From: an uncultured Prochlorococcus sp.
GTDB lineage: Bacteria; Cyanobacteriota; Cyanobacteriia; PCC-6307; Cyanobiaceae
Direction: 5' to 3'
Length of the DNA stretch: 64,000 bases
NCBI GenBank assembly: GCA_902628235.1
Contig: CACOMD010000001.1
Span: 1 to 64,000 of the forward strand
In this document: one piece after another, positions 1 to 64,000 of the stretch
Layout: every line of letters starts with the position of its first letter
How positions within the stretch are numbered: the stretch's first letter is position 1
Notes under the pieces: generated by a model
What the model saw: only the letters and a program-made list of their open reading frames with translations
What the model was told of the DNA's origin: nothing
Database searches by the model: none
Position numbers and translations under genes: made by a program

Positions 1-2044
1 ACTTGCTAAATTTTTTGCTATTTGTTCAGTTAATTCATAACTAAAACCTGATATTTTTAAAAGGCATACCTTACAAAAAGGAAATAAATTTGATGCTTTT
101 CTTAGCTTCAAATTTTCGTACAAAAAAGATTCATAATCTCTTTTTCTTAAATACGAAATTACTGGATGATTTGGCTGATATGTTTGAAAGATTACTTCAC
201 CATTCTTATCAGCCCTTCCTGATCTTCCTGCTAATTGAAGAAATAGTTGAAGTGATTTCTCTTCAGAAGATAAATCCGGACGATGTAGAAGCCCGTCTGC
301 TGCTAAAACTACTGAAAGTGTAACGTTTGGCATATCTATTCCCTTCGCAATCATTTGAGTTCCCACTATTACATCCGCATTCCCTTTGGCGAATTCATTC
401 AAAATCTTCCTATGCCCATCTTTGCCAGATGTAGTATCTCTATCAAATCTTAAGAGTCTTAATTGTGGTAGTTCATTACTAAGAAATTCAATTACTCTCT
501 GAGTACCAATACCGAATGGTTTAAATGCTGTTGAATTACATTCTGGACATGAATTGATAAAGGTCCTCTTAAAAATCACACCAGTGACAACTTAACCATC
601 TACCCCCTTTCTCACCTATATGAACAGTTAAAGCAGTATCGCAGTTTGGGCAATTTACGACATAACCACAATTTCTACAACTAAGGAAACCACTATATCC
701 TCTTCTAGGAACAAGAATTATTGCCTGTTCATTTTTGATCTTCAACTTTGAAAGAGAATTTAATAATTCATTGCTTAAAATTTTCGCATTTCCTCTTTTA
801 AATTCATCTCTCATATCTACAACTTTTATCTCAGGTATTTTGGTAGATGATATCCTTTCTGGCATTCGCATCATCTTGAATTTCTTTTCAAAATAAGCTT
901 TTTTCCAAGTCGATAACGAAGGTGTTGCCGTCCCAAATATAATTTTGGCATTAATCATTTTAGATCTATCTATGGCAACTTCTCTAGCGTCATAACACGG
1001 CATAGGATTTTCCTGTTTATAAGAGTTATCATGCTCCTCATCTAATATAATTATTCCCAAATTTTTTATTGGAAGAAAAATTGAAGACCTAGTTCCAATA
1101 ACTATAAGAGGTTCACTCGCATTTAAGATCTCACGCCAAACAGTCTGTCTATATTTTGGAGAGCAATTACTGTGATATTCAAATATGTTTTTTTTAAATT
1201 TTTCAGCAAATCTATCTATTAATTGAGGAATCAAACCGATCTCTGGAGCTAATATGAGGCAACTCTTTTTGAGGATTAATTGACTTTCTGCAATTCTTAA
1301 ATATACTTCAGTTTTACCAGATCCCGTTTCTCCCCAAAGTAATAAAGCTTCTCCATATTTCATATCTTGAATTCCTCTAATCGCCTTCTTTTGCTGAATT
1401 GTAAGTATTGGAATTGGGGTGGGTGGAGAGCTATTTATATAAGAATTTAAAGAAATATTTACTGTTTTTTGGCGTTTTATTTTATTTAATATCCCTTTAC
1501 TAATTAATATATTTATTTGATGTGAACTAAAACCTTGTTTAATTAATGTGCTTTGCCATACGCCCTTTTGGCTTTTTACTTTTTCTAATAATAAAGATTG
1601 TTTACTTGTTAATTTATGTTGTGATTTATCTCCATCATTATTAAAAGTTATCCATATTTTAGTAGATATTTCTGATCTAATATTTGATTTTCCAATCCAT
1701 CCAGGGGGTAAGGCAGTTTTAAACATTTTTAATTCACTTACTTTATAGAAAATGGCCATCTGCTCTATCCATTCTCTCCACCAAGGCTGAAAAACTTTTT
1801 TCTCTATAATTTTTTCGATAGATAAATATTTAAATTCAGCTTTTGAATTATTATGAAAAATATTCTTTTCTACCACCAATCCATTTACTAAACGACCTTT
1901 AATTCTTACAAGTACAATATCACCAATATCCACACCTAAATATTTATCATCAAGATAATCAAATCTATTGCTATATCTACCAAAATCAAGTAAAACACCT
2001 AATTTAATAAGCATCGAAGATTGATTATTAGTTGCGAGCTTCAA
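1..2044 (-). CDS. priA: PriA primosomal replication-restart helicase; frameshifted, 3' end beyond window
   Basis: PriA is a superfamily 2 DNA helicase that reloads the replisome at stalled forks. The first 491 codons give the N-terminal DNA-binding region, Walker A (GETGSGKTEVY, about residue 240), the DEEHD Walker B box and six cysteines of the zinc-binding loop (SCRNC, NCPNC, SCHWC). The frame then hits TAA at 569-571. The next frame continues without a break to the window edge, with the last cysteine pair (SCPEC) and helicase motifs (GTQMIAKGIDMPNV, LAADGLLHRPDL, LAGRSGR). Removing one T from a T5 run would rejoin the two. The extreme C-terminus lies outside the window. The ORF start is kept. 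Family assignment is firm; whether the break is real is not known. Confidence 0.9.
569..575 (-). other. Single-base frameshift site in priA
   Basis: On the coding strand the sequence reads TGT GAT TTT TAA GAG, so frame 0 stops right after Cys-Asp-Phe. With four T instead of five it reads TGT GAT TTT AAG AGG ACC and gives the expected CDFKRTF continuation between the sixth and seventh zinc-loop cysteines. The site could be an assembly or sequencing indel in a homopolymer, a true mutation, or a +1 slip on UUU-U before a stop codon. I see no Shine-Dalgarno-like stimulator just upstream of the kind found in prfB, so an indel is the simplest reading. Confidence 0.85.
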
Positions 2045-2259
2045 AACTTTTTCTTAGTATTGGATTGTTGAACATTCCACAAAGTGTTTTTGCACATTGT
2101 ATGCATCTAGTTCTGAGGGAAGACATGAAGCTTTGATCATTGATTTAAAAATTCAATTTTGATCTGCCAGTCTGAGAAAGCCCTAAACTTTTTGCCCTAG
2201 GTAATTTATAACACTAATTAAATTTTTCAACATTTTTCAAGCACTTTAACTTTTAAAAC

Positions 2260-2289
2260 CTTTGTGAACAGATGAACTTCACCACAAAG
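2260..2289 (+). repeat. Inverted repeat in the rpoD leader
   Basis: CTTTGTG (2260-2266) and CACAAAG (2283-2289) are perfect 7-bp arms around a 16-base loop that contains a weaker GTGAA/TTCAC pairing. It lies in the 328-bp gap between divergent priA and rpoD, about 85 bases before the rpoD start. It could be an operator half-site pair or a hairpin in the transcript leader. The rest of this gap holds only very short ORFs, and I could not assign a convincing promoter. Confidence 0.3.
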
Positions 2290-2356
2290 CTAACTTTTGC
2301 TACTAAATGTACGGAATAGCCGTAATTAAAGTTTTATTTAGTTAAATTCACCCTAG

Positions 2357-2363
2357 AAAGGAG
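2357..2363 (+). promoter_or_regulatory. Strong Shine-Dalgarno site for rpoD
   Basis: AAAGGAG lies nine bases before ATG 2373. Most genes in this window have no clear Shine-Dalgarno sequence, so this one is notable and supports the chosen rpoD start. Confidence 0.7.
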
Positions 2364-2372
2364 TACAACACT

Positions 2373-3551
2373 ATGTGTCCAATAGCTACAGAGTCTAAAA
2401 ATCCTAAGTCACGTTCTAAGAAAAAAATAAATAAGAATATTGATTTGACTGCAGTAAACCAAATGGAAAGCGTTAAGAATTTAGCAGGCGAAGTACATAA
2501 TCAAAAATCTGATAGCGAAAAAGAATCTTTGGATAACAGTGAATATAGCCTTACAGATGAAGAAGCAAAAAATCTTGGTAACATAAAACTTGGACCTAAA
2601 GGTACTTATACTGAGGATTCAATTAGAGTTTATTTGCAAGAAATTGGAAGAATTAGATTACTAAGACCAGATGAAGAGATTGAGCTAGCTAGGAAAATAG
2701 CAGATTTACTTCAACTTGAAGAATTAGCAACACAATTTGAATCTGAGAAAGGACATTTCCCCTCAGTAAGAGAGTGGGCTGAACTAATAGATATGCCTCT
2801 CTCAAAATTTAGAAGAAGGTTATTACTCGGCAGAAGAGCAAAAGAAAAAATGGTTCAATCTAATCTGCGACTAGTTGTTTCCATTGCTAAGAAGTATATG
2901 AATAGAGGTTTATCTTTTCAAGACTTAATTCAAGAGGGAAGTTTAGGACTTATAAGAGCCGCTGAAAAGTTTGATCATGAAAAAGGTTATAAATTCTCAA
3001 CCTATGCTACATGGTGGATTAGGCAAGCAATCACTAGAGCGATTGCAGACCAAAGTAGAACTATTAGATTACCTGTACATTTATACGAAACCATTTCAAG
3101 GATTAAAAAAACTACTAAAGTCTTAAGTCAAGAATTTGGAAGAAAACCTTCTGAAGAAGAAATAGCAGAAAGTATGGAAATGACTATTGAGAAATTAAGA
3201 TTCATCGCAAAAAGTGCACAACTTCCAATATCCCTTGAAACCCCCATTGGCAAAGAAGAAGATTCAAGACTAGGAGATTTCATCGAGGCTGATATTGAGA
3301 ATCCTGAGCAAGATGTCTCTAAAACCTTACTCAGAGAAGACTTAGAAGGTGTTCTTGCTACTTTAAGTCCAAGAGAAAGAGATGTGCTAAGGCTTAGATA
3401 TGGAATAGATGATGGCAGGATGAAAACATTAGAAGAGATTGGTCAGATTTTTGATGTTACAAGAGAACGAATTAGACAAATAGAAGCCAAGGCACTTAGA
3501 AAATTAAGGCACCCAAACAGAAACGGAGTTTTAAAAGAATATATAAAATAA
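2373..3551 (+). CDS. rpoD: Principal RNA polymerase sigma factor (group 1 sigma-70)
   Basis: This is the housekeeping sigma factor that directs RNA polymerase to -10/-35 promoters. The first 80 or so residues are a poorly conserved, charged tail. Region 1.2 starts near residue 82 ([16 protein letters not shown]), region 2 near 174, and the diagnostic RpoD box [19 protein letters not shown] near 204. The region 4.2 helix-turn-helix ([20 protein letters not shown]) starts near 352. At 392 residues it has normal cyanobacterial SigA length. The full RpoD box and the strong ribosome site argue for SigA over a group 2 paralog, though cyanobacteria carry several close relatives. Confidence 0.93.
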
Positions 3552-3639
3552 ACTGATAGATTTATCTTCATTAAGTTGCTAAATAATATCTTTAAATGTT
3601 TACTTCTTTCTTTTAATCTTAAGTAAAGATAATCTTTTA

Positions 3640-4590
3640 ATGACTAAAACAAATTTAAGAATAGCCACAAGAAGAAGTAAGTTAGCGATGGTGCAAACTT
3701 TATGGGTTAAAGCTGAGCTAGAAAGAAATATCCCTGATATAGAGGTCTCAATAGAAGCCATGGCAACTCAAGGAGATAAAATACTTGATGTTGCTTTAGC
3801 TAAGATTGGAGATAAAGGGCTATTTACGAAAGAACTTGAAGCTCAAATGCTTTTAGATAAAGCTGACATAGCCGTTCACTCTCTTAAAGATTTACCTACA
3901 AACTTACCAGAGGGTCTCACCCTAGGCTGCATTACAGAAAGAGAAGACCCTTCAGATGCTTTAGTTGTTAACAAAAAGAATGAGCTTTATAAATTAGAAA
4001 CTTTACCTTCAGGATCTATCGTAGGAACAAGCTCATTAAGAAGACTTGCTCAATTAAGGTTTAATTTTCCCAATCTTGTCTTTAAAGACATTAGGGGTAA
4101 TGTTTTAACTAGACTTGAAAAGTTAGATTCTGGAGAATTTGATTGTATTATTCTCGCGGCAGCTGGTTTAAAGAGATTAGGATTTGAATCAAGAATCCAT
4201 CAACTAATTTCAAGTGAAATTTCATTACATGCAGTAGGTCAGGGTGCTTTAGGGATTGAGTGCAAAAAAGATGATAATAAAATAATAAAAATCATAAATG
4301 TTTTGAATCATAAGGAAACAAATAAGAGATGCTTAGCAGAAAGATCATTCTTACGAGAATTAGAGGGAGGTTGCCAAGTCCCAATAGGTGTTAACAGTGA
4401 AGTAAAAAATGATTTAATTTATTTAAAAGGTATGGTTGCTTCCATTGATGGGAAAAGACTTATTAAAGATTATTCAGAAGGTAATATTAATGAACCTGAA
4501 AAAATAGGAAAAATATTAGCTAACAAACTCAAAAGTAAAGGAGCAAATGAAATACTTAATGAAATATTCGACAAATTTCGTCAAAATTAA
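3640..4590 (+). CDS. hemC: Porphobilinogen deaminase (hydroxymethylbilane synthase)
   Basis: HemC joins four porphobilinogen molecules into hydroxymethylbilane, an early cytosolic step shared by heme, chlorophyll, bilin and cobamide synthesis. The 316-residue length is normal. Visible family motifs are [13 protein letters not shown] at the N-terminus, [15 protein letters not shown], and [11 protein letters not shown], whose cysteine (about residue 245) carries the dipyrromethane cofactor. It follows rpoD by 88 bases on the same strand. Its stop codon shares the bases TTAA with the stop of convergent ppa, which leaves no room for a terminator between them. Confidence 0.96.
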
Positions 4591-5174
4591 TCAATTAAGT
4601 TTGGTTCAATATCTTTTTTATATCTCATCTCACAATCTTCAATGACTTTAATAGCTTCTTCAAGTCCTAAAAAACCATTTACTTTGCATGTTCCTGGCTT
4701 TTTTAAATCTTTATAATGTTCCCAATAGTAAGTAGTTTCTTTAATCCAATGAGGACCTAAATCTTCAAAAGTTTTTATATGTTCCATCCTTTTATCATCT
4801 GATAAAACAGCGATAATTTTATCATCAACTTCTCCTCCATCATCAAACTTCATAACACCAATAATTCTGGCTTCTACTATCGATCCTGGAATCAAAGGTT
4901 CTGTAACGGAGACAATTTCAATATCTAAAGGATCACCATCCTCATCCCACGTTTTCGGAATACACCCATATGCGAATGGATAAGCTAATGATGAATACCC
5001 AACCCTATCGAGCTTTAGATGACCTGTTTCAGTAATTAATTCATATTTATTTATTGTATTTGAATTTAATTCGACTATTGTATTAACTACCAATTTAGTT
5101 TCATCTGTAAAAGCATTTAATATATGTAATAAATTAGGAGTACTTTTACTTGGTGGTTGATTAAGATTTGCCAT
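4587..5174 (-). CDS. ppa: Soluble inorganic pyrophosphatase
   Basis: A family I pyrophosphatase that hydrolyses cytosolic pyrophosphate and so pulls biosynthetic reactions forward. The metal-binding signature [12 protein letters not shown] is present, together with [12 protein letters not shown] upstream and [18 protein letters not shown] near the C-terminus. At 195 residues it is slightly longer than the bacterial norm because of a short N-terminal tail. It begins with ATG and is convergent with hemC, overlapping it by four bases. Confidence 0.95.
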
Positions 5175-5248
5175 ATTCTTTTGAAATTCTTTTATCTTAC
5201 AATCTTATATCATTCAAAAAACTTTAAAAGTTATTATTCAAAATATAT

Positions 5249-6748
5249 TTAATTTAATAAACTAATCTTTTTTTCTAAATAGGAAATGAAATAATTTGGT
5301 GACAATTCAAATTTTGTCACATCTTTTACTAATTCCATTGAATTCAAAGATCTTCCGTACTTATGTACATTTTCTTTAAGCCAGTTAATAATTAACTCAT
5401 AAGACTGATTCGCAATCAAGTTATCAATTAATCCAAGGTCATCTTCTAACTTACTTGTTATTTGTGCACTTATTAGATGTCCGATTAAATATGAGGGGAA
5501 ATAACCAAATGCACCTTCGCTCCAATGAACATCTTGTAAACATCCCAATTTATCATTAGGTGGTTTAACTCCTAAAAGATTTTCGTACCTAGTATTCCAC
5601 TCAAATGGTAAATCCTCAGGATTTAAATTCCCCTCAATCAACTCGATTTCTAATTCGGTCCTTATGAGTATGTGTAAGCCATAACTGAGTTCATCAGCTT
5701 CAACTCTATTCAAACCAGCTTTAATTATATTCATTGATTTCCACAATTCCTCATAATTTTTTAGAGGACAACCTTTCTCAATAAAAAACTTAAAGAAACT
5801 TTGAGAAAAAGCCTTCGATTTCACAATCCTATTTTCCCAAAATAATGATTGGCTTTCATGTACTGCCATTGATGTTGCTTGACCTAAAGGCCAAGCAAAC
5901 CATTGATGACTCTGCGAAGGTAAACCTTGTTCATATATCGAATGCCCCCATTCATGTGCAGTTGCTAAGAAACTTGAGAATGGTTCTCCTTTAACAATCC
6001 TTGTTGTTATTCTAAAATCTTTTGGCCCAAGTGTTATGGAAAACGGGTGAGGAGATTCTGCTACAGCAACCAGATTTTTATCTCTCCCAAAAACATCAAG
6101 TAATTTCTCAGAAAGATATTTCTGAGAATTATGATCTAAATCCCAATTATCTTTCTTGACCTCTTTAGTATTCTTTAACATTAATGGGACAGCTTCTTTA
6201 ATAGGGTTAAATATTTTAAATAACCATTCTTTAGAAATATCAGGTTCATAAGGTTGAGCTAAAGTTTCCCAAGGAGTTAATTTATTTGAAATTTGCTTAG
6301 CTTCTTCAATACGCAATTTAATAAGTTCTTTGAAACAAGGGAGGAATATTTCATATTCTGAATTTTCTTTAGCTTGCTGCCAACTTTCATAACCACGTGA
6401 TTTAGCTCTAGCTAAGTGTTCAACTAAAATTGGATCAATTCTGCTCTGTCTATCAAGTTCTTTTTTTAAAAGTTCAATATTTTTCATTTTTGAATTAAAT
6501 TGAATTTCATCAATCCCATTAATTCCTTTTAATTCTGTTTCAGCTGAAATTATCAGATCAGAAAAAAGATTTGAAGAAGTTCTTTCATGCAGTATTTTTG
6601 CCAAATAAGTTAATTGATCAGCTCTCCAAGTCGCTCCTTTTCTAGGCATTATCGTATTTTGATCCCAATAAAGAGTATTTTGTATAGAGCCTAAAATTTG
6701 CGTTTCATTTAAATAAGCACCTAACCTATTCCAAGCGATCTCCTCCAA
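5249..6748 (-). CDS. Family M32 metallocarboxypeptidase (carboxypeptidase Taq type)
   Basis: A cytosolic zinc carboxypeptidase that removes C-terminal residues from peptides. The active site TAHEWGHSIYEQG (HEXXH, about residue 265) is followed about 30 residues later by the third-ligand segment HESQSLFWENR. The full length of 499 residues matches the family. The N-terminal ALNRLGAYL-like helix and YWDQNTIMP segment are also typical. The start is a TTG because no in-frame ATG lies upstream and the family N-terminus begins here. It is divergent from yjbQ across 100 bases. The physiological substrates are not known. Confidence 0.9.
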   Translation of the reverse strand: MEEIAWNRLGAYLNETQILGSIQNTLYWDQNTIMPRKGATWRADQLTYLAKILHERTSSNLFSDLIISAETELKGINGIDEIQFNSKMKNIELLKKELDRQSRIDPILVEHLARAKSRGYESWQQAKENSEYEIFLPCFKELIKLRIEEAKQISNKLTPWETLAQPYEPDISKEWLFKIFNPIKEAVPLMLKNTKEVKKDNWDLDHNSQKYLSEKLLDVFGRDKNLVAVAESPHPFSITLGPKDFRITTRIVKGEPFSSFLATAHEWGHSIYEQGLPSQSHQWFAWPLGQATSMAVHESQSLFWENRIVKSKAFSQSFFKFFIEKGCPLKNYEELWKSMNIIKAGLNRVEADELSYGLHILIRTELEIELIEGNLNPEDLPFEWNTRYENLLGVKPPNDKLGCLQDVHWSEGAFGYFPSYLIGHLISAQITSKLEDDLGLIDNLIANQSYELIINWLKENVHKYGRSLNSMELVKDVTKFELSPNYFISYLEKKISLLN

Positions 6749-6848
6749 AAGTCTCTCCCAACAAATCTTTATGATAAAACTATTTTTTATAGTCAGCGAG
6801 AGATATAAAAAGTATATTTTAAAGAATAACTTAAAATTTTTCTAATAA

Positions 6849-7328
6849 ATGGAACAAGTTATTTCATCAGTTAAAGTAATTACTAAAGGGCAGGGATTTA
6901 CAGACATCACTTGTTCAGTTCAAAAATTTATTAGAGAGAATAATTTCGTTAATGGCATTTTAATTTTAAACGTTCTTCATACTAGCTGTAGTCTGACGTT
7001 AAATGAGAATGCAGATCCAAATGTTCTTCATGACCTAAGTAAATATATTGAATCAATAGTTCCATATAACTCCTATCAAGACTTAAATATACAACCTAAA
7101 GAAGTAGTTTATAAGCACTATCAAGAGGGAGAAGATGACATGCCTGCACATATAAAAACAGCTTTAACAAACAACTCTTTATCATTGAGCTTTCAGAATG
7201 AAAAACTTATTATCGGAGTTTGGCAGGCTATTTATTTGTGGGAACATCGTTTTGAGAGAAAAGAACGTCTAGTAAATATTCATGCCATTGGTGAAAAAAT
7301 AAACAGAAACTATAATAAAAATAATTAG
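6849..7328 (+). CDS. YjbQ/UPF0047 family protein
   Basis: A small single-domain protein of the YjbQ family, sometimes annotated as secondary thiamine-phosphate synthase because some members can complement a thiE defect. Diagnostic motifs are HTSCSLTLNENADPNVLHDL and a C-terminal GVWQAIYLWEHR. At 159 residues it is slightly longer than the usual 130-140. It starts with ATG and is nine bases upstream of the pterin dehydratase-like gene, so the two are probably co-transcribed. The cellular role in cyanobacteria is not established. Confidence 0.85.
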   Translation: MEQVISSVKVITKGQGFTDITCSVQKFIRENNFVNGILILNVLHTSCSLTLNENADPNVLHDLSKYIESIVPYNSYQDLNIQPKEVVYKHYQEGEDDMPAHIKTALTNNSLSLSFQNEKLIIGVWQAIYLWEHRFERKERLVNIHAIGEKINRNYNKNN

Positions 7329-7337
7329 CTTACATAA

Positions 7338-7625
7338 ATGAAACCATATCTATTAAAAGAGGAAGAGATTAAAGAATTACAAGCTAAAATACCAGGGTGG
7401 AAAATTGAATCAAAGTATATTGAAAGGAATATTAGCTTTCAGAATTTTGTAGAAGCTTTCTCTTTTATGACTAAAGTAGCTCTTCTTGCAGAAAAATATA
7501 ATCACCATCCTAATTGGGAAAATGTCTATTCAATAGTCAGAATTAAATTATTTACTCATGACCTAGGCGGGATATCAAGCCTAGATCAAGTCCTGGCTTC
7601 AGAGATAAACAATTTACTTAAATAA
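7338..7625 (+). CDS. Pterin-4a-carbinolamine dehydratase-like protein
   Basis: Family members dehydrate 4a-hydroxytetrahydrobiopterin during pterin recycling. The 95-residue length and catalytic signature EKYNHHPNWENVYSIVRIKL followed by THDLGG match the PCD/DCoH family. There is no phenylalanine hydroxylase beside it, so another pterin-dependent role (for example in molybdopterin or folate metabolism) is possible but only inferred. It lies nine bases behind yjbQ and 73 bases before cobW. Confidence 0.88.
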   Translation: MKPYLLKEEEIKELQAKIPGWKIESKYIERNISFQNFVEAFSFMTKVALLAEKYNHHPNWENVYSIVRIKLFTHDLGGISSLDQVLASEINNLLK

Positions 7626-7698
7626 ATACATTATTTAATAGTCAAAAGTAGATATTTAAATAAACTTTATTAAAATAAAGGTATAAGGTTTAAAAAAA

Positions 7699-8742
7699 AT
7701 GACAAATAAGCTTTTGCCAGTAACAATTATCAGTGGCTTTTTAGGATCTGGTAAAACTACTCTTTTGAACCACATACTAGCCAATCAAAAAGGTCTCAAA
7801 ACAGCTGTATTAGTTAATGAATTTGGTGAAATTGGAATTGATAATGATTTAATTATTGAAACAAGTGAAGATATGATTGAATTAAGCAATGGGTGTATTT
7901 GCTGCACAATAAATGGAGAATTATTAACAGCCGTTAATAAAATCTTAGATAAAAATAAAAAAATTGATTATTTAATCGTTGAAACAACTGGACTTGCAGA
8001 TCCATTACCAGTAGCTATGACTTTTGCTGGGAGTAGTCTTCGTTCAAGAGTAAGATTAGATTCGATAATTACATTAGTTGATGCTGAGAACTTTGATTTT
8101 GATATTGAAAAAACAAACATTGCATATGCTCAACTTTTATATGGAGATATATTGCTTTTGAATAAATGCGATTTAGTAGATGAAGAGAAAATAAAGAAAA
8201 TTGAAGAAAAAATTTTTACAATTAAAACAGAACCAAGAATTTTAAGATGCACTAATAGTTCAGTTGAATTAGAAACGATAATAAGTGTAGGACTTTTTGA
8301 AACTGATAAATTTGAGCATAGTGAAATAATGGCAAACAATAAAACTTATAGAGTAAGTAACTCGCACGATCATTCGCACGATCATTCCCACGATCATTCC
8401 CACGATCATTCCCACGATCATTCGCACGATCATGGTAAAAGTAATACTATTGAAGGCTTTTGTTCAGTATCATTTCAATCTGAGGAACCATTCTCTTTAA
8501 GAAAATTCCAATATTTTTTAGATAATCAACTATCAAAAAATGTATTTAGAGCAAAAGGTATCCTTTGGTTTGTGGAAAGCGAAAGAAAGCATATTTTTCA
8601 TTTAGCGGGGAAAAGATTCTCAATAGATGATGAAGATTGGGGAAATAATAAATGTAACAAGATAGTTCTAATTGGAAAGAATTTAAGTCAGAAAGAAATT
8701 CAAAACCAACTTGAAACATGTGTTACTCCAATTAATAGATAA
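7699..8742 (+). CDS. CobW/ZNG1-family GTP-dependent metallochaperone with His-rich linker
   Basis: A G3E-class GTPase that delivers metal ions, usually zinc or cobalt, to client proteins. Walker A is GFLGSGKTTLL near residue 12. The metal-binding CxCC motif is NGCICCTINGE near residue 64, and NKCDLVD is the base-recognition motif. The C-terminal CobW_C domain follows a His-Asp-Ser repeat (residues 223-245) likely to bind or buffer metal. The length of 347 is typical. Thirteen bases downstream lies a metal-type ABC permease, which hints at shared metal homeostasis. I see no clear Zur or Fur box in the 73-base upstream gap. Which metal it handles cannot be read from sequence. Confidence 0.9.
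   Translation: MTNKLLPVTIISGFLGSGKTTLLNHILANQKGLKTAVLVNEFGEIGIDNDLIIETSEDMIELSNGCICCTINGELLTAVNKILDKNKKIDYLIVETTGLADPLPVAMTFAGSSLRSRVRLDSIITLVDAENFDFDIEKTNIAYAQLLYGDILLLNKCDLVDEEKIKKIEEKIFTIKTEPRILRCTNSSVELETIISVGLFETDKFEHSEIMANNKTYRVSNSHDHSHDHSHDHSHDHSHDHSHDHGKSNTIEGFCSVSFQSEEPFSLRKFQYFLDNQLSKNVFRAKGILWFVESERKHIFHLAGKRFSIDDEDWGNNKCNKIVLIGKNLSQKEIQNQLETCVTPINR
8365..8433 (+). repeat. Six-copy 12-bp tandem repeat encoding (HDHS)n
   Basis: Six near-identical copies of CACGATCATTCN begin at 8365, 8377, 8389, 8401, 8413 and 8425 (the last copy is 9 bp). They encode HDHS repeats in the CobW-family protein. Copies differ only at the last base of each unit (TCG or TCC serine codons), so the array looks young and likely to vary in length between strains. 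Confidence 0.95.
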
Positions 8743-8754
8743 TTAGTCACAATT

Positions 8755-10296
8755 TTGAAATATTTTAAACATTTAATTTTTAAACATTTAATAAATAAAA
8801 ATATAAAAATTATTGATATTTTTGCGTTAATTATTGCATCACTAATAACTCTGCCAATTTTCAACTTTTTGAGAGAAGGTTTTGTAATAATTTTGAATGG
8901 AAATTTTTCTGTTGGATTAACTGGCAAAGAAGAAATAATTGGAACTATAAAAATGCTTTTGCTTATAAGTCTTATTGGCGGTGGTTTGGGGGTATTGAAC
9001 GCTTGGTTACTTTCAAATTGTAATTTTAAGTTTAGAAAAATTCTAAGGATATTACAGCTAATACCCTTAGCCTCACCTGCTTATCTTGTTACAGCAATAT
9101 TTCAAGATTTAGGAAGTATATTTGGATATCAAATTACTGGTTTTTGGTGGGGGGTTTTAATAATATCCATATCTACTTATCCTTATGTATTCATATTAAC
9201 TAATGAAAGTTTTAATAAATTTGGATTAAATCAGATTTTAGCTAGCAGGGGCTTAGGTGTAGGTCCATGGAAAAGTTTCTTTCGAATTGCACTGCCTATG
9301 TCATTGCCCTCTTTAGCAATAGGAATAAGTCTTATGTGCATGGAGGCAATGAATGAACTTGGAACTTTTGAATTATTGAATATTCCAACAATTTCAACAG
9401 GAATTGCAGAGAATTGGATCATTGAAGGTGATCTCAATAGTGGGATTGGATTAGCATTAATAGCCTTAATAATAGTTTTTTCATTAGTATTGACTGAGAA
9501 ATTTTCTAGAAAGAAGTCAAAACGTTGGAGTGATAATCCCTCTATTAGTAATTCTCAAGGGTGGGAATTAGAGGGGATAAGGGCATATATGGCTATAATT
9601 TTTACTGCATTTCCAGCAATATTCTCACTAGGGATTCCACTAATATGGGTTGTTTTAAATATCGATCAAATTCCTCAAAGCTTTGAAGAAGATCTACTAT
9701 TTCTAACTTTGCGAACCTTAGGATTAGGAGCTATTACAGCATTATTAGCGATAATTTTTTCTTTTCTTATTTCACTTTCTAAAAGATATAATAAAAGTAT
9801 TATCCTCCGAATAACTTCTTTCCTCGCTGGGATTGGATATTCTATTCCTGGAACAGTATTAGCTATATTTTTGCTTACTGTAATTAATAATCCTGACTAT
9901 TATATTTATTTACTGATGTGGGGATATATTACGCGTTTTCTAACGATTTCTAAAGGATCAATAGATTCAGCCTTAGAAAGGATCTCTCCATCAATGGATG
10001 AAGCTGCTATAGGATTAGGAGCAAATAATTTTAGAGTCATAAAAGAGATTCACATACCTCTGTTAAAAGGACCTGCACTGGTTGGAACACTCTTAGTGTT
10101 TATAGATACTATAAAAGAATTACCAGTCTCTTTTTTAATTAGGCCCTTAGATTTTGATACTTTATCAGTGAGAATATATCAATATGCGACTGATGGAAGA
10201 CTTGGTTTAGCAATCTTGCCAGCCATTTTTATAACTTTATTGGGACTGATCGCATCAAGTACATTAATTCCCAGCTTAGATAAGAAAAATAATTAA
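8755..10296 (+). CDS. futB: Iron(III)-type ABC transporter permease (FutB/FbpB-like)
   Basis: An inner-membrane permease with two fused transmembrane domains, as in FbpB/FutB and ThiP. Each half of the 513 residues has about six hydrophobic helices and an EAA-like loop: LASRGLGVGPWKSFFRIALPM in the first half and DEAAIGLGANNFRVIKEIHIPL in the second. It takes a ligand from a periplasmic binding protein and needs a separate ATPase, neither of which is adjacent. The start is TTG, 13 bases after cobW. It overlaps the next convergent gene by four bases. Iron is the likeliest ligand from family and habitat; thiamine or phosphonate transporters have the same architecture. Confidence 0.8.
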   Translation: MKYFKHLIFKHLINKNIKIIDIFALIIASLITLPIFNFLREGFVIILNGNFSVGLTGKEEIIGTIKMLLLISLIGGGLGVLNAWLLSNCNFKFRKILRILQLIPLASPAYLVTAIFQDLGSIFGYQITGFWWGVLIISISTYPYVFILTNESFNKFGLNQILASRGLGVGPWKSFFRIALPMSLPSLAIGISLMCMEAMNELGTFELLNIPTISTGIAENWIIEGDLNSGIGLALIALIIVFSLVLTEKFSRKKSKRWSDNPSISNSQGWELEGIRAYMAIIFTAFPAIFSLGIPLIWVVLNIDQIPQSFEEDLLFLTLRTLGLGAITALLAIIFSFLISLSKRYNKSIILRITSFLAGIGYSIPGTVLAIFLLTVINNPDYYIYLLMWGYITRFLTISKGSIDSALERISPSMDEAAIGLGANNFRVIKEIHIPLLKGPALVGTLLVFIDTIKELPVSFLIRPLDFDTLSVRIYQYATDGRLGLAILPAIFITLLGLIASSTLIPSLDKKNN

Positions 10297-11225
10297 TTTC
10301 TTCTAATAACCTTCTTAAAAAATAGTGGAGCACTCAATAATAAATCTGCTGATGAAGAAACAAATCTAAAAATAATCAAACTCATTATTAAAGAACTTTG
10401 AGAGTAATCATCACCCATTAGAAAAAGAAAGCAACTTTCAAAAACTCCTATTCCTCCTGGTGCGGCAGGAACTATTAAACCTATTGACCAAGACAGGCAA
10501 AATATCGTAAATATAAAAATATAATCTATATTACTTAAATCATTAAAGATGTAAAAGCAGAAAATAAATCCGAAGAACTTAAATAAAATAAAAAGTATTT
10601 CAATACTTAATATTTTTAAAGGAAATATTGACTTAATTTTTATTTTTTCATCAAACTGTTTTTTTGTATAGTTTATTTTAAAGAGTCTTATACTTTTATT
10701 TTTGAAAGATTGAAGTTTAATTATTATTATATAAATTAAATCTCTATGCAAAAATATTGAGGGTAATAAGAATAATAAGAAAAAAGGATTATAAATTACA
10801 CCTAAAGAAGCCAATAATAAAGATGCTGATAGCATAAAATAAGGTTCAATAATATTTACATAAAAAGCTAACTTTTCATTTAGTTTTCCTTTTAGAAAAG
10901 TAAATCTTTCAACAAAATGCCAAACCCCACCAGGAACATACTTTAAGCTATTTGTTAATATATAAAAAGATATTAAATTATTATTTTTTAAACTTTGACC
11001 AAACCATATAATAATATTTTTCCAAGCTAATCCATTTAAACATATACTCAATATGCAAAATAAAAATGATAAAAATATATAACTATAATAAATTTCTGCT
11101 TTAATTTCAAAAGAAATATCTTCTTTATAAAATATTAAGTAATAAGTAAAGTAAAAAATACTTATGAAAAAAAATATATTTTTGAATGCTTTAAGATTCA
11201 TTTTTAGAAAATATTTTTTTATCAA
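10293..11225 (-). CDS. UPF0104/LPG-synthase-like integral membrane protein
   Basis: A polytopic membrane protein of 310 residues with about seven or eight hydrophobic segments. PAAPGGIGVFESCFLFLM near the C-terminus is the hallmark of the UPF0104 (AglD2/lysylphosphatidylglycerol synthase transmembrane) family. YVPGGVWHFVERF in the middle is also family-like. The family includes flippase-related proteins but this member's substrate is unknown. The listed start is TTG; an ATG eight codons in (11201) is a plausible alternative. It sits 15 bases downstream of larC and very probably shares its transcript. Confidence 0.75.
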   Translation of the reverse strand: MIKKYFLKMNLKAFKNIFFFISIFYFTYYLIFYKEDISFEIKAEIYYSYIFLSFLFCILSICLNGLAWKNIIIWFGQSLKNNNLISFYILTNSLKYVPGGVWHFVERFTFLKGKLNEKLAFYVNIIEPYFMLSASLLLASLGVIYNPFFLLFLLPSIFLHRDLIYIIIIKLQSFKNKSIRLFKINYTKKQFDEKIKIKSIFPLKILSIEILFILFKFFGFIFCFYIFNDLSNIDYIFIFTIFCLSWSIGLIVPAAPGGIGVFESCFLFLMGDDYSQSSLIMSLIIFRFVSSSADLLLSAPLFFKKVIRRN

Positions 11226-11240
11226 AACTTTTATAATTTA

Positions 11241-12464
11241 CTATTCTTTTAGATCTTTAAAAGGTTTAAAGTCTTTCATAGTATTACTAATAATTTTTCT
11301 TATTTCTGGAGCCGATTTTTGATATTTTTTTTGCAAATCCATTACCTCATCATGCTCAGGCTTTATAAATTTTTGTCCATTTGTCTTAGTAATTTCCTTA
11401 CATCTAATATTACCTATAGATGTTACACATACACCTTCTTGTCTTGGCAAAATCCACCTTCCTTGTCTTCTCTCTCTAAGTCCTAGAGTTGTTGTATATT
11501 GAAACCATAATTGCCGAAAATACTCTTCCCTTTCTATGGGGACTATCGCTATGAGGGAAAAACCAATTCTATTTTTTTTCATATTTATTGCTTTATAAGA
11601 GATATCTAAAACACCCTCCTGTCTCATAAATTCGATAAAAGATGCTATGTCTTCAGAAGAATGATTGTCAATCCATGCTTCTTGTATGGAAATCTCTTCA
11701 AATACTAGACCATTCTTAAAGTAATTTTTTTTATGATTGGATGAATTAATCTCTAAAACTCTTAAGAGATTTGGGGATGGGAGAATTTTGTGACCTATTC
11801 CTATCCCGTATGAATTAATTGAATATTCAGGTGGAAATTCAAAAAAATTCACTAATGTTAAGAGTAATGATATCCCTGTAGGAGTGGAAAGCTCCTCATC
11901 TATAGAATATTTAGAACAAATATTCAATTTACTACTTGATAACAATTCAAGCACAACTGGTGAAGGGATAGGAATCTTGCCATGTTCTGAATTAATAAAG
12001 CCTTTTCCTAAATTAGGAGCATTACAAAAAATATTTTTAGGTTTCAAGTAATTAATAGCAGCACAAACACCTATAACATCAACGAGGGAATCCATACTGC
12101 CAATTTCATGAAAATGCACCTCATTAGGATCAACACCATGAACTTTTCCTTCAGCAATTGCAAGTAATTCAAAAACTTTTATTATCATTGATTCTAAATC
12201 TTTATCTAACAAGCCACTAAATATCAATGACTTTATATCCTTCCATTTCTTTTTTTTATTATTTATTAAAACATTAACTTCAGCTTTAATGCCTCTTAGG
12301 TTATAACTTTTAGATTCATTAAAGGTTAAAGAGAAAGAATTTTGTAATCCTAACTTGATTAAAGGTTTCTCAAAAACATTTTGAGGCACCCCTAAATCAT
12401 ATAAAGCAGCCAATAACATATCACCGGAGATCCCAGGTGAACATTCAATTAGAATTTCATCCAT
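11241..12464 (-). CDS. larC: LarC-like nickel insertion protein (TIGR00299 family)
   Basis: LarC inserts nickel into the pincer nucleotide cofactor of lactate racemase-type enzymes, using CTP. Family features are the N-terminal IECSPGISGDMLLAALYDLG, HFHEIGSMDSLVDVIG, and ELSTPTGISLLLTL. At 407 residues it is full length. Neither larB/cpmA nor larE nor larA lies beside it, so its partners, if present, are elsewhere. It is followed after 15 bases by the UPF0104 gene and preceded after 44 bases by an unknown gene on the same strand. The family call is good; the client enzyme is unknown. Confidence 0.82.
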   Translation of the reverse strand: MDEILIECSPGISGDMLLAALYDLGVPQNVFEKPLIKLGLQNSFSLTFNESKSYNLRGIKAEVNVLINNKKKKWKDIKSLIFSGLLDKDLESMIIKVFELLAIAEGKVHGVDPNEVHFHEIGSMDSLVDVIGVCAAINYLKPKNIFCNAPNLGKGFINSEHGKIPIPSPVVLELLSSSKLNICSKYSIDEELSTPTGISLLLTLVNFFEFPPEYSINSYGIGIGHKILPSPNLLRVLEINSSNHKKNYFKNGLVFEEISIQEAWIDNHSSEDIASFIEFMRQEGVLDISYKAINMKKNRIGFSLIAIVPIEREEYFRQLWFQYTTTLGLRERRQGRWILPRQEGVCVTSIGNIRCKEITKTNGQKFIKPEHDEVMDLQKKYQKSAPEIRKIISNTMKDFKPFKDLKE

Positions 12465-12508
12465 ATCTCTTTTTTGCGTAAAGATGTACTTGCATTAAGA
12501 AGTAAACA

Positions 12509-13096
12509 TTAAATAATTTCAGAAGTTTTAGTTTCAATTATCTGGAAATCTTCCAAAAATAATGAATTCTCTATCCTCATGACTTCAAGACTTACAAAAG
12601 AATTTATATGTTTCATTGATATTTCTCCTTTGACTAATATTTTAAAAGATTTATTTTTTTTATTTTGATTAGAAGGACATATTTTGATAATTAATTCTTT
12701 TTCTTGAATATTTATAAAAATTAATTTACCCCGAATTGAGAACAAATTATCTTTTAAACCCATTGATAGTAATACATCATGAGTTTTAGTAATATTATCA
12801 TCATTACTTTTGAAGTTACTTGGGTCCCATATACCTGTAATTTGAAGATGAATACTATTTGAATCTTTATTTCTTGGGTAAACAATCCAATAATATTGTT
12901 TTTCAAAATTTATAAATTTTTTTATGATAGGTAAAGCTTTTCCAAGAACTACTGCATCAATTTTGAGACCATTTGAATCTTCTATAAATCCTTTATTTAA
13001 TAAGTTATTTTCATGAGGTTTATACATTCCGCAAACTATTCCTATAGCTCTAAATTGTTTTTTATTTGAAACTTTTGGAATTGGGCTTTTAATCAT
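12509..13096 (-). CDS. Conserved-looking cytosolic protein of unknown function
   Basis: A 195-residue protein that I do not recognise. It has no signal peptide or membrane segment. Alternating beta-type stretches such as FRAIGIVCGMYKP, YYWIVYPRN and SIRGKLIFINIQEKELIIKI suggest a small beta-barrel or OB-like fold, which is only inference. It starts with ATG and is the first of a minus-strand run leading into larC, 44 bases away. Base and codon composition match its neighbours. Confidence 0.65.
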   Translation of the reverse strand: MIKSPIPKVSNKKQFRAIGIVCGMYKPHENNLLNKGFIEDSNGLKIDAVVLGKALPIIKKFINFEKQYYWIVYPRNKDSNSIHLQITGIWDPSNFKSNDDNITKTHDVLLSMGLKDNLFSIRGKLIFINIQEKELIIKICPSNQNKKNKSFKILVKGEISMKHINSFVSLEVMRIENSLFLEDFQIIETKTSEII

Positions 13097-13138
13097 TTAA
13101 AAATATTTTGAAATAAAATTCATCCAAGCTATAAAAGA

Positions 13139-13450
13139 TTATATTTGCTTATCTTCTTTGATCATATCAAAAAATTTAATAGCATCATCAATTGCATCTG
13201 ATGGTTTTGTCGCATCATTCATACTATTAGCTCTTCTGATCCTATCTACAATTTCGAAAGGATTAGTAGGTAAATCTAGATTATCTTTGTCTTCTAAATT
13301 CATGGTTCTATTTAATTCTAGTTCATTTAATTTATAACTCTCTTGAGCGAACGATTGATAGTTTATAAGAAAATTACAAGATATGAATAAACATATAAGA
13401 TATCCAAAGTTATTGATTGTACTTTTTGATTGTTTCTTGTTTAAAGTCAA
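13139..13450 (-). CDS. Small exported or membrane-anchored protein, unknown
   Basis: A 103-residue protein whose residues 14-35 form a hydrophobic stretch ending in FAQES, like a signal peptide with an AxA-type site or an N-terminal anchor. The remainder is acidic and hydrophilic, with a compact motif NPFEIVDRIRRANSMNDAT that looks conserved in character. The start is TTG at 13450. It is divergent from xthA by 55 bases. No function can be assigned. A role in the periplasm or thylakoid lumen would fit the leader. Confidence 0.6.
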   Translation of the reverse strand: MTLNKKQSKSTINNFGYLICLFISCNFLINYQSFAQESYKLNELELNRTMNLEDKDNLDLPTNPFEIVDRIRRANSMNDATKPSDAIDDAIKFFDMIKEDKQI

Positions 13451-13505
13451 AACTATTTATATTTTAAATTTTTTGCTACTTTAATTTTACATAACTAATC
13501 CTAAA

Positions 13506-14351
13506 TTGTTAATAGCCTCTTGGAATGTAAATTCAGTAAGGTCAAGATTATCACAAGTTATAAAATGGCTTGAAGATAAACAACCCGAGGTGCTTTGCCT
13601 TCAAGAGACAAAAGTATCAGACAAAGATTTTCCTCTTAAGGATTTTAAAAATATTGGTTATAATGTCAAGTTTTACGGACAAAAATCATATAATGGTGTA
13701 GCGATTATTAGTAAAGATAAAATTGGTGATACCAGATATGGTTTTAATGGTGAATTAAATGAATTACAAATTTCTGAGCAATTACATTCTCAAAAAAGAA
13801 TATTAAGCGGGCTAATAAATGGAATTAGAATAATAAATGTTTATGTTCCAAACGGCTCCTCAATAAACTCTGAGAAATTCAATTATAAAGTTAGCTGGCT
13901 AGCAACGCTTTATAAATATTTGGTCAAACAATCAAAAAGGGGAGAGCCAACATGTCTTCTCGGTGACTTTAATATCGCTTTAAATGATGATGATATACAT
14001 GACCCAGATAAGTTTACAGGCGGCATTATGGCATCAGAAGTTGAGCGTAAAATGTTAAAAGAAGCACTTGGTTCAAGATTTATAGATTCATTTCGGGTGT
14101 TTGAAAAATTCTCTGGACATTGGAGTTGGTGGGATTACCGTAATAATTCATTTGAATTGAACAAAGGTTGGCGTATAGATCATATTTACATAAGTAATAA
14201 TCTTTTATCCAGTTTAAAAAGTTCAGTAATTGAAAGGAGTCAAAGAGAATATAATCAACCTAGCGATCATGCTCCAGTAATGATTAATTTAGATTTTCAA
14301 GAAAATTTAGTAGAATTTGAAGATGAAGATGACGACATATTTAATTTATAG
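13506..14351 (+). CDS. xthA: Exonuclease III-type AP endonuclease
   Basis: A Mg-dependent endonuclease/exonuclease/phosphatase-fold enzyme that cuts at abasic sites in base excision repair. Motifs in order: IASWNVNSVRSRL, VLCLQETKVSD, GDFNIAL, KGWRIDHIYIS and the catalytic SDHAPV. The 281-residue length includes an acidic tail (EFEDEDDDIFNL) that is not part of the catalytic fold. The start is TTG, placed so that the first strand begins at the usual position. It is monocistronic in appearance, with 225 bases before hemL. Confidence 0.93.
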   Translation: MLIASWNVNSVRSRLSQVIKWLEDKQPEVLCLQETKVSDKDFPLKDFKNIGYNVKFYGQKSYNGVAIISKDKIGDTRYGFNGELNELQISEQLHSQKRILSGLINGIRIINVYVPNGSSINSEKFNYKVSWLATLYKYLVKQSKRGEPTCLLGDFNIALNDDDIHDPDKFTGGIMASEVERKMLKEALGSRFIDSFRVFEKFSGHWSWWDYRNNSFELNKGWRIDHIYISNNLLSSLKSSVIERSQREYNQPSDHAPVMINLDFQENLVEFEDEDDDIFNL

Positions 14352-14504
14352 AAATAAAAAATTTAAAATTAAAATTCCTTAAGAACCCCTATTGAAATAG
14401 GAAATTTGAACGAAATTTGTAATTTGCAACTTACTTTTCAATAAAATCAATTTACAATCCACTAAATCGCAAAGAAAACATCATAATGTAGAATTCCATA
14501 CGAA

Positions 14505-14533
14505 TTGACAAATTTCAATCTTATTTCTAATTT
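14505..14533 (+). promoter_or_regulatory. Possible sigma-70 promoter for hemL
   Basis: TTGACA (14505-14510) is separated by 17 bases from TAATTT (14528-14533), about 43 bases upstream of the hemL GTG. A consensus -35 with canonical spacing is uncommon in this AT-rich sequence, but the -10 is imperfect and chance matches are expected at this composition. Confidence 0.4.
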
Positions 14534-14576
14534 AGATCATGATACATTATTTCAAATTCTCTAAATTATTCATATC

Positions 14577-15878
14577 GTGACTGATATATTAAATATTTCT
14601 AAATCCCAAGAAATTTTTTCTGCTGCTCAAGGGCTTATGCCAGGAGGAGTTAGTTCACCAGTAAGAGCTTTCAAATCAGTTAATGGACAACCTATTGTTT
14701 TTGATAGAGTTAAAGGTCCATTTGCATGGGATATCGATGGTAATAGGTTTATAGATTACATTGGCAGCTGGGGTCCAGCAATATGCGGGCACGCTCATCC
14801 TGAGGTGACAACAGCCTTACAAGAAGCAATTGAAAAAGGTACTAGTTTTGGTGCTCCATGTGTTCTCGAGAATAAGCTTGCAGAAATGGTTATTGATGCT
14901 GTTCCTTCAGTAGAAATGGTTAGGTTCGTAAACAGCGGGACAGAAGCTTGCATGGCAGTTCTAAGGCTGATGAGAGCATTCACTGGTAGGGATAAAGTAA
15001 TCAAATTTGATGGTTGTTATCATGGACACGCCGATATGTTTCTGGTGAAGGCAGGATCTGGCGTAGCAACTCTTGGCCTTCCTGATTCTCCAGGTGTTCC
15101 AAGAACTACTACGGCTAATACTTTAACCGCTCCATATAATGATCTTGAAGCTGTTAAAAAATTATTCTCAGAAAATCCCGATGCAATTTCTGGTGTAATT
15201 TTAGAACCGATTGTTGGTAATGCAGGTTTTATTAAACCGGAACCTGGATTCCTGGAAGGATTAAGAGAGTTAACTACAGAGAATGGAGCATTATTAGTAT
15301 TTGATGAGGTTATGACTGGCTTCAGAATTAGTTACGGAGGAGCCCAAAAAAGATTTGGTGTAACTCCTGACTTAACTACTCTGGGCAAAGTTATCGGAGG
15401 AGGTTTACCAGTTGGTGCTTATGGAGGAAGGAAGGACATTATGGAAATGATCGCCCCTTCAGGTCCTGTTTATCAAGCCGGCACATTAAGTGGGAATCCT
15501 CTTGCTATGACCGCGGGAATTAAGACTTTAGAATTATTAAAGCAAGAGGGAACCTATGAAAAGTTAGAGGCAACAACTTCTAGACTCATTGAAGGAATTA
15601 TTCAAGCTGCTATGAATAATGGTATTTCAATTAATGGTGGAAGTGTAAGTGCAATGTTTGGTTTCTTTTTATGTGAGGGTCCAGTTAGAAATTTTGAGGA
15701 AGCAAAATCTACCAATTCTGAATTGTTCGGTAAACTTCATAGAGAAATGCTAACTAGAGGGGTATATCTTGCTCCAAGTTCATTTGAAGCTGGTTTTACC
15801 TCCCTAGCACATTCAGAAGAAGAAATTGATCAAACTATAGAAGCATTTGAACAATCCTTTAAAAATTTAAAAAATTAA
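14577..15878 (+). CDS. hemL: Glutamate-1-semialdehyde 2,1-aminomutase
   Basis: HemL is a PLP enzyme that makes 5-aminolevulinate from glutamate-1-semialdehyde, the committed C5-pathway precursor of all tetrapyrroles. The 433 residues include [13 protein letters not shown], a [14 protein letters not shown] cofactor loop, [19 protein letters not shown] and the PLP lysine in [16 protein letters not shown] (about residue 271). The start is GTG. Codon choice is richer in G and C than in the neighbouring unknowns, fitting a well-expressed gene. Its end is only two bases from the stop of the convergent SPFH gene. Confidence 0.97.
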
Positions 15879-15880
15879 GG

Positions 15881-16687
15881 TTATCTCCTGTCCCCATTAA
15901 CAATTACTGGTGGAGTACTACTTGAAGTACCTGGTAACCCAGGCACAACTTGTGTCCTGCCATCCCATTTATCTAAGAAAAGCTTGAATAGAACTTGATC
16001 ATTTAAACCTTTATTGAGAGTTTCATATCTCAAAGCTTCTTGTTCAGCTATTTCAACTTCTGTTTTAGCTCTTAAGAGTAACTGTCCAGCTATTTGCTTT
16101 TGTTCAATTGCTGCTCTATATTCTTCAGCAATTTCTAATCCTGTAAGATCTAAACTCTTGACATCAACGTAATCAAAAGAATTTAGTTCTTTGGCGACTG
16201 TATCAGCAACTTTTTCAGAAATAACATTAAACTCAGTGGCTATTGTTTCTAATTCATACTGTGAGAAAACTGACTTTAAAGCTTTTAATAATGAAGGTTG
16301 AACTATTTTCTGGTAGACATCACTATTTCTACTAGCGATTGTGGCAAATATCCTACCTGCTTCATTGGGTTTGACCGAATATTTAACTGTTGCGGTTGCT
16401 CTAATGACTTGAAGATCTTTAGTTAAGGTTTCAAATTTCTCTGGTTGGACTTGAGTCTTGATATCAAAAGGATAAACATTTTGAATAAAAGGTATTTTGG
16501 CATTCAAACCAGCTCTTCTGGAACCGCCACTTACCTTTCCAAGAGTTGTTACAACGGCAACCTGGCCTGATGGTACAACAAATAAAGATTGTGTTAATAG
16601 TAAAAATCCTGTAAAAGATAAAACAATTAATAAAGTTGCTGTTCCTCCTGGACCTGTCGGAGTGACATTTTTAAAAGAAGATGACAT
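15881..16687 (-). CDS. SPFH/Band 7 (prohibitin-like) membrane protein
   Basis: A membrane-anchored SPFH-domain scaffold protein. Residues about 18-37 form one N-terminal transmembrane helix. The band-7 domain follows (VPSGQVAVVTTLGKVSGG, LDLTGLEIAEEYRAAIEQK), and a Gln/Glu/Ala-rich coiled-coil region (residues about 190-225) probably drives oligomerisation. The 268-residue length matches cyanobacterial prohibitin homologues. Such proteins form rings that guard membrane proteases and stress responses, but no partner protease is adjacent here. Confidence 0.9.
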   Translation of the reverse strand: MSSSFKNVTPTGPGGTATLLIVLSFTGFLLLTQSLFVVPSGQVAVVTTLGKVSGGSRRAGLNAKIPFIQNVYPFDIKTQVQPEKFETLTKDLQVIRATATVKYSVKPNEAGRIFATIASRNSDVYQKIVQPSLLKALKSVFSQYELETIATEFNVISEKVADTVAKELNSFDYVDVKSLDLTGLEIAEEYRAAIEQKQIAGQLLLRAKTEVEIAEQEALRYETLNKGLNDQVLFKLFLDKWDGRTQVVPGLPGTSSSTPPVIVNGDRR

Positions 16688-16801
16688 TAAAATTTAAATT
16701 TTTTTTATCTTATTTAAATTAATTAATTATTGCATTGTTAAATTCTCTAAATTAAATATATTTTTAATAATTCTTTTTTATTAGATCAATAATTAAATTT
16801 A

Positions 16802-17005
16802 TTATTCTGTTTTAAATTGCTTCAAAAGTATAAGATAGAGACTCTCATCAATTTCTCTTACATCATATTCTGAAGGAAGCATTCCATGCTTATGTTCATG
16901 AACGGCCATCCAGCAAAACTTTTCTAACTCGTTTTCTGAGAAATTAGGGTAATTTCTAACTTTAGAAATAAGTAATTTCATTAATGAATCTGAATAATCT
17001 ACCAT
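16802..17005 (-). CDS. Small acidic protein of unknown function
   Basis: A 67-residue cytosolic protein with no membrane segment. It has a helical look (SLMKLLISKVRNYPNFSE) and a His-rich centre, FCWMAVHEHKHGMLPSEYDV. It starts with ATG and lies 27 bases downstream of yajQ, ending a four-gene minus-strand run. I do not recognise a family. Coding is supported by operon position and non-random composition; the 114 bases beyond it hold nothing obvious. Confidence 0.6.
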   Translation of the reverse strand: MVDYSDSLMKLLISKVRNYPNFSENELEKFCWMAVHEHKHGMLPSEYDVREIDESLYLILLKQFKTE

Positions 17006-17032
17006 TAAAAAATCTAATTTTAAATAATAATA

Positions 17033-17530
17033 TTAACGATAATTATTTGTTTGTAGAGGAATTTTAAATTTTTCTTCAAAGCCTTCCATCATCCCAATAG
17101 CCAATTGGAGATCATTTTTACTTTTGCTAGCAACTCTTAAACTATCTCCCTGAATACTGACATTTATTTTTTTAATATTATTTCTTAATTCTTTACTGAT
17201 TTTCTTCGCAATTTCCTGGTCTAAACCTTTGATTAATTTTATATTTTGTTTAACTCTATTTCCACTAATAACTTCAATTGATTCAAAATCGAAGATTTTT
17301 AAAGATAATTTTCTTTTAGTAGCTTTTTGTCTAATAATGTCAATAACTGAATTTAAAGTTAATTCACTATCAGTGATTATAAAAACGCTCTCCTTCTCTA
17401 GCTCAACTGTAGTATCAGTACCTTTGAGATCATATCTCTGAGAGACTTCACGCTTAACTTGATCTAGTGTGTTAACAAGCTCTTGCCTATCAAAATCAGA
17501 TACAACATCAAAAGAAAAATTTTCAGCCAT
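17033..17530 (-). CDS. yajQ: YajQ family nucleotide-binding protein
   Basis: A 165-residue protein with two tandem RNP-like alpha/beta domains. Family motifs are SFDVVSDFDRQELVNTLDQ and EVSQRYDLKGT at the N-terminus, and KKINVSIQGDSLRVASKSKNDLQ near the end. YajQ homologues bind nucleic acid or nucleotides, and one Xanthomonas member is a cyclic-di-GMP effector. What it binds here is unknown. It begins with ATG and lies 67 bases after the SLOG-like gene and 27 bases before the 67-aa gene. Confidence 0.9.
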   Translation of the reverse strand: MAENFSFDVVSDFDRQELVNTLDQVKREVSQRYDLKGTDTTVELEKESVFIITDSELTLNSVIDIIRQKATKRKLSLKIFDFESIEVISGNRVKQNIKLIKGLDQEIAKKISKELRNNIKKINVSIQGDSLRVASKSKNDLQLAIGMMEGFEEKFKIPLQTNNYR

Positions 17531-17597
17531 TATTGTAAATTAATTAATAATATTATTATCTCTTTATAAAGATTTAAACAAAAGTTAGTATAAAAAT

Positions 17598-18110
17598 TTA
17601 ATCAAAAAATAATAAACTTACTACTTTTCCCATATCTTCAGCGCATCTGCAGCTATTTAACAAAGTTTCACTATCATGAAAGGCAAAACAAATTAATTGA
17701 TCACATCTATTAATTATTTCTTGATTACATAAACTACTTGCGAGAGGTAAAGGTAAATTATCATTCTCAGTTTTTTCAATAAGGTGCATAACCTTCTCAA
17801 GCTGAGCTTTGATTTCTGGGATTTGTTTATCTAAACTTTGTGGAAGTAATACTGTTAGCAAAGATGGGTTAATTTCTAATACTGCCCTAATAACCGTTGC
17901 ATTAACTCCTTGAGAACCAGATGTAATAATAGAATGGCCTTCCTCTGCTAAAGACCTAGCAATAAGTTCAATAAGATGAATATCTACAACAGGAACATGT
18001 CTACTTCCCAAAAAAGCGATTCTTCTTTTACTGTTATCTTGAAGTTTTGCAAGTTCTTGCGCGAGTGTATCAACACTTTCAGTTGAAGGGAGATCTAAAG
18101 AGCGACTCAA
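17598..18110 (-). CDS. SLOG/DprA-like Rossmann protein, function unknown
   Basis: A 170-residue protein with a DprA/LOG-like alpha/beta core: RIAFLGSRHVP, EEGHSIITSGSQGVNATVIRAV, and NRCDQLICFAFHDSETLLN, as in nucleotide-sensing SLOG proteins. It is too short and lacks the extra domains for true DprA, and I do not see the PGGxGTxxE box of lysine-decarboxylase-type LOG enzymes. It is 38 bases downstream of the P-loop/DRTGG gene. The fold assignment is inference from motifs; no reaction can be assigned. Confidence 0.65.
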   Translation of the reverse strand: MSRSLDLPSTESVDTLAQELAKLQDNSKRRIAFLGSRHVPVVDIHLIELIARSLAEEGHSIITSGSQGVNATVIRAVLEINPSLLTVLLPQSLDKQIPEIKAQLEKVMHLIEKTENDNLPLPLASSLCNQEIINRCDQLICFAFHDSETLLNSCRCAEDMGKVVSLLFFD

Positions 18111-18148
18111 AATAATCTAAGTACCATATTTTGAAATTAGCAATATTC

Positions 18149-19246
18149 TCAGAAATTGCAGTCAAAATCAATTTTTGAAAGAATTCCATTAATATTTACA
18201 TTCTCATGAACTAATTGGATGGCATAAGATGCCTTTATAGATTCATGTAATCTGACATGTCCAAAAGCTTGCTCTATTACTTCAACTGAAGCAAGAGTAT
18301 CAATATCAACTTTTAAAATTGGTACTTCTAATTCTTCTGCTCGGTGAATAAGCTGAGGCAAAGGTTCGCCAATGCCAGTTAAAATCAAACATTGAGTTGA
18401 GGCCTCTAAGGCTGCTAACTGAATATCAGTTCTATCGGCGCCAGTAACGACAGCCATATTTCTTCTTCTTCTAAAAAATTCCATTGCAGAATTAACTCCC
18501 ATTGCACCAATACTTAAAGTTTCAACAAGTAATTGTTGCTTATCAGGACAACAAATCACTTTTGCATCCAATCTTCTAATCAGTTCTCCAACGGTAACAC
18601 TTCTAAGTAAAGGGGATTTAGGCATGACACCAAAAATCTCAATTCCTAATTCTTTTAAAGCAGGAATGATTGTAGTTTTGATATCTTCAATATCTGAAGG
18701 GACTACAGAATTCAATATAGCCCCAGCAAAATGATCACCTAATTGTTTTTTTGCATTTAAAAGTGCGTCAACACTTGTACTATTTTCCCATAAGTTAACA
18801 ACTAAAACTTTTGAATCTAAAGTCTTTGCCAGCTGAGGAAGACTTAAACCATAAACCAATCCTTCATGAAGACTTCCAGCAGCCTCAAGAATATTAAGGC
18901 CATCAAAATTATCTTTTTTAAGCTCTTTTATTTGTTCAAAAGCTTTTCCAGGAGTAATATCTTTATTTATAATTCTTTTAGCTGAAGAAATATTATCTAA
19001 TAAACCTACTGATGATATTAAATTTTTTTCGTCGATCCCTAAAGTAGAACTTATAAATTTTACATCATCATCAATAAGTCCTTCATAAGCCATTGATGGA
19101 AGATTAGTTAGTTCTATACAGGTAGCTAATGGTTTACCAATGCGGACTTTTTTATTATGGTCAATAATTTTTTTTGCAATTCCAAGAACTAATGCAGATT
19201 TACCACTAAATGGTTCACAAGATCCAATTAATAATATATGACTCAT
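18149..19246 (-). CDS. BioD-like P-loop plus DRTGG domain protein (Pta N-terminal-like)
   Basis: A 365-residue protein built like the N-terminal part of long phosphotransacetylases but lacking the acetyltransferase domain. The P-loop is GSCEPFSGKSALVLGIAKKI at residues 7-26. VLVVNLWENSTSVDALLNAKK continues the dethiobiotin-synthetase-like fold. The DRTGG domain follows from about residue 215 (SVTVGELIRRL, VVTGADRTDIQLAALE). It probably binds a nucleotide and acts as a regulator; a catalytic role is unproven. It heads the four-gene cluster with the SLOG-like protein and YajQ. Confidence 0.8.
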   Translation of the reverse strand: MSHILLIGSCEPFSGKSALVLGIAKKIIDHNKKVRIGKPLATCIELTNLPSMAYEGLIDDDVKFISSTLGIDEKNLISSVGLLDNISSAKRIINKDITPGKAFEQIKELKKDNFDGLNILEAAGSLHEGLVYGLSLPQLAKTLDSKVLVVNLWENSTSVDALLNAKKQLGDHFAGAILNSVVPSDIEDIKTTIIPALKELGIEIFGVMPKSPLLRSVTVGELIRRLDAKVICCPDKQQLLVETLSIGAMGVNSAMEFFRRRRNMAVVTGADRTDIQLAALEASTQCLILTGIGEPLPQLIHRAEELEVPILKVDIDTLASVEVIEQAFGHVRLHESIKASYAIQLVHENVNINGILSKIDFDCNF

Positions 19247-19390
19247 AAGTAATAATTAGTCCTTTAATTAGATTAGTATTTTTTTTACTAGTATTCAATT
19301 ATTTATTTGGGAGAGAAAATTAAGTAGAAATCTTCTTAAATTAATTTATTAAAATAAATTAAAACTTAGATTGATTTTACCGAATTAATT

Positions 19391-20104
19391 ATGCCTAATA
19401 AAAAGACAATTGGAATTACAGGAGCAGGAGGATCCCTTGGAAAAGCCTTAACAATAAAATTTAGTTCTCATGGGCATAAAATAATTGGTTTTACTCATAA
19501 TCGAAATTTTCAAAAGCAAGACGAAAAAGGAACTAATGAATGGGTTTATTGGGAGTGCGGAAAAGAATTTCTACTTGAAAATAGCCTAGATAAGATAGAC
19601 ATTTTAATCTTGAATCATGGAATTTATGACTCTACAAATGATTTAGAACAATCAATCGAAATAAATGCCATTAGTAAAATTAAAATTTTAAGATTATTTG
19701 AAAAAATCTCGCTTTCACAACCGATTGATTCTTCACCAAAAGAAATCTGGATTAATACTTCTGAAGCAGAAATATTGCCTGCTTTAAATCCTTGTTATGA
19801 AATAAGTAAATCTTTAATAGGTCAAGTAGTAACTTTTAAAAAAAATTTCAATAATCAAAAGGAGTCATCAAATCTAATCATCAAAAAAATTATTCTTGGA
19901 CCATTTAAATCTGAATTAAATCCAATTGGGATTATGTCTCCTAAATTAGTAGCAAATTTAATTTTCTATATTTCTAGAATTAGTAATTATCTAATTATTA
20001 TCAGTCCAAATCCTTTAACTTATGTATTATTTCCTTTAAAAGAATTTTATTTTTTTGTATATTATAAATTTTTAAAATTTTTCAACGGAAGATTTTCAAA
20101 TTAA
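19391..20104 (+). CDS. Short-chain dehydrogenase/reductase-like protein
   Basis: A Rossmann-fold protein of 237 residues. The dinucleotide-binding glycine motif is GITGAGGSLGKALTIKFSS. ILILNHGIYDST corresponds to the NNAG segment with unusual residues, and CYEISKSLIG supplies the Tyr-x-x-x-Lys pair. The C-terminal 30 residues (LFPLKEFYFFVYYKFLKFF) are unusually aromatic and may attach it to membranes. The substrate is unknown. It ends in a four-base TTAA overlap with convergent map. Confidence 0.78.
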   Translation: MPNKKTIGITGAGGSLGKALTIKFSSHGHKIIGFTHNRNFQKQDEKGTNEWVYWECGKEFLLENSLDKIDILILNHGIYDSTNDLEQSIEINAISKIKILRLFEKISLSQPIDSSPKEIWINTSEAEILPALNPCYEISKSLIGQVVTFKKNFNNQKESSNLIIKKIILGPFKSELNPIGIMSPKLVANLIFYISRISNYLIIISPNPLTYVLFPLKEFYFFVYYKFLKFFNGRFSN

Positions 20105-20952
20105 AAATCTCTATCAGTTAGTATTTCTATCCCATCTTTTAATACAACAATTGTATGTTCCCATTGAGATGAGAATTTACCATCTTTAGTAACAACAGTC
20201 CATCTATCATTAAGAGTCTTGCAGTATTTTGTTCCAGCATTAACTATTGGTTCAACCGCCAATGTCATACCTTCTCTTAAAACGACATTGGGGAGATCTT
20301 TAGTTCTAAAATTAAAAACTGACGGCTCTTCATGCAGATTCCTTCCCACACCATGACCGGTATAATCTTCAACGACACTGAAACCATTTTCTTTAATTAC
20401 ATCTTCAATCGCACCTGCAATATCCAACAAAGTATTCCCAGCTTTTATTTTATTCAAACCAGCATATAAAGCTTCATAAGCAACATTGCAAAGTTTTTCT
20501 ACTTCTTTATCTACAGAACCTACACAAATAGAAACACAACTATCTCCGTGATAACCATCCATATAAGCACCTGTATCAATCTTTACAAGGTCGCCTTCTT
20601 TAATTATTTTATTTTTATTTGGGATACCATGCACAACTTCATTATTTATACTTGAACAAATACTTGCTGGAAAACCATGATATCCTTTGAAGCTAGGAGT
20701 AGCTCCCATTTCTCTGATTCTTTTTTCTGCAAAGATATCTAGATCCTTTGTACTCATTCCAGGTTGTATTAAATCAATTATCTCACTAAGAACTTTTGAT
20801 ACAATTTTGCTGGATTTTTTTATTAATTTGATTTCTCTAGAAGTTTTTATCTCAATTCCTCTTTTACCTTCAATAAAAGGTACTTGATCTTGAGATTTAA
20901 ACATTTTTTTATTTAGTAAAAGTTCAGCAAAATGTTTCATCGTTTTAAGCAA
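20101..20952 (-). CDS. map: Methionine aminopeptidase type I
   Basis: A metalloprotease that removes initiator methionine from new proteins. The five metal ligands are visible in KIDTGAYMDGYHGDSCVS (two Asp), TGHGVGRNLHEEP (His), LAVEPIV (Glu) and QWEHTIVV (Glu), and VHGIPN carries the substrate-contact His. Its 283 residues include an N-terminal extension of about 35 residues; an internal ATG at 20940 would trim four. It lies divergently from rplS. Its stop is shared with the SDR gene. Confidence 0.94.
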   Translation of the reverse strand: MLKTMKHFAELLLNKKMFKSQDQVPFIEGKRGIEIKTSREIKLIKKSSKIVSKVLSEIIDLIQPGMSTKDLDIFAEKRIREMGATPSFKGYHGFPASICSSINNEVVHGIPNKNKIIKEGDLVKIDTGAYMDGYHGDSCVSICVGSVDKEVEKLCNVAYEALYAGLNKIKAGNTLLDIAGAIEDVIKENGFSVVEDYTGHGVGRNLHEEPSVFNFRTKDLPNVVLREGMTLAVEPIVNAGTKYCKTLNDRWTVVTKDGKFSSQWEHTIVVLKDGIEILTDRDF

Positions 20953-21206
20953 ATTTTTTTTAATTCACAATACTCTTTATATAATTTAAACCTTTCATAA
21001 ACCATTACGAGAAAAAGATATGAAATTTATTACTAGATTTTTAAAATTTACTAAATTTAGTTGTTTTTAAGAATCAATATTAATAGGATTTTAATTTCTA
21101 CAATTAGATAAAATACTGAAATTGTTTAATAAAGTTACCTATAAAATTAAAAAAACAAATCCTTATTACTTAAAGGTTTCTAAAATCGAGTCGAAAGGTT
21201 AAGATA

Positions 21207-21212
21207 TATACT
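21207..21212 (+). promoter_or_regulatory. Possible -10 box for rplS
   Basis: TATACT lies 21 bases before the rplS ATG, in the 280-base gap after map. No good -35 is visible at 17 bases upstream. If used, it would give a very short leader. The rest of the gap holds only a 16-codon ORF that I do not trust. Confidence 0.3.
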
Positions 21213-21232
21213 TATGGTTTTTTTGTAGTCCT

Positions 21233-21706
21233 ATGGCAAAAGATAGTAAATCTGTTGATTCAAAAAACATTAGTGTTGACGAAGGAAGTGAAGCTGATTC
21301 CTCACCTGAAGTAACTTCTAATGATTCTAAAACTGAATTGAATAAAATAATAAATTCTGGAAATTTGGTTCATGAATTTGAGGAATCGCAATTAAAAAAA
21401 GAATTACCTGAAATTTATGTTGGAGACACTGTAAAAGTTGGTGTAAAAATTACAGAAGGTAACAAAGAGAGAGTTCAACCCTACGAAGGTGTAGTAATTG
21501 CAAAGAGACATGGTGGATTAAATCAAACAATAACTGTCAGAAGGATTTTTCAAGGGATTGGGGTAGAAAGAATATTTATGCTACATAGTCCACAAGTTGC
21601 CTCTCTAAAAGTTGAACGTAGAGGTAAAGTAAGGAGAGCTAAGCTATTCTATTTAAGAGATAGAGTAGGTAAAGCTACTCGTGTTAAACAACGCTTCGAC
21701 CGTTAG
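21233..21706 (+). CDS. rplS: 50S ribosomal protein L19 with acidic N-terminal extension
   Basis: L19 sits at the 30S-50S interface of the ribosome. The conserved core starts near residue 57 ([21 protein letters not shown]) and contains [44 protein letters not shown]. The first 45-50 residues are an extra Ser/Asp/Glu-rich tail not found in most bacterial L19 proteins of about 115 residues. The ATG at 21233 is the first in frame. A tRNA-Trp gene follows after 55 bases. Confidence 0.95.
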
Positions 21707-21746
21707 AGTTGTGAAATAAATTCACCCTATCGGTCAAAAAGGCGCT

Positions 21747-21752
21747 TATAAT
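21747..21752 (+). promoter_or_regulatory. Perfect -10 box just upstream of tRNA-Trp
   Basis: TATAAT ends nine bases before the mature tRNA 5' end, so initiation would give a leader of only two or three nucleotides. No good -35 is present at the usual distance. The box also lies inside an inverted repeat (21741-21766) whose right arm is the first five bases of the tRNA. Confidence 0.45.
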
Positions 21753-21761
21753 CAAAATTAT

Positions 21762-21834
21762 GCGCCGTTAGTTCAGTTGGTAGAACGCAGGTCTCCAAAA
21801 CCTGATGTCGGGGGTTCAAGTCCTCCACGGCGCG
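21762..21834 (+). tRNA. trnW: tRNA-Trp (anticodon CCA)
   Basis: A 73-nucleotide cloverleaf. The acceptor arms GCGCCGT and ACGGCGC pair perfectly and are followed by discriminator G. The anticodon stem CAGGT/ACCTG encloses loop CTCCAAA with CCA at 21795-21797. The T arm GGGGGTTCAAGTCCTCC is standard. The 3' CCA is not encoded, so it is added after transcription. Confidence 0.97.
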
Positions 21835-21869
21835 TTTGAATCAACATTATGTAATTTATTTTTTTTGTG

Positions 21870-22058
21870 ATGGAGTTAGATCTTCAACCAGGGGACGTAG
21901 TAAAAGTCCTAGAATCAGCCGCCCTAGGATGGGTAAGAGCGAGAGTTATCAGAGTAAAATCTGGTGGTAGAGTTGTAGTACAAAGTGATCAAGGCAGAGA
22001 ATTTACTGCTAGAGGTAATCAAGTAAGACTTATTGAACCAGCTGGTTTTAGACCTTAA
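21870..22058 (+). CDS. Small SH3-like beta-barrel protein, unknown
   Basis: A 62-residue basic protein (ATG at 21870; a GTG just before it is also possible). The sequence LQPGDVVKVLESAALGWVRARVIRVKSGGRVVVQSDQ alternates short beta strands as in SH3/Tudor-like barrels. It has the size of small NDH-1 accessory subunits, but the residues do not match NdhS closely enough for me to claim that. It lies between two tRNA genes. Its G+C content is higher than that of its flanks, consistent with real coding. Confidence 0.65.
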   Translation: MELDLQPGDVVKVLESAALGWVRARVIRVKSGGRVVVQSDQGREFTARGNQVRLIEPAGFRP

Positions 22059-22196
22059 TCTTTTAAGATAATTAATGCACTACTCAAATAAATTTAAATT
22101 GTTTGACAAACAAAATAAATTTTTTATTACAACAAAAATCTTTAGTTTTAACATCTTCTAATTTATACTAGTTAAGTAATATCCCATTATAATTTT

Positions 22197-22270
22197 GGGA
22201 CCGTAGTTCAACTGGTTAGAGCACCGCCCTGTCACGGCGGAAGTTGCGGGTTCGAATCCCGTCGGTCCCG
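22197..22270 (+). tRNA. trnD: tRNA-Asp (anticodon GTC)
   Basis: A 74-nucleotide cloverleaf. Acceptor arms GGGACCG/CGGTCCC are perfect, with discriminator G. The anticodon stem CCGCC/GGCGG holds loop CTGTCAC with GTC at 22231-22233. The T arm contains GGGTTCGAATCCC. CCA is not encoded. It is only 16 bases upstream of the gltX start, so the two may share a transcript. The closest good promoter box is TATACT at 22164-22169. Confidence 0.97.
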
Positions 22271-22286
22271 TACCAAAAAGAAATTC

Positions 22287-23723
22287 TTGAAAAACCGTTT
22301 AAGACTAGCACCAAGTCCCACAGGTCTCTTACATATAGGTACCGCTAGAACAGCATTATTTAACTGGCTATATGCTAAGAAAACTAATGGCAAATTTTTA
22401 CTAAGGATTGAAGATACAGATTTATCTCGTTCTAAACCTGAATTCACAAAAAATATATTAGAGGGATTAAGTTGGCTAGGATTAAATTGGGATGAAGATC
22501 CAATTAATCAAAGTGAAAGGATTAATATACATAAGTTAATTATTAAAAAACTTCTAGATCAAGGACTGGCTTATAGATGTTTCATGTCTGAAAAAGAATC
22601 TCAACAATTAAGAGAAACTCAAAAGAAGAACGGTTTACCTCCCAAACATGACAATAGATATAGAGACCTATCTAAAAGTGAAATTGAAAGTTTTATAAGT
22701 GAAGGTAAGTCATCAGTCATTAGATTCAAAATTGATGATAATGCACAAATTAATTGGCATGACGAGATAAGAGGTGAAATTAAATGGCTTGGGAAAGACC
22801 TTGGAGGAGATATGGTCTTATCAAGAAGGGCTAATGGGGATGATATAGGTTCACCTCTTTATAACTTAGCAGTTGTTATTGATGATAATTTTATGAATAT
22901 TACTCACGTTATTCGGGGAGAAGATCATATTTCTAATACGGCAAAACAAATCTTAATTTATAAAGCTTTAAAGTATGAACTCCCTAAATTTTCACACGCC
23001 CCTTTAATTTTAAATATTGAAGGGAAAAAATTATCAAAACGGGACTCTGTAACATCTATTGATGAATTCAAAGAAATGGGTTATCTCCCTGATGCCCTTG
23101 CCAACTACATGCTCCTATTAGGATGGTCTCCTAAATCCTGTGAGAATGAAATACAATCCCTAGAAAATATTTCGAAGATATTTGATATAAAAGACGTTAA
23201 TAAAGCAGGTGCAAAATTTAATTGGGAAAAACTTAATTGGATCAATTCTCAATACATTAAAAATATGGATTCTAATAATTTGTTTATTATCTTTAGAAAC
23301 TATTGGGAAAAGGAAGGTTGGGAAATACCTTCTCGAGAATGGGGTTTAAATTTAACACTTTTAATTCAGGACTCAATTATCGTTCTCAAAGACGTATTAG
23401 ACCAGTCAAAACCATTTTTTAAATTACAAGAAGTTGATAATAAAAGTATTGATTTTTTAAAAAGCAACAACGTAAAACCTCTGTTAAAAAATGTAATTGA
23501 GTTAATTAGTAAAGAAAATCAAACTATTGATCGAAATAATATAAAGGAAATAATTGAGGAGATTTCTATCAAATATAAAATCAAAAAAGGTATCTTAATG
23601 AAATCGCTTAGGATTGCATTTTTTGGATGTTTAAGCGGTCCAGACTTAATAGAAAGTTGGTTACTTTTATCCGAGAAAGGTGAAGACCTTTCAAGGATTA
23701 AGAGATGTTTAGACATTATTTAA
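22287..23723 (+). CDS. gltX: Glutamyl-tRNA synthetase
   Basis: A class I aminoacyl-tRNA synthetase that charges tRNA-Glu, which in cyanobacteria also feeds the C5 route to tetrapyrroles (with HemL in this window). The HIGH box is APSPTGLLHIGTART at residues 8-22, LLRIEDTDLSRS follows, and the KMSKS box is KKLSKRDSVTS near residue 250. The 478-residue length is normal. Translation begins with TTG, 16 bases after tRNA-Asp. The 3' end overlaps the convergent antiporter gene by 15 bases. Confidence 0.96.
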   Translation: MKNRLRLAPSPTGLLHIGTARTALFNWLYAKKTNGKFLLRIEDTDLSRSKPEFTKNILEGLSWLGLNWDEDPINQSERINIHKLIIKKLLDQGLAYRCFMSEKESQQLRETQKKNGLPPKHDNRYRDLSKSEIESFISEGKSSVIRFKIDDNAQINWHDEIRGEIKWLGKDLGGDMVLSRRANGDDIGSPLYNLAVVIDDNFMNITHVIRGEDHISNTAKQILIYKALKYELPKFSHAPLILNIEGKKLSKRDSVTSIDEFKEMGYLPDALANYMLLLGWSPKSCENEIQSLENISKIFDIKDVNKAGAKFNWEKLNWINSQYIKNMDSNNLFIIFRNYWEKEGWEIPSREWGLNLTLLIQDSIIVLKDVLDQSKPFFKLQEVDNKSIDFLKSNNVKPLLKNVIELISKENQTIDRNNIKEIIEEISIKYKIKKGILMKSLRIAFFGCLSGPDLIESWLLLSEKGEDLSRIKRCLDII

Positions 23724-24920
23724 ATTTTCTGAATCTATAAGGTTTAAAAATTTTGCAAGTGGTTTAGCTGTTAGACCTTGTATACCTACAGTCATTAAGA
23801 TTGTTAGAAAAACCAAGCCTTGAAGTCTTCCTGAACCCAGTACTCCCGCTTGCTCTAATCTAATTGAAAATAATGAAGCCACTGCAGCTGTGACAATACC
23901 TCTTGGTGCTAGCCAAGCCAAAAATATTCTTTCTTTAATATCTAATTCTTGACCAATAGTTGCTAAGGAAACCGAAATTGGTCTTACCACAATCATCATC
24001 ATAAACACGCAAATAACTCCTCCCCAACCCAGAGGACTTAATTCGCCCCAAGAGACATCAGAAGCCAAAAGAGGAAAAAGAACTGTAATCGCCAATTGAG
24101 CTAATTCGCTAATAAGATTGTCTAACCTCTCTTTATCAATTACTTCTCTTTTACCAACAATAAATCCCGCGGCAACTGAAGCAGGTAAACCTGATTCAGG
24201 AAGAAAATATTCACAGATGCCATATACCAGAAAAATTATGCCAACAGTGACTTGAAGTTCTATACCCAATGAAGAATCACTTTTAATTTTTTTTAGGATT
24301 TCAGATAAGAGCCAGCCAGCGACAAGTCCAATTAATACTCCTCCTCCTAATCTCTGCATTAAAGCAATAAATACTTCTTTTATTCCATGCAAATCACCCA
24401 ATAAAAGTTCTAAAATTAATAATGCCAGTACAGCTCCTATGGGTTCTAAAACTAAGCCCTCAGCTTTCAATACACTTGACAAAGGTGATGCAAGTTTTAT
24501 TTGTTCCACTAATGGAGATATTACTGTTGGTCCAGTAGCTAAAACTATTGAACTATAGACTGCTGCTATAGGCCAAGATAAACCAGCAAACACATGCGCT
24601 ATTAATACTCCTCCAGCTAAAGAAATAATTAACCTTAATAGCGATATTCTTAAAACAGTAGATCTTACGTTACCTTCAGGCAATTTGAGATTTAAGCCCC
24701 CTTCAAATAAAACTAAGCAAACCAATAATCCGACAATTGTCTCCAATCCTTGCCCAAGATCCAAAGGCTCAACTAATCCAAATCCTGAGCGCCCGATCAG
24801 TAAACCTGATAATAAAAGAATTACTACGCTAGGAAATCCTGTAATAGAAGATATTAAACGAGCTATTGCCCCTGCAAATACAGTTATACCCCAAAGTAAT
24901 CCAAGCCTCTCAGGCGTCAT
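23709..24920 (-). CDS. CPA1-family Na+/H+ antiporter
   Basis: A polytopic membrane exchanger for sodium and proton homeostasis, important in seawater. About twelve hydrophobic helices fill the 403 residues. ATGPTVISPLVEQIKL contains the cation-site TGPT segment of the NhaP-like group, and GLPASVAAGFIVGKRE is also typical. It has no large cytosolic C-terminal domain, so it is the short type. It starts with ATG at 24920. It could sit in the cytoplasmic or thylakoid membrane. Confidence 0.87.
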   Translation of the reverse strand: MTPERLGLLWGITVFAGAIARLISSITGFPSVVILLLSGLLIGRSGFGLVEPLDLGQGLETIVGLLVCLVLFEGGLNLKLPEGNVRSTVLRISLLRLIISLAGGVLIAHVFAGLSWPIAAVYSSIVLATGPTVISPLVEQIKLASPLSSVLKAEGLVLEPIGAVLALLILELLLGDLHGIKEVFIALMQRLGGGVLIGLVAGWLLSEILKKIKSDSSLGIELQVTVGIIFLVYGICEYFLPESGLPASVAAGFIVGKREVIDKERLDNLISELAQLAITVLFPLLASDVSWGELSPLGWGGVICVFMMMIVVRPISVSLATIGQELDIKERIFLAWLAPRGIVTAAVASLFSIRLEQAGVLGSGRLQGLVFLTILMTVGIQGLTAKPLAKFLNLIDSENLNNV

Positions 24921-25034
24921 ATAAATTTCCGATAATAAATAATATCAATTTATTTGATTAAATCAACAAATATAATTTTAGTCTACACCACAAAATATTT
25001 ATTAATCTTAAAGAGTCCTACTAAATAAAAGTTT

Positions 25035-25214
25035 TCAAGAAGAAAATTTATTTAAAAGGGTAATAAATATTAATAAGAAGCCTATTCCAACAGTTGCCAT
25101 CCTCCCATTCCAGATTTCAGCTTGAGGAGTAAAACCTCTTTTCCAAAGGTTTAATTCTGCTTTATCAACAAGATTTCTTGTATCTTGGTCCAAATTGTTA
25201 ACATTTTTATTCAT
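25035..25214 (-). CDS. hli: High-light-inducible protein (single-helix Hli/Scp)
   Basis: A 59-residue gene missing from the ORF track because of its size. It reads from ATG 25214 to TGA 25035. The chlorophyll a/b-binding motif AEIWNGRMATVGIGFLLIFI is the Hli single helix, with the Glu and Asn/Arg that pair helices in a dimer and ligate chlorophyll. ELNLWKRGFTPQ precedes it. These thylakoid proteins protect the photosystems and chlorophyll synthesis. It starts 11 bases after tsaD and probably shares its transcript. The terminal region has only three or four residues after the helix. Confidence 0.9.
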   Translation of the reverse strand: MNKNVNNLDQDTRNLVDKAELNLWKRGFTPQAEIWNGRMATVGIGFLLIFITLLNKFSS

Positions 25215-25225
25215 TAGTAATTAAA

Positions 25226-26296
25226 TTAAAATGGTGGATTTTGATCATAAAGACACATTGCTTGATCTATTGGTAGCCTTGCTGCGACTCCAAGATTTAA
25301 AGAACTCTGAAAATCCCCTAAACTAAGTCTTGAGAGAGCTGCTGCACCAATCATCGCAGCATTATCAGTGCATAGAGATAAAGGTGCTAAATGAACTTTA
25401 ATAGATTTTTCATAAGCTTTCTCAATCATCATTTTTCTTAACATATTATTTGCAGCTACACCTCCCACAACTACAAGATCATTTAATTTATGATCAGATG
25501 CACAATTAAGAGATCTTTCTACAAGTACTTCAGCCACAACTCTTTGAAAACTGGCAGCTATATCACTAATAGGAACATTTTCTTCGCTGTCTTTTAATTT
25601 CTCTACAAGCCGTAGAACAGCAGTTTTTAATCCACTAAAAGAAAAATCATATTTCAAAAAACCACCTTTTTTATCCGAGATTTTACACTTTGGCAAATCG
25701 TACTTCGAGGCATCTCCTTTCTTCGCGGCTTTCTCTATCGCAGGCCCTCCAGGATACCCAAGACCTAACAATCTTCCAACCTTATCAAAAGCCTCGCCAG
25801 CAGCATCATCATAACTTCTTCCAATTCTGAACATTTTTTTATTTTCCTCAACCTTAATTAATTCGGTATGCCCTCCACTAACCAAGAGGACAAGATAAGG
25901 TGGCTTGGGAGAATCCTGAGAAAAAAAAATTGAAGAAAGATGTCCATCAAGATGATGAATGCCTAAAAATGGTTTTGAATGCATCAAGCATAATGTTCTA
26001 GCAAATATAGATCCTATCCTTAAGCATCCAATCAAACCTGGTGCAACAGTTGAGGCGATACTATCAATCTGATTAATATTTTGATTGGCATCTTTAAGTG
26101 CCTGCTCGTAAACAGAAGGTATTAATTCTAGATGCTTTCTAGCTGCTAATTCAGGAACGACTCCACCCCACTTAGAATGATCTTTAACTTGTGAAGCAAT
26201 AACATTTGAATGAATTCTATAAGTTCCATCATTATTAGATACTACAGAAACTGATGTCTCATCACAACTTGTTTCAATAGCAAGGACTAAAGCCAT
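25226..26296 (-). CDS. tsaD: tRNA N6-adenosine threonylcarbamoyltransferase TsaD
   Basis: TsaD transfers threonylcarbamoyl to A37 of ANN-decoding tRNAs, with TsaB and TsaE. The ASKHA fold is shown by ALVLAIETSCDETSVSVV at the N-terminus, the metal site GIHHLDGHLSS, LLVSGGHTELIKV, GEAFDKVGRLLGLGYPGG and VVVGGVAANNMLR. The 356-residue length is normal. It begins with ATG and is divergent from psaF. A tiny hli gene follows after 11 bases. Confidence 0.96.
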   Translation of the reverse strand: MALVLAIETSCDETSVSVVSNNDGTYRIHSNVIASQVKDHSKWGGVVPELAARKHLELIPSVYEQALKDANQNINQIDSIASTVAPGLIGCLRIGSIFARTLCLMHSKPFLGIHHLDGHLSSIFFSQDSPKPPYLVLLVSGGHTELIKVEENKKMFRIGRSYDDAAGEAFDKVGRLLGLGYPGGPAIEKAAKKGDASKYDLPKCKISDKKGGFLKYDFSFSGLKTAVLRLVEKLKDSEENVPISDIAASFQRVVAEVLVERSLNCASDHKLNDLVVVGGVAANNMLRKMMIEKAYEKSIKVHLAPLSLCTDNAAMIGAAALSRLSLGDFQSSLNLGVAARLPIDQAMCLYDQNPPF

Positions 26297-26366
26297 ATAT
26301 TGTTCTAGAATACTTTAACTTAATAATAATTTCCTTATCACCTAAGAGAATTAAAGATTGCGACTT

Positions 26367-26921
26367 ATGAAATTCTTTTTTTCATTTATAACTTCAATTT
26401 TACTAATTATTGGAATGGCTCCATCAGCTTTTGCTGCAAAAGGTGCTGTACTTAATGCTGATAGGGCTAGTACAGAATATACCGCTTCAGCTCTTCAAAA
26501 ATGTTCTGAGAATGCGAAGTTCATGGAAAGGGCCAGTGCAGCAAAAACCTCCAAGGATATAACTCGTTTCAATAGATATGGTAAAGCATTATGCGGAGAT
26601 GACGGACTGCCTCATCTTATTATTGGGCCACCATTAGAACCATTTGGAGCTCTTTTGAATAGAGGACATGAAGGAGATCTCCTTATCCCAGGAGTTCTTT
26701 TCATATACATTGCTGGGATAATTGGATGGTCGGGAAGAGAATACCTTATAGAGTCTAAGAAAACTAAAGATCCTGCTGATATGGAAATTATTATTGATCT
26801 TAAATTAGCTAGAAGATGTCTTATAAAAGGAGCTCAATGGCCATTACTTGCTAATAGGCAAGGAAGAAATGGTGATTTAAGAGAAAAAGATAAAAACATT
26901 ACTGTAAATGGACCACGCTAA
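26367..26921 (+). CDS. psaF: Photosystem I subunit III (PsaF)
   Basis: PsaF is the luminal/transmembrane subunit of photosystem I near the plastocyanin docking face. I prefer ATG 26367 over the TTG at 26358 because MKFFFSFITSILLIIGMAPSAFA is a clean signal peptide. The mature chain has the luminal domain (CSENAKFMERASAAKT, RYGKALCGDDGLPHLI with two cysteines) and the membrane helix LLIPGVLFIYIAGIIGWSG. The C-terminus (WPLLANRQGRNGDLREKDKNI) fits the family. At 184 residues it is slightly long. psaJ follows after 27 bases. Confidence 0.95.
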   Translation: MKFFFSFITSILLIIGMAPSAFAAKGAVLNADRASTEYTASALQKCSENAKFMERASAAKTSKDITRFNRYGKALCGDDGLPHLIIGPPLEPFGALLNRGHEGDLLIPGVLFIYIAGIIGWSGREYLIESKKTKDPADMEIIIDLKLARRCLIKGAQWPLLANRQGRNGDLREKDKNITVNGPR

Positions 26922-26948
26922 ATTAATTAACACTTTCTAATTAAAACA

Positions 26949-27083
26949 ATGTTTAAAATTTTCAATACGAAATTCATGAGATCAGCTCCAATAATAGCTG
27001 CTATTTGGCTTACTATTACAGCTGGAATTATTATTGAATTCAATAGATTTTTCCCTGATCTTCTTTTCCATCCAATGAGCTAA
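26949..27083 (+). CDS. psaJ: Photosystem I subunit IX (PsaJ)
   Basis: A 44-residue single-helix subunit, too short for the ORF track. It reads from ATG 26949 to TAA 27083. The sequence has [19 protein letters not shown], a membrane helix, and [14 protein letters not shown] at the C-terminus, all typical of PsaJ. It stabilises PsaF and binds chlorophyll. The psaF-psaJ order is conserved in cyanobacteria and the 27-base gap implies one transcript. Confidence 0.94.
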
Positions 27084-27101
27084 ATTAGTAAATAAATCTA
27101 A

Positions 27102-27653
27102 TTAACTAATAATTTTAAAAATCTCATCAACTGTTTTATCTATTTCATAATTTTTTAATACATAATCAAAATCCTTTGAAGAACTTATTTCAAAATCTGC
27201 CCTTTCAAGTCTCTGAAGTATAGATTTTTCATCATCAGTTCCCCTATCTCGAATTCTTTTTTCTAACTCCTTTTTATTAGGAGGTAATAAAAATATTGAA
27301 ATTATGTTTGAAAGTTTCTCTCTAACTTGGCATGCACCTTCAACCTCAATTTCTAAAATTACCTTATAACCATTTTGGATTTTTTCATTAATAATATCTA
27401 TTGGTGTTCCATAATAGTTCCCAGCAAATTCTGCCCATTCAAGAAACATTTCATTACTAATCATTTCTTTAAACTTTTCTTTGGTTAAAAAATAATAATC
27501 TTTACCATGTTCTTCTCCCTCCCTAGGTTTCCTAGTCGTAGCAGAAATAGATATCCATATATTTTTATCTTTTTTCAGGATATTCTTCACAACTGTTCCT
27601 TTACCTACTCCACTTGGTCCAGTTATGATGATTAGTTTTTTAGGGTTTTTCAT
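27102..27653 (-). CDS. gmk: Guanylate kinase
   Basis: Gmk phosphorylates GMP to GDP with ATP. The P-loop is ITGPSGVGKGTVVK at residues 10-23. The GMP-binding region is STRKPREGEEHGKDYYFL, and DFEISSSKDFDYVLKN is at the C-terminus. The 183-residue length is standard. It starts with ATG at 27653, divergent by 45 bases from the rqcH-like gene, and its end faces psaJ with an 18-base gap. Confidence 0.95.
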   Translation of the reverse strand: MKNPKKLIIITGPSGVGKGTVVKNILKKDKNIWISISATTRKPREGEEHGKDYYFLTKEKFKEMISNEMFLEWAEFAGNYYGTPIDIINEKIQNGYKVILEIEVEGACQVREKLSNIISIFLLPPNKKELEKRIRDRGTDDEKSILQRLERADFEISSSKDFDYVLKNYEIDKTVDEIFKIIS

Positions 27654-27698
27654 ATGTTTATTTTTGCTGTTAAATTAGTATCTAGGAAAAGATAAATA

Positions 27699-29414
27699 AT
27701 GCTTAAAGGTATTCCTCAAACAATGGACATAACATCCATTAAAGCTGTACTGCATGATCTATCAAATGAAATTTTACCTTCCAAATTTGAAACTGCACAA
27801 CAACCTGAGCCAAACACAATACAAATTGGTTTTAGAGGAATAAATAATATAAGTTGGATAGAAGTTTGCTGGCAAGGGGATTGCGCACGAATCATCAAAA
27901 TTGATAGGCCTGAGAAGCAAGGTAATACTAGCACTCTTGCAAGACAACTTAGTTGTGGACTTAAATATATGGCCTTAGTCTCAATAAAACAAGATAAATT
28001 TGAAAGAGTTATTCAACTAGAATTTGCAAAAAGGCCTGGAGAAGAAATAAGTAAATTTTTAATATTTGAATTAATGGGCAAACACAGTAATATTTTCTAC
28101 TTAGATAAAAATCAAAAAATAATAGCTTTAGGGAAACAAATTAAATTATCTCAATCAAGTTTCAGAAAAATTTCAACAGGAAATTATTATTCACCACCTC
28201 CTCCTAATAATTTCAAAAAGGAACCTAATGAGAATGAAACTTTCGAAAAATGGAAAGAAAATTTATCATCATTTCCTGAACCTCTTAAAAATTCACTTTT
28301 GAACACATATCAAGGTGTTAGCCCTATTCTAATAAAACAAATAGAGCATTTAGCAAAATTAAAAAAATATGATTTGATGAATAAAAATATACTTTTAATT
28401 GATGATAAATATTTACAAGAAATTTTTATTATTTGGAAAAAATGGATAAATTGCTTTGTAAATAACAAATTTTATTATTCATCTTTCGATAATTATTTTT
28501 ACAGTGTTTGGTTTCCAGAGAATAAAACAAATGCTCAAATTAATTTATCAAAAGAATTGAGTTATTATTATGATAATTTTTTAAAACTTAAAAAGATTGA
28601 GGAACTCGTTAAAAAAATAGACTCACTAATTTATAAACAATCAAATATTGAAAAAAAGAATTTTAATATCCAAAAACAACTTCTTAAAAACTCTGAAAAT
28701 CATGAAGAGTATAAGCAAAAGGCAGATGACATTTTTCTAAACTTTCAAATTAATAAAGAAGATGTAATTAAAGCACAAAAATTATATAAGAAATCTAAGA
28801 AACTAAAAAGATCTAAAAATCTAATTTTTGAAAGGCTTTCAATCTATTCTGAAAAGCTAAGCAGGCTCGATGAATTTAGTGTAATGCTGGAAAATCTTAA
28901 TTCCATTAATATTGGGACTTTAAAAATCAAACTAGATTTATTAAATGAATTAAAAGAAGAATTGTGTAGTGAATTTAATATAAATACAACTAAAGTTAAT
29001 AAAACAAGAATTAATACTATTAATAAAGACTCTAATCCAATAGAAATAAATTCCCCCGAAGGAATTGTCATACAAATAGGTAGAAATATGAGACAAAATG
29101 ATTTAATAAGCTTTAAATTCTCGAAGAAGCAAGATTTATGGTTTCATGCTCAGGAGACACCTGGTAGTCATGTGATTTTAAAAGCATCGACTAAAACTCC
29201 TAAAGAAGCAGATATTCAAATCTCAGCTGATATTGCAGCGTTTTTTTGTAAAGCGAAAGGTAACATCAAAGTTCCAATTACATTAGTAAAAATTAAAGAC
29301 TTACAAAAAATTAAAAAGGGAGGTCTTGGATGCGTTTCATTCAAAAATAGTGAAATTATATGGGGAAATCCAACAAGAGGCAAAGAATATATTAAAAAAA
29401 ATACTCAAAAATAA
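27699..29414 (+). CDS. NFACT-family protein (RqcH/Rqc2-like ribosome quality control)
   Basis: RqcH-type proteins bind stalled 50S subunits and recruit alanyl-tRNA to add C-terminal Ala tails. The NFACT-N domain covers roughly residues 1-190 (DITSIKAVLHDLSNEI, LLIFELMGKHSNIFYLD-type motif). A long Lys-rich coiled coil spans about 295-400, and the C-terminal NFACT-R domain has DLWFHAQETPGSHVILKAS. At 571 residues it is full length. The position usually occupied by a conserved Asp-Arg pair reads FERVIQLEF here. A later ATG (27723) could be the true start. Confidence 0.85.
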   Translation: MLKGIPQTMDITSIKAVLHDLSNEILPSKFETAQQPEPNTIQIGFRGINNISWIEVCWQGDCARIIKIDRPEKQGNTSTLARQLSCGLKYMALVSIKQDKFERVIQLEFAKRPGEEISKFLIFELMGKHSNIFYLDKNQKIIALGKQIKLSQSSFRKISTGNYYSPPPPNNFKKEPNENETFEKWKENLSSFPEPLKNSLLNTYQGVSPILIKQIEHLAKLKKYDLMNKNILLIDDKYLQEIFIIWKKWINCFVNNKFYYSSFDNYFYSVWFPENKTNAQINLSKELSYYYDNFLKLKKIEELVKKIDSLIYKQSNIEKKNFNIQKQLLKNSENHEEYKQKADDIFLNFQINKEDVIKAQKLYKKSKKLKRSKNLIFERLSIYSEKLSRLDEFSVMLENLNSINIGTLKIKLDLLNELKEELCSEFNINTTKVNKTRINTINKDSNPIEINSPEGIVIQIGRNMRQNDLISFKFSKKQDLWFHAQETPGSHVILKASTKTPKEADIQISADIAAFFCKAKGNIKVPITLVKIKDLQKIKKGGLGCVSFKNSEIIWGNPTRGKEYIKKNTQK

Positions 29415-29445
29415 TTATGATATATAATTAAAAAAAATATTGATT

Positions 29446-29706
29446 ATGGTTGAATTTCTTTTAGGGTCTCACGAATTTTTAGGTAACCATAGTATTCCAG
29501 AATTTCTAGTGGGATATTTATTTGGAGCAGCATTAATAATTGGAGCTCCTACAGTATTTTTATTACTTGCTTTTGTAAGTGCTCTTATGAAAACAAACGG
29601 GAAAATGGGTGGATATAGAGAATACGAAACCTATGGGGAATCAACCTTAAATGATTGTCCACCTTTTCTATTACCTGATCCGACAAGTCCAAAATATAAC
29701 AAATAA
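29446..29706 (+). CDS. Small single-helix membrane protein, unknown
   Basis: An 86-residue protein from ATG 29446; the TTG at 29440 in the track is less likely. One hydrophobic helix (FLVGYLFGAALIIGAPTVFLLLAFVSAL) is followed by a polar tail (GGYREYETYGESTLNDCPPFLLPDP). The size and topology resemble small photosystem or cytochrome accessory proteins, and it is placed between rqcH-like and tatC on the same strand, 49 bases before tatC. I do not recognise the family and assign no function. Confidence 0.68.
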   Translation: MVEFLLGSHEFLGNHSIPEFLVGYLFGAALIIGAPTVFLLLAFVSALMKTNGKMGGYREYETYGESTLNDCPPFLLPDPTSPKYNK

Positions 29707-29755
29707 TGATTGATCTATTAGTGTTTAAGAAATTAGATCAGAATTATAAAAAGAT

Positions 29756-30523
29756 ATGAATAATGTCACGAGAAAGATAAAGGGAAGTGCAGATGAGATA
29801 GGATCGATGTCTTTTATGGATCATTTAGAAGAATTACGTAGCAGAATTCTTAATTCAATATATTCAGTTTTAATTTGTATATTTATTAGCTTAATAGTAA
29901 TTAAGCCACTTATCAGATTTTTAGAAATTCCTGCAAAAGATATTCGTTTATTACAACTTGCACCAGGTGAATTTTTATTTGTTGCAATTAAAGTTGCTGG
30001 TTATAGTGGATTAATTGTTTCATTGCCTTATATCTTTTATCAAATAATCTTATTTATATCCCCAGGATTAACAAATAAAGAAAAAAGCCTTCTCTTACCA
30101 GCTTTCATAGGTTCAGGTTTTTTATTTTTAATAGGATTGATATTCTCATGGTGGATACTAGTACCAGCTGCTATAAGTTTTTTCGTAAGATTTGGTGCTG
30201 AGATAGTTGAGCCTTTATGGTCTATTGAGAGATATTTTGATTTTATTTTATTATTAATGACTAGTACTGCTTTAGCTTTTCAATTGCCAGTTTTGCAGTT
30301 TATCCTGGGATCTCTAGGAATTATTTCTACAGAGCAAATGATTTCTAATTGGAGAATTGTAGTAATTTCTTCAGCAATTTTGTCAGCCATTATAACTCCC
30401 TCGACTGATCCTTTAACAATGTCACTTTTGTCATTATCTATTGTTTTATTGTATTTTATTGGAGCTGGGCTTACATTTTTATCTGAAACTTTTAAATCAA
30501 GAACTCTTTCATCTTTTCATTAA
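29756..30523 (+). CDS. tatC: Sec-independent protein translocase TatC
   Basis: TatC is the receptor of the twin-arginine translocase, exporting folded proteins across cytoplasmic or thylakoid membranes. SFMDHLEELRSRILNSI at residues 20-36 is the family N-terminal motif, followed by six hydrophobic helices and a conserved SPGLTNKEKSLLLP loop. The 255 residues match the family. Context is telling: the Rieske protein PetC, a probable Tat substrate, lies 400 bases downstream. The 3' end overlaps the convergent DUF3067 gene by 32 bases. Confidence 0.95.
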   Translation: MNNVTRKIKGSADEIGSMSFMDHLEELRSRILNSIYSVLICIFISLIVIKPLIRFLEIPAKDIRLLQLAPGEFLFVAIKVAGYSGLIVSLPYIFYQIILFISPGLTNKEKSLLLPAFIGSGFLFLIGLIFSWWILVPAAISFFVRFGAEIVEPLWSIERYFDFILLLMTSTALAFQLPVLQFILGSLGIISTEQMISNWRIVVISSAILSAIITPSTDPLTMSLLSLSIVLLYFIGAGLTFLSETFKSRTLSSFH

Positions 30524-30809
30524 TTTTCAATTGAAGGCTTACTGCCCTTCCCAATCTAGGCTTAGAATTTACAGTTCTTAGCCATTCCCTAACTAAATCT
30601 GCATATCCCCCTCTATTGAGAATCTCTATTTTTTCAGCCAACAATTCTTTATATTGAGCTTCTGACATAGGAAATGACTCTTGCTCTAAATATTTCCACA
30701 TCATTTGAAAATATAAATAGTCCTTTCTTTTAAAAAGTCTAAAATCATATTTTCTACCCCACCTTTTATCTAAATAATAAATTATTTCATCAATTTCCAA
30801 TGGTCTCAT
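30492..30809 (-). CDS. DUF3067-family protein
   Basis: A 105-residue cytosolic protein (ATG 30809 chosen; the track's TTG at 30848 would add 13 residues not typical of the family). The sequence RWGRKYDFRLFKRKDYLYFQ, MMWKYLEQESFPMSEAQYKE and KPRLGRAVSLQL matches what I recall of the cyanobacterial and plastid DUF3067 family. The function is unknown. It is embedded between tatC and petC on the opposite strand, overlapping tatC's 3' end, so a link to cytochrome b6f biogenesis is a reasonable but unproven inference. Confidence 0.75.
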   Translation of the reverse strand: MRPLEIDEIIYYLDKRWGRKYDFRLFKRKDYLYFQMMWKYLEQESFPMSEAQYKELLAEKIEILNRGGYADLVREWLRTVNSKPRLGRAVSLQLKINEKMKEFLI

Positions 30810-30930
30810 AAATTTATAAAGATGTTCAAAAGTAAACTTAATTCTCAAATTATTAAAAGTAATTCTATTATGAGGAAATTTTTTGCAAAGTAGATCATAA
30901 TAGCTAATAAATAACAGTCCAGAGTATCGA

Positions 30931-31467
30931 ATGACTCAACTAAGTTCCAATGATGTCCCTTCAATGGGGCGAAGGCAATTTATGAATCTTCTTACATTTG
31001 GCACTGCAACAGGAGTAGCCCTTGGAGCTTTATACCCAGTTGCTAATTACTTTATGCCTTTAAGGGCTGGTGGAACTGGAGGAGGTACTTCTGCTAAAGA
31101 CGAGTTAGGTAATCCAATAACCAAAACTGGTTGGTTAGCTAATCATCAGCCTGGAGACAGAAGCTTAGTTCAAGGACTTAAGGGTGATCCAACTTATATA
31201 ATCGTTCAAAATGATGGTGAGATAAGTAATTTTGGTTTGAATGCAATTTGTACACATTTGGGTTGTGTTGTTCCTTGGGATAGTGGTGCAAATAAATTTA
31301 TTTGTCCATGTCATGGAAGTCAATATGATACAAATGGAAAGGTTGTTAGAGGTCCAGCTCCTTTATCGCTAGCTTTAGCTCATGTAGATATTGACGAAGA
31401 AGCTGTTCTCGTTAAACAATGGAGTGAAACAGATTTCAGGACCAATGAGAACCCATGGTGGGCTTAA
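30931..31467 (+). CDS. petC: Cytochrome b6f Rieske iron-sulphur protein (PetC)
   Basis: PetC carries the 2Fe-2S centre that passes electrons from plastoquinol to cytochrome f. [26 protein letters not shown] is a twin-arginine-type uncleaved anchor at residues 12-37. The cluster ligands are in [10 protein letters not shown] and CPCHGSQYD, each giving one Cys and one His plus the disulphide pair. The 178-residue length is standard. petA starts five bases downstream if the preferred petA start is used. Confidence 0.97.
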
Positions 31468-31472
31468 AGATA

Positions 31473-32426
31473 ATGAACAACCTAACAAAAACTATCATGA
31501 ATAAAACTTTTTCTTACTTTTGTTTTCTCTTCCTAATATTCAATATATTTTTTTATTCAACACCATTAAACGCCTACCCATTTTGGGCACAACAAAATTA
31601 TGAATCCCCAAGAGAGGCTACCGGCAAAATTGTATGTGCGAATTGTCATCTTGCTCAAATGCCTACTATTGCGGAAGTACCTCAATCAGTTGGAGCAGAT
31701 AGTGTATTTAAAGCTATAGTTAAGATTCCTTATAAGAACGATTTAAAAGAGGTCGGGGCTGATGGGTCTGATGTCCCATTACAAGTTGGAGCAGTTGTAA
31801 TGCTACCGGAAGGTTTTAAATTAGCACCCCAAGAAAGGTGGACAGAAGAAATTAAAGAGGAAACAGAGGGAGTATATTTTTCAAACTACAGTGATGAGAA
31901 AGAAAATATTATTATTGTTGGTCCATTACCAGGAGATTCTAATAAAGAAATTATATTTCCTGTTCTCTCACCAAATCCATCTGTAAATAAAGAATATCAC
32001 TATGGCAAATATTCAATACATGTTGGAGCTAATAGAGGAAGGGGACAAGTTTACCCAAATGGTGATAAGAGTAATAATGCACTATTTACTTCAAGTTCTT
32101 CTGGAATAATAAATAAAATAAATACTAATGAAGACGGAACTATAAACATAGATATTAAAAATGAGGATGGGGATATTTCTACTGAAGTTTTGCCAATAGG
32201 TTCCCAAATAATTGTAAGTGAGAATGATGAAATTAAATCAGGGGATGCACTTACTTCTGATCCAAATGTTGGAGGTTTTGGACAATTAGATAAAGAAGTT
32301 GTATTACAAAGTCCTGTGAGAGTTATTGGTTTAATAGCATTCTTTATTGGTGTAGGTTTAACGCAAATATTATTAGTTCTGAAAAAGAAACAGGTTGAAA
32401 AGGTACAAGCTGCTGAGGGGATATAA
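31473..32426 (+). CDS. petA: Apocytochrome f (PetA)
   Basis: Cytochrome f is the c-type heme subunit of cytochrome b6f on the luminal side. I use ATG 31473 (317 residues), because the ATG at 31455 lies inside petC; ATG 31497 is another option. A hydrophobic signal ends near NAYPFWAQ, so the mature N-terminal Tyr can serve as axial heme ligand. CANCH attaches the heme, and a C-terminal helix ([20 protein letters not shown]) anchors the protein. It forms the classic petCA operon. Confidence 0.96.
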
Positions 32427-32441
32427 AATATAATATCAGTA

Positions 32442-33320
32442 ATGTATTTTTATCCTGCTTTATTAAAATCTCCAGGATCGCAATTATTAAATTTAGGATT
32501 CTTTAGTATTAAATGGTATGGACTATTAATTGCAATATCAGTACTGTTAGGCCTAAATTTATCAAAAAAACTTGCTAGATCTAGAGGGATTGATCCACAT
32601 TTTTTTAGTGAGATATTACCTTCTCTAGTATTAAGTTCAATAATCGGAGCTAGGATTTATTATGTTATTTTTGAGTATCGACAATTTAGTGGAGATAATT
32701 TTTTTACTCCTATAAAAATACTCAATAATTATTTAAATATCCCTTCATTTTTAGCAATTTGGGAAGGGGGTATAGCAATACATGGTGCTTTATTGGGAGG
32801 ATTTATTTCTATTTATTTATTTTGTAAATCAAAAAAAATCCCATTAAGAATATTTCTTGATTTATTAATGCCATCAGTTATCCTTGGTCAATCAATTGGT
32901 AGATGGGGAAATTTTTTTAATAATGAAGCTTTTGGGGTCCCAACCAATTTGCCTTGGAAAGTATTTATCCCATTAAGTAATAGACCTATTATTTTTGCAG
33001 ACTCTCAGTTTTTCCATCCAACATTTTTATATGAATCATTATGGAATTTAATAATATTTATACTATTAATTTATGTATTTAAGAAACAAAGTAAAAATAA
33101 TTTTTTTACACCTGGATTAATAACTTGTCTATATTTAATAACTTATAGTTTTGGAAGATTCTGGATTGAGGGTTTACGTATAGACTCGTTGTGTCTTGGA
33201 GGTTATCCACCATATTGTGAAGGAGGTTTGAGAATAGCACAATTTATAAGTATATTTTTATTTTCTTCTGGATTAATATGGTTGTATTTTTTAAAATTTA
33301 AACTTAATAAAAATAATTAA
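32442..33320 (+). CDS. lgt: Prolipoprotein diacylglyceryl transferase
   Basis: Lgt moves diacylglycerol from phosphatidylglycerol to the lipobox cysteine of prolipoproteins in the inner membrane. The motifs HGALLGGF, the signature [13 protein letters not shown] and [12 protein letters not shown] contain the known essential residues, within about seven membrane helices. The 292 residues match the family. It follows petA by 15 bases and is three bases before cobM. Lipobox proteins elsewhere in the window (51-54 kb) are candidate substrates. Confidence 0.95.
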
Positions 33321-33323
33321 ATT

Positions 33324-34079
33324 ATGGAACGAAAAATATCATTTATTGGCGTTGGCCCTGGAGATCCAGAATTACTTACTATAAAAGCTATGAAAGAAAT
33401 AAAGTCTGCGGAAGTCATATTATGGACTGATTCATTAATACCTGAAAAGATTATAAGTTTATCTAAAAAAAATGCTGAAAGGATTAAGACAAGCAGTATG
33501 AATTTGGAACAGATAGTGAAACTAATGATCGATAAATATCAAAAAGGGAAAAGAGTTATTAGATTGCATGATGGTGATCCTTGTTTATTTGGAGCGATTA
33601 ATGAACAGATTAGTATACTGAAGAAAGAAAATATTAAAATTGAAGTAATTCCTGGAATAAGCGCTTTTCAAATAACAGCTGCCTGTCATCAGGCAGAACT
33701 TACTATTCCAGAGGTAACGCAGACAATAGTTTTATCAAGATATAAAGGGCGAACTGGCATGCCAGAAAAAGAGTCACTTAAAAACTTAGCTAAATTAAAA
33801 TCGTCATTATGTCTTTATCTAAGTGCAAGGCATGTAGGTATTACGCAAAAAACTTTGTTGGAGTTTTATGATCCTTTAACTAAAGTTATTGTTGGGCATA
33901 GAGTTTCCTGGGATGATGGCTGGACAGAAATAATAAATTTAAAAGATATGGAAATATTTTCAAAGAAAAAAAAACTTATTCGTACAACAATTTATATAAT
34001 TAGTCCGGCATTAGATAAGTTAAATAAAACTTCTAATTTATATAATCCTAATTATCAACATCTATTTAGAAAAATTTAA
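33324..34079 (+). CDS. cobM: Precorrin-4 C11-methyltransferase
   Basis: CobM methylates C11 of precorrin-4 with S-adenosylmethionine on the route to cobamides. The tetrapyrrole methylase fold is shown by [19 protein letters not shown] at residues 5-23, [16 protein letters not shown] and [15 protein letters not shown]. At 251 residues it is full length. It begins three bases after lgt. Prochlorococcus is known to make pseudocobalamin, which this gene fits. The anaerobic counterpart CbiF is similar, so oxygen-route naming is by convention. Confidence 0.92.
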
Positions 34080-34195
34080 TTAGTTTGAAGATTAAATAGT
34101 TTTCTAATTTGATTTAAAGTTGTTAGTTAAAAATTAACAGGTATAATTAAAAAAATTATTCATTGAAAACAATAAACATTTATACGGATAAGGAT

Positions 34196-34627
34196 ATGTC
34201 TTTAAAAAATATAGGTAATACTATAAAAGAAGCTAGAATTAGTAAAAATCAATCAGTAAACGAACTAGCTTCAAACTTAAGAATTAGTGAACAACAATTA
34301 AAAGCGATAGAAGAAGGAAGAGATGATTTATTGCCCGAAAAAGTTTTTGTAAAGGCCATGATTAAGAAAATCTCAGAAAAACTTAAAATCGATACAAATG
34401 ACCTGATAAACGAATTCAATCATCAAAAAGAACAAATTAAAACTCAAGAAATTGTTGAAGATGAACCAAAGCAGGGAAATATTAAGAATTCATTTACTTT
34501 AATTTTCGTTTTTAATATTTTTATTTCTGGTTTAATAGGTTTTATAGCATCTTCATATATTTATAATTTCTTCTCAAATATTACTAATGAATCTGATACA
34601 AAAGATCTAATTAAAGATATTAAGTAA
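34196..34627 (+). CDS. RodZ-like helix-turn-helix membrane protein
   Basis: A 143-residue protein from ATG 34196 (the TTG at 34163 gives 154). The N-terminal Xre-type HTH (IGNTIKEARISKNQSVNELA, LRISEQQLKAIEEGRDDLLPEK) is the RodZ-type HTH_25 domain. A single transmembrane helix lies near the C-terminus (SFTLIFVFNIFISGLIGFIA). The periplasmic domain of classical RodZ is almost absent. RodZ links MreB to the cell wall, but a truncated form like this may instead be a membrane regulator. It overlaps ppx by eight bases. Confidence 0.78.
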   Translation: MSLKNIGNTIKEARISKNQSVNELASNLRISEQQLKAIEEGRDDLLPEKVFVKAMIKKISEKLKIDTNDLINEFNHQKEQIKTQEIVEDEPKQGNIKNSFTLIFVFNIFISGLIGFIASSYIYNFFSNITNESDTKDLIKDIK

Positions 34628-36209
34628 CTTTTAATTCTAAACCTTTGCTTTCTTTTAAAATTTGGCTGCAAGATCTCAAACTCCATTTCTCTAAAAGAGG
34701 TTGAATATTTGAATTAACTGTAATTAAATTAAAAAGAAGTTGATTATCAGAAATTTTAAGATTTACTTTTAATATTGCAGGATTAGGTCTTTTATCTAAA
34801 GAGGAAGCCAATCTTAAGATTAAAGCCATATCTAGAGCAATTTCTTTATCTTCTTTAGAAATTAGAATTTGCCAAGATTCATGTCTCTTCTTTGGAAGTG
34901 TTTTTCTGTGATACCTTGCTATCGCTGCAATTATGTTTTTTTCAGATAAAGAATAACCTAATAATTCACAATTTCTAATCAAATACCAAGAATGTTTATG
35001 AAAAGCACTTAAATTAATTTGTTTACCAGTGTTACAAAGGAAACATGCTGCCCACAAAAGATTTCTTCCTTTATTTTTTAAGTCATTATGCAAAACATTT
35101 CTTGTTTGGTCATAAATTTGTAGAGCAAGAGATGCAACTCCTTCAGCGCGTGCTTTATCAACTGAAAATTTATCTGCCTGATGCATCACTGTAGTTTGAC
35201 GAATATTACTTTGTAAACTAAATCTACTAGTTAGCATTCCTTTCCTAATCATCCAATCAATAACTAAGCCCTCTCTTAATGCTCTCTCACTTATTGTTAA
35301 TTGAGAAATATTTAGCATCTCCATCGATATATTTAATATCAAAGCTCCTGGAATGATAATTTCAGATCTTCTTTCACTTAATGATGGGATCTTACGAAGA
35401 TCTAAAGGCGTCAATTTAATTAACTTTAAAAGCATAGTCTCTAAGTTAGACTTTTCAATTTTATAACCATGCATTTTTTGTTTTGGTTCACCCATCTCAG
35501 ATGATATTAAATTACCCAAAGCTATAGCAGTCCCACTTGTTGCTATCATCGAAATTGATTCATTTTTAACTAACCTCCTTTTGATTTTGCCGATAGAGGG
35601 CTCTAATGAACCTTGAATAAATGTTTTTATAAAATCAAGTCTAGAATTAGTTAATAGCTCATTTTTAAAAAAATCATTTTTAAGTTTAACCGCTCCAATA
35701 CTTGCGCTTGTTAAAGCACGAGTATCTTCACTATTAGCAAGTATTAATTCTGTCGATCCTCCACCAATATCTAAAATAACATGGGATTTATTCCCCAAGG
35801 ACATTCCAGATAAAACACCAAGATATATAAGACGAGCTTCTTCTGCGCCACTTATCAATTCAATTTCAATACCTATATCTTCTCTAACTCTTTTAATTAA
35901 ATCTCTTCCATTAGGAGACTCTCTAACGGCGCTAGTAGCTGCAGCTAAAATCTTTAAGACACTATAGCTTGTACAATATTCTTTAAATCTTTTTAAGGTC
36001 TCAATTACTCTCTCCATTGCCTCATCTGTCAAATTACCATCATCATCTCTTTCTCCAAGTCTAGTAGTTGATTTCTCAGTAAATTTAATAGTGAAAGACT
36101 TTAAATCTGAATTAATTTGGGCTATTAGAAGATGCGTTGAATTTGTTCCTATATCGATTGAGGCTACACAAACATTTTTATCAATAATATTAATTGAGTT
36201 ATTTTGCAT
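34620..36209 (-). CDS. ppx: Exopolyphosphatase/GppA-family phosphatase
   Basis: Ppx/GppA enzymes hydrolyse polyphosphate or pppGpp. The ASKHA phosphate loops are SIDIGTNSTHLLIAQ at residue 17 and DIGGGSTELILANSED near 150. ATSAVRESPNG and SERALREGLVIDWM are also conserved. The C-terminal part is the HD-like helical domain of long-type enzymes. The full length is 529 residues. A role in phosphate storage makes sense for an oligotroph but the sequence alone does not separate Ppx from GppA. Confidence 0.9.
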   Translation of the reverse strand: MQNNSINIIDKNVCVASIDIGTNSTHLLIAQINSDLKSFTIKFTEKSTTRLGERDDDGNLTDEAMERVIETLKRFKEYCTSYSVLKILAAATSAVRESPNGRDLIKRVREDIGIEIELISGAEEARLIYLGVLSGMSLGNKSHVILDIGGGSTELILANSEDTRALTSASIGAVKLKNDFFKNELLTNSRLDFIKTFIQGSLEPSIGKIKRRLVKNESISMIATSGTAIALGNLISSEMGEPKQKMHGYKIEKSNLETMLLKLIKLTPLDLRKIPSLSERRSEIIIPGALILNISMEMLNISQLTISERALREGLVIDWMIRKGMLTSRFSLQSNIRQTTVMHQADKFSVDKARAEGVASLALQIYDQTRNVLHNDLKNKGRNLLWAACFLCNTGKQINLSAFHKHSWYLIRNCELLGYSLSEKNIIAAIARYHRKTLPKKRHESWQILISKEDKEIALDMALILRLASSLDKRPNPAILKVNLKISDNQLLFNLITVNSNIQPLLEKWSLRSCSQILKESKGLELKVT

Positions 36210-36331
36210 TATCTTATAATTTTAAATCCCTAAAGATAATAGACACAATAGATAATATACTTAAGGTTGTTTGCTTATTTTTTAATTAAACTTATCTAGG
36301 CAAATTATTTAAACTTATGAAATAAAATTTC

Positions 36332-37216
36332 GTGTTTTTTCAAGAACTTAAAACATATTTACAGCCAATTTTTTCAATATTACGCTGGAATAAACCCACC
36401 GGAAGATTAATATTACTTATTCCAGCAGGTTGGAGTTTATGGTTAACTCCAGATAATAGTCCCAATTTATATTTAATAATAAAAATTTTATTTGGCGGAT
36501 TATTTGTAAGTGGTTTTGGTTGTATTGCTAATGATATTTGGGATAAAGATATTGATAAGAAAGTTTTAAGGACAAAGAATAGACCTCTAGCTGATGATAA
36601 ACTAAAAATAAAAGATGCTTATCTTATACTTTTCTTATTTTTATTAGGAAGTTTTTTGATAACCCTTTCTTTACCAGAGAAGGGCAGACTGCTTTCAATC
36701 ATTTTAGCCTTAATAGCATTACCTTTAATCTTGATTTATCCATCCGCGAAAAGATGGTTTAGATTTCCTCAGATAATTTTATCCATTTGTTGGGGTTTTT
36801 CGGTTTTGATACCATGGGCAGCGCATGAAGGGAATTTAAATAGTCCTGTTCTATTTTTTTGTTGGCTCGGAACTGTATTCTGGACATTTGGATTTGACAC
36901 CGTATACGCCTTAGCAGACAAAGAATATGATAAAAAAATTGGTATCAATAGTTCTGCTATTAATTTAGGATCATACACCAAAATAGCAATACAAATTTGT
37001 TATTTAATAGCTTCTGTCTCTTTAGCTATTTGTTCAATTTTGTCTCAATTAGGTTATATTTTTTGGCCAATTTGGATGATTACTTCAATTCTTATGCAGA
37101 AAGATGTAAGAAAAATATTTCAAAGAAAAGATTTATCACTAAATAAAATTAGCAACCACTTCAAAAATCAAGTTATTTATGGGACTCTTATTTTAATTGG
37201 AATAATAATAGGATAA
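36332..37216 (+). CDS. ubiA: UbiA-family prenyltransferase (plastoquinone pathway)
   Basis: A membrane aromatic prenyltransferase, probably 4-hydroxybenzoate prenyltransferase for plastoquinone. The two Asp-rich motifs are NDIWDKDIDKKVLRTKNRPLA and YALADKEYDKKIG, which bind Mg and prenyl diphosphate. About eight helices fill the 294 residues. It has a GTG start; the ATG at 36317 is followed directly by a stop. An LD-carboxypeptidase gene begins 12 bases later. Paralogs ctaB and chlG occur elsewhere in the window and have distinct motifs. Confidence 0.88.
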   Translation: MFFQELKTYLQPIFSILRWNKPTGRLILLIPAGWSLWLTPDNSPNLYLIIKILFGGLFVSGFGCIANDIWDKDIDKKVLRTKNRPLADDKLKIKDAYLILFLFLLGSFLITLSLPEKGRLLSIILALIALPLILIYPSAKRWFRFPQIILSICWGFSVLIPWAAHEGNLNSPVLFFCWLGTVFWTFGFDTVYALADKEYDKKIGINSSAINLGSYTKIAIQICYLIASVSLAICSILSQLGYIFWPIWMITSILMQKDVRKIFQRKDLSLNKISNHFKNQVIYGTLILIGIIIG

Positions 37217-37228
37217 ATTTCACTGAAA

Positions 37229-38086
37229 ATGATTGATAAATTAAAGGAAGGAAATATTGTAAAAGTAATAGCTCCAAGTTCATATATAGAGAATAAAAAA
37301 GAATTCTTTAGTGGAATTGAAATCATAAAAAATTGGGGTCTTAATGTTAAGTTTAGTAATTTAATTAATAGAAAATCTGGATACTTTGCGGGTAACGATA
37401 ATACAAGATTTACAGAAATTGAGAAAGCACAAGATAGTGCACTTATTATTTGTGCAAAAGGAGGATGGGGAGCATCTAGGATATTGGAAAAAGCTCCAAA
37501 ATGGAAAGACAAATGGTTATTAGGTTTCTCTGATAATTGTTCTTTATTACTATCAAAATATTCGAAGGGTTCATTTGGATCAATTCATGGGCCTACTATT
37601 TCAACTTTATCCAAGGAACCAAATTGGAGCCTTGATAGATTAAGAACCTTTCTTTTTGAAGGTTATTTAGAGGATATTATTGGTTTCCCCTTAAAAAAAG
37701 GAATAGCTAGAGGAGAAATTTTAATTTCTAATTTAACAATATTTTGTTTTTTGATTGGAACTAATGATATGCCTAATTGTGATGGGAAAATTATTATATT
37801 TGAAGATATAAATGAAGATATTTATAAAATAGATAGAATGTTTACATATATAAGAATGACAAAGGTACTAAAAAATATTGTCGGGATAGGTTTTGGTAAT
37901 TTTTTCGATCAGAAAGAAACAGATAAAATAGACTATTTAGAAAAACTAATTATTGATAGATTTGCAGAATTTGATATCCCAATAATTACTAATCTTCCGG
38001 TAGGTCATTTAACAGGCAATGCTTGCATTCCTTACGGTTATAGAGGGATGTTAAATGGAAATAATGGTAAATTATCCATTATTTAA
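37229..38086 (+). CDS. LD-carboxypeptidase (S66 family)
   Basis: An S66 serine peptidase that trims the terminal D-alanine from tetrapeptide stems during peptidoglycan recycling. The nucleophile serine is in LLGFSDNCSLLL, preceded by CAKGGWGASRIL. GSIHGPTIS and the C-terminal LPVGHLTGNACIPYG (catalytic His) complete the site. At 285 residues it is full length. The ATG start follows ubiA by 12 bases and the end faces ispD after seven bases. Confidence 0.9.
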   Translation: MIDKLKEGNIVKVIAPSSYIENKKEFFSGIEIIKNWGLNVKFSNLINRKSGYFAGNDNTRFTEIEKAQDSALIICAKGGWGASRILEKAPKWKDKWLLGFSDNCSLLLSKYSKGSFGSIHGPTISTLSKEPNWSLDRLRTFLFEGYLEDIIGFPLKKGIARGEILISNLTIFCFLIGTNDMPNCDGKIIIFEDINEDIYKIDRMFTYIRMTKVLKNIVGIGFGNFFDQKETDKIDYLEKLIIDRFAEFDIPIITNLPVGHLTGNACIPYGYRGMLNGNNGKLSII

Positions 38087-38093
38087 TCTATAT

Positions 38094-38765
38094 CTAACTA
38101 TTTTCTAAAAATAAACTTGCAATCTTTAAATCAATTGGACTTGTAATTTTAATGTTAGTTGCATTACCTTCAATAATTTTTACTGGCCATTTTAACCGTT
38201 CAAATAATGAAGCATCATCTGTGACATTCCAACTATTATCTTTAGCTTTTTGATGAGCATTTCTTAATTGTGTCACTAAAAAACCCTGAGGAGTCTGAGC
38301 TGCCCATAAAGAGTTGCGATTTGGAGTCTCCTGAATAATTTGATTCTCATTAACGACTTTTATAGTGTCGGTAACTTTTACAGCTAATATAACCGCATCA
38401 TTCTCTTCTAATTCAGTAAAACATTTATCTATTAATTCCGGTTTAATTAAACATCTTGCACCATCATGAATGAGAACTTTGATTGCATTCTTAGGCAGAT
38501 TATTTACACCATTTCTAACTGATTCTTGCCTTGTGTTTCCTCCATTAATCCAATGTATTTTATCTGAGAATTCCTTAATTGAATTCATAATTTCAGATCT
38601 ATCATGAGGTTGCCCAATAATACCAACCCAACTTACTTTTTGAGATAAAAAGACTGCTTTAAGTGTCCAATATAAAATAGACTCGCCATTTAATTTGAGA
38701 AGTAATTTATTCTTTCCAGCTTTCATTCTTCTGCCACTGCCTGCTGCTGGAATTAGTAAATGCAA
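38094..38765 (-). CDS. ispD: 2-C-methyl-D-erythritol 4-phosphate cytidylyltransferase
   Basis: IspD makes CDP-methylerythritol in the MEP isoprenoid pathway, which supplies carotenoid, phytol and quinone side chains. IPAAGSGRRMKAGKNKLLLKL at residues 5-25 is the nucleotide-binding loop; HDGARCLI and DTIKVV follow. The 223-residue length is standard. The start is TTG, so that residue 1 precedes the family's first strand (HLLIPAAG). Divergent from fabG by 93 bases. Confidence 0.94.
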   Translation of the reverse strand: MHLLIPAAGSGRRMKAGKNKLLLKLNGESILYWTLKAVFLSQKVSWVGIIGQPHDRSEIMNSIKEFSDKIHWINGGNTRQESVRNGVNNLPKNAIKVLIHDGARCLIKPELIDKCFTELEENDAVILAVKVTDTIKVVNENQIIQETPNRNSLWAAQTPQGFLVTQLRNAHQKAKDNSWNVTDDASLFERLKWPVKIIEGNATNIKITSPIDLKIASLFLENS

Positions 38766-38858
38766 AATTAAAAAATTTCTTTAGATTCTAATAATTATAA
38801 ATAAAACATTAATGTTTGCACAATTAGTACTACGATCTAAATTGAGAATAAATTTAAA

Positions 38859-39608
38859 ATGACTCAAAATAAAATGTTGTCAGGTAAAGTTGCTTTAGTT
38901 ACGGGGGCTAGCAGAGGTATCGGTAAATCAATTGCTTTGTCTCTTGGGGAATTAGGTGCAGAAGTTATTGTAAATTACTCTGCCTCAGACGCTTCAGCAG
39001 AAGAAGTTGTTAAATCAATTATTGCGAAAGGAGGTAATTCTTACAAATTAAGATTTGATGTTTCTGATGAAGAGTCTGTAAATAATGGAATAAATCAAAT
39101 TATTAAAGACAGTGGAAAGATTGATATTCTTGTAAATAATGCTGGTATTACAAGAGATGGTCTTTTAATCAGAATGAAGGCATCTCAATGGGATGAGGTA
39201 TTAAATACAAATTTGAGAGGTGTTTTCCTGTGTACAAAAAATGTATCTAAATTTATGATGAAACAACGTAGTGGGAAAATCATTAATATCACATCCATTG
39301 TTGGTTTGATAGGTAATCCTGGACAAGCTAATTATGCAGCTTCTAAAGCAGGTGTTATTGGTTTTACAAAAACCTGTGCTAAAGAATTTGCTTCTAGAGG
39401 AATACAAGTAAATGCTATAGCACCGGGTTTTATCGAAACAGAAATGACAGAAAACTTGAAGACTGATGATCTTTTGAAAATGATACCTTTGGGTAAGCTC
39501 GGTTCAGCTGATCAAATTGCAAGCTTGGTTAATTTTTTAGTTTCAAGCGAGGCAAGTGAATACATTACAGGACAAACTATCAGTATAGATGGAGGTATGA
39601 ATGTGTAA
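38859..39608 (+). CDS. fabG: 3-oxoacyl-ACP reductase
   Basis: FabG reduces 3-ketoacyl-ACP with NADPH in fatty acid synthesis. The Rossmann glycine motif is TGASRGIGKSIALSL at residues 15-29. NNAGITRDGLLIRM is typical. The catalytic Ser-Tyr-Lys set is in ITSIVGL and NYAASKAGVIGF, and the C-terminus (ASEYITGQTISIDGGMNV) is classical. At 249 residues it is complete. No other fab gene is adjacent. Confidence 0.95.
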   Translation: MTQNKMLSGKVALVTGASRGIGKSIALSLGELGAEVIVNYSASDASAEEVVKSIIAKGGNSYKLRFDVSDEESVNNGINQIIKDSGKIDILVNNAGITRDGLLIRMKASQWDEVLNTNLRGVFLCTKNVSKFMMKQRSGKIINITSIVGLIGNPGQANYAASKAGVIGFTKTCAKEFASRGIQVNAIAPGFIETEMTENLKTDDLLKMIPLGKLGSADQIASLVNFLVSSEASEYITGQTISIDGGMNV

Positions 39609-39637
39609 GTATTGATGCCATTAATTAATTTAGTATT

Positions 39638-39817
39638 TTAAGTACCTTCATAAGGTTGACCTAACTCATCTCTTAATCTCCTGATCCTCTGTAAAAGCTT
39701 CAATCTTCTACTTCTGGCTGTCAATGTTAAAAAAAATCTTAGTGGAAAATAAACTAAGGTCATACCCGCTGCAAGAGTTGCAGTTAAAGTAAAAATAAAG
39801 TTTCCAGTATCTTCCAT
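39638..39817 (-). CDS. Small single-helix membrane protein, unknown
   Basis: A 59-residue gene too short for the ORF track, from ATG 39817 to TAA 39638, in the 341-base gap between fabG and groEL. Residues 5-32 are hydrophobic (NFIFTLTATLAAGMTLVYFPLRFF). The tail is strongly basic (ARSRRLKLLQRIRRLRDELG). The pattern suggests a membrane-anchored protein with a cytosolic basic helix. The remaining 132 bases to groEL contain no CIRCE element that I can see. No family recognised. Confidence 0.72.
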   Translation of the reverse strand: MEDTGNFIFTLTATLAAGMTLVYFPLRFFLTLTARSRRLKLLQRIRRLRDELGQPYEGT

Positions 39818-39949
39818 ATTTTTAAGATACTATTTTTTTGATTAAATGTGGATTATAGATAGCAACAAATTCGGCTTTCCCCACTTTAGTCCATATTATA
39901 AAGCATAATTTCTGTGAGAAATTAGAATAGATTAAGCAATTAGTACAAA

Positions 39950-41704
39950 ATGCCAAAGCAATTAAGTTTTTCAGATGAATCACGTGAATCTTTAGAAAAG
40001 GGAGTTAATACAGTTGCAAATGCTGTCAAAGTAACTCTTGGACCTAAAGCAAAAAATGTTGTGATTGAGAGAAAATTTGGTGCTCCAGATATTGTAAGAG
40101 ATGGTTCTACAGTTGCTAAGGAAATAGATATTGAGAATCCTTTCGCTAATTTAGGAGCAAAATTAATAGAACAGGTAGCCTCTAAAACTAAAGAGAAAGC
40201 AGGAGATGGTACCACAACCGCAACGGTTCTAACTCAAAAGATGGTACAAGAAGGCTTAAAAAATATTGCTGCTGGTGCAAGCCCCATTGAGATTAAAAAA
40301 GGAATGAAAATTGCTTTAAATTACGTTTTAAAGATACTAAAAGATAAAAGCATTCAAATAGGTGGTACTGATATTGCAAAAGTAGCTACCGTTAGTGCTG
40401 GCGGAGATGAGGGAATAGGACAAATTATTACTAAAGCTATGGATATTGTTACTTCAGACGGAGTTATTACTGTAGAAGAATCTCAATCATTAGAAACTGA
40501 ATTAGATATTACTGAAGGCATGTCTTTTGATAGAGGTTATAGTTCACCTTACTTTATAACCGATCAAGAGAGACAAATATGTGAGCTCGAAAATCCAAAG
40601 ATATTAATTACTGACCAAAAAATATCAAATCTAAATAATCTTGTTCCTATTCTTGAAGAGATCCAAAAATCAGGAGAACCATTTCTAATTCTTGCTGAGG
40701 ATATTGAAGGGGAAGCTCTTACAACTCTTGTGTTAAATAAAAATGCAGGAGTTCTAAATGTATCTGCAGTGAGAGCACCTTCCTTTGGAGAAAGAAGAAA
40801 AGCAGCGCTAGAGGATATTGCAATACTTACAGGCGGTAATTTAATTAGTGAAGATAAATCTATGACTCTTGATAAAGTAACTTTAAATGATCTTGGCAAA
40901 GCTAGAAAAATCACCATAACAAAAGATAAAACTACAATTGTTGCTTTTGAAGATACCAAAGATCTTGTAAAAGAAAGGGTTATAAAATTAAAAAATGAAG
41001 TAGAAATAACTGAAACTGATTATGACAAAGACAAAATTAACGAAAGGATCGCAAAACTTTCTGGAGGAGTCGCCTTAATAAAAGTAGGAGCTGCCACAGA
41101 AACTGAAATGAAGTATAAAAAATTAAGAATAGAAGATTCCTTAAATGCTACAAGGGCAGCTATTGAAGAGGGTGTAGTGCCTGGAGGAGGGCAAACATTA
41201 ATTGAACTTTCAGAGCATCTTGAAAGTTTTAATAATGATTTAGACCCAGATCAAAAAACAGGTCTTGATATAGTCGCAAAAGCACTTCAAGAGCCTGCTA
41301 AACAGATCGCAAAAAATGCAGGATTCAATGGAGAAGTCGTAGCAGCAGATATTAAAAGACTAAAAAAGGGATTCAACGTCGTTACTGGCGAGTATGAGGA
41401 TCTTAATGAATCGGGAATTATAGATCCTTCAAAAGTGCTTCGCTTATCACTAGAAGACGCTGTATCAATTGCCTCTATGCTTTTAACAACAGAAGTGTCA
41501 GTTGCAGATATTCCCGAGCCAGAGGCTCCATCTCCAGAAGGAGATCCCATGGGAGGAATGGGTGGCATGGGTATGCCTGGTATGGGAGGAATGGGTGGCA
41601 TGGGCATGCCCGGTATGGGTGGCATGGGTATGCCTGGTATGGGAGGAATGGGTGGCATGGGCATGCCTGGTATGGGTGGCATGGGTATGCCTGGTATGAT
41701 GTAG
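39950..41704 (+). CDS. groEL: Chaperonin GroEL (GroEL2 type) with Gly-Met tail
   Basis: A 60-kDa chaperonin that folds proteins with ATP. Core motifs are [33 protein letters not shown], the ATP-site [11 protein letters not shown] and [18 protein letters not shown]. At 584 residues it is longer than usual (about 545) because of a 50-residue GGM/GMP repeat tail. No groES lies upstream, so this is the solitary cyanobacterial copy often called GroEL2, rather than the groESL operon copy. It starts with ATG. The 45 bases behind it hold no clear hairpin. Confidence 0.95.
41552..41701 (+). repeat. GGM/GMP repeat tract at the end of groEL
   Basis: The tract encodes [11 protein letters not shown] followed by two copies of a 57-bp unit ([11 protein letters not shown] plus GGMGMPGM) and a final M. 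The copies are nearly identical in bases, which indicates recent duplication. Opposite-strand and shifted-frame ORFs over the tract (for example 41287-41682) are artefacts of this repeat. Confidence 0.92.
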
Positions 41705-41749
41705 AAACCTTTATTTATTTAGATTAAAAATACTCATCTTATATTTTTC

Positions 41750-42574
41750 CTAAGTTAATTTCTTGTTTAATAGTGGCCTGATAATCACTAAAGATAAAAT
41801 AGTTAACAGAAATAATAAACTAATACAATTCCTACAAGTTAAATCACCATAAGGTGCATTAAAAGCTATTAAATCTAAATTAAAATTAGCAGAATATGCA
41901 ATTCTTATTGGCTCAATTGCAAACGTTAATGGATTAAATGAAGCAATCCATCCCAGCCAAGAAGGCATAAAGGATATTGGAGCCAAGGCAGTACTAGCGA
42001 ATAAGAGAGGTAAATTAACAACAAAAATAAGGGCAATTAGTTCTATATGTCCTGGAAGAACAAAAGCTAAACATAAACTTATTGAAGTGACGAATAAAAC
42101 CAATAGTATTAAAGTAGCGAAAACAATACCTAATCCATAAAAATTAGGGAATCCATAACCCAGTAAAAAAGAAATAAACATTATTGCCAAACTTTGAACA
42201 AAGCTAAGTATTGTGATGTAAAAGAAGGAAGATAAAACTATAGATAAACGACTAGCAAGAGGGGCTACTAATAATCTATTTAGGAATCCAAATTCTCTAT
42301 CAAACATAAGTGGTAAACCAGAATTTAAAGCTCCACTAAACGCTGTAAAAACTATCAATCCAGCTCCTAAGAAATTCCCATAAGAATCAACTCCCGGTAA
42401 GAAATCTTTTGGGGCATTCGCAAATAAAGCTCCAAATAAAAACAGCCAAATAATTGGCTGCAATATTCCGGCAAAAAATGTTGAAGGTCTTCTTTTTAAT
42501 TGGATAAATAATCTCTTGGTTAAAGCCGCAGTTTCCTGATAAAGGAATATAAAATTATTTTTTGTTATTTCCAT
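41750..42574 (-). CDS. ABC-2 type exporter permease
   Basis: A 274-residue membrane protein with six helices of the ABC-2 family (DrrB-like). Early RRPSTFFAGILQPIIWLFLFG and the later family box FMPSWLGWIASFNPLTFAIEPIR are visible. It pairs with the ATPase gene 56 bases upstream on the same strand. The substrate is not evident from sequence. The gene pair sits behind ctaA-ctaB, so export of a lipid or a heme-related factor is possible but purely speculative. Confidence 0.88.
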   Translation of the reverse strand: MEITKNNFIFLYQETAALTKRLFIQLKRRPSTFFAGILQPIIWLFLFGALFANAPKDFLPGVDSYGNFLGAGLIVFTAFSGALNSGLPLMFDREFGFLNRLLVAPLASRLSIVLSSFFYITILSFVQSLAIMFISFLLGYGFPNFYGLGIVFATLILLVLFVTSISLCLAFVLPGHIELIALIFVVNLPLLFASTALAPISFMPSWLGWIASFNPLTFAIEPIRIAYSANFNLDLIAFNAPYGDLTCRNCISLLFLLTILSLVIIRPLLNKKLT

Positions 42575-42630
42575 TAACAGTTAAGTTTACAAAGTTTATT
42601 ATAAGTAAATCATATACCTAAAATATTAAA

Positions 42631-43647
42631 TTACCTCATAGATTGTTTTGATTCTTTTTTGAGATCTCTTTTACCTGTCATATATATTTCTGCATCTTGA
42701 AGAGTTTTTCCCGTGGCTTGAAGATATACATCATCAAGACTAGGTTGGCTTTGAGATAAAGAAAATATTTTAAATTTTGAAAATGCTAATTCTACTTTTA
42801 ATTTTGTAATTAAATCTTTATCTCTATCTGCAATAAAATTTAAAGAATAACCTTGTGAGGCATTAATTACAATTTGACTAATCCCATCAATTTTTTCTAA
42901 TATTTTTTTAACTTTTTCGGATTCAAGAGAATCACTAAATTCTCGAACTTTCAATATTATTCTATCTCCTCCAAATTTGCTTTTTAATTGAGTGGGGTTA
43001 CCTTGATCAATTATTTTCCCATCATTTATTATTACAACTGTATCCGCTAGTTTATCAATTTCATCAAGATAATGACTACTTAAAATTATTGTCATCCCAT
43101 CTTTCTTTAAATCATGTAATAAGCCCCATATAATATTTCTACTTTCAATATCAAGACCTACTGTCGGTTCATCAAGTATTAAAACTTTTGGCAAATGTAA
43201 AAGTCCAGCGGCTAAATCAATTCTTCTTTTCATCCCTCCTGAATAAGTTCCGCATTTTCTATCAATCCAATTTTGCATATCTAATTGATTAATTAATAAT
43301 TCAATTCTTTCTAATTTATTAGATTGATCTATGTGATATAAATCCGCTTGAAAATCTAACAACTCTCTTCCGGTGAGGATTTTATCAAGGGCAATCTCTT
43401 GAGCCACATATCCAATTAATTCTCTAATTTTTCTTGGCTCTTTAATAACATCAATATTATTTATTTTAATTGTTCCTTCATCTGGAGAAATCAAAGTTGC
43501 TAAAGTCCTGAGTAAAGTTGTTTTACCTGCTCCATTAGGACCTAAGATTCCAAATAAACTGCCTTCTGCGATGTTAATATTTATTTTCTTGAGAGCTTTA
43601 ACATCTAAATAATTTTTTGATAGATTTTTAATTTGAATTTGATTCAT
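42631..43647 (-). CDS. ABC transporter ATP-binding protein (DrrA-like)
   Basis: An ABC ATPase that energises the adjacent ABC-2 permease. Walker A is GILGPNGAGKTTLLRTL near residue 33, the signature is TYSGGMKRRIDLAAG, Walker B is VLILDEPTVGLD and the switch His is in ILSSHYLDE. The C-terminal part of about 100 residues is the extra domain of the DrrA/CcmA class. I use ATG 43647 rather than TTG 43650, giving 338 residues. It begins 21 bases after ctaB. Confidence 0.9.
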   Translation of the reverse strand: MNQIQIKNLSKNYLDVKALKKININIAEGSLFGILGPNGAGKTTLLRTLATLISPDEGTIKINNIDVIKEPRKIRELIGYVAQEIALDKILTGRELLDFQADLYHIDQSNKLERIELLINQLDMQNWIDRKCGTYSGGMKRRIDLAAGLLHLPKVLILDEPTVGLDIESRNIIWGLLHDLKKDGMTIILSSHYLDEIDKLADTVVIINDGKIIDQGNPTQLKSKFGGDRIILKVREFSDSLESEKVKKILEKIDGISQIVINASQGYSLNFIADRDKDLITKLKVELAFSKFKIFSLSQSQPSLDDVYLQATGKTLQDAEIYMTGKRDLKKESKQSMR

Positions 43648-43668
43648 CAAAGTTGAATTTTTTTTTAA

Positions 43669-44679
43669 CTAGAAATTTATTAAATAATTTAATTGTGAAA
43701 AAATTGATGAGGCAATTTTTAATGTTTGTTCTTCAAATTCAACCGAAAGATTAGTTCTTGCTAATAACAGCAACAGGCAAATTCCAAACATATACAGGAT
43801 AGACCATCTAAATAAACTTTTGGCTAGTATTAAATCATCTGGAGAATTTTTCAATCTAGAAATCAATTGTAATAATCTAGCGTTAAATGGTATAACCATA
43901 ATTTCATATAAAAGTCCACCTTCAGGAAGTGCAAAAATTCCAAAGATACTCATAACAACAGTTGCTAATCCATATTTAGAAATTGCATTGACAGTAAAAG
44001 CAGAACCTTTTACCGCAGGGAGCATGGGTATACCGACAGACGCATAATCATCTTTGAGTAAAATAGCTAATGCCCAGAAATGAGCAGGAGTCCAAAGCAT
44101 CACCAAACAGAAAAGCCACCATCCACTTAAACCTATATGCCCTGTAGCTGCAGATGCCCCAACTAAAGGAGGTATTGCACCTGCTACTCCACCAATAACA
44201 ATATTCTGAGTAGTTCTCGGTTTAAGAATTATGGTATAGAGAAGCACATAACTACACAAACCTAAAAGTGTTAAGCCCGCAGCAAGATAATTTACACCGC
44301 TAACTAAAAGCATTGCAGCTGCCAATGTACATGAAATTGCTCCAAAGAAAACAGTATTAAATGATAATTTACCTGCTGGCAATGCTCTACCACTAGTTCT
44401 TTTCATATTCTTATCTAGATCCATTTCCCATAGACAATTTAGAGCACCTGCAGCTGCAGCTGCTAGTGCTCCACCTCCAAGAGTACAAACCAACTTAGGA
44501 GAAGCCAAAGGCCACTCTTCGCTTAAAGCCATACCCCCTAAGGTTGTAGCTAAAAGAAGAGGAATCAGCCTAGGTTTAGCGACTTCTAACCATGGTGGAA
44601 GTTTTATTTTTTTTCTTGAAGGGACAACATCTTCTCTTATGGAAGGTTGAACACTTATATTTTCAAAATTACTTTTCAT
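43669..44679 (-). CDS. ctaB: Protoheme IX farnesyltransferase (heme O synthase)
   Basis: CtaB adds farnesyl to heme b to make heme O for cytochrome oxidase. The UbiA-type Asp motif is [21 protein letters not shown] near residue 82, and the second motif is in [16 protein letters not shown]. About nine helices fill the 336 residues, after a 35-residue cytosolic N-terminal tail. Its ATG overlaps the ctaA stop (TAATG), so the two are translationally coupled. Confidence 0.95.
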
Positions 44680-45614
44680 TAGTTGAAACTTAAAATTACA
44701 TTACTTTTAGTTGAGTTAAATAGTATATTTTCTGAAGATTTTTTAAATATTAAAGTTGATAGAATTGCCACCATAAGGGAAGCCACAATTTGATGGCTAA
44801 TAATTATGAGAGGTTCATTTAAGTTTGTTTTTAAACTTATTACCCCCAAAGTTATTTGAGATATTAAAAGTAAGAAAACTGAAACTAGGAATTTCCAATT
44901 ATTTTTAAATAAATCAAATTTTAAAAGTGAAACCAATATTATTGATGTAATTGTAATAAAAACTGGAATCGCGAATAATTTATGAGTATTTAATACAATA
45001 CAATTTTGATTCAAAGACAAACATAGATGTGCTGACCATGTTGAAGAAAGTCTTACTCCAATAACTGATTGAACTAAAGTAAGAGAAAGAGGTATAGACA
45101 AAAGATATTTCCACCAAAGAATATTTTTATCCATTTCTTTATTTATTAAAGCTTGATTCACATAAATAGCTGTTATCAAAATAATAAATGCTATTAAAAG
45201 ATGACTCATTACAGAGAAAGAGGAAAGCATATTGATAACTGTCAGTGCTCCTAATGTCCCTTGCAAAATAATTAAAAAAACTAAAAATGAATATATCTTT
45301 GGTAACCAATTTGGCAAGAATTTTTTCCAGAGAAAAGATAAAGCGAATTGAATAACAATTAAAATACCCACTAAAAAAGCATCTAATCTATGAAACCATT
45401 CGAGAAATACTCTTAAATTCATATGGTTAAGAGGCAAAAAAGTTCCATAACATAAAGGCCAGTCAGGACAAGCAAGTCCTGCCTCCATAACCCTAGTTGC
45501 ACTTCCGATGGCAATTAGAGCTATTATTGCCAGTACAGTATGATTGCCGAGCTTAAGCAATGAAGATTTATATTTTTTTTGATTAATTTCGAATTGATTC
45601 AAGAAATTAAACAT
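44679..45614 (-). CDS. ctaA: Heme A synthase (CtaA/COX15)
   Basis: CtaA oxidises heme O to heme A for cytochrome oxidase. Eight helices in 311 residues, with conserved histidines in [20 protein letters not shown] and MSHLLIAF, and in [11 protein letters not shown] and [11 protein letters not shown]. The CPDWPLCYG loop near residue 50 carries the two cysteines typical of bacterial enzymes. It is transcribed away from ctaC across a 242-base gap that presumably holds both promoters. Confidence 0.94.
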
Positions 45615-45856
45615 ATTATTTTGAATACTAATTTAATTTTTAAAGACAAACATTAATAAAAACTGAATGTTTTTTATTTAACTAATTTTTCAATAAAAAA
45701 TTGTACTTTCCTAACAAAAAATCGATAAAAGTAACTTTACTTACATATTTTTCTTTTAATTATTAAGAAGTTATGAATTTATAGAATATTCCTTAAACAA
45801 ATAATGCAAAAACCTTAAAAGGTAATATCTTGAAAATATAAACTAATTATTCAAAA

Positions 45857-46654
45857 TTGTTAAATAAATCTTATTATTTAATTCTTATCATTTCGATAAT
45901 AATTGGTATATCTTTTTGGATCGGCTTTAATGTAAATTTACTTCCAGAAGAAGCTAGTATTAATGCACCTATATACGATGAATTATTTAAACTTCTTTTC
46001 ATTATTGGATTAATACTATTTATAGGTATGACAGCTTTAGTAATATATAGCCTATTTAAATTTAGAAAAAAAGAAGGAGAATTTGGAGATGGAATTGCAT
46101 TAGAGGGAAATTTAAGCTTAGAAATAATTTGGACGGTAATTCCATCAATTATTGTTTTATTTGTAGGTATTTATAGTTACAACATTTATGACCGAATGGG
46201 AGGAATGAATGAGTTAAATCATCACCATGAGAATATGAATACAAATTCTGAAAAAATATGGGCGGGAATTAGTCAAACTAATAATAGTAATTCTGTTTTA
46301 GATGAAACTGCTATAGAAGTATCAGCGATGCAATTTGCATTTTTATTTAATTACCCACAGGGAGAATTTATCTCTGGAGAATTACACGTACCAGTTGACC
46401 AAAAAATTTCAATAAAAATGGAATCGAAAGATGTAATTCATGCTTTTTGGATCCCTGAATTCAGAATTAAACAGGACATAATTCCTGGTCAGCCAACTAT
46501 TTTAAATTTTACTCCAACAAAAATAGGCAAATATCCAATAATATGCGCCGAACTTTGTGGACCTTACCATGGAGGAATGAGAGCTTCAATAATTGTTGAA
46601 GATAAATCAGATTATGAGAAATGGTTTAACCAAAATAACAAAACTAACCTATAA
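45857..46654 (+). CDS. ctaC: Cytochrome c oxidase subunit II
   Basis: Subunit II takes electrons from the soluble donor at a binuclear CuA site. Two N-terminal membrane helices precede a cupredoxin domain. The CuA ligands are in DVIHAFWIPEFRIKQDIIPGQ (His) and CAELCGPYHGGM (two Cys, Glu, His, Met). The start is TTG. The 265-residue length is normal. Three bases separate it from ctaD. A short inverted repeat (ACCTT-AA-AAGGT, 45812-45823) lies 34 bases upstream but its role is unknown. Confidence 0.95.
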   Translation: MLNKSYYLILIISIIIGISFWIGFNVNLLPEEASINAPIYDELFKLLFIIGLILFIGMTALVIYSLFKFRKKEGEFGDGIALEGNLSLEIIWTVIPSIIVLFVGIYSYNIYDRMGGMNELNHHHENMNTNSEKIWAGISQTNNSNSVLDETAIEVSAMQFAFLFNYPQGEFISGELHVPVDQKISIKMESKDVIHAFWIPEFRIKQDIIPGQPTILNFTPTKIGKYPIICAELCGPYHGGMRASIIVEDKSDYEKWFNQNNKTNL

Positions 46655-46657
46655 GAA

Positions 46658-48277
46658 ATGACAATTTTAATAGACAATAAAGCCAAGGTAAAAGAAAGTC
46701 TCCAACCAAAAGGTTTACTAAGATATTTCAGTTTTAGCCTAGACCACAAGGTAATTGGTATTCAATATTTGGTTTGTGGTTTTCTTTTTTATTTAGTTGG
46801 AGGAACTCTTGCAAGTGCAATAAGAATAGAGCTTATAAGCCCTCTATCGGACTTTTTACCAAGGGATGTTTATAATCAGGTTCTTACTCTTCATGGGACT
46901 ATAATGATTTTCCTATGGATAGTACCTGTAGTGAATGGTGCTTTTGGGAATTATTTAATACCTTTTTACGTAGGTGCGAGGGATATGGCTTTCCCAAGGT
47001 TAAATGCAGTTGCTTTTTGGTTAATTCCACCATCAGGTTTAATGCTTATAGCAAGTTATTTTATTGAAGGTGCTGCCCAATCAGGCTGGACGGCATACCC
47101 TCCTTTAAGCATAACGACCCCTCAATCTGGACAAATAATTTGGATATTGAGTGTTTTACTGCTTGGAGGCAGTTCTATTTTTGGCGGCATAAACTTTATA
47201 GTTACAATTTTAAAATTAAGAAGACCAGGATTAAAACTTATGAATTTACCAATGTATTGCTGGGCAATGCTAGGTACAAGTATTTTAGTCGTTTTATCAA
47301 CTCCTGTTTTAGCCGGAACCTTAATATTATTAAGTTTTGATATTGTTGCACACACCGGATTCTTCAATCCTGCTCTAGGAGGTAATGTTGTTGTTTACCA
47401 GCATTTATTTTGGTTTTATTCTCATCCAGCTGTATACATAATGGTTCTCCCTGCGTTTGGATTGGTGAGCGAAATACTTCCCATACATTGCAGAAAACCA
47501 CTTTTTGGATACACAACCATGGTCTTTTCAATTATGGGCATAGTTGTCCTTGGTTTGGTGGTTTGGGCTCATCATATGTTTACAAGTGGGACACCTCCTT
47601 GGATGAGATTATTTTTTACAATAGCTACAGCATTTATTGCAGTTCCTACTGGAATAAAATTTTTTAACTGGGTTGCCACAATGTGGGGAGGGAAAATCTC
47701 ACTAAATAGTGCAATGTTATTTTCATGTGGATTCATAATAAATTTTGTATTTGGAGGAATTACTGGTGTTGCTCTTGCTCAGGTCCCTTTTGATATTCAT
47801 GTACATGACACTTATTTTGTAGTAGCCCATTTTCATTACATAGTTTATGGAGGTTCAGTTTTTGTCATATTTTCATCAATTTATCACTGGTATCCAAAAG
47901 TAGTAGGAAAATTATTAAATGAGAATTTAGGCTATTTGCATTTTGCTCTGACCTTCATTGGATTTAATTTATGTTTCGCCCCACAACACTGGCTTGGATT
48001 AAATGGAATGCCCAGAAGGGTTGCCGAGTATGATCCCCAATTTCAATTCGTAAATCAAATTAGTAGTGTTGGAGCCTTATTTATGGCAATTAGCACTATA
48101 CCTTTTCTAGTTAATATATTTGTAAGCTTTAAAAAAGGGAAAATTGCAGGAAACAATCCATGGAATGCTCTTACCCCAGAATGGTTAACTTCTTCTCCTC
48201 CTCCTGTAGAAAATTGGGAAGGTGAGGCTCCATTAGTACGTGAACCTTATGGATACGGAAAAGATTATCTCTCATGA
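46658..48277 (+). CDS. ctaD: Cytochrome c oxidase subunit I
   Basis: Subunit I of the aa3-type terminal oxidase holds heme a and the heme a3-CuB centre. Ligand motifs: HGTIMIFLW (heme a His), YQHLFWFYSHPAVYIMVLP (CuB His and cross-linked Tyr), WAHHMFTSG (two CuB His), and HDTYFVVAHFHYIVYGG (heme a3 and a His). The proton-channel Glu of HPEVY is Ala here with a preceding YS pair, which marks the A2 subtype. 539 residues. It is part of a tight ctaCDE operon. Confidence 0.96.
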   Translation: MTILIDNKAKVKESLQPKGLLRYFSFSLDHKVIGIQYLVCGFLFYLVGGTLASAIRIELISPLSDFLPRDVYNQVLTLHGTIMIFLWIVPVVNGAFGNYLIPFYVGARDMAFPRLNAVAFWLIPPSGLMLIASYFIEGAAQSGWTAYPPLSITTPQSGQIIWILSVLLLGGSSIFGGINFIVTILKLRRPGLKLMNLPMYCWAMLGTSILVVLSTPVLAGTLILLSFDIVAHTGFFNPALGGNVVVYQHLFWFYSHPAVYIMVLPAFGLVSEILPIHCRKPLFGYTTMVFSIMGIVVLGLVVWAHHMFTSGTPPWMRLFFTIATAFIAVPTGIKFFNWVATMWGGKISLNSAMLFSCGFIINFVFGGITGVALAQVPFDIHVHDTYFVVAHFHYIVYGGSVFVIFSSIYHWYPKVVGKLLNENLGYLHFALTFIGFNLCFAPQHWLGLNGMPRRVAEYDPQFQFVNQISSVGALFMAISTIPFLVNIFVSFKKGKIAGNNPWNALTPEWLTSSPPPVENWEGEAPLVREPYGYGKDYLS

Positions 48278-48298
48278 AAAAAATTTCTAAATAATCCT

Positions 48299-48901
48299 AT
48301 GACAATACTAAATAGTTCTGATGAGATTAAAAAAAGAGAAGATGATTTAGATAATCATCACGAGGATTTTAGGATTTTTGGTTTAATAATTTTTTTAATC
48401 GCAGATGGGATGACCTTTGCTGGGTTTTTTGCAGCTTACCTTACATATAAAGCTGTAAATCCATTGCCAGAAGGATCAATATATGAACTTGAACTCTCAA
48501 TTCCAACTTTAAATACTATCCTTTTGCTTATTAGTAGTGCAACCTTTCATAAAGCAGGGAAAGCTCTTGTTAATCAAAAAAATGATCTATCACAAAAATG
48601 GCTAATAATAACTGCATCATTAGGAATTACTTTTTTAATATGTCAACTTTTTGAATACTTTCACCTACCATTTGGCCTCACTGATAATTTATTTGCAAGT
48701 ACTTTCTATGCCTTAACTGGTTTTCATGGATTACATGTTACTCTTGGAACTCTTATGATACTTATAATTTCATGGCAAATAAGAATTAACGGAGGAAGAA
48801 TTACTTATAAGAATATGTTCCCATTAGAAGCAGTTGAATTATATTGGCATTTTGTTGATGGTATATGGGTTATTTTATTTATTATTCTTTATCTTTACTG
48901 A
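48299..48901 (+). CDS. ctaE: Cytochrome c oxidase subunit III
   Basis: Subunit III stabilises the oxidase complex in the membrane. Five hydrophobic helices occupy 200 residues, the short bacterial form. FGLIIFLIADGMTFAGFFAAYL, ALTGFHGLHVTLGTLM and EAVELYWHFVDGIWVILFIILYLY are family motifs. It begins with ATG 21 bases after ctaD. An AbrB-type gene follows after 88 bases. Confidence 0.95.
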   Translation: MTILNSSDEIKKREDDLDNHHEDFRIFGLIIFLIADGMTFAGFFAAYLTYKAVNPLPEGSIYELELSIPTLNTILLLISSATFHKAGKALVNQKNDLSQKWLIITASLGITFLICQLFEYFHLPFGLTDNLFASTFYALTGFHGLHVTLGTLMILIISWQIRINGGRITYKNMFPLEAVELYWHFVDGIWVILFIILYLY

Positions 48902-48989
48902 TAATTATTATTAATTTATCAATAGTTTTTTTTTTAAATTTAGTTACCACAATTATGATAATTAACAAGAATATTAAATTGATTAAATA

Positions 48990-49346
48990 ATGCTTGTTGG
49001 AAAAGAGTTACTAGAAAAATCAAAATTGTTAAGTAAGAGATCTGAAGAAGAAATCGCAAGAGAATGCGGCTATATTGGCCCCAGTGGAAGAGTTTTAAGG
49101 AAGAGTTTTTATAAGGCTTATATAGAAGCAAAATATGGCAAGTCATCAAAAAGAACTCGTGCTGGAAGGTCTGGTAATAGATCATCTAGAGGTCGGCAAG
49201 CAGAATTTAAAACTAAGGTTCATGGGAACGGTAATCTATTAATAGGACATTCTTATACAAAAAAGTTAGGTTTAATTCCAGGGCAAGAATTTCAAATTCA
49301 TATCAAAAAAGAATCAAAGATTATACATCTGATACCTATTAAATAA
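48990..49346 (+). CDS. Cyanobacterial AbrB-like transcription regulator
   Basis: A 118-residue protein of the cyAbrB type. The N-terminal part ELLEKSKLLSKRSEEEIAREC and GYIGPSGRVLRKSFYKAYIEAK is the cyanobacteria-specific region. A basic Ser/Arg/Gly linker (KRTRAGRSGNRSSRGRQ) may contact DNA. The C-terminal AbrB-like swapped-hairpin strand segment is VHGNGNLLIGHSYTKKLGLIPGQEFQIHI. CyAbrB proteins regulate nitrogen and carbon genes in other cyanobacteria; targets here are unknown. It ends one base before the stop of convergent ribE. Confidence 0.88.
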   Translation: MLVGKELLEKSKLLSKRSEEEIARECGYIGPSGRVLRKSFYKAYIEAKYGKSSKRTRAGRSGNRSSRGRQAEFKTKVHGNGNLLIGHSYTKKLGLIPGQEFQIHIKKESKIIHLIPIK

Positions 49347-49347
49347 T

Positions 49348-49998
49348 TTATTTTGCCCATCCATTTTCTTGAAGCCAAAGAAGATTTATTTTCTCATTTG
49401 TAGATTCTTTATTACTTGATAATAAAAGTTTTTCAACATACTTTACTAGAGCATCAGCCTCAAGATTCACATCCTGGCCTTTAGAGAGAAGTTTAAGATT
49501 TGTATTATTCCAAGTATGCGGGATAACAGCAATTTTAAATATTTCCCCATTATTTATCTGTTCCGCAATAGTAAGACTAATGCCATTCACACAAATACTA
49601 CCTTTCTCTACAATATATTTTGAGAATTTTTTATCTTTCCATTTTAGAGAAAGAAGCCAAGATTTACTTAATTTCTCGATATCAACAACTTCGCCAAGGC
49701 CATCAATATGTCCACTAACAATATGGCCTCCTAATCTATCTGAAATTCTTAAAGCAGGTTCTAAATTAACAATTGCATTTAAGATAGATTTCCCTCCCAG
49801 AGAAGTTTTTTGCATGGTCTCTTCACTTATATCAACAGTAAAGGTTTTGTTAAAAAATTCTTTAACTGTCAAACAAATTCCATCAACAGCAATACTATCG
49901 CCAATGTTTATATCGAATAAATTATCGCAAATTTGAATCAAATACGTATTATTTTCTTTTTTTATTTTGCCAGTTGCCTGTATTATTCCAGTAAACAT
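49348..49998 (-). CDS. ribE: Riboflavin synthase alpha chain
   Basis: The enzyme dismutates two 6,7-dimethyl-8-ribityllumazine molecules to riboflavin. It has two homologous lumazine-binding barrels. The first starts with MFTGIIQATGKI and contains DSIAVDGICLTV; the second begins GGHIVSGHIDGLGEV and contains GSICVNGISLTI. The 216-residue length is standard. It starts with ATG. No other rib gene is adjacent. Confidence 0.95.
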   Translation of the reverse strand: MFTGIIQATGKIKKENNTYLIQICDNLFDINIGDSIAVDGICLTVKEFFNKTFTVDISEETMQKTSLGGKSILNAIVNLEPALRISDRLGGHIVSGHIDGLGEVVDIEKLSKSWLLSLKWKDKKFSKYIVEKGSICVNGISLTIAEQINNGEIFKIAVIPHTWNNTNLKLLSKGQDVNLEADALVKYVEKLLLSSNKESTNEKINLLWLQENGWAK

Positions 49999-50103
49999 AT
50001 TTAAGTGATAAATCTTTTAAAAAATCATTTACTATTTACATAAAAATATAAATGACTATAAATATATATTAAGGGATAATTTCAAAACTAGAATAAGTTA
50101 AAA

Positions 50104-51246
50104 GTGATTATTAATTCTCAAAAAAGATCGTTTGGAATAGGTCCCAAAGTAAGTGTATTTACATTAGGAACAATGCGTTCCATAGAAAGTACAAAAAAAA
50201 TGTACGATATTATCAAATTAGCTCATTTTGCTGGAATAAATCACCTTGAAACAGCTCCATCTTATGGGAGAGCAGAAATCTTGATTGGCGAAGCACTCGA
50301 TAAATTAGATCAATTTGAAAAAGTATCAAAAGAAAATTGGGTAATAACAACCAAAGTTTTGCCAAAAGGGAATTTTAACGAGTTAAAAGAAAAATTTTTT
50401 GAATCATTACAGAAATTGAATGTCAAAAAAATTAATAATTTAGCGATTCATGGTCTTAATCTTTTTGAACATCTTGAATGGGTTCTTGATGGGGAAGGGA
50501 GGAAATTTATTAATTGGCTATTGAGTCAAAAGTTAATTGATCAGATTGGTTTTAGCTCCCATGGAGACTTCCCATTAATTAATACTGCAATTAATTCTGA
50601 TGTTTTTAATTTTTGCAGTTTACATTTGCATTTTTTTGATCAGTCAAAAATTCCATTGGCGAAGAAAGCTTTAAGAAAAAATATGGGAGTTATGGCTATT
50701 TCTCCAGCTGATAAAGGGGGTAAACTTTATTTACCAAGTGATATTTTAAAAGAAGCTTCAAAACCATATCATCCTCTTGAGATCGCTTATAGATTTCTAC
50801 TATCAGAGGGAATAACAACTTTATCATTGGGAGCTAGCAAACCTAATGATTTTGATATACCTATTAAATTAGCTAACTCTACTCAAAAACTATCGAGATT
50901 AGAGACTGACATAATAACAAATATTGAAAATGAATCCAATAAAAGATTAGGTATCACAAAATGTGAACAATGCAGAGCTTGTCTTCCCTGTCCAAGCGAA
51001 GTCCCTATCCCTGAAATATTAAGATTAAGGAATATGTATATTGGAAATGGACAAAAAGAATTTGCAAAAGAGAGATATAACTTAATTGGAAGAGCAGGAC
51101 ATTGGTGGGAGACAAATAATGCCAATAATTGTATGAGCTGTAATTATTGTGTACCAAGATGTCCTCATAAACTTGATATCCCAAATCTTTTAAAGGAAAC
51201 TCATCATCTACTTCTTGATAAACCTAAAAAGCGATTATGGGGATAA
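50104..51246 (+). CDS. Aldo/keto reductase with C-terminal 4Fe-4S domain
   Basis: A 380-residue protein with an aldo/keto reductase TIM barrel up to about residue 270 (FTLGTMRSIEST, NHLETAPSYGRAEILIGEAL, KINNLAIHGLN, QIGFSSHGDF). A C-terminal ferredoxin-like region follows with two cysteine sets: CEQCRACLPCPSEVPIPEIL and CMSCNYCVPRCPHKLDIP. Such fusions probably pass electrons from ferredoxin-type donors to a carbonyl substrate that is not known. The start is GTG. It overlaps the convergent Tat-lipoprotein gene by 12 bases. Confidence 0.87.
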   Translation: MIINSQKRSFGIGPKVSVFTLGTMRSIESTKKMYDIIKLAHFAGINHLETAPSYGRAEILIGEALDKLDQFEKVSKENWVITTKVLPKGNFNELKEKFFESLQKLNVKKINNLAIHGLNLFEHLEWVLDGEGRKFINWLLSQKLIDQIGFSSHGDFPLINTAINSDVFNFCSLHLHFFDQSKIPLAKKALRKNMGVMAISPADKGGKLYLPSDILKEASKPYHPLEIAYRFLLSEGITTLSLGASKPNDFDIPIKLANSTQKLSRLETDIITNIENESNKRLGITKCEQCRACLPCPSEVPIPEILRLRNMYIGNGQKEFAKERYNLIGRAGHWWETNNANNCMSCNYCVPRCPHKLDIPNLLKETHHLLLDKPKKRLWG

Positions 51247-52230
51247 TGATTTTTGCCATATTTGTTTTAACTCAACTTTTTCAGATTGTTTTAGAGAATT
51301 AAAAGACCAACTATTTCTCCAGCATTCTTCAGATGGTCTATTGGATAATTTTGCAAATTTAATTCTATCGTTATATTTACTATGAATATATTGATTATTA
51401 AAAGGTAAATATAATCCATCTTTGATTAATTTATTTAAAGAACTTCTTTCTAATAAATTATCTATCCAATTCACTAATAGAGTTTGATTAAAGTTATTAT
51501 TAATTAAAAGAAAATTCCACATTAAAGGAACCCCTTGATTTGGGAAAACTATTGAAAGCCTAGAATCAATTTTTAAATATTTTTCACAAATTGTTAAAGG
51601 GAGAATTGCTAAAACAGCATCTGTATTTATTAACCAATCAATCGCATTTATATCATCGTAAATATTGCCTTGATTGATAATTGCCTTTAATGCATTTTTA
51701 TTGTTTATTCTTTCAGCTATTGAAATCAAGATTCTTGGACTATTAGGCAAAATCATTTTTCCAATTAAATCTTTTGATAAAAGGAAATCCCAATTATTTT
51801 TTTTTGTAATTTTATAACGTTGATTATTTTTTATAATCACAGCATATGGAATAACACCAATTGGAAAAAGTTTTTTTCGTTCAAATAACTCCCAATTATT
51901 TAAATAATTTTTAGATCTTTCATCTAGATATTCTAATAAAGTATCATCAATATCATTAAATTCTTTTAGGTCTACTCTACTTAGCCAACCATCATTAATT
52001 AGAATAATATCTTTATCTCTAAAATTTTTATTTAAATTATCTTCTTTATAATTTAAGTATTCTTTTTTCCAATTTTTAGGTAATAGGTTTATAAAACTTA
52101 CTGGAAAGAAATTCTTATAAAAACCTATTGTAAATTTTTTAGAGAATCCTTTGCATGAAGTCAAAAGAAACAAAGCAGCTAATTTTGCAATATTTAAGAA
52201 CTTCCTTCTATTTAAATGGTTTTTGATCAT
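51235..52230 (-). CDS. Tat-exported, lipobox solute-binding-like protein
   Basis: A 331-residue protein with NRRKFLNIAKLAALFLLTSC at residues 7-26: twin arginines followed by a lipobox, so it may be a Tat-exported lipoprotein. The remainder resembles type 2 periplasmic binding proteins of the spermidine/iron class (DIILINDGWLSRV, KMILPNSPRILISIAERI, DAVLAILPLTICEKYL), but it is divergent and the ligand is unknown. Its ATG overlaps the cobT stop by four bases (ATGA). No permease or ATPase is beside it. Confidence 0.7.
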   Translation of the reverse strand: MIKNHLNRRKFLNIAKLAALFLLTSCKGFSKKFTIGFYKNFFPVSFINLLPKNWKKEYLNYKEDNLNKNFRDKDIILINDGWLSRVDLKEFNDIDDTLLEYLDERSKNYLNNWELFERKKLFPIGVIPYAVIIKNNQRYKITKKNNWDFLLSKDLIGKMILPNSPRILISIAERINNKNALKAIINQGNIYDDINAIDWLINTDAVLAILPLTICEKYLKIDSRLSIVFPNQGVPLMWNFLLINNNFNQTLLVNWIDNLLERSSLNKLIKDGLYLPFNNQYIHSKYNDRIKFAKLSNRPSEECWRNSWSFNSLKQSEKVELKQIWQKSLSP

Positions 52231-53387
52231 TGATATTCTTTGTAGATGGAAATCTGGCCAACGTCTTTCATTCTTTTAATAGTAGATTCGCATTCTGAAA
52301 CTATCTCTTCATATTTAAAACCTTTTAAATACGTTAAGAGTGAAAGCCCTCCAGCTCCAACCCCTTCCTTAACATAACCTTTCTCATAATCTCTTAATTC
52401 TTCAATCTTTGATTTATGAAAATTTAAACCACTAGCAAAACCAAATAATTTAACATTATGCTTATCTGACACTTTCTTTAAAAGTTTTTTTAATGATTCA
52501 TCGTAAGCTAACCATCCAGTTGTAATGACAAATACTCTCTCCGAAAAAAACTGCTTTTCGGCTAAGGACATAAATTCTAAAGCAAGTAACAATATGGCAA
52601 TCATTTGACTCCCGCCTGCCAATATAACTGTATTATTTGACTTCCTTGCACCTATTAAAAGTCCCATTGAGAAAGCTTGGAATGGATCACCCAAGGCAGA
52701 GATTACATCTATAGAAGTAAAGTTAGGACCTAAATTTGCATTTAAAAGACCAGTTTTTACAATTTCTGCTTTTAATTTTCTTGGAGGTTTTAAAAGGCTG
52801 CTTCCAACCAAATCAGCAACATCTAGACCAAAAGCTTCCATAATTGCTTGAGCAGTAGTAGTTCCGCCTGGAACTGATTCAGATATTACTATAGGTTTAT
52901 TTGTCGTAAGTCCAATAGAAAGTCCTTTTTCATAAAGATTACTAACCCTAGATTTATCCATGCTTTTTCCAGTGCTTAAACAATTTGATGGATTTCCATA
53001 TGTCTTTTCAACCAATATATGTTTAAAGTAAGGTCTTTTATAAACACCAATAGGAACAACTATTAAACTTGCGTCTAAAAGTATTTTGCAGACATTACTT
53101 ATAAGAGCTGGAGTAACCCCTGCTTTTAGAGTTGGCAACTTATATTTATAGTCGCTAATTGTTCCGAGTAAACAAAATTCTGCATCAGCTAATGCAGTTA
53201 TTTTTCTAGAATTAGAATCAATACCTGCTGCAGAAATTCCTGTTATTTGGGAAGTATGTGTTCCTGCAATAATTAAATAGTATAAAAAAATATCAATATC
53301 ATTTTTAATAATATTTATCTTATTTTGAATTTCATTATTACTTATATCACTGCCAAAATATTTAATATCATAATTTAATTTTTCCAT
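52227..53387 (-). CDS. cobT: CobT-related phosphoribosyltransferase (TIGR00303 family)
   Basis: Members act in cobamide lower-ligand activation, transferring phosphoribosyl from nicotinate mononucleotide to a base. SESVPGGTTTAQAIMEAFG, ALGDPFQAFSMGLLIGAR and AGGSQMIAILLLALEFM are typical of the 386-residue cyanobacterial form. Prochlorococcus is known to make pseudocobalamin with adenine as lower base, so the physiological base may not be dimethylbenzimidazole. It lies 15 bases after the DUF2232-type membrane gene and overlaps the binding-protein gene, suggesting a transcriptional unit. Confidence 0.85.
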   Translation of the reverse strand: MEKLNYDIKYFGSDISNNEIQNKINIIKNDIDIFLYYLIIAGTHTSQITGISAAGIDSNSRKITALADAEFCLLGTISDYKYKLPTLKAGVTPALISNVCKILLDASLIVVPIGVYKRPYFKHILVEKTYGNPSNCLSTGKSMDKSRVSNLYEKGLSIGLTTNKPIVISESVPGGTTTAQAIMEAFGLDVADLVGSSLLKPPRKLKAEIVKTGLLNANLGPNFTSIDVISALGDPFQAFSMGLLIGARKSNNTVILAGGSQMIAILLLALEFMSLAEKQFFSERVFVITTGWLAYDESLKKLLKKVSDKHNVKLFGFASGLNFHKSKIEELRDYEKGYVKEGVGAGGLSLLTYLKGFKYEEIVSECESTIKRMKDVGQISIYKEYQ

Positions 53388-53402
53388 CGTTTATTAAAGC
53401 AA

Positions 53403-54041
53403 TTAAAGACTTAAATCTACAAAGCCACTTATTCTGTTTGGAGGCTGTGGTATAGATGATTTTAGTCTAGGAAAAACTGCATATGCAATTATATGAATAG
53501 TTAAAACATACACAAATTCCTGAAAAATCACTAACAATATTGCAACCACTTGTATTAATGTTAAAGAAGGAGACCAAGAAATATCTATTATTGAAGCAAA
53601 TTTTTGAATTAAACCATAACTAGCACGGGTAACTAAAATCCAAAGATTCTCTCCAACCAAAATTGAAATAGCAAAGACTCTTATCAAGAATCCAGAAGTT
53701 CCTATTAAAATTCCTGAAAATAAACTAAACCACCAAGTTTTATTTTTGAGCCAACACCAACCTAACCAGAAGGACAAAATTCCATAAGGAAATAAAAATA
53801 AAGGACCTCTTATTGGCCCCATTAGGATTATTAATAAAAGAATTTGAACAAAAATACCATCCAGAGCAACCCTTGTTCCTCTTCTTAATTGAAGCAAAGA
53901 TATGGGCAAAGGTAGTATAAGCCTTAAAAGAGCCCCTCCAATAGGCAAATAATAAAGCGCAATCCAAAGCAAAGAAGCAAGTGATGCAAGATAAGAAGGT
54001 TCAATTAAATCTAAAGCTTGGGATTTCTTTGTTATTTTCAT
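53403..54041 (-). CDS. DUF2232-type integral membrane protein
   Basis: A 212-residue protein with about six hydrophobic segments (SLLWIALYYLPIGGALLRLILPLP, GIFVQILLLIILMGPIRGPL, SGILIGTSGFLIRVFAISILVG, LIQVVAILLVIFQEFVYVLTIHIIAY). The gross pattern fits the DUF2232/YybS-type family, whose role is unknown. Small membrane proteins of this size sometimes act as transporter S-components, but this is only inference. It sits between a lipoprotein gene and cobT on one strand. Confidence 0.72.
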   Translation of the reverse strand: MKITKKSQALDLIEPSYLASLASLLWIALYYLPIGGALLRLILPLPISLLQLRRGTRVALDGIFVQILLLIILMGPIRGPLFLFPYGILSFWLGWCWLKNKTWWFSLFSGILIGTSGFLIRVFAISILVGENLWILVTRASYGLIQKFASIIDISWSPSLTLIQVVAILLVIFQEFVYVLTIHIIAYAVFPRLKSSIPQPPNRISGFVDLSL

Positions 54042-54069
54042 TGGATTTGATTTTAAAAAACTCTCACAT

Positions 54070-54531
54070 TTATTTTTTATTTTGATTTATTTCGGGCATT
54101 AACTCGATTTTTTCAATCTCAAAATTAATATATCCATTTCTCAATGCCTTTGAAAAATTTTCAGTAGGGGAAGAAGGATCTACTTCCTTTAAGATTACAA
54201 AAACTCTATATGATTTGGGCTTGAAGATCTGATTTCGTTTTATTATTTTTTTTGAATCATTTGTCTTAATCGAAACTGAATTAACAATATTTAGTGGTTT
54301 AGTATCATCATTAGATTTTATTTTATTGTTTTTATTTTTATTGTTTACTAATTCCTTATCTTTGGAAATTATGTTGCTTTTTATTTTTTTATTAATATCG
54401 TTTTGGGATGATTTATTAAAATTATCATTCTTAAAACTAGATTCTAAAAAATTTCCTATCTTACCACCAGAACATGATTGTAATAAAAATAATAAAATCA
54501 AAAAAACAAAATTAGTGATTTTGTTTACCAT
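54070..54531 (-). CDS. Small lipoprotein, Asn/Lys-rich
   Basis: A 153-residue protein from ATG 54531; the track's TTG at 54537 would overlap topA. ITNFVFLILLFLLQSCSGG is a lipoprotein signal with lipobox LLQSC. Residues 30-95 are a low-complexity Asn/Lys/Ser linker. The C-terminal 55 residues (YRVFVILKEVDPSSPTENFS, GYINFEIEKIELMPE) form a small, ordered-looking beta domain. Unknown function; anchored outside the cell membrane. It follows topA by two bases. Confidence 0.7.
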   Translation of the reverse strand: MVNKITNFVFLILLFLLQSCSGGKIGNFLESSFKNDNFNKSSQNDINKKIKSNIISKDKELVNNKNKNNKIKSNDDTKPLNIVNSVSIKTNDSKKIIKRNQIFKPKSYRVFVILKEVDPSSPTENFSKALRNGYINFEIEKIELMPEINQNKK

Positions 54532-54533
54532 AT

Positions 54534-57155
54534 TCAATTCTTTGCTTTCTTAGAGCTTTTTACCTTAGAATTTTTTTTTCTAGAGGCATTTGATTTTTTC
54601 TTTTTAAGGTAATCCCCATCTTTTAACTTTTCATTTATCAATTTCAATATGTCCTCAATTGATAATTTTTCTAAATCTGTTTCTTTTGGCAAAGAGATAT
54701 TTAATTTTCCATATTTAGCATACATTCCATATGGTCCATTCAAAATTTGAATATTTTCACTATAGCCTTCAGGCTTTCCATAGTCTTTTAAAACAGCTTT
54801 GCCGCCCCTTCCAAGTTTTGGCATAGCTAAAACTTCTATTGCCCTTTGTAAATCAACTTTAAAAACATCATCTTCCTTTTTTAAGGATCTATTCTCAGAA
54901 TCATTTTCATTTTTAATCCATCTTAAATATGGACCAAATCTACCCCTATCAGCTTCTACAATACCACCTTCGGGATGCTCACCTAAAAGCCTAGGTAAGC
55001 TAAGCAATTCTAGAGCTTGATCTAATGTAAGATCATCTGTTTTCAATTCTTTTGGCAATGACGCTCTTCTAGGTTTTTCATTATTATCTTCATTATTACC
55101 TAATTGCACATAAGGTCCATATGGTCCAAATCTTAAGAAAACTTTTTCACCAGTCTTTGGATCTTGGCCCAGATCTGAAGGTCCACTTAAAATCTGATTA
55201 ACCTTTTTTTCATCTAAATCACCTGGAATAATATCCATAGGCAAATTACCTTTTGCCTGAATTTCATTTCCAGAAGCGTCTAATCTTGTACCCTCAAGCC
55301 ATGGCCCATTTGATCCTATCCTTACAACACAAGGTAAATCATCAAAATCAACTTGCCTATAAGCTTTACCATCAATATTTCCTTCCGTTTTTTGAACTTT
55401 AATTTCTAGACCATTCTTACCTTTATAAAATGTTTCTAAATAAGGTAACCACTCCAAATTACCTGAAGATATTTCATCCAAAGAGGACTCCATTTTTGCA
55501 GTAAATGTAGTGTCAACCAAATCAGGAAAATGTTCTTCCAAAAGTGCAGTCACTGCAAAAGCAGTAAAAGTTGGTGCTAAAGAATTATTAGTAATCTGTG
55601 CATAACCTCTATCGACAATTGTTCCTATTATGCTTGCGTAAGTAGAGGGTCTCCCAATTCCCTCTTTTTCTAGAATTTTTACAAGCGCGGCCTCAGTATA
55701 CCTTGAAGGAGGTTTTGTTTCATGTGAGATTGCATCATTAGTAATCAAATCCAAGTTAGATCCAGGCACTAAATTTGGAAGTATAATTTCTTGTTGCTCA
55801 AGAGCGGCTCCTGGATCATCGCTACCCTCAACGTAAGCCCTAAAAAAGCCTGGGAAATCGATACTTTTGCCACTTGATTTAAAAATAGCTTTATCTGCAG
55901 AAATCTCTGCGTTAATCATTGTTAGCTTAGCCTCAGCCATTTGGCTGGCTACAGTTCTTTTCCAAATAAGATCATATAAAAATAAATCTCTTCCTGATAA
56001 TTCTGTTTCTTTAGGTGTTCTAAAGTTTTCTCCAGCAGGCCTTATCGCTTCATGTGCTTCTTGTGCATTAATTGCTTTTGAACTAAATTGACGAGGTTTA
56101 TCAGAAAGGTAATTTTTCCCATACTTTAATTGAACACAATTTCTTGCTGCTTTAATTGCTTGTTCAGATAAATGAACAGAATCAGTCCTCATATAGGTAA
56201 TAAAACCTCTTTCGTATAAGCCTTGTGCACATCTCATTGTCTCTCTTGCAGAAAGTCTTAATTTTCTATTGGCTTCTTGTTGCAAAGTACTTGTTGTAAA
56301 AGGAGGCACTGGTCTTCTAACAGATGGCTTTTTCTCTAACTTTTCCAATTTCCAATTAACTTTTGATAAGGATTGAACGAGTTTAGAGGCTTTAAATTCA
56401 TTTAAAATTATTGATTTATTTCCTTTTTTTAACTGCCCAGTCTTTTCATCAAAATCAGAACCATTAGCAACCTTTATCCCCTCCAAACTAAATAACTTGG
56501 CTTCAAAGGTTTTACCTTCACATATTAATTTTGCTTTTAAATCCCAGTAATAGGCTTTTTCAAATGACCTTCTTTCTCTTTCTCTTTTTACTAACAATCT
56601 TACAGAAACAGACTGAACTCTTCCTGCAGATAATCTAGGAGCAACTTTCTTCCACAAAAGGGGGGATAATTCATAACCAAATAACCTATCGAGTATTCTT
56701 CTTGTTTCTTGAGCTTGAACTAATTCCATATCAATATCCCTTGTTTGATCAAGAGCTTTATTAATAGCCTTTTTCGTTATTTCATGAAAAACCATTCTTC
56801 TAGTTGGTATTTTAGGTTTTAGAATTTGCATCAAATGCCAACTAATACTCTCACCTTCTCTATCTTCGTCAGTTGCAAGAAGTAATTTTGTAGCACCTTT
56901 CAATGCATTTTTTAGATCTTTTACAACTTTCTTTTTATCTTTTGGAACAACATAGAGAGGTTCAAAATCCTCGGTTGTGTTTACACCAATTCTTGACCAT
57001 TTTTCTTTTTTTAAAGATGCTGGTATTTCACCTGCTCCTTTAGGCAGATCTCTTACATGTCCCATTGAAGCTAATACTTCATAATTGGAGGGCAAAAATC
57101 TTCTTATGGTTTTTGCTTTAGTGGGACTTTCTACAATAACGAGTGTGTGTTCCAA
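54534..57155 (-). CDS. topA: DNA topoisomerase I
   Basis: A type IA topoisomerase that relaxes negative supercoils. The TOPRIM domain begins at VIVESPTKAKTIRRFLP, with the metal site in TDEDREGESISWH near residue 120. The catalytic tyrosine is in GFITYMRTDSVHLSE near 325. Past residue 600 the C-terminus holds repeat domains (RFGPYGPYVQLG, RGRFGPYLRW, LNGPYGMYAKYG) and a lysine-rich tail in place of Cys4 zinc fingers. The 873-residue length is normal for cyanobacteria. It starts with ATG. Confidence 0.96.
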   Translation of the reverse strand: MEHTLVIVESPTKAKTIRRFLPSNYEVLASMGHVRDLPKGAGEIPASLKKEKWSRIGVNTTEDFEPLYVVPKDKKKVVKDLKNALKGATKLLLATDEDREGESISWHLMQILKPKIPTRRMVFHEITKKAINKALDQTRDIDMELVQAQETRRILDRLFGYELSPLLWKKVAPRLSAGRVQSVSVRLLVKRERERRSFEKAYYWDLKAKLICEGKTFEAKLFSLEGIKVANGSDFDEKTGQLKKGNKSIILNEFKASKLVQSLSKVNWKLEKLEKKPSVRRPVPPFTTSTLQQEANRKLRLSARETMRCAQGLYERGFITYMRTDSVHLSEQAIKAARNCVQLKYGKNYLSDKPRQFSSKAINAQEAHEAIRPAGENFRTPKETELSGRDLFLYDLIWKRTVASQMAEAKLTMINAEISADKAIFKSSGKSIDFPGFFRAYVEGSDDPGAALEQQEIILPNLVPGSNLDLITNDAISHETKPPSRYTEAALVKILEKEGIGRPSTYASIIGTIVDRGYAQITNNSLAPTFTAFAVTALLEEHFPDLVDTTFTAKMESSLDEISSGNLEWLPYLETFYKGKNGLEIKVQKTEGNIDGKAYRQVDFDDLPCVVRIGSNGPWLEGTRLDASGNEIQAKGNLPMDIIPGDLDEKKVNQILSGPSDLGQDPKTGEKVFLRFGPYGPYVQLGNNEDNNEKPRRASLPKELKTDDLTLDQALELLSLPRLLGEHPEGGIVEADRGRFGPYLRWIKNENDSENRSLKKEDDVFKVDLQRAIEVLAMPKLGRGGKAVLKDYGKPEGYSENIQILNGPYGMYAKYGKLNISLPKETDLEKLSIEDILKLINEKLKDGDYLKKKKSNASRKKNSKVKSSKKAKN

Positions 57156-57238
57156 GGGAATTTCAATAAAATAGTTTTTTTATTCCTTAGGGCATAATAT
57201 GATTAATTGAGTCTTTTTCAAGCAAAACTTCTTGAGAA

Positions 57239-57267
57239 TTACAATTAACCCGCCCACAAATTATAAT
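57239..57267 (+). promoter_or_regulatory. Possible promoter for ndhB
   Basis: A perfect TATAAT (57262-57267) lies 50 bases before the ndhB GTG, with a weak TTACAA at 57239-57244 and a 17-base spacer. The 162-base gap between divergent topA and ndhB must also hold the topA promoter, which I cannot place. Confidence 0.4.
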
Positions 57268-57317
57268 CTAGATATTATTATCTATTACTAACTAAATCTA
57301 TTATTTTTTAAAAAAAA

Positions 57318-58844
57318 GTGCCTAACGAAATCCTTACTGCAAATTTAAATACACTAGCAATTATTCCTGAAGCTTTTATTTTGCTAGGAATCGTAGGTAC
57401 TCTTATTGTAGATCTTGCTGGAGAAAAAACTGCCTCTAGATTAGCACCAATAATATGTTACGGATCTATAAGTTCAGCTCTTTTGAGCATATCTTTGCAA
57501 TGGAACAATCCCGCAGGGAAGGCTTTTTTCGGTTCTTTTTACTCAGATAATCTTTCATTAGCATTTAGAGCTATTATTGCACTTTCAACATTGGTTTCTT
57601 TACTAATAAGTTGGAGATATACGGAGCAAAGTGGAAGCCCTATTGGTGAATTCGCAGCAATAGTTTTATCAGCCACACTGGGTGCCATGCTTTTATGTGG
57701 GTCTACAGACTTAATAAGTGTTTTTATCTCTTTAGAGACGCTTTCTGTAGCAAGCTACTTACTTTCGGGTTATTTAAAAAGAGATCCGAGAAGTTCAGAA
57801 GCAGCTTTAAAGTATCTTCTAGTAGGTTCTGCTGCTGCTGCAGTTTATTTGTACGGATCATCACTTTTATACGGACTAAGCGGCTCTACAAATCTGACCA
57901 CAATTGGTATAGAGATAATAAGCAAACCCTCTTTCATAACATCTATTTCCCTCGTCTTCGTATTATCTACAGTTGCTTTCAAAATTGCCGCTGTCCCTTT
58001 TCATCAATGGACACCTGACGTTTATGAGGGTTCGCCCACTCCAGTAGTTGCTTTTTTATCAGTAGGATCTAAAACTGCAGGATTTGCTTTTGCCATAAGA
58101 ATACTAACAACAACTTTTACTGCTTTTGATGATCAATGGAAGTTATTATTCACCATTTTAGCAATCTTAAGTATGGCTCTTGGAAATGTTGTAGCTTTAG
58201 CGCAAACTTCAATGAAACGAATGTTAGCTTACAGCTCAATTGGGCAAGCGGGCTTTGTAATGATTGGTATTGTTTCTGGAACGCAGGATGGACTTTCTGC
58301 TGCAGTACTATATTTGGCGGCATATCTATTCATGAATCTTGGAGCATTCTCATGTGTTATCCTATTTTCTTTAAAAACAGGATCTGATAAGATTTCTGAT
58401 TATTCAGGCCTGTACCAAAAAGATCCTTTAATAACTCTTGGATTAAGTATTTGTTTACTCTCTTTAGGAGGTTTACCTCCAATGTTAGGCTTTTTTGGAA
58501 AGATATACTTATTTTTTGCTGGATGGGCTAATCACCAATACGCCTTAGTAATTATTGGTCTTGTAACTTCTGTTATTTCCATATATTACTATATTTCAGT
58601 TATAAAAATGATGGTAGTAAAAGAGCCTCAAGAAGCTTCTGAAATTGTTAAATCTTATCCTGAAACTAACTGGAATATTGTTGGTTTACCTCCTTTAAGA
58701 ATTGCTTTATATACTTGTGTAGCCGTAACTGCATTAGGAGGAATATTATCTAATCCACTCTTTAAACTTGCGAATACAGCAGTAACTGCAACTCCTTCTC
58801 TTAATGAAATCTTATCTATGGCTTTTATTTATATTATTAATTAA
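57318..58844 (+). CDS. ndhB: NAD(P)H-quinone oxidoreductase subunit 2 (NdhB)
   Basis: NdhB is a proton-pumping membrane subunit of the NDH-1 complex used in respiration, cyclic electron flow and CO2 uptake. About 14 helices fill 508 residues. Signature parts are [67 protein letters not shown] and [15 protein letters not shown]. The conserved Glu/Lys residues of the antiporter-like fold are present in these segments. The start is GTG. An ABC ATPase gene begins one base after its stop. Confidence 0.96.
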
Positions 58845-58845
58845 A

Positions 58846-59538
58846 ATGAGTATAGTCGCTTCGCTTAACAAAGTCTCAAAAACTTATGGCAAGGATAATT
58901 TAGTTGTAAAAGCTTTAGATAATATAAGTTTAGATATAATTAAAGGTGATTATTTAGCCGTTATGGGAGCCAGCGGCTCAGGTAAAAGTACCGCAATGAA
59001 TATTTTAGGATGTCTTGATCGTCCTACTCAAGGTAAATATATGCTTAATGGATCAGCAGTTGAAAATTTATCTGACGATGAATTAGCAGACTTAAGAAAC
59101 AAAAATCTTGGTTTTGTTTTCCAACAGTTTCATTTACTATCGGACGCGACCGCATTAGAGAATGTTATGCTTCCTATGATTTATGCAGGAATTGATACTA
59201 AAGAGAGAGAGAAAAAAGCTAAGCAAGCTTTAAGTGAAGTAGGTCTTAACGAAAGAATAAATAATAGACCTAATCAACTATCTGGAGGTCAACAACAAAG
59301 GGTAGCAATCGCGAGAGCGATAATTAATAAACCTTCACTTTTATTAGCTGATGAACCAACAGGGGCACTGGATTCTAAAACAACTGAGGATGTTCTAGAT
59401 TTATTTGATAAATTACATCAATCAGGAATTACTATAGTCTTAGTTACTCATGAGGATGAAGTAGCTAGTCGCGCTAAAAAAATTGCTAGATTTAAAGATG
59501 GAAAGATTATTGAAATAAAAAATCAATTAAATATTTAA
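58846..59538 (+). CDS. ABC transporter ATP-binding protein (LolD/MacB/DevA type)
   Basis: A 230-residue ABC ATPase from ATG 58846; the track start at 58804 lies inside ndhB. Walker A is MGASGSGKSTAMNILGCLD, the signature NQLSGGQQQRVAIARA, Walker B LLLADEPTGALDSKTTED. The LDRPTQG and QQFHLL segments point to the MacB/LolD/DevA group that works with a FtsX-fold permease; no such permease lies adjacent. It may act in lipid, peptide or lipoprotein export. It overlaps convergent birA by 12 bases. Confidence 0.88.
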   Translation: MSIVASLNKVSKTYGKDNLVVKALDNISLDIIKGDYLAVMGASGSGKSTAMNILGCLDRPTQGKYMLNGSAVENLSDDELADLRNKNLGFVFQQFHLLSDATALENVMLPMIYAGIDTKEREKKAKQALSEVGLNERINNRPNQLSGGQQQRVAIARAIINKPSLLLADEPTGALDSKTTEDVLDLFDKLHQSGITIVLVTHEDEVASRAKKIARFKDGKIIEIKNQLNI

Positions 59539-60276
59539 TTTTAAAGTTTTTTGATGATCATGATTAAATATTATTAAGCTCCCCATCTCATCTATTTTAT
59601 TAATTTTCCACAAATTATCATAACCGCTTGGTAAGCAATTCTTATTTAAAAACTTATTAGCACCATATATAATTTTCTTTTTATTTTTATTGTGCAAAAT
59701 TGCCTTGTTTAAAACTTTCAAAATTTTAGAAGACCAATAGGATTCAGATAGATTTTTTTTTCTAATAATATTTGAAAGAGATATACCCTCATCTGGAGTA
59801 AAATTATTTAAATTCATGCCAATTCCAATTTTTGCATAAAGTACTTCATTACCCCTTGTTATTAATTTTGGCAAAAATCCTAATAATTTCTTTGAACCAT
59901 AAAAAATATCATTAGGCCACTTTATCTTGACCTCTATAGATTTTTTATAAAACATCTCACATATGAAAAAGGCTATTGAAATTGGAAAAATATTAGTAGA
60001 AAAATCTTTCGAAAATATTGGATATGCTGCACTAAGCCATATACCTCCTTGGGGCGAAATCCATTTTCTTCCATTCTGTCCAACCCCATTTGATTGCTTT
60101 CTTGAGAAGATAGCAATAGGTTGGAATTTTTTTAATTTATTTTTTTTTAGATATTTATTAAGCTCTATTTCAGTACTAGAACATTGATATTTATACATCA
60201 ATTTCCAATTTGGAAAATTATTCAAGCCATTTTTATAAAAAAATGATGTTTTTGCTGAAGAACCAATAACTTTCAC
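59527..60276 (-). CDS. birA: Biotin-acetyl-CoA carboxylase ligase
   Basis: BirA attaches biotin to the carboxyl carrier protein of acetyl-CoA carboxylase. The catalytic domain is shown by FSRKQSNGVGQNGRKWISPQ near residue 60, IKWPNDIFYGSKKLLGFLP near 118 and KIGIGMNLNN. At 249 residues there is no N-terminal DNA-binding domain, so it is an enzyme but not a repressor. The start is GTG. It is divergent from the DciA-like gene by 98 bases. Confidence 0.9.
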   Translation of the reverse strand: MKVIGSSAKTSFFYKNGLNNFPNWKLMYKYQCSSTEIELNKYLKKNKLKKFQPIAIFSRKQSNGVGQNGRKWISPQGGIWLSAAYPIFSKDFSTNIFPISIAFFICEMFYKKSIEVKIKWPNDIFYGSKKLLGFLPKLITRGNEVLYAKIGIGMNLNNFTPDEGISLSNIIRKKNLSESYWSSKILKVLNKAILHNKNKKKIIYGANKFLNKNCLPSGYDNLWKINKIDEMGSLIIFNHDHQKTLKLNI

Positions 60277-60374
60277 AAACTTTTAATAATCAAATGAGTT
60301 CTAAATACTTATTATTAATAAGTAATTCCAGTCTCTGTAATTATACATAATCTAAATTCATCTCTTTAAGGAAA

Positions 60375-60833
60375 TTGTTACAAAGAAATCCTGAAGCTTT
60401 AAATAATTGTCTTATAAAATTTAGGAAATCTTGGTCTGATTTTGATAAATTGCTTAATTTAAAAAGTGATTGGGACAAAGTTGTTGGTAAAGAATTATCT
60501 AAAGAATGCCAACCGTTAAAAATTGAAAATAATACTTTAACCATTGTTGCTAATCATCCACAATGGAGACAAGCATTAATCTATAACAAACACAAATTAA
60601 AAGAATCAATTTTAAAATTAGGCATAAATTTAAAAAATATACGTATAGTTCAAAATTATGAAGATGAATCAAATAAAGATAAAATTTCAAATAATAAATT
60701 AATATGGGAAAATCATCCTAGTAGGGTCAAAAATCAACAAATACAAAATTGCAAGGTATGCGGGAGACCAACTCCATTAAGGGAAATTGAGAGATGGGGC
60801 AAATGTACTTTTTGCTGGAGAGAAACTATTTAG
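60375..60833 (+). CDS. DUF721/DciA-like protein with C-terminal zinc ribbon
   Basis: The DUF721 domain fills residues 1-95 (NNCLIKFRKSWSDFDKL, WDKVVGKELSKECQPLKIENN, NHPQWRQALIYNKHKLKESIL). In other bacteria DUF721 proteins (DciA) are helicase operators that load DnaB. A Cys4 motif CKVCGRPTPLREIERWGKCTFCWRETI at the end probably binds zinc and is not part of the classical short DciA. The 152-residue length and TTG start are as read. The menG gene ends five bases away on the other strand. Confidence 0.78.
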   Translation: MLQRNPEALNNCLIKFRKSWSDFDKLLNLKSDWDKVVGKELSKECQPLKIENNTLTIVANHPQWRQALIYNKHKLKESILKLGINLKNIRIVQNYEDESNKDKISNNKLIWENHPSRVKNQQIQNCKVCGRPTPLREIERWGKCTFCWRETI

Positions 60834-60837
60834 ATCT

Positions 60838-61539
60838 TTATTTTTTCAAAAGAAATATACCCATCTGTTCACCAAATAAAGTTATGTATTTTACTTCTCT
60901 AAATCCAATTTGCTTTGCTAGATAAATTAATTTTGTACCTTTTGGAAACTCCTTTATGCTTTTTTCAATATAACTATATTCTTCCTTTAAATTAAATAAA
61001 CTAGATATTGGTACAACTATAAAACGCAAATATAGTTTCTGAAATATTGAAGAAAGAGAATTTTCTTTAGAATGATTAAAATCTAAGAATCCTGCTCTGC
61101 CATTATCTTTTAAAAGCAGAAAAACCTTTTGAATACCATCTTCTACATTTTTTAAATTTCTTAAGCCAAATGACATACAAATACCGTCAAATTTCCTTGA
61201 TTTTGCATCTAAATCAAAAATATCTTTTTTTTTCCAATAAATATTAGTATCTCCTAAATTATTTGACTTTTTTTGTGCAATTTTCAAAAGTTTTTCTGAT
61301 ATATCAATTCCAAATACCTTACCCCTCGGAGTAACTAATTTATTTAATAGAAATGTCATATCTCCTGTTCCACAACATAAATCAGCCCATTCCTCTCCAT
61401 TTTTTGGCTTTAATAAACTAATTAATTTCCTTTTCCATAAAAAATGTAATCCTAGACTGAATAAATTATTAAAGAAATCATATTTATATGAAACGTTATC
61501 AAAAATATTATTAATGTATTTTGAATTTTTATAAATCAT
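60838..61539 (-). CDS. menG: Demethylphylloquinone/demethylmenaquinone methyltransferase (MenG/UbiE)
   Basis: A SAM-dependent methyltransferase, probably making phylloquinone for photosystem I. The UbiE family motif YDFFNNLFSLGLHFLWKRKL precedes the SAM site EEWADLCCGTGDMTFLL at about residue 50, followed by VFGIDISEKLLKIAQ and ICMSFGLRNLKNVEDGI. At 233 residues it is full length. It lies 25 bases downstream of hisF on the same strand. Phylloquinone rather than ubiquinone is inferred from the organism. Confidence 0.9.
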   Translation of the reverse strand: MIYKNSKYINNIFDNVSYKYDFFNNLFSLGLHFLWKRKLISLLKPKNGEEWADLCCGTGDMTFLLNKLVTPRGKVFGIDISEKLLKIAQKKSNNLGDTNIYWKKKDIFDLDAKSRKFDGICMSFGLRNLKNVEDGIQKVFLLLKDNGRAGFLDFNHSKENSLSSIFQKLYLRFIVVPISSLFNLKEEYSYIEKSIKEFPKGTKLIYLAKQIGFREVKYITLFGEQMGIFLLKK

Positions 61540-61564
61540 TTGAAAATATTATCTTAAAAGTCAT

Positions 61565-62335
61565 TTATTCATTTGGTCTTATTAATAGATTTTTTTCTAT
61601 TAAGTAAGACTTAATTTCTTTAATAGTTAATATTTTATCGTGCAACAAAGAGGCCAAAAGAGCAGCAGATGCCCCACCTTCAGTAAATACTTCATATATA
61701 TCATTTAAAGAGCCTGCTCCGCCTGATGCGATAACAGGTATGTTGACTGATTCAGAAACACTCTTGTTCAATTCCAAATCATACCCTTTTTGTGTACCAT
61801 CTCCATCCATAGAGGTTAATAATATTTCACCTGCCCCTAATTCTTCAACCTTTTTAGACCAACTAATTACATCAATACCTGTATTAATCCTACCTCCGTT
61901 AATATAGACTTCCCATTTATTATCTTGATTAATTTTCTTTCTAGCATCAATAGCGATAACGATACATTGACTGCCAAATTTTTTGGAACTATCCTTTATT
62001 AAGTCTGGATTACTTACTGCAGAGGAATTTAAGCTAACTTTATCTGCCCCTGCTCTTAATAGATCATTAATAGATTCAATTGACCTTATTCCACCACCCA
62101 CTGTAAAGGGTATTTTAACAGTTTTGGCTGTCCTTGAAACAAGATCTATTAAAGTCTTTCTATTCTCAAAAGTTGCCTTAATATCCAAAAAGACTAGCTC
62201 ATCAGCTCCCTCATCTGAATATAAACATGCTAGTTCAACAGGATCACCAGCATCTCTAAGATTTATGAAATTGACACCCTTAACAACTCGACCATTGGCA
62301 ACATCAAGGCAGGGTATTAAACGAAGAGCAACCAT
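61565..62335 (-). CDS. hisF: Imidazole glycerol phosphate synthase subunit HisF
   Basis: HisF is the TIM-barrel cyclase of histidine synthesis, which uses ammonia from His[20 protein letters not shown] carries the catalytic Asp11, and [11 protein letters not shown] the second catalytic Asp. [22 protein letters not shown] and [10 protein letters not shown] are the phosphate-binding loops. 256 residues, ATG start. No other his gene is adjacent. The paralog HisA has a different motif set. Confidence 0.96.
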
Positions 62336-62395
62336 TTTAAAAAAAATTGTCCAAATGCTGTTAATCTTGCATAATAGCTTCTATTTTAAACTGTT

Positions 62396-62620
62396 ATGGC
62401 CAACACAAAATTATTACCAAAAATTGGAAGTAAAGTAAAAATCAATTTTGAAAAAGTTAAAGATCGATTACCGACAAAACTTGTACAACAAATTGATACT
62501 AATCCTAAAGCAGTGATAATAGGGTATAAAATGACTGATGGAAGAAGCATTGGTTTGATCCTAAAATTTGATTCTGGACAAGAAAATTGGTTTTTCCCTG
62601 AAGAAATCGAACGAGGTTAA
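62396..62620 (+). CDS. DUF2862-type small protein
   Basis: A 74-residue protein. KLLPKIGSKVKINFEKVKDRLP, VIIGYKMTDGRSIGLILKFDSGQ and NWFFPEEIE match a small cyanobacterial DUF2862-type SH3-like fold, as I recall it. The function is unknown. The stop lies six bases before the chlG GTG, so it is probably in one transcript with chlG and could relate to chlorophyll synthesis. Confidence 0.78.
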   Translation: MANTKLLPKIGSKVKINFEKVKDRLPTKLVQQIDTNPKAVIIGYKMTDGRSIGLILKFDSGQENWFFPEEIERG

Positions 62621-62626
62621 TTTTAA

Positions 62627-63574
62627 GTGAATGATCCAAAACAATTATTAGGAATCAAAGGCGCATCTGAGACTTCTAGTTTATGGAAACTCAGAATACA
62701 ATTAATGAAGCCAATAACTTGGATTCCTTTAATATGGGGAGTAATTTGTGGCGCAGCAGCAAGTGGAAATTTTGTATGGACGATTAATAATGTTTTTGCA
62801 TCAATGGCATGTATGTTAATGAGTGGACCATTACTTGCAGGATATACACAAACAATTAATGATTTTTTTGATAGAGAAATAGATGCCATTAATGAACCCA
62901 ATAGGCCAATTCCTTCTGGTGCAATATCAATTAAACAAGTGAAATTGCAAATCTGGGTTTTACTAATTTTAGGATTAATTGTTGCATATTTGTTAGATAT
63001 GTATGCGCATCATACTTTTCCCTCTGTATTTCTTTTAGCTCTAGGAGGATCTTTTGTAAGTTATATTTATTCTGCTCCTCCGCTAAAACTAAAACAAAAT
63101 GGATGGTTAGGTAATTATGCATTAGGAGCTTCATATATCGCTTTACCTTGGTGGGCAGGTCAAGCTCTATTTGGGAAATTAACAATCATAACTGCTTTAT
63201 TAACTCTCGCTTATAGTCTTTCTGGATTAGGTATTGCCGTCATAAATGATTTTAAAAGTGTAGAAGGAGACTCAAAATTAGGATTAAATTCTTTGCCAGT
63301 AATTTTTGGGATTAAAAATGCCAGCAGAATAAGTGCCGGTCTAATTGATATATTTCAGCTAGCGATGGTAGGAGTACTTATAATTATTGGTCAACATTTA
63401 GCATCAGTAATTTTAGTTTTATTAATTATTCCCCAAATAACATTCCAAGAAATGTGGTTATTAAGAGATCCTCTTAAATTTGATGTAAAATATCAAGCAA
63501 GCGCACAACCATTTTTAATTACTGGAATGCTAGTAACTGCATTGGCTATTGGACATAGTTTTCTAGTAGCCTAA
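62627..63574 (+). CDS. chlG: Chlorophyll synthase
   Basis: ChlG attaches phytyl or geranylgeranyl to chlorophyllide, the last step of chlorophyll synthesis, in thylakoid membranes. The UbiA-type prenyl motif is YTQTINDFFDREIDAINEPNRPIPSGAIS near residue 85. LSGLGIAVINDFKSVEGDSKLGLNSLPV is the second Asp motif. Nine helices in 315 residues. The start is GTG. The next gene (class A PBP) starts one base later. Confidence 0.95.
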   Translation: MNDPKQLLGIKGASETSSLWKLRIQLMKPITWIPLIWGVICGAAASGNFVWTINNVFASMACMLMSGPLLAGYTQTINDFFDREIDAINEPNRPIPSGAISIKQVKLQIWVLLILGLIVAYLLDMYAHHTFPSVFLLALGGSFVSYIYSAPPLKLKQNGWLGNYALGASYIALPWWAGQALFGKLTIITALLTLAYSLSGLGIAVINDFKSVEGDSKLGLNSLPVIFGIKNASRISAGLIDIFQLAMVGVLIIIGQHLASVILVLLIIPQITFQEMWLLRDPLKFDVKYQASAQPFLITGMLVTALAIGHSFLVA

Positions 63575-63575
63575 A

Positions 63576-64000
63576 TTGCTAAAATTAAGGCACATTTTTT
63601 TATTAATCTCTCCAACATTATTTATTTTTATAATTTTCTTTTATATAAGTAATTTGATTAAAAATAATTTTAATTATGAACCTAATGATAAATATAAATT
63701 AATAAATAATTTTTCATATGAGATTAAATATTCTGAAGATAAAATACTTAGTAAATTAAGCCAGAAATTTAATATTAAAGATGAAAAAGAGAAAATACCT
63801 AAACCAATAAAATATGCATTTGTTTCTGCTGAAGATAGAAGATTTTTTAAACATAATGGTGTAGATATTTTTGGAACAATGAGAGCATTTATAAATAATG
63901 TTCAAAGTGGATACATAAGAGAGGGAGGTAGCACAATAACTCAACAGGTCTCTAGATTAATATTCTTAAATAATAAAATTAGCATTGCAAGAAAAATTAA
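63576..64000 (+). CDS. Class A penicillin-binding protein, N-terminal part (partial)
   Basis: A peptidoglycan glycosyltransferase/transpeptidase start that runs off the window; the ORF track does not list it. From TTG 63576 it encodes a membrane anchor (HIFLLISPTLFIFIIFFYISNLI), a short linker, and glycosyltransferase family 51 motifs AFVSAEDRRFFKHNGVDIFG (catalytic Glu) and REGGSTITQQVSRLIFL. The transpeptidase domain is beyond the edge. The TTG follows the chlG stop by one base, so they may share a transcript. Confidence 0.9.
   Translation, partial: MLKLRHIFLLISPTLFIFIIFFYISNLIKNNFNYEPNDKYKLINNFSYEIKYSEDKILSKLSQKFNIKDEKEKIPKPIKYAFVSAEDRRFFKHNGVDIFGTMRAFINNVQSGYIREGGSTITQQVSRLIFLNNKISIARKI

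Follow-up and report, generated by a model that had tools for sequence, protein, structure and literature searches.

An extra base in the priA gene at the end of a Prochlorococcus contig: a probable technical error in an otherwise conserved gene

The window, the whole stretch of 64,000 nucleotides analysed here, belongs to the draft genome of an uncultured Prochlorococcus (the host) and begins at the first base of contig C1 (302,972 bases). The draft comprises 53 contigs with a completeness of 71% and is probably a single-cell assembly. The priA gene lies at this edge, on the minus strand, and is divided between two ORFs. The 5' part (569..2044) has 491 codons for 491 amino acids, with a TTG start called at 2044, and terminates in SCHWCDF followed by a TAA at 571-569. 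It encodes the 3'BD, the DEAD helicase domain 1 and the first six zinc cysteines. The continuation (1..579, minus strand), placed in the next frame, has 193 amino acids and contains zinc Cys7-8 and the helicase C-terminal domain. Its translation starts with MIFKRTFINSCPEC and runs without a stop up to the contig end. The gene of the principal sigma factor (2373-3551) is the divergent neighbour of priA, and it is also placed beside priA in the G083 draft.

The two frames part at a run of five T at 571..575 of the minus strand, read as A5 on the plus strand, and the TAA stop directly overlaps the end of this run at 571. The minus strand reads TGT CAC TGG TGT GAT TTT TAA GAG GAC C around the break. 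The cysteine layout, assigned by eye, is C-x2-C-x5-C-x2-C, then SCHWC and then SCPEC, which places the break inside the Cys-rich loop, after Cys6 (CHWC) and before Cys7 (SCPEC). The one-base frameshift between these two cysteines, as put forward in the preliminary description, is therefore present in the letters themselves: the T5 run, the stop and the two ORFs in successive frames are all there. As sequenced, Cys1-6 are in one frame and Cys7-8 in the next, and the record is therefore not put forward as an intact PriA. Long ORFs of the host genome (688 kb) contain about 4,500 A/T runs of five, about 1,550 of them T5 runs. Such runs are common and the one in priA is thus nothing special in itself.

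Both parts belong to PriA. The N-terminal part scores 298.9 bits against the TIGR00595 profile, above the equivalog cut-off of 230.35, and the C-terminal part alone scores 198.4 bits. The first half covers profile positions 1-250 and the second positions 256-439, in order and contiguous in the profile. PF17764 and PF00270 match in the first half and PF00271 in the second, in agreement with the earlier reading that both sides are open and carry helicase motifs. An intact PriA of 760 amino acids aligns with the first half at residues 1-504 and with the second at 500-690, and the protein identity of the halves to the PriA of the two nearest relatives is 92-98%. A search of the host draft for a second, intact priA found none. 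The last ~66 codons of PriA are unassembled because the window begins at the first base of the contig, a cause separate from the frameshift. Residues beyond 690, including the PriA_C domain, were not found on the other contigs of the draft, nor was the gene placed downstream of priA (a 367-aa protein) found in the draft.

The preliminary description suggested a comparison with other high-light Prochlorococcus strains, and the nearest genomes are, more narrowly, HNLC1 (G024 = GL947594) and four AH-287 genomes, G257 (E15), G256 (B22), G258 (E16) and G259. The DNA identity over the priA query is 96% for HNLC1, 95% for G257, 91% for G256, 90% for G258 and 89% for G259. All five align over 360 of the 361 query bases, i.e. 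they are one base shorter than the host. Their sequences at the site are TGTGATTTTAAG, TGTGATTTCAAG, TGTGAATTTAAG, TGCGATTTTAAG and TGTAATTTTAAG, every one in frame, with TTTT, TTTC or AATTT where the host has T5. The translation at this position is CHWC-[DEN]FKRT, and the stretch from Cys5 to Cys8 is in frame in every relative read. The PriA ORFs have 750-760 amino acids in G256, G257 and G258, and the one of G259 is open for 725 amino acids to its contig end.

Codon comparison indicates that selection has acted alike on both flanks of the break. Between the host and G257, dN/dS is 0.16 upstream of the break and 0.09 downstream. Against G256, G258 and G259, the values are 0.15-0.19 upstream and 0.07-0.11 downstream, and all downstream values of the host together range from 0.05 to 0.11. 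The baseline, given by G257 against G256, G258 and G259, is 0.16-0.18 upstream and 0.08-0.13 downstream. The part after the break has thus experienced normal purifying selection until now. A pseudogene undergoing decay was considered and rejected, given that selection is not relaxed and no further stop occurs up to the contig end.

The break is private to the host across the genus. A scan of 266 genomes for TGYCAYTGGTGYNNNNNNTRA, in which TAA or TGA follows CHWC by two codons, gave a priA match in the host only. Nine other matches to the pattern have unrelated sequence after its TGY and, where the place of priA is listed, are located on contigs other than that of priA. The search for intact PriA in the same 266 genomes returned single open frames throughout the approximately 150 matches listed, except for HNLC1; the broken priA of the host ranks below these matches. 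A priA match is present in 228 of the 266 genomes and in 85 of the 87 near-complete ones. The two near-complete genomes with no match are G120 and G161. The principal sigma factor, a neighbour of priA, is missing from both as well, and a contig edge cuts the second priA neighbour in G161. Partial priA genes in G247, G073, G200 and others have no internal stop, and several of them stop at the contig end. A tendency of the genus to lose priA is consequently rejected: the gene is present and open almost everywhere and the absences checked are mostly contig gaps. Phage records gave no match, and a literature search on frameshifts in single-cell genomes, on priA frameshifts and on AH-287 found nothing specific.

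The frame breaks of the draft were also counted by comparing 1.03 of its 1.23 Mb with the whole of HNLC1, where 1073 reference ORFs had matches. Among the 17 candidate breaks in the host, priA alone has differences clearly biased to the third codon position on either side, with counts of 11/15/30 and 5/0/18 at codon positions 1/2/3. Most of the other candidates reflect an extension beyond the end of a gene, an antisense ORF or a poorly conserved ORF; three to four of this last group, on contigs C8, C17, C13 and C4, are ambiguous. One weakly conserved HNLC1 ORF of 222 amino acids is interrupted in the host at C8:13467-14131 and may be a decaying gene. A host draft that is break-ridden in general is rejected, as the census contains no other clear break; this condition is apparent for HNLC1. 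The reciprocal scan, over the same 1.03 Mb, gave 140 candidate breaks in HNLC1, which is therefore the error-prone assembly, and caution is needed with any pseudogene apparent in it. Examples of the candidate coding frame breaks of HNLC1 are at L035:3390-3435 and in the region 263-365 kb, and about 20 were counted in ~145 kb.

The preliminary description had left three readings side by side. The comparative data favour a homopolymer error, leave a smaller share to a recent loss and turn against slippage, since T5 with the stop is found in the host only. A single-base error of amplification, sequencing or assembly is the most likely origin of the extra T (a probability of roughly 80%), because the T is private, the gene is otherwise intact and the break is at a contig edge. 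One T would have been inserted in the short T run of a normal priA during whole-genome amplification, sequencing or assembly, at a place of thin coverage 572 bp from where contig C1 ends, and the organism would make an ordinary full-length PriA. The base would be technical rather than a mutation of the cell, and the contig end would result from low coverage. About 2% of the surveyed bases are within 572 bp of a contig end, a figure computed after the case had been seen, and the closeness of the sole clear break of the draft to such an end is suggestive of error, not proof of it. The weighting includes the prior that a draft is presumably more often affected by a single-base error than a sampled cell is by a deleterious frameshift. 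On the other hand, the draft looks accurate elsewhere, with no other clear break, hence error is not rampant in it. Also against an error, single-cell assemblies of Prochlorococcus tended to contain fewer indels than those of the other test strains in a benchmark (PMC5519541). An error in the T run matters for annotation only: the draft should not be taken as a Prochlorococcus devoid of replication restart.

A recent and real frameshift, private to the cell or strain, is unlikely, though it is the stronger of the two alternatives. PriA would be truncated to 491 amino acids. It would retain only helicase domain 1 and part of the zinc loop and lack helicase domain 2, and the T run might allow leaky bypass. 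A single lesion with no further decay is what a recent mutation is expected to leave, and E. coli priA null mutants are viable, though sick. Indels in short homonucleotide runs, 5T included, are partly bypassed by accident at a low level measured in the laboratory (PMC3812077), and a real T5 allele therefore need not be fully null. Against this, the constraint downstream is not relaxed, a randomly sampled cell with a deleterious frameshift would be rare, and a real frameshift does not predict a position at the contig edge. The near universality of priA in the genus also counts against it, the neighbours of the gene being missing or cut by a contig edge in the two near-complete exceptions. If the frameshift were real, the host would be a streamlined cyanobacterium with no intact PriA, a rare occurrence, and nothing here supports this.

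A programmed or selected +1 ribosomal frameshift at UUU_UAA, of the prfB type, which would yield full-length PriA from the two frames, is very improbable, as the T5 site is private and the closest relatives need no shift, one of them encoding the Phe as TTC. The P-site tRNA-Phe could re-pair perfectly one base on, with the stop in the A site, and, according to a review (PMC5009743), a small minority of species use UUU_U for the RF2 shift. That a real T5 allele produces PriA by such re-pairing is given hardly any weight; if it did, the level of PriA in the host strain would be sensitive to termination efficiency. A T5 shared by many strains in a conserved stop context had been named as the mark of slippage, and the T5 with its stop occurs in the host alone. 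Transcriptional slippage by RNA polymerase is typical of A/T runs of about nine (PMC5009743), which counts against slippage at five T.

With the technical error as the preferred reading, the locus can be set against known systems. The two halves match, in order, the PriA replication-restart helicase (TIGR00595; PF17764, PF00270, PF18319, PF00271, PF18074). The host gene differs from the standard PriA, which has PF18074 among its domains, in that its frame is split by one extra base and its PriA_C domain falls beyond the contig end. Breaks by A/T-run indels in the priA of the HNLC1 and G083 drafts are likewise private and scattered in a gene otherwise conserved, at sites different from that of the host: the priA of HNLC1 is intact at the present site and broken instead around codon 136-144, and that of G083 (C9:6316-8558) has two frame changes at other positions. 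In a gene that is otherwise always open, the private scattered breaks in the three drafts look like error or chance mutation and not like a programmed site.

The same genome also offers a direct contrast. A prfB-like sequence on contig C33:2-622 has an internal TGA and the canonical programmed +1 site AGGAG-TAT-CTT-TGA-C, and a piece matching the end of the prfB profile is located at C1:302748-302972, the far end of contig C1; with its pieces on these two contigs, the gene seems to be split by an assembly gap. The +1 frameshift of prfB (RF2) and the priA break are alike in having a stop after a codon that can be re-paired in the +1 frame (CUU_U in prfB, UUU_U in priA). In priA, no Shine-Dalgarno-like AGGAG precedes the shift codon at a distance of a few bases, as it does in prfB; TTT is preceded by TGGTGTGAT, where the conserved CHWC codons constrain the sequence. 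The priA site thus differs from that of prfB in having no such stimulator at the right spacing, in not being conserved in any other priA of the 266 genomes, and in the UAAG that stands where prfB has UGAC.
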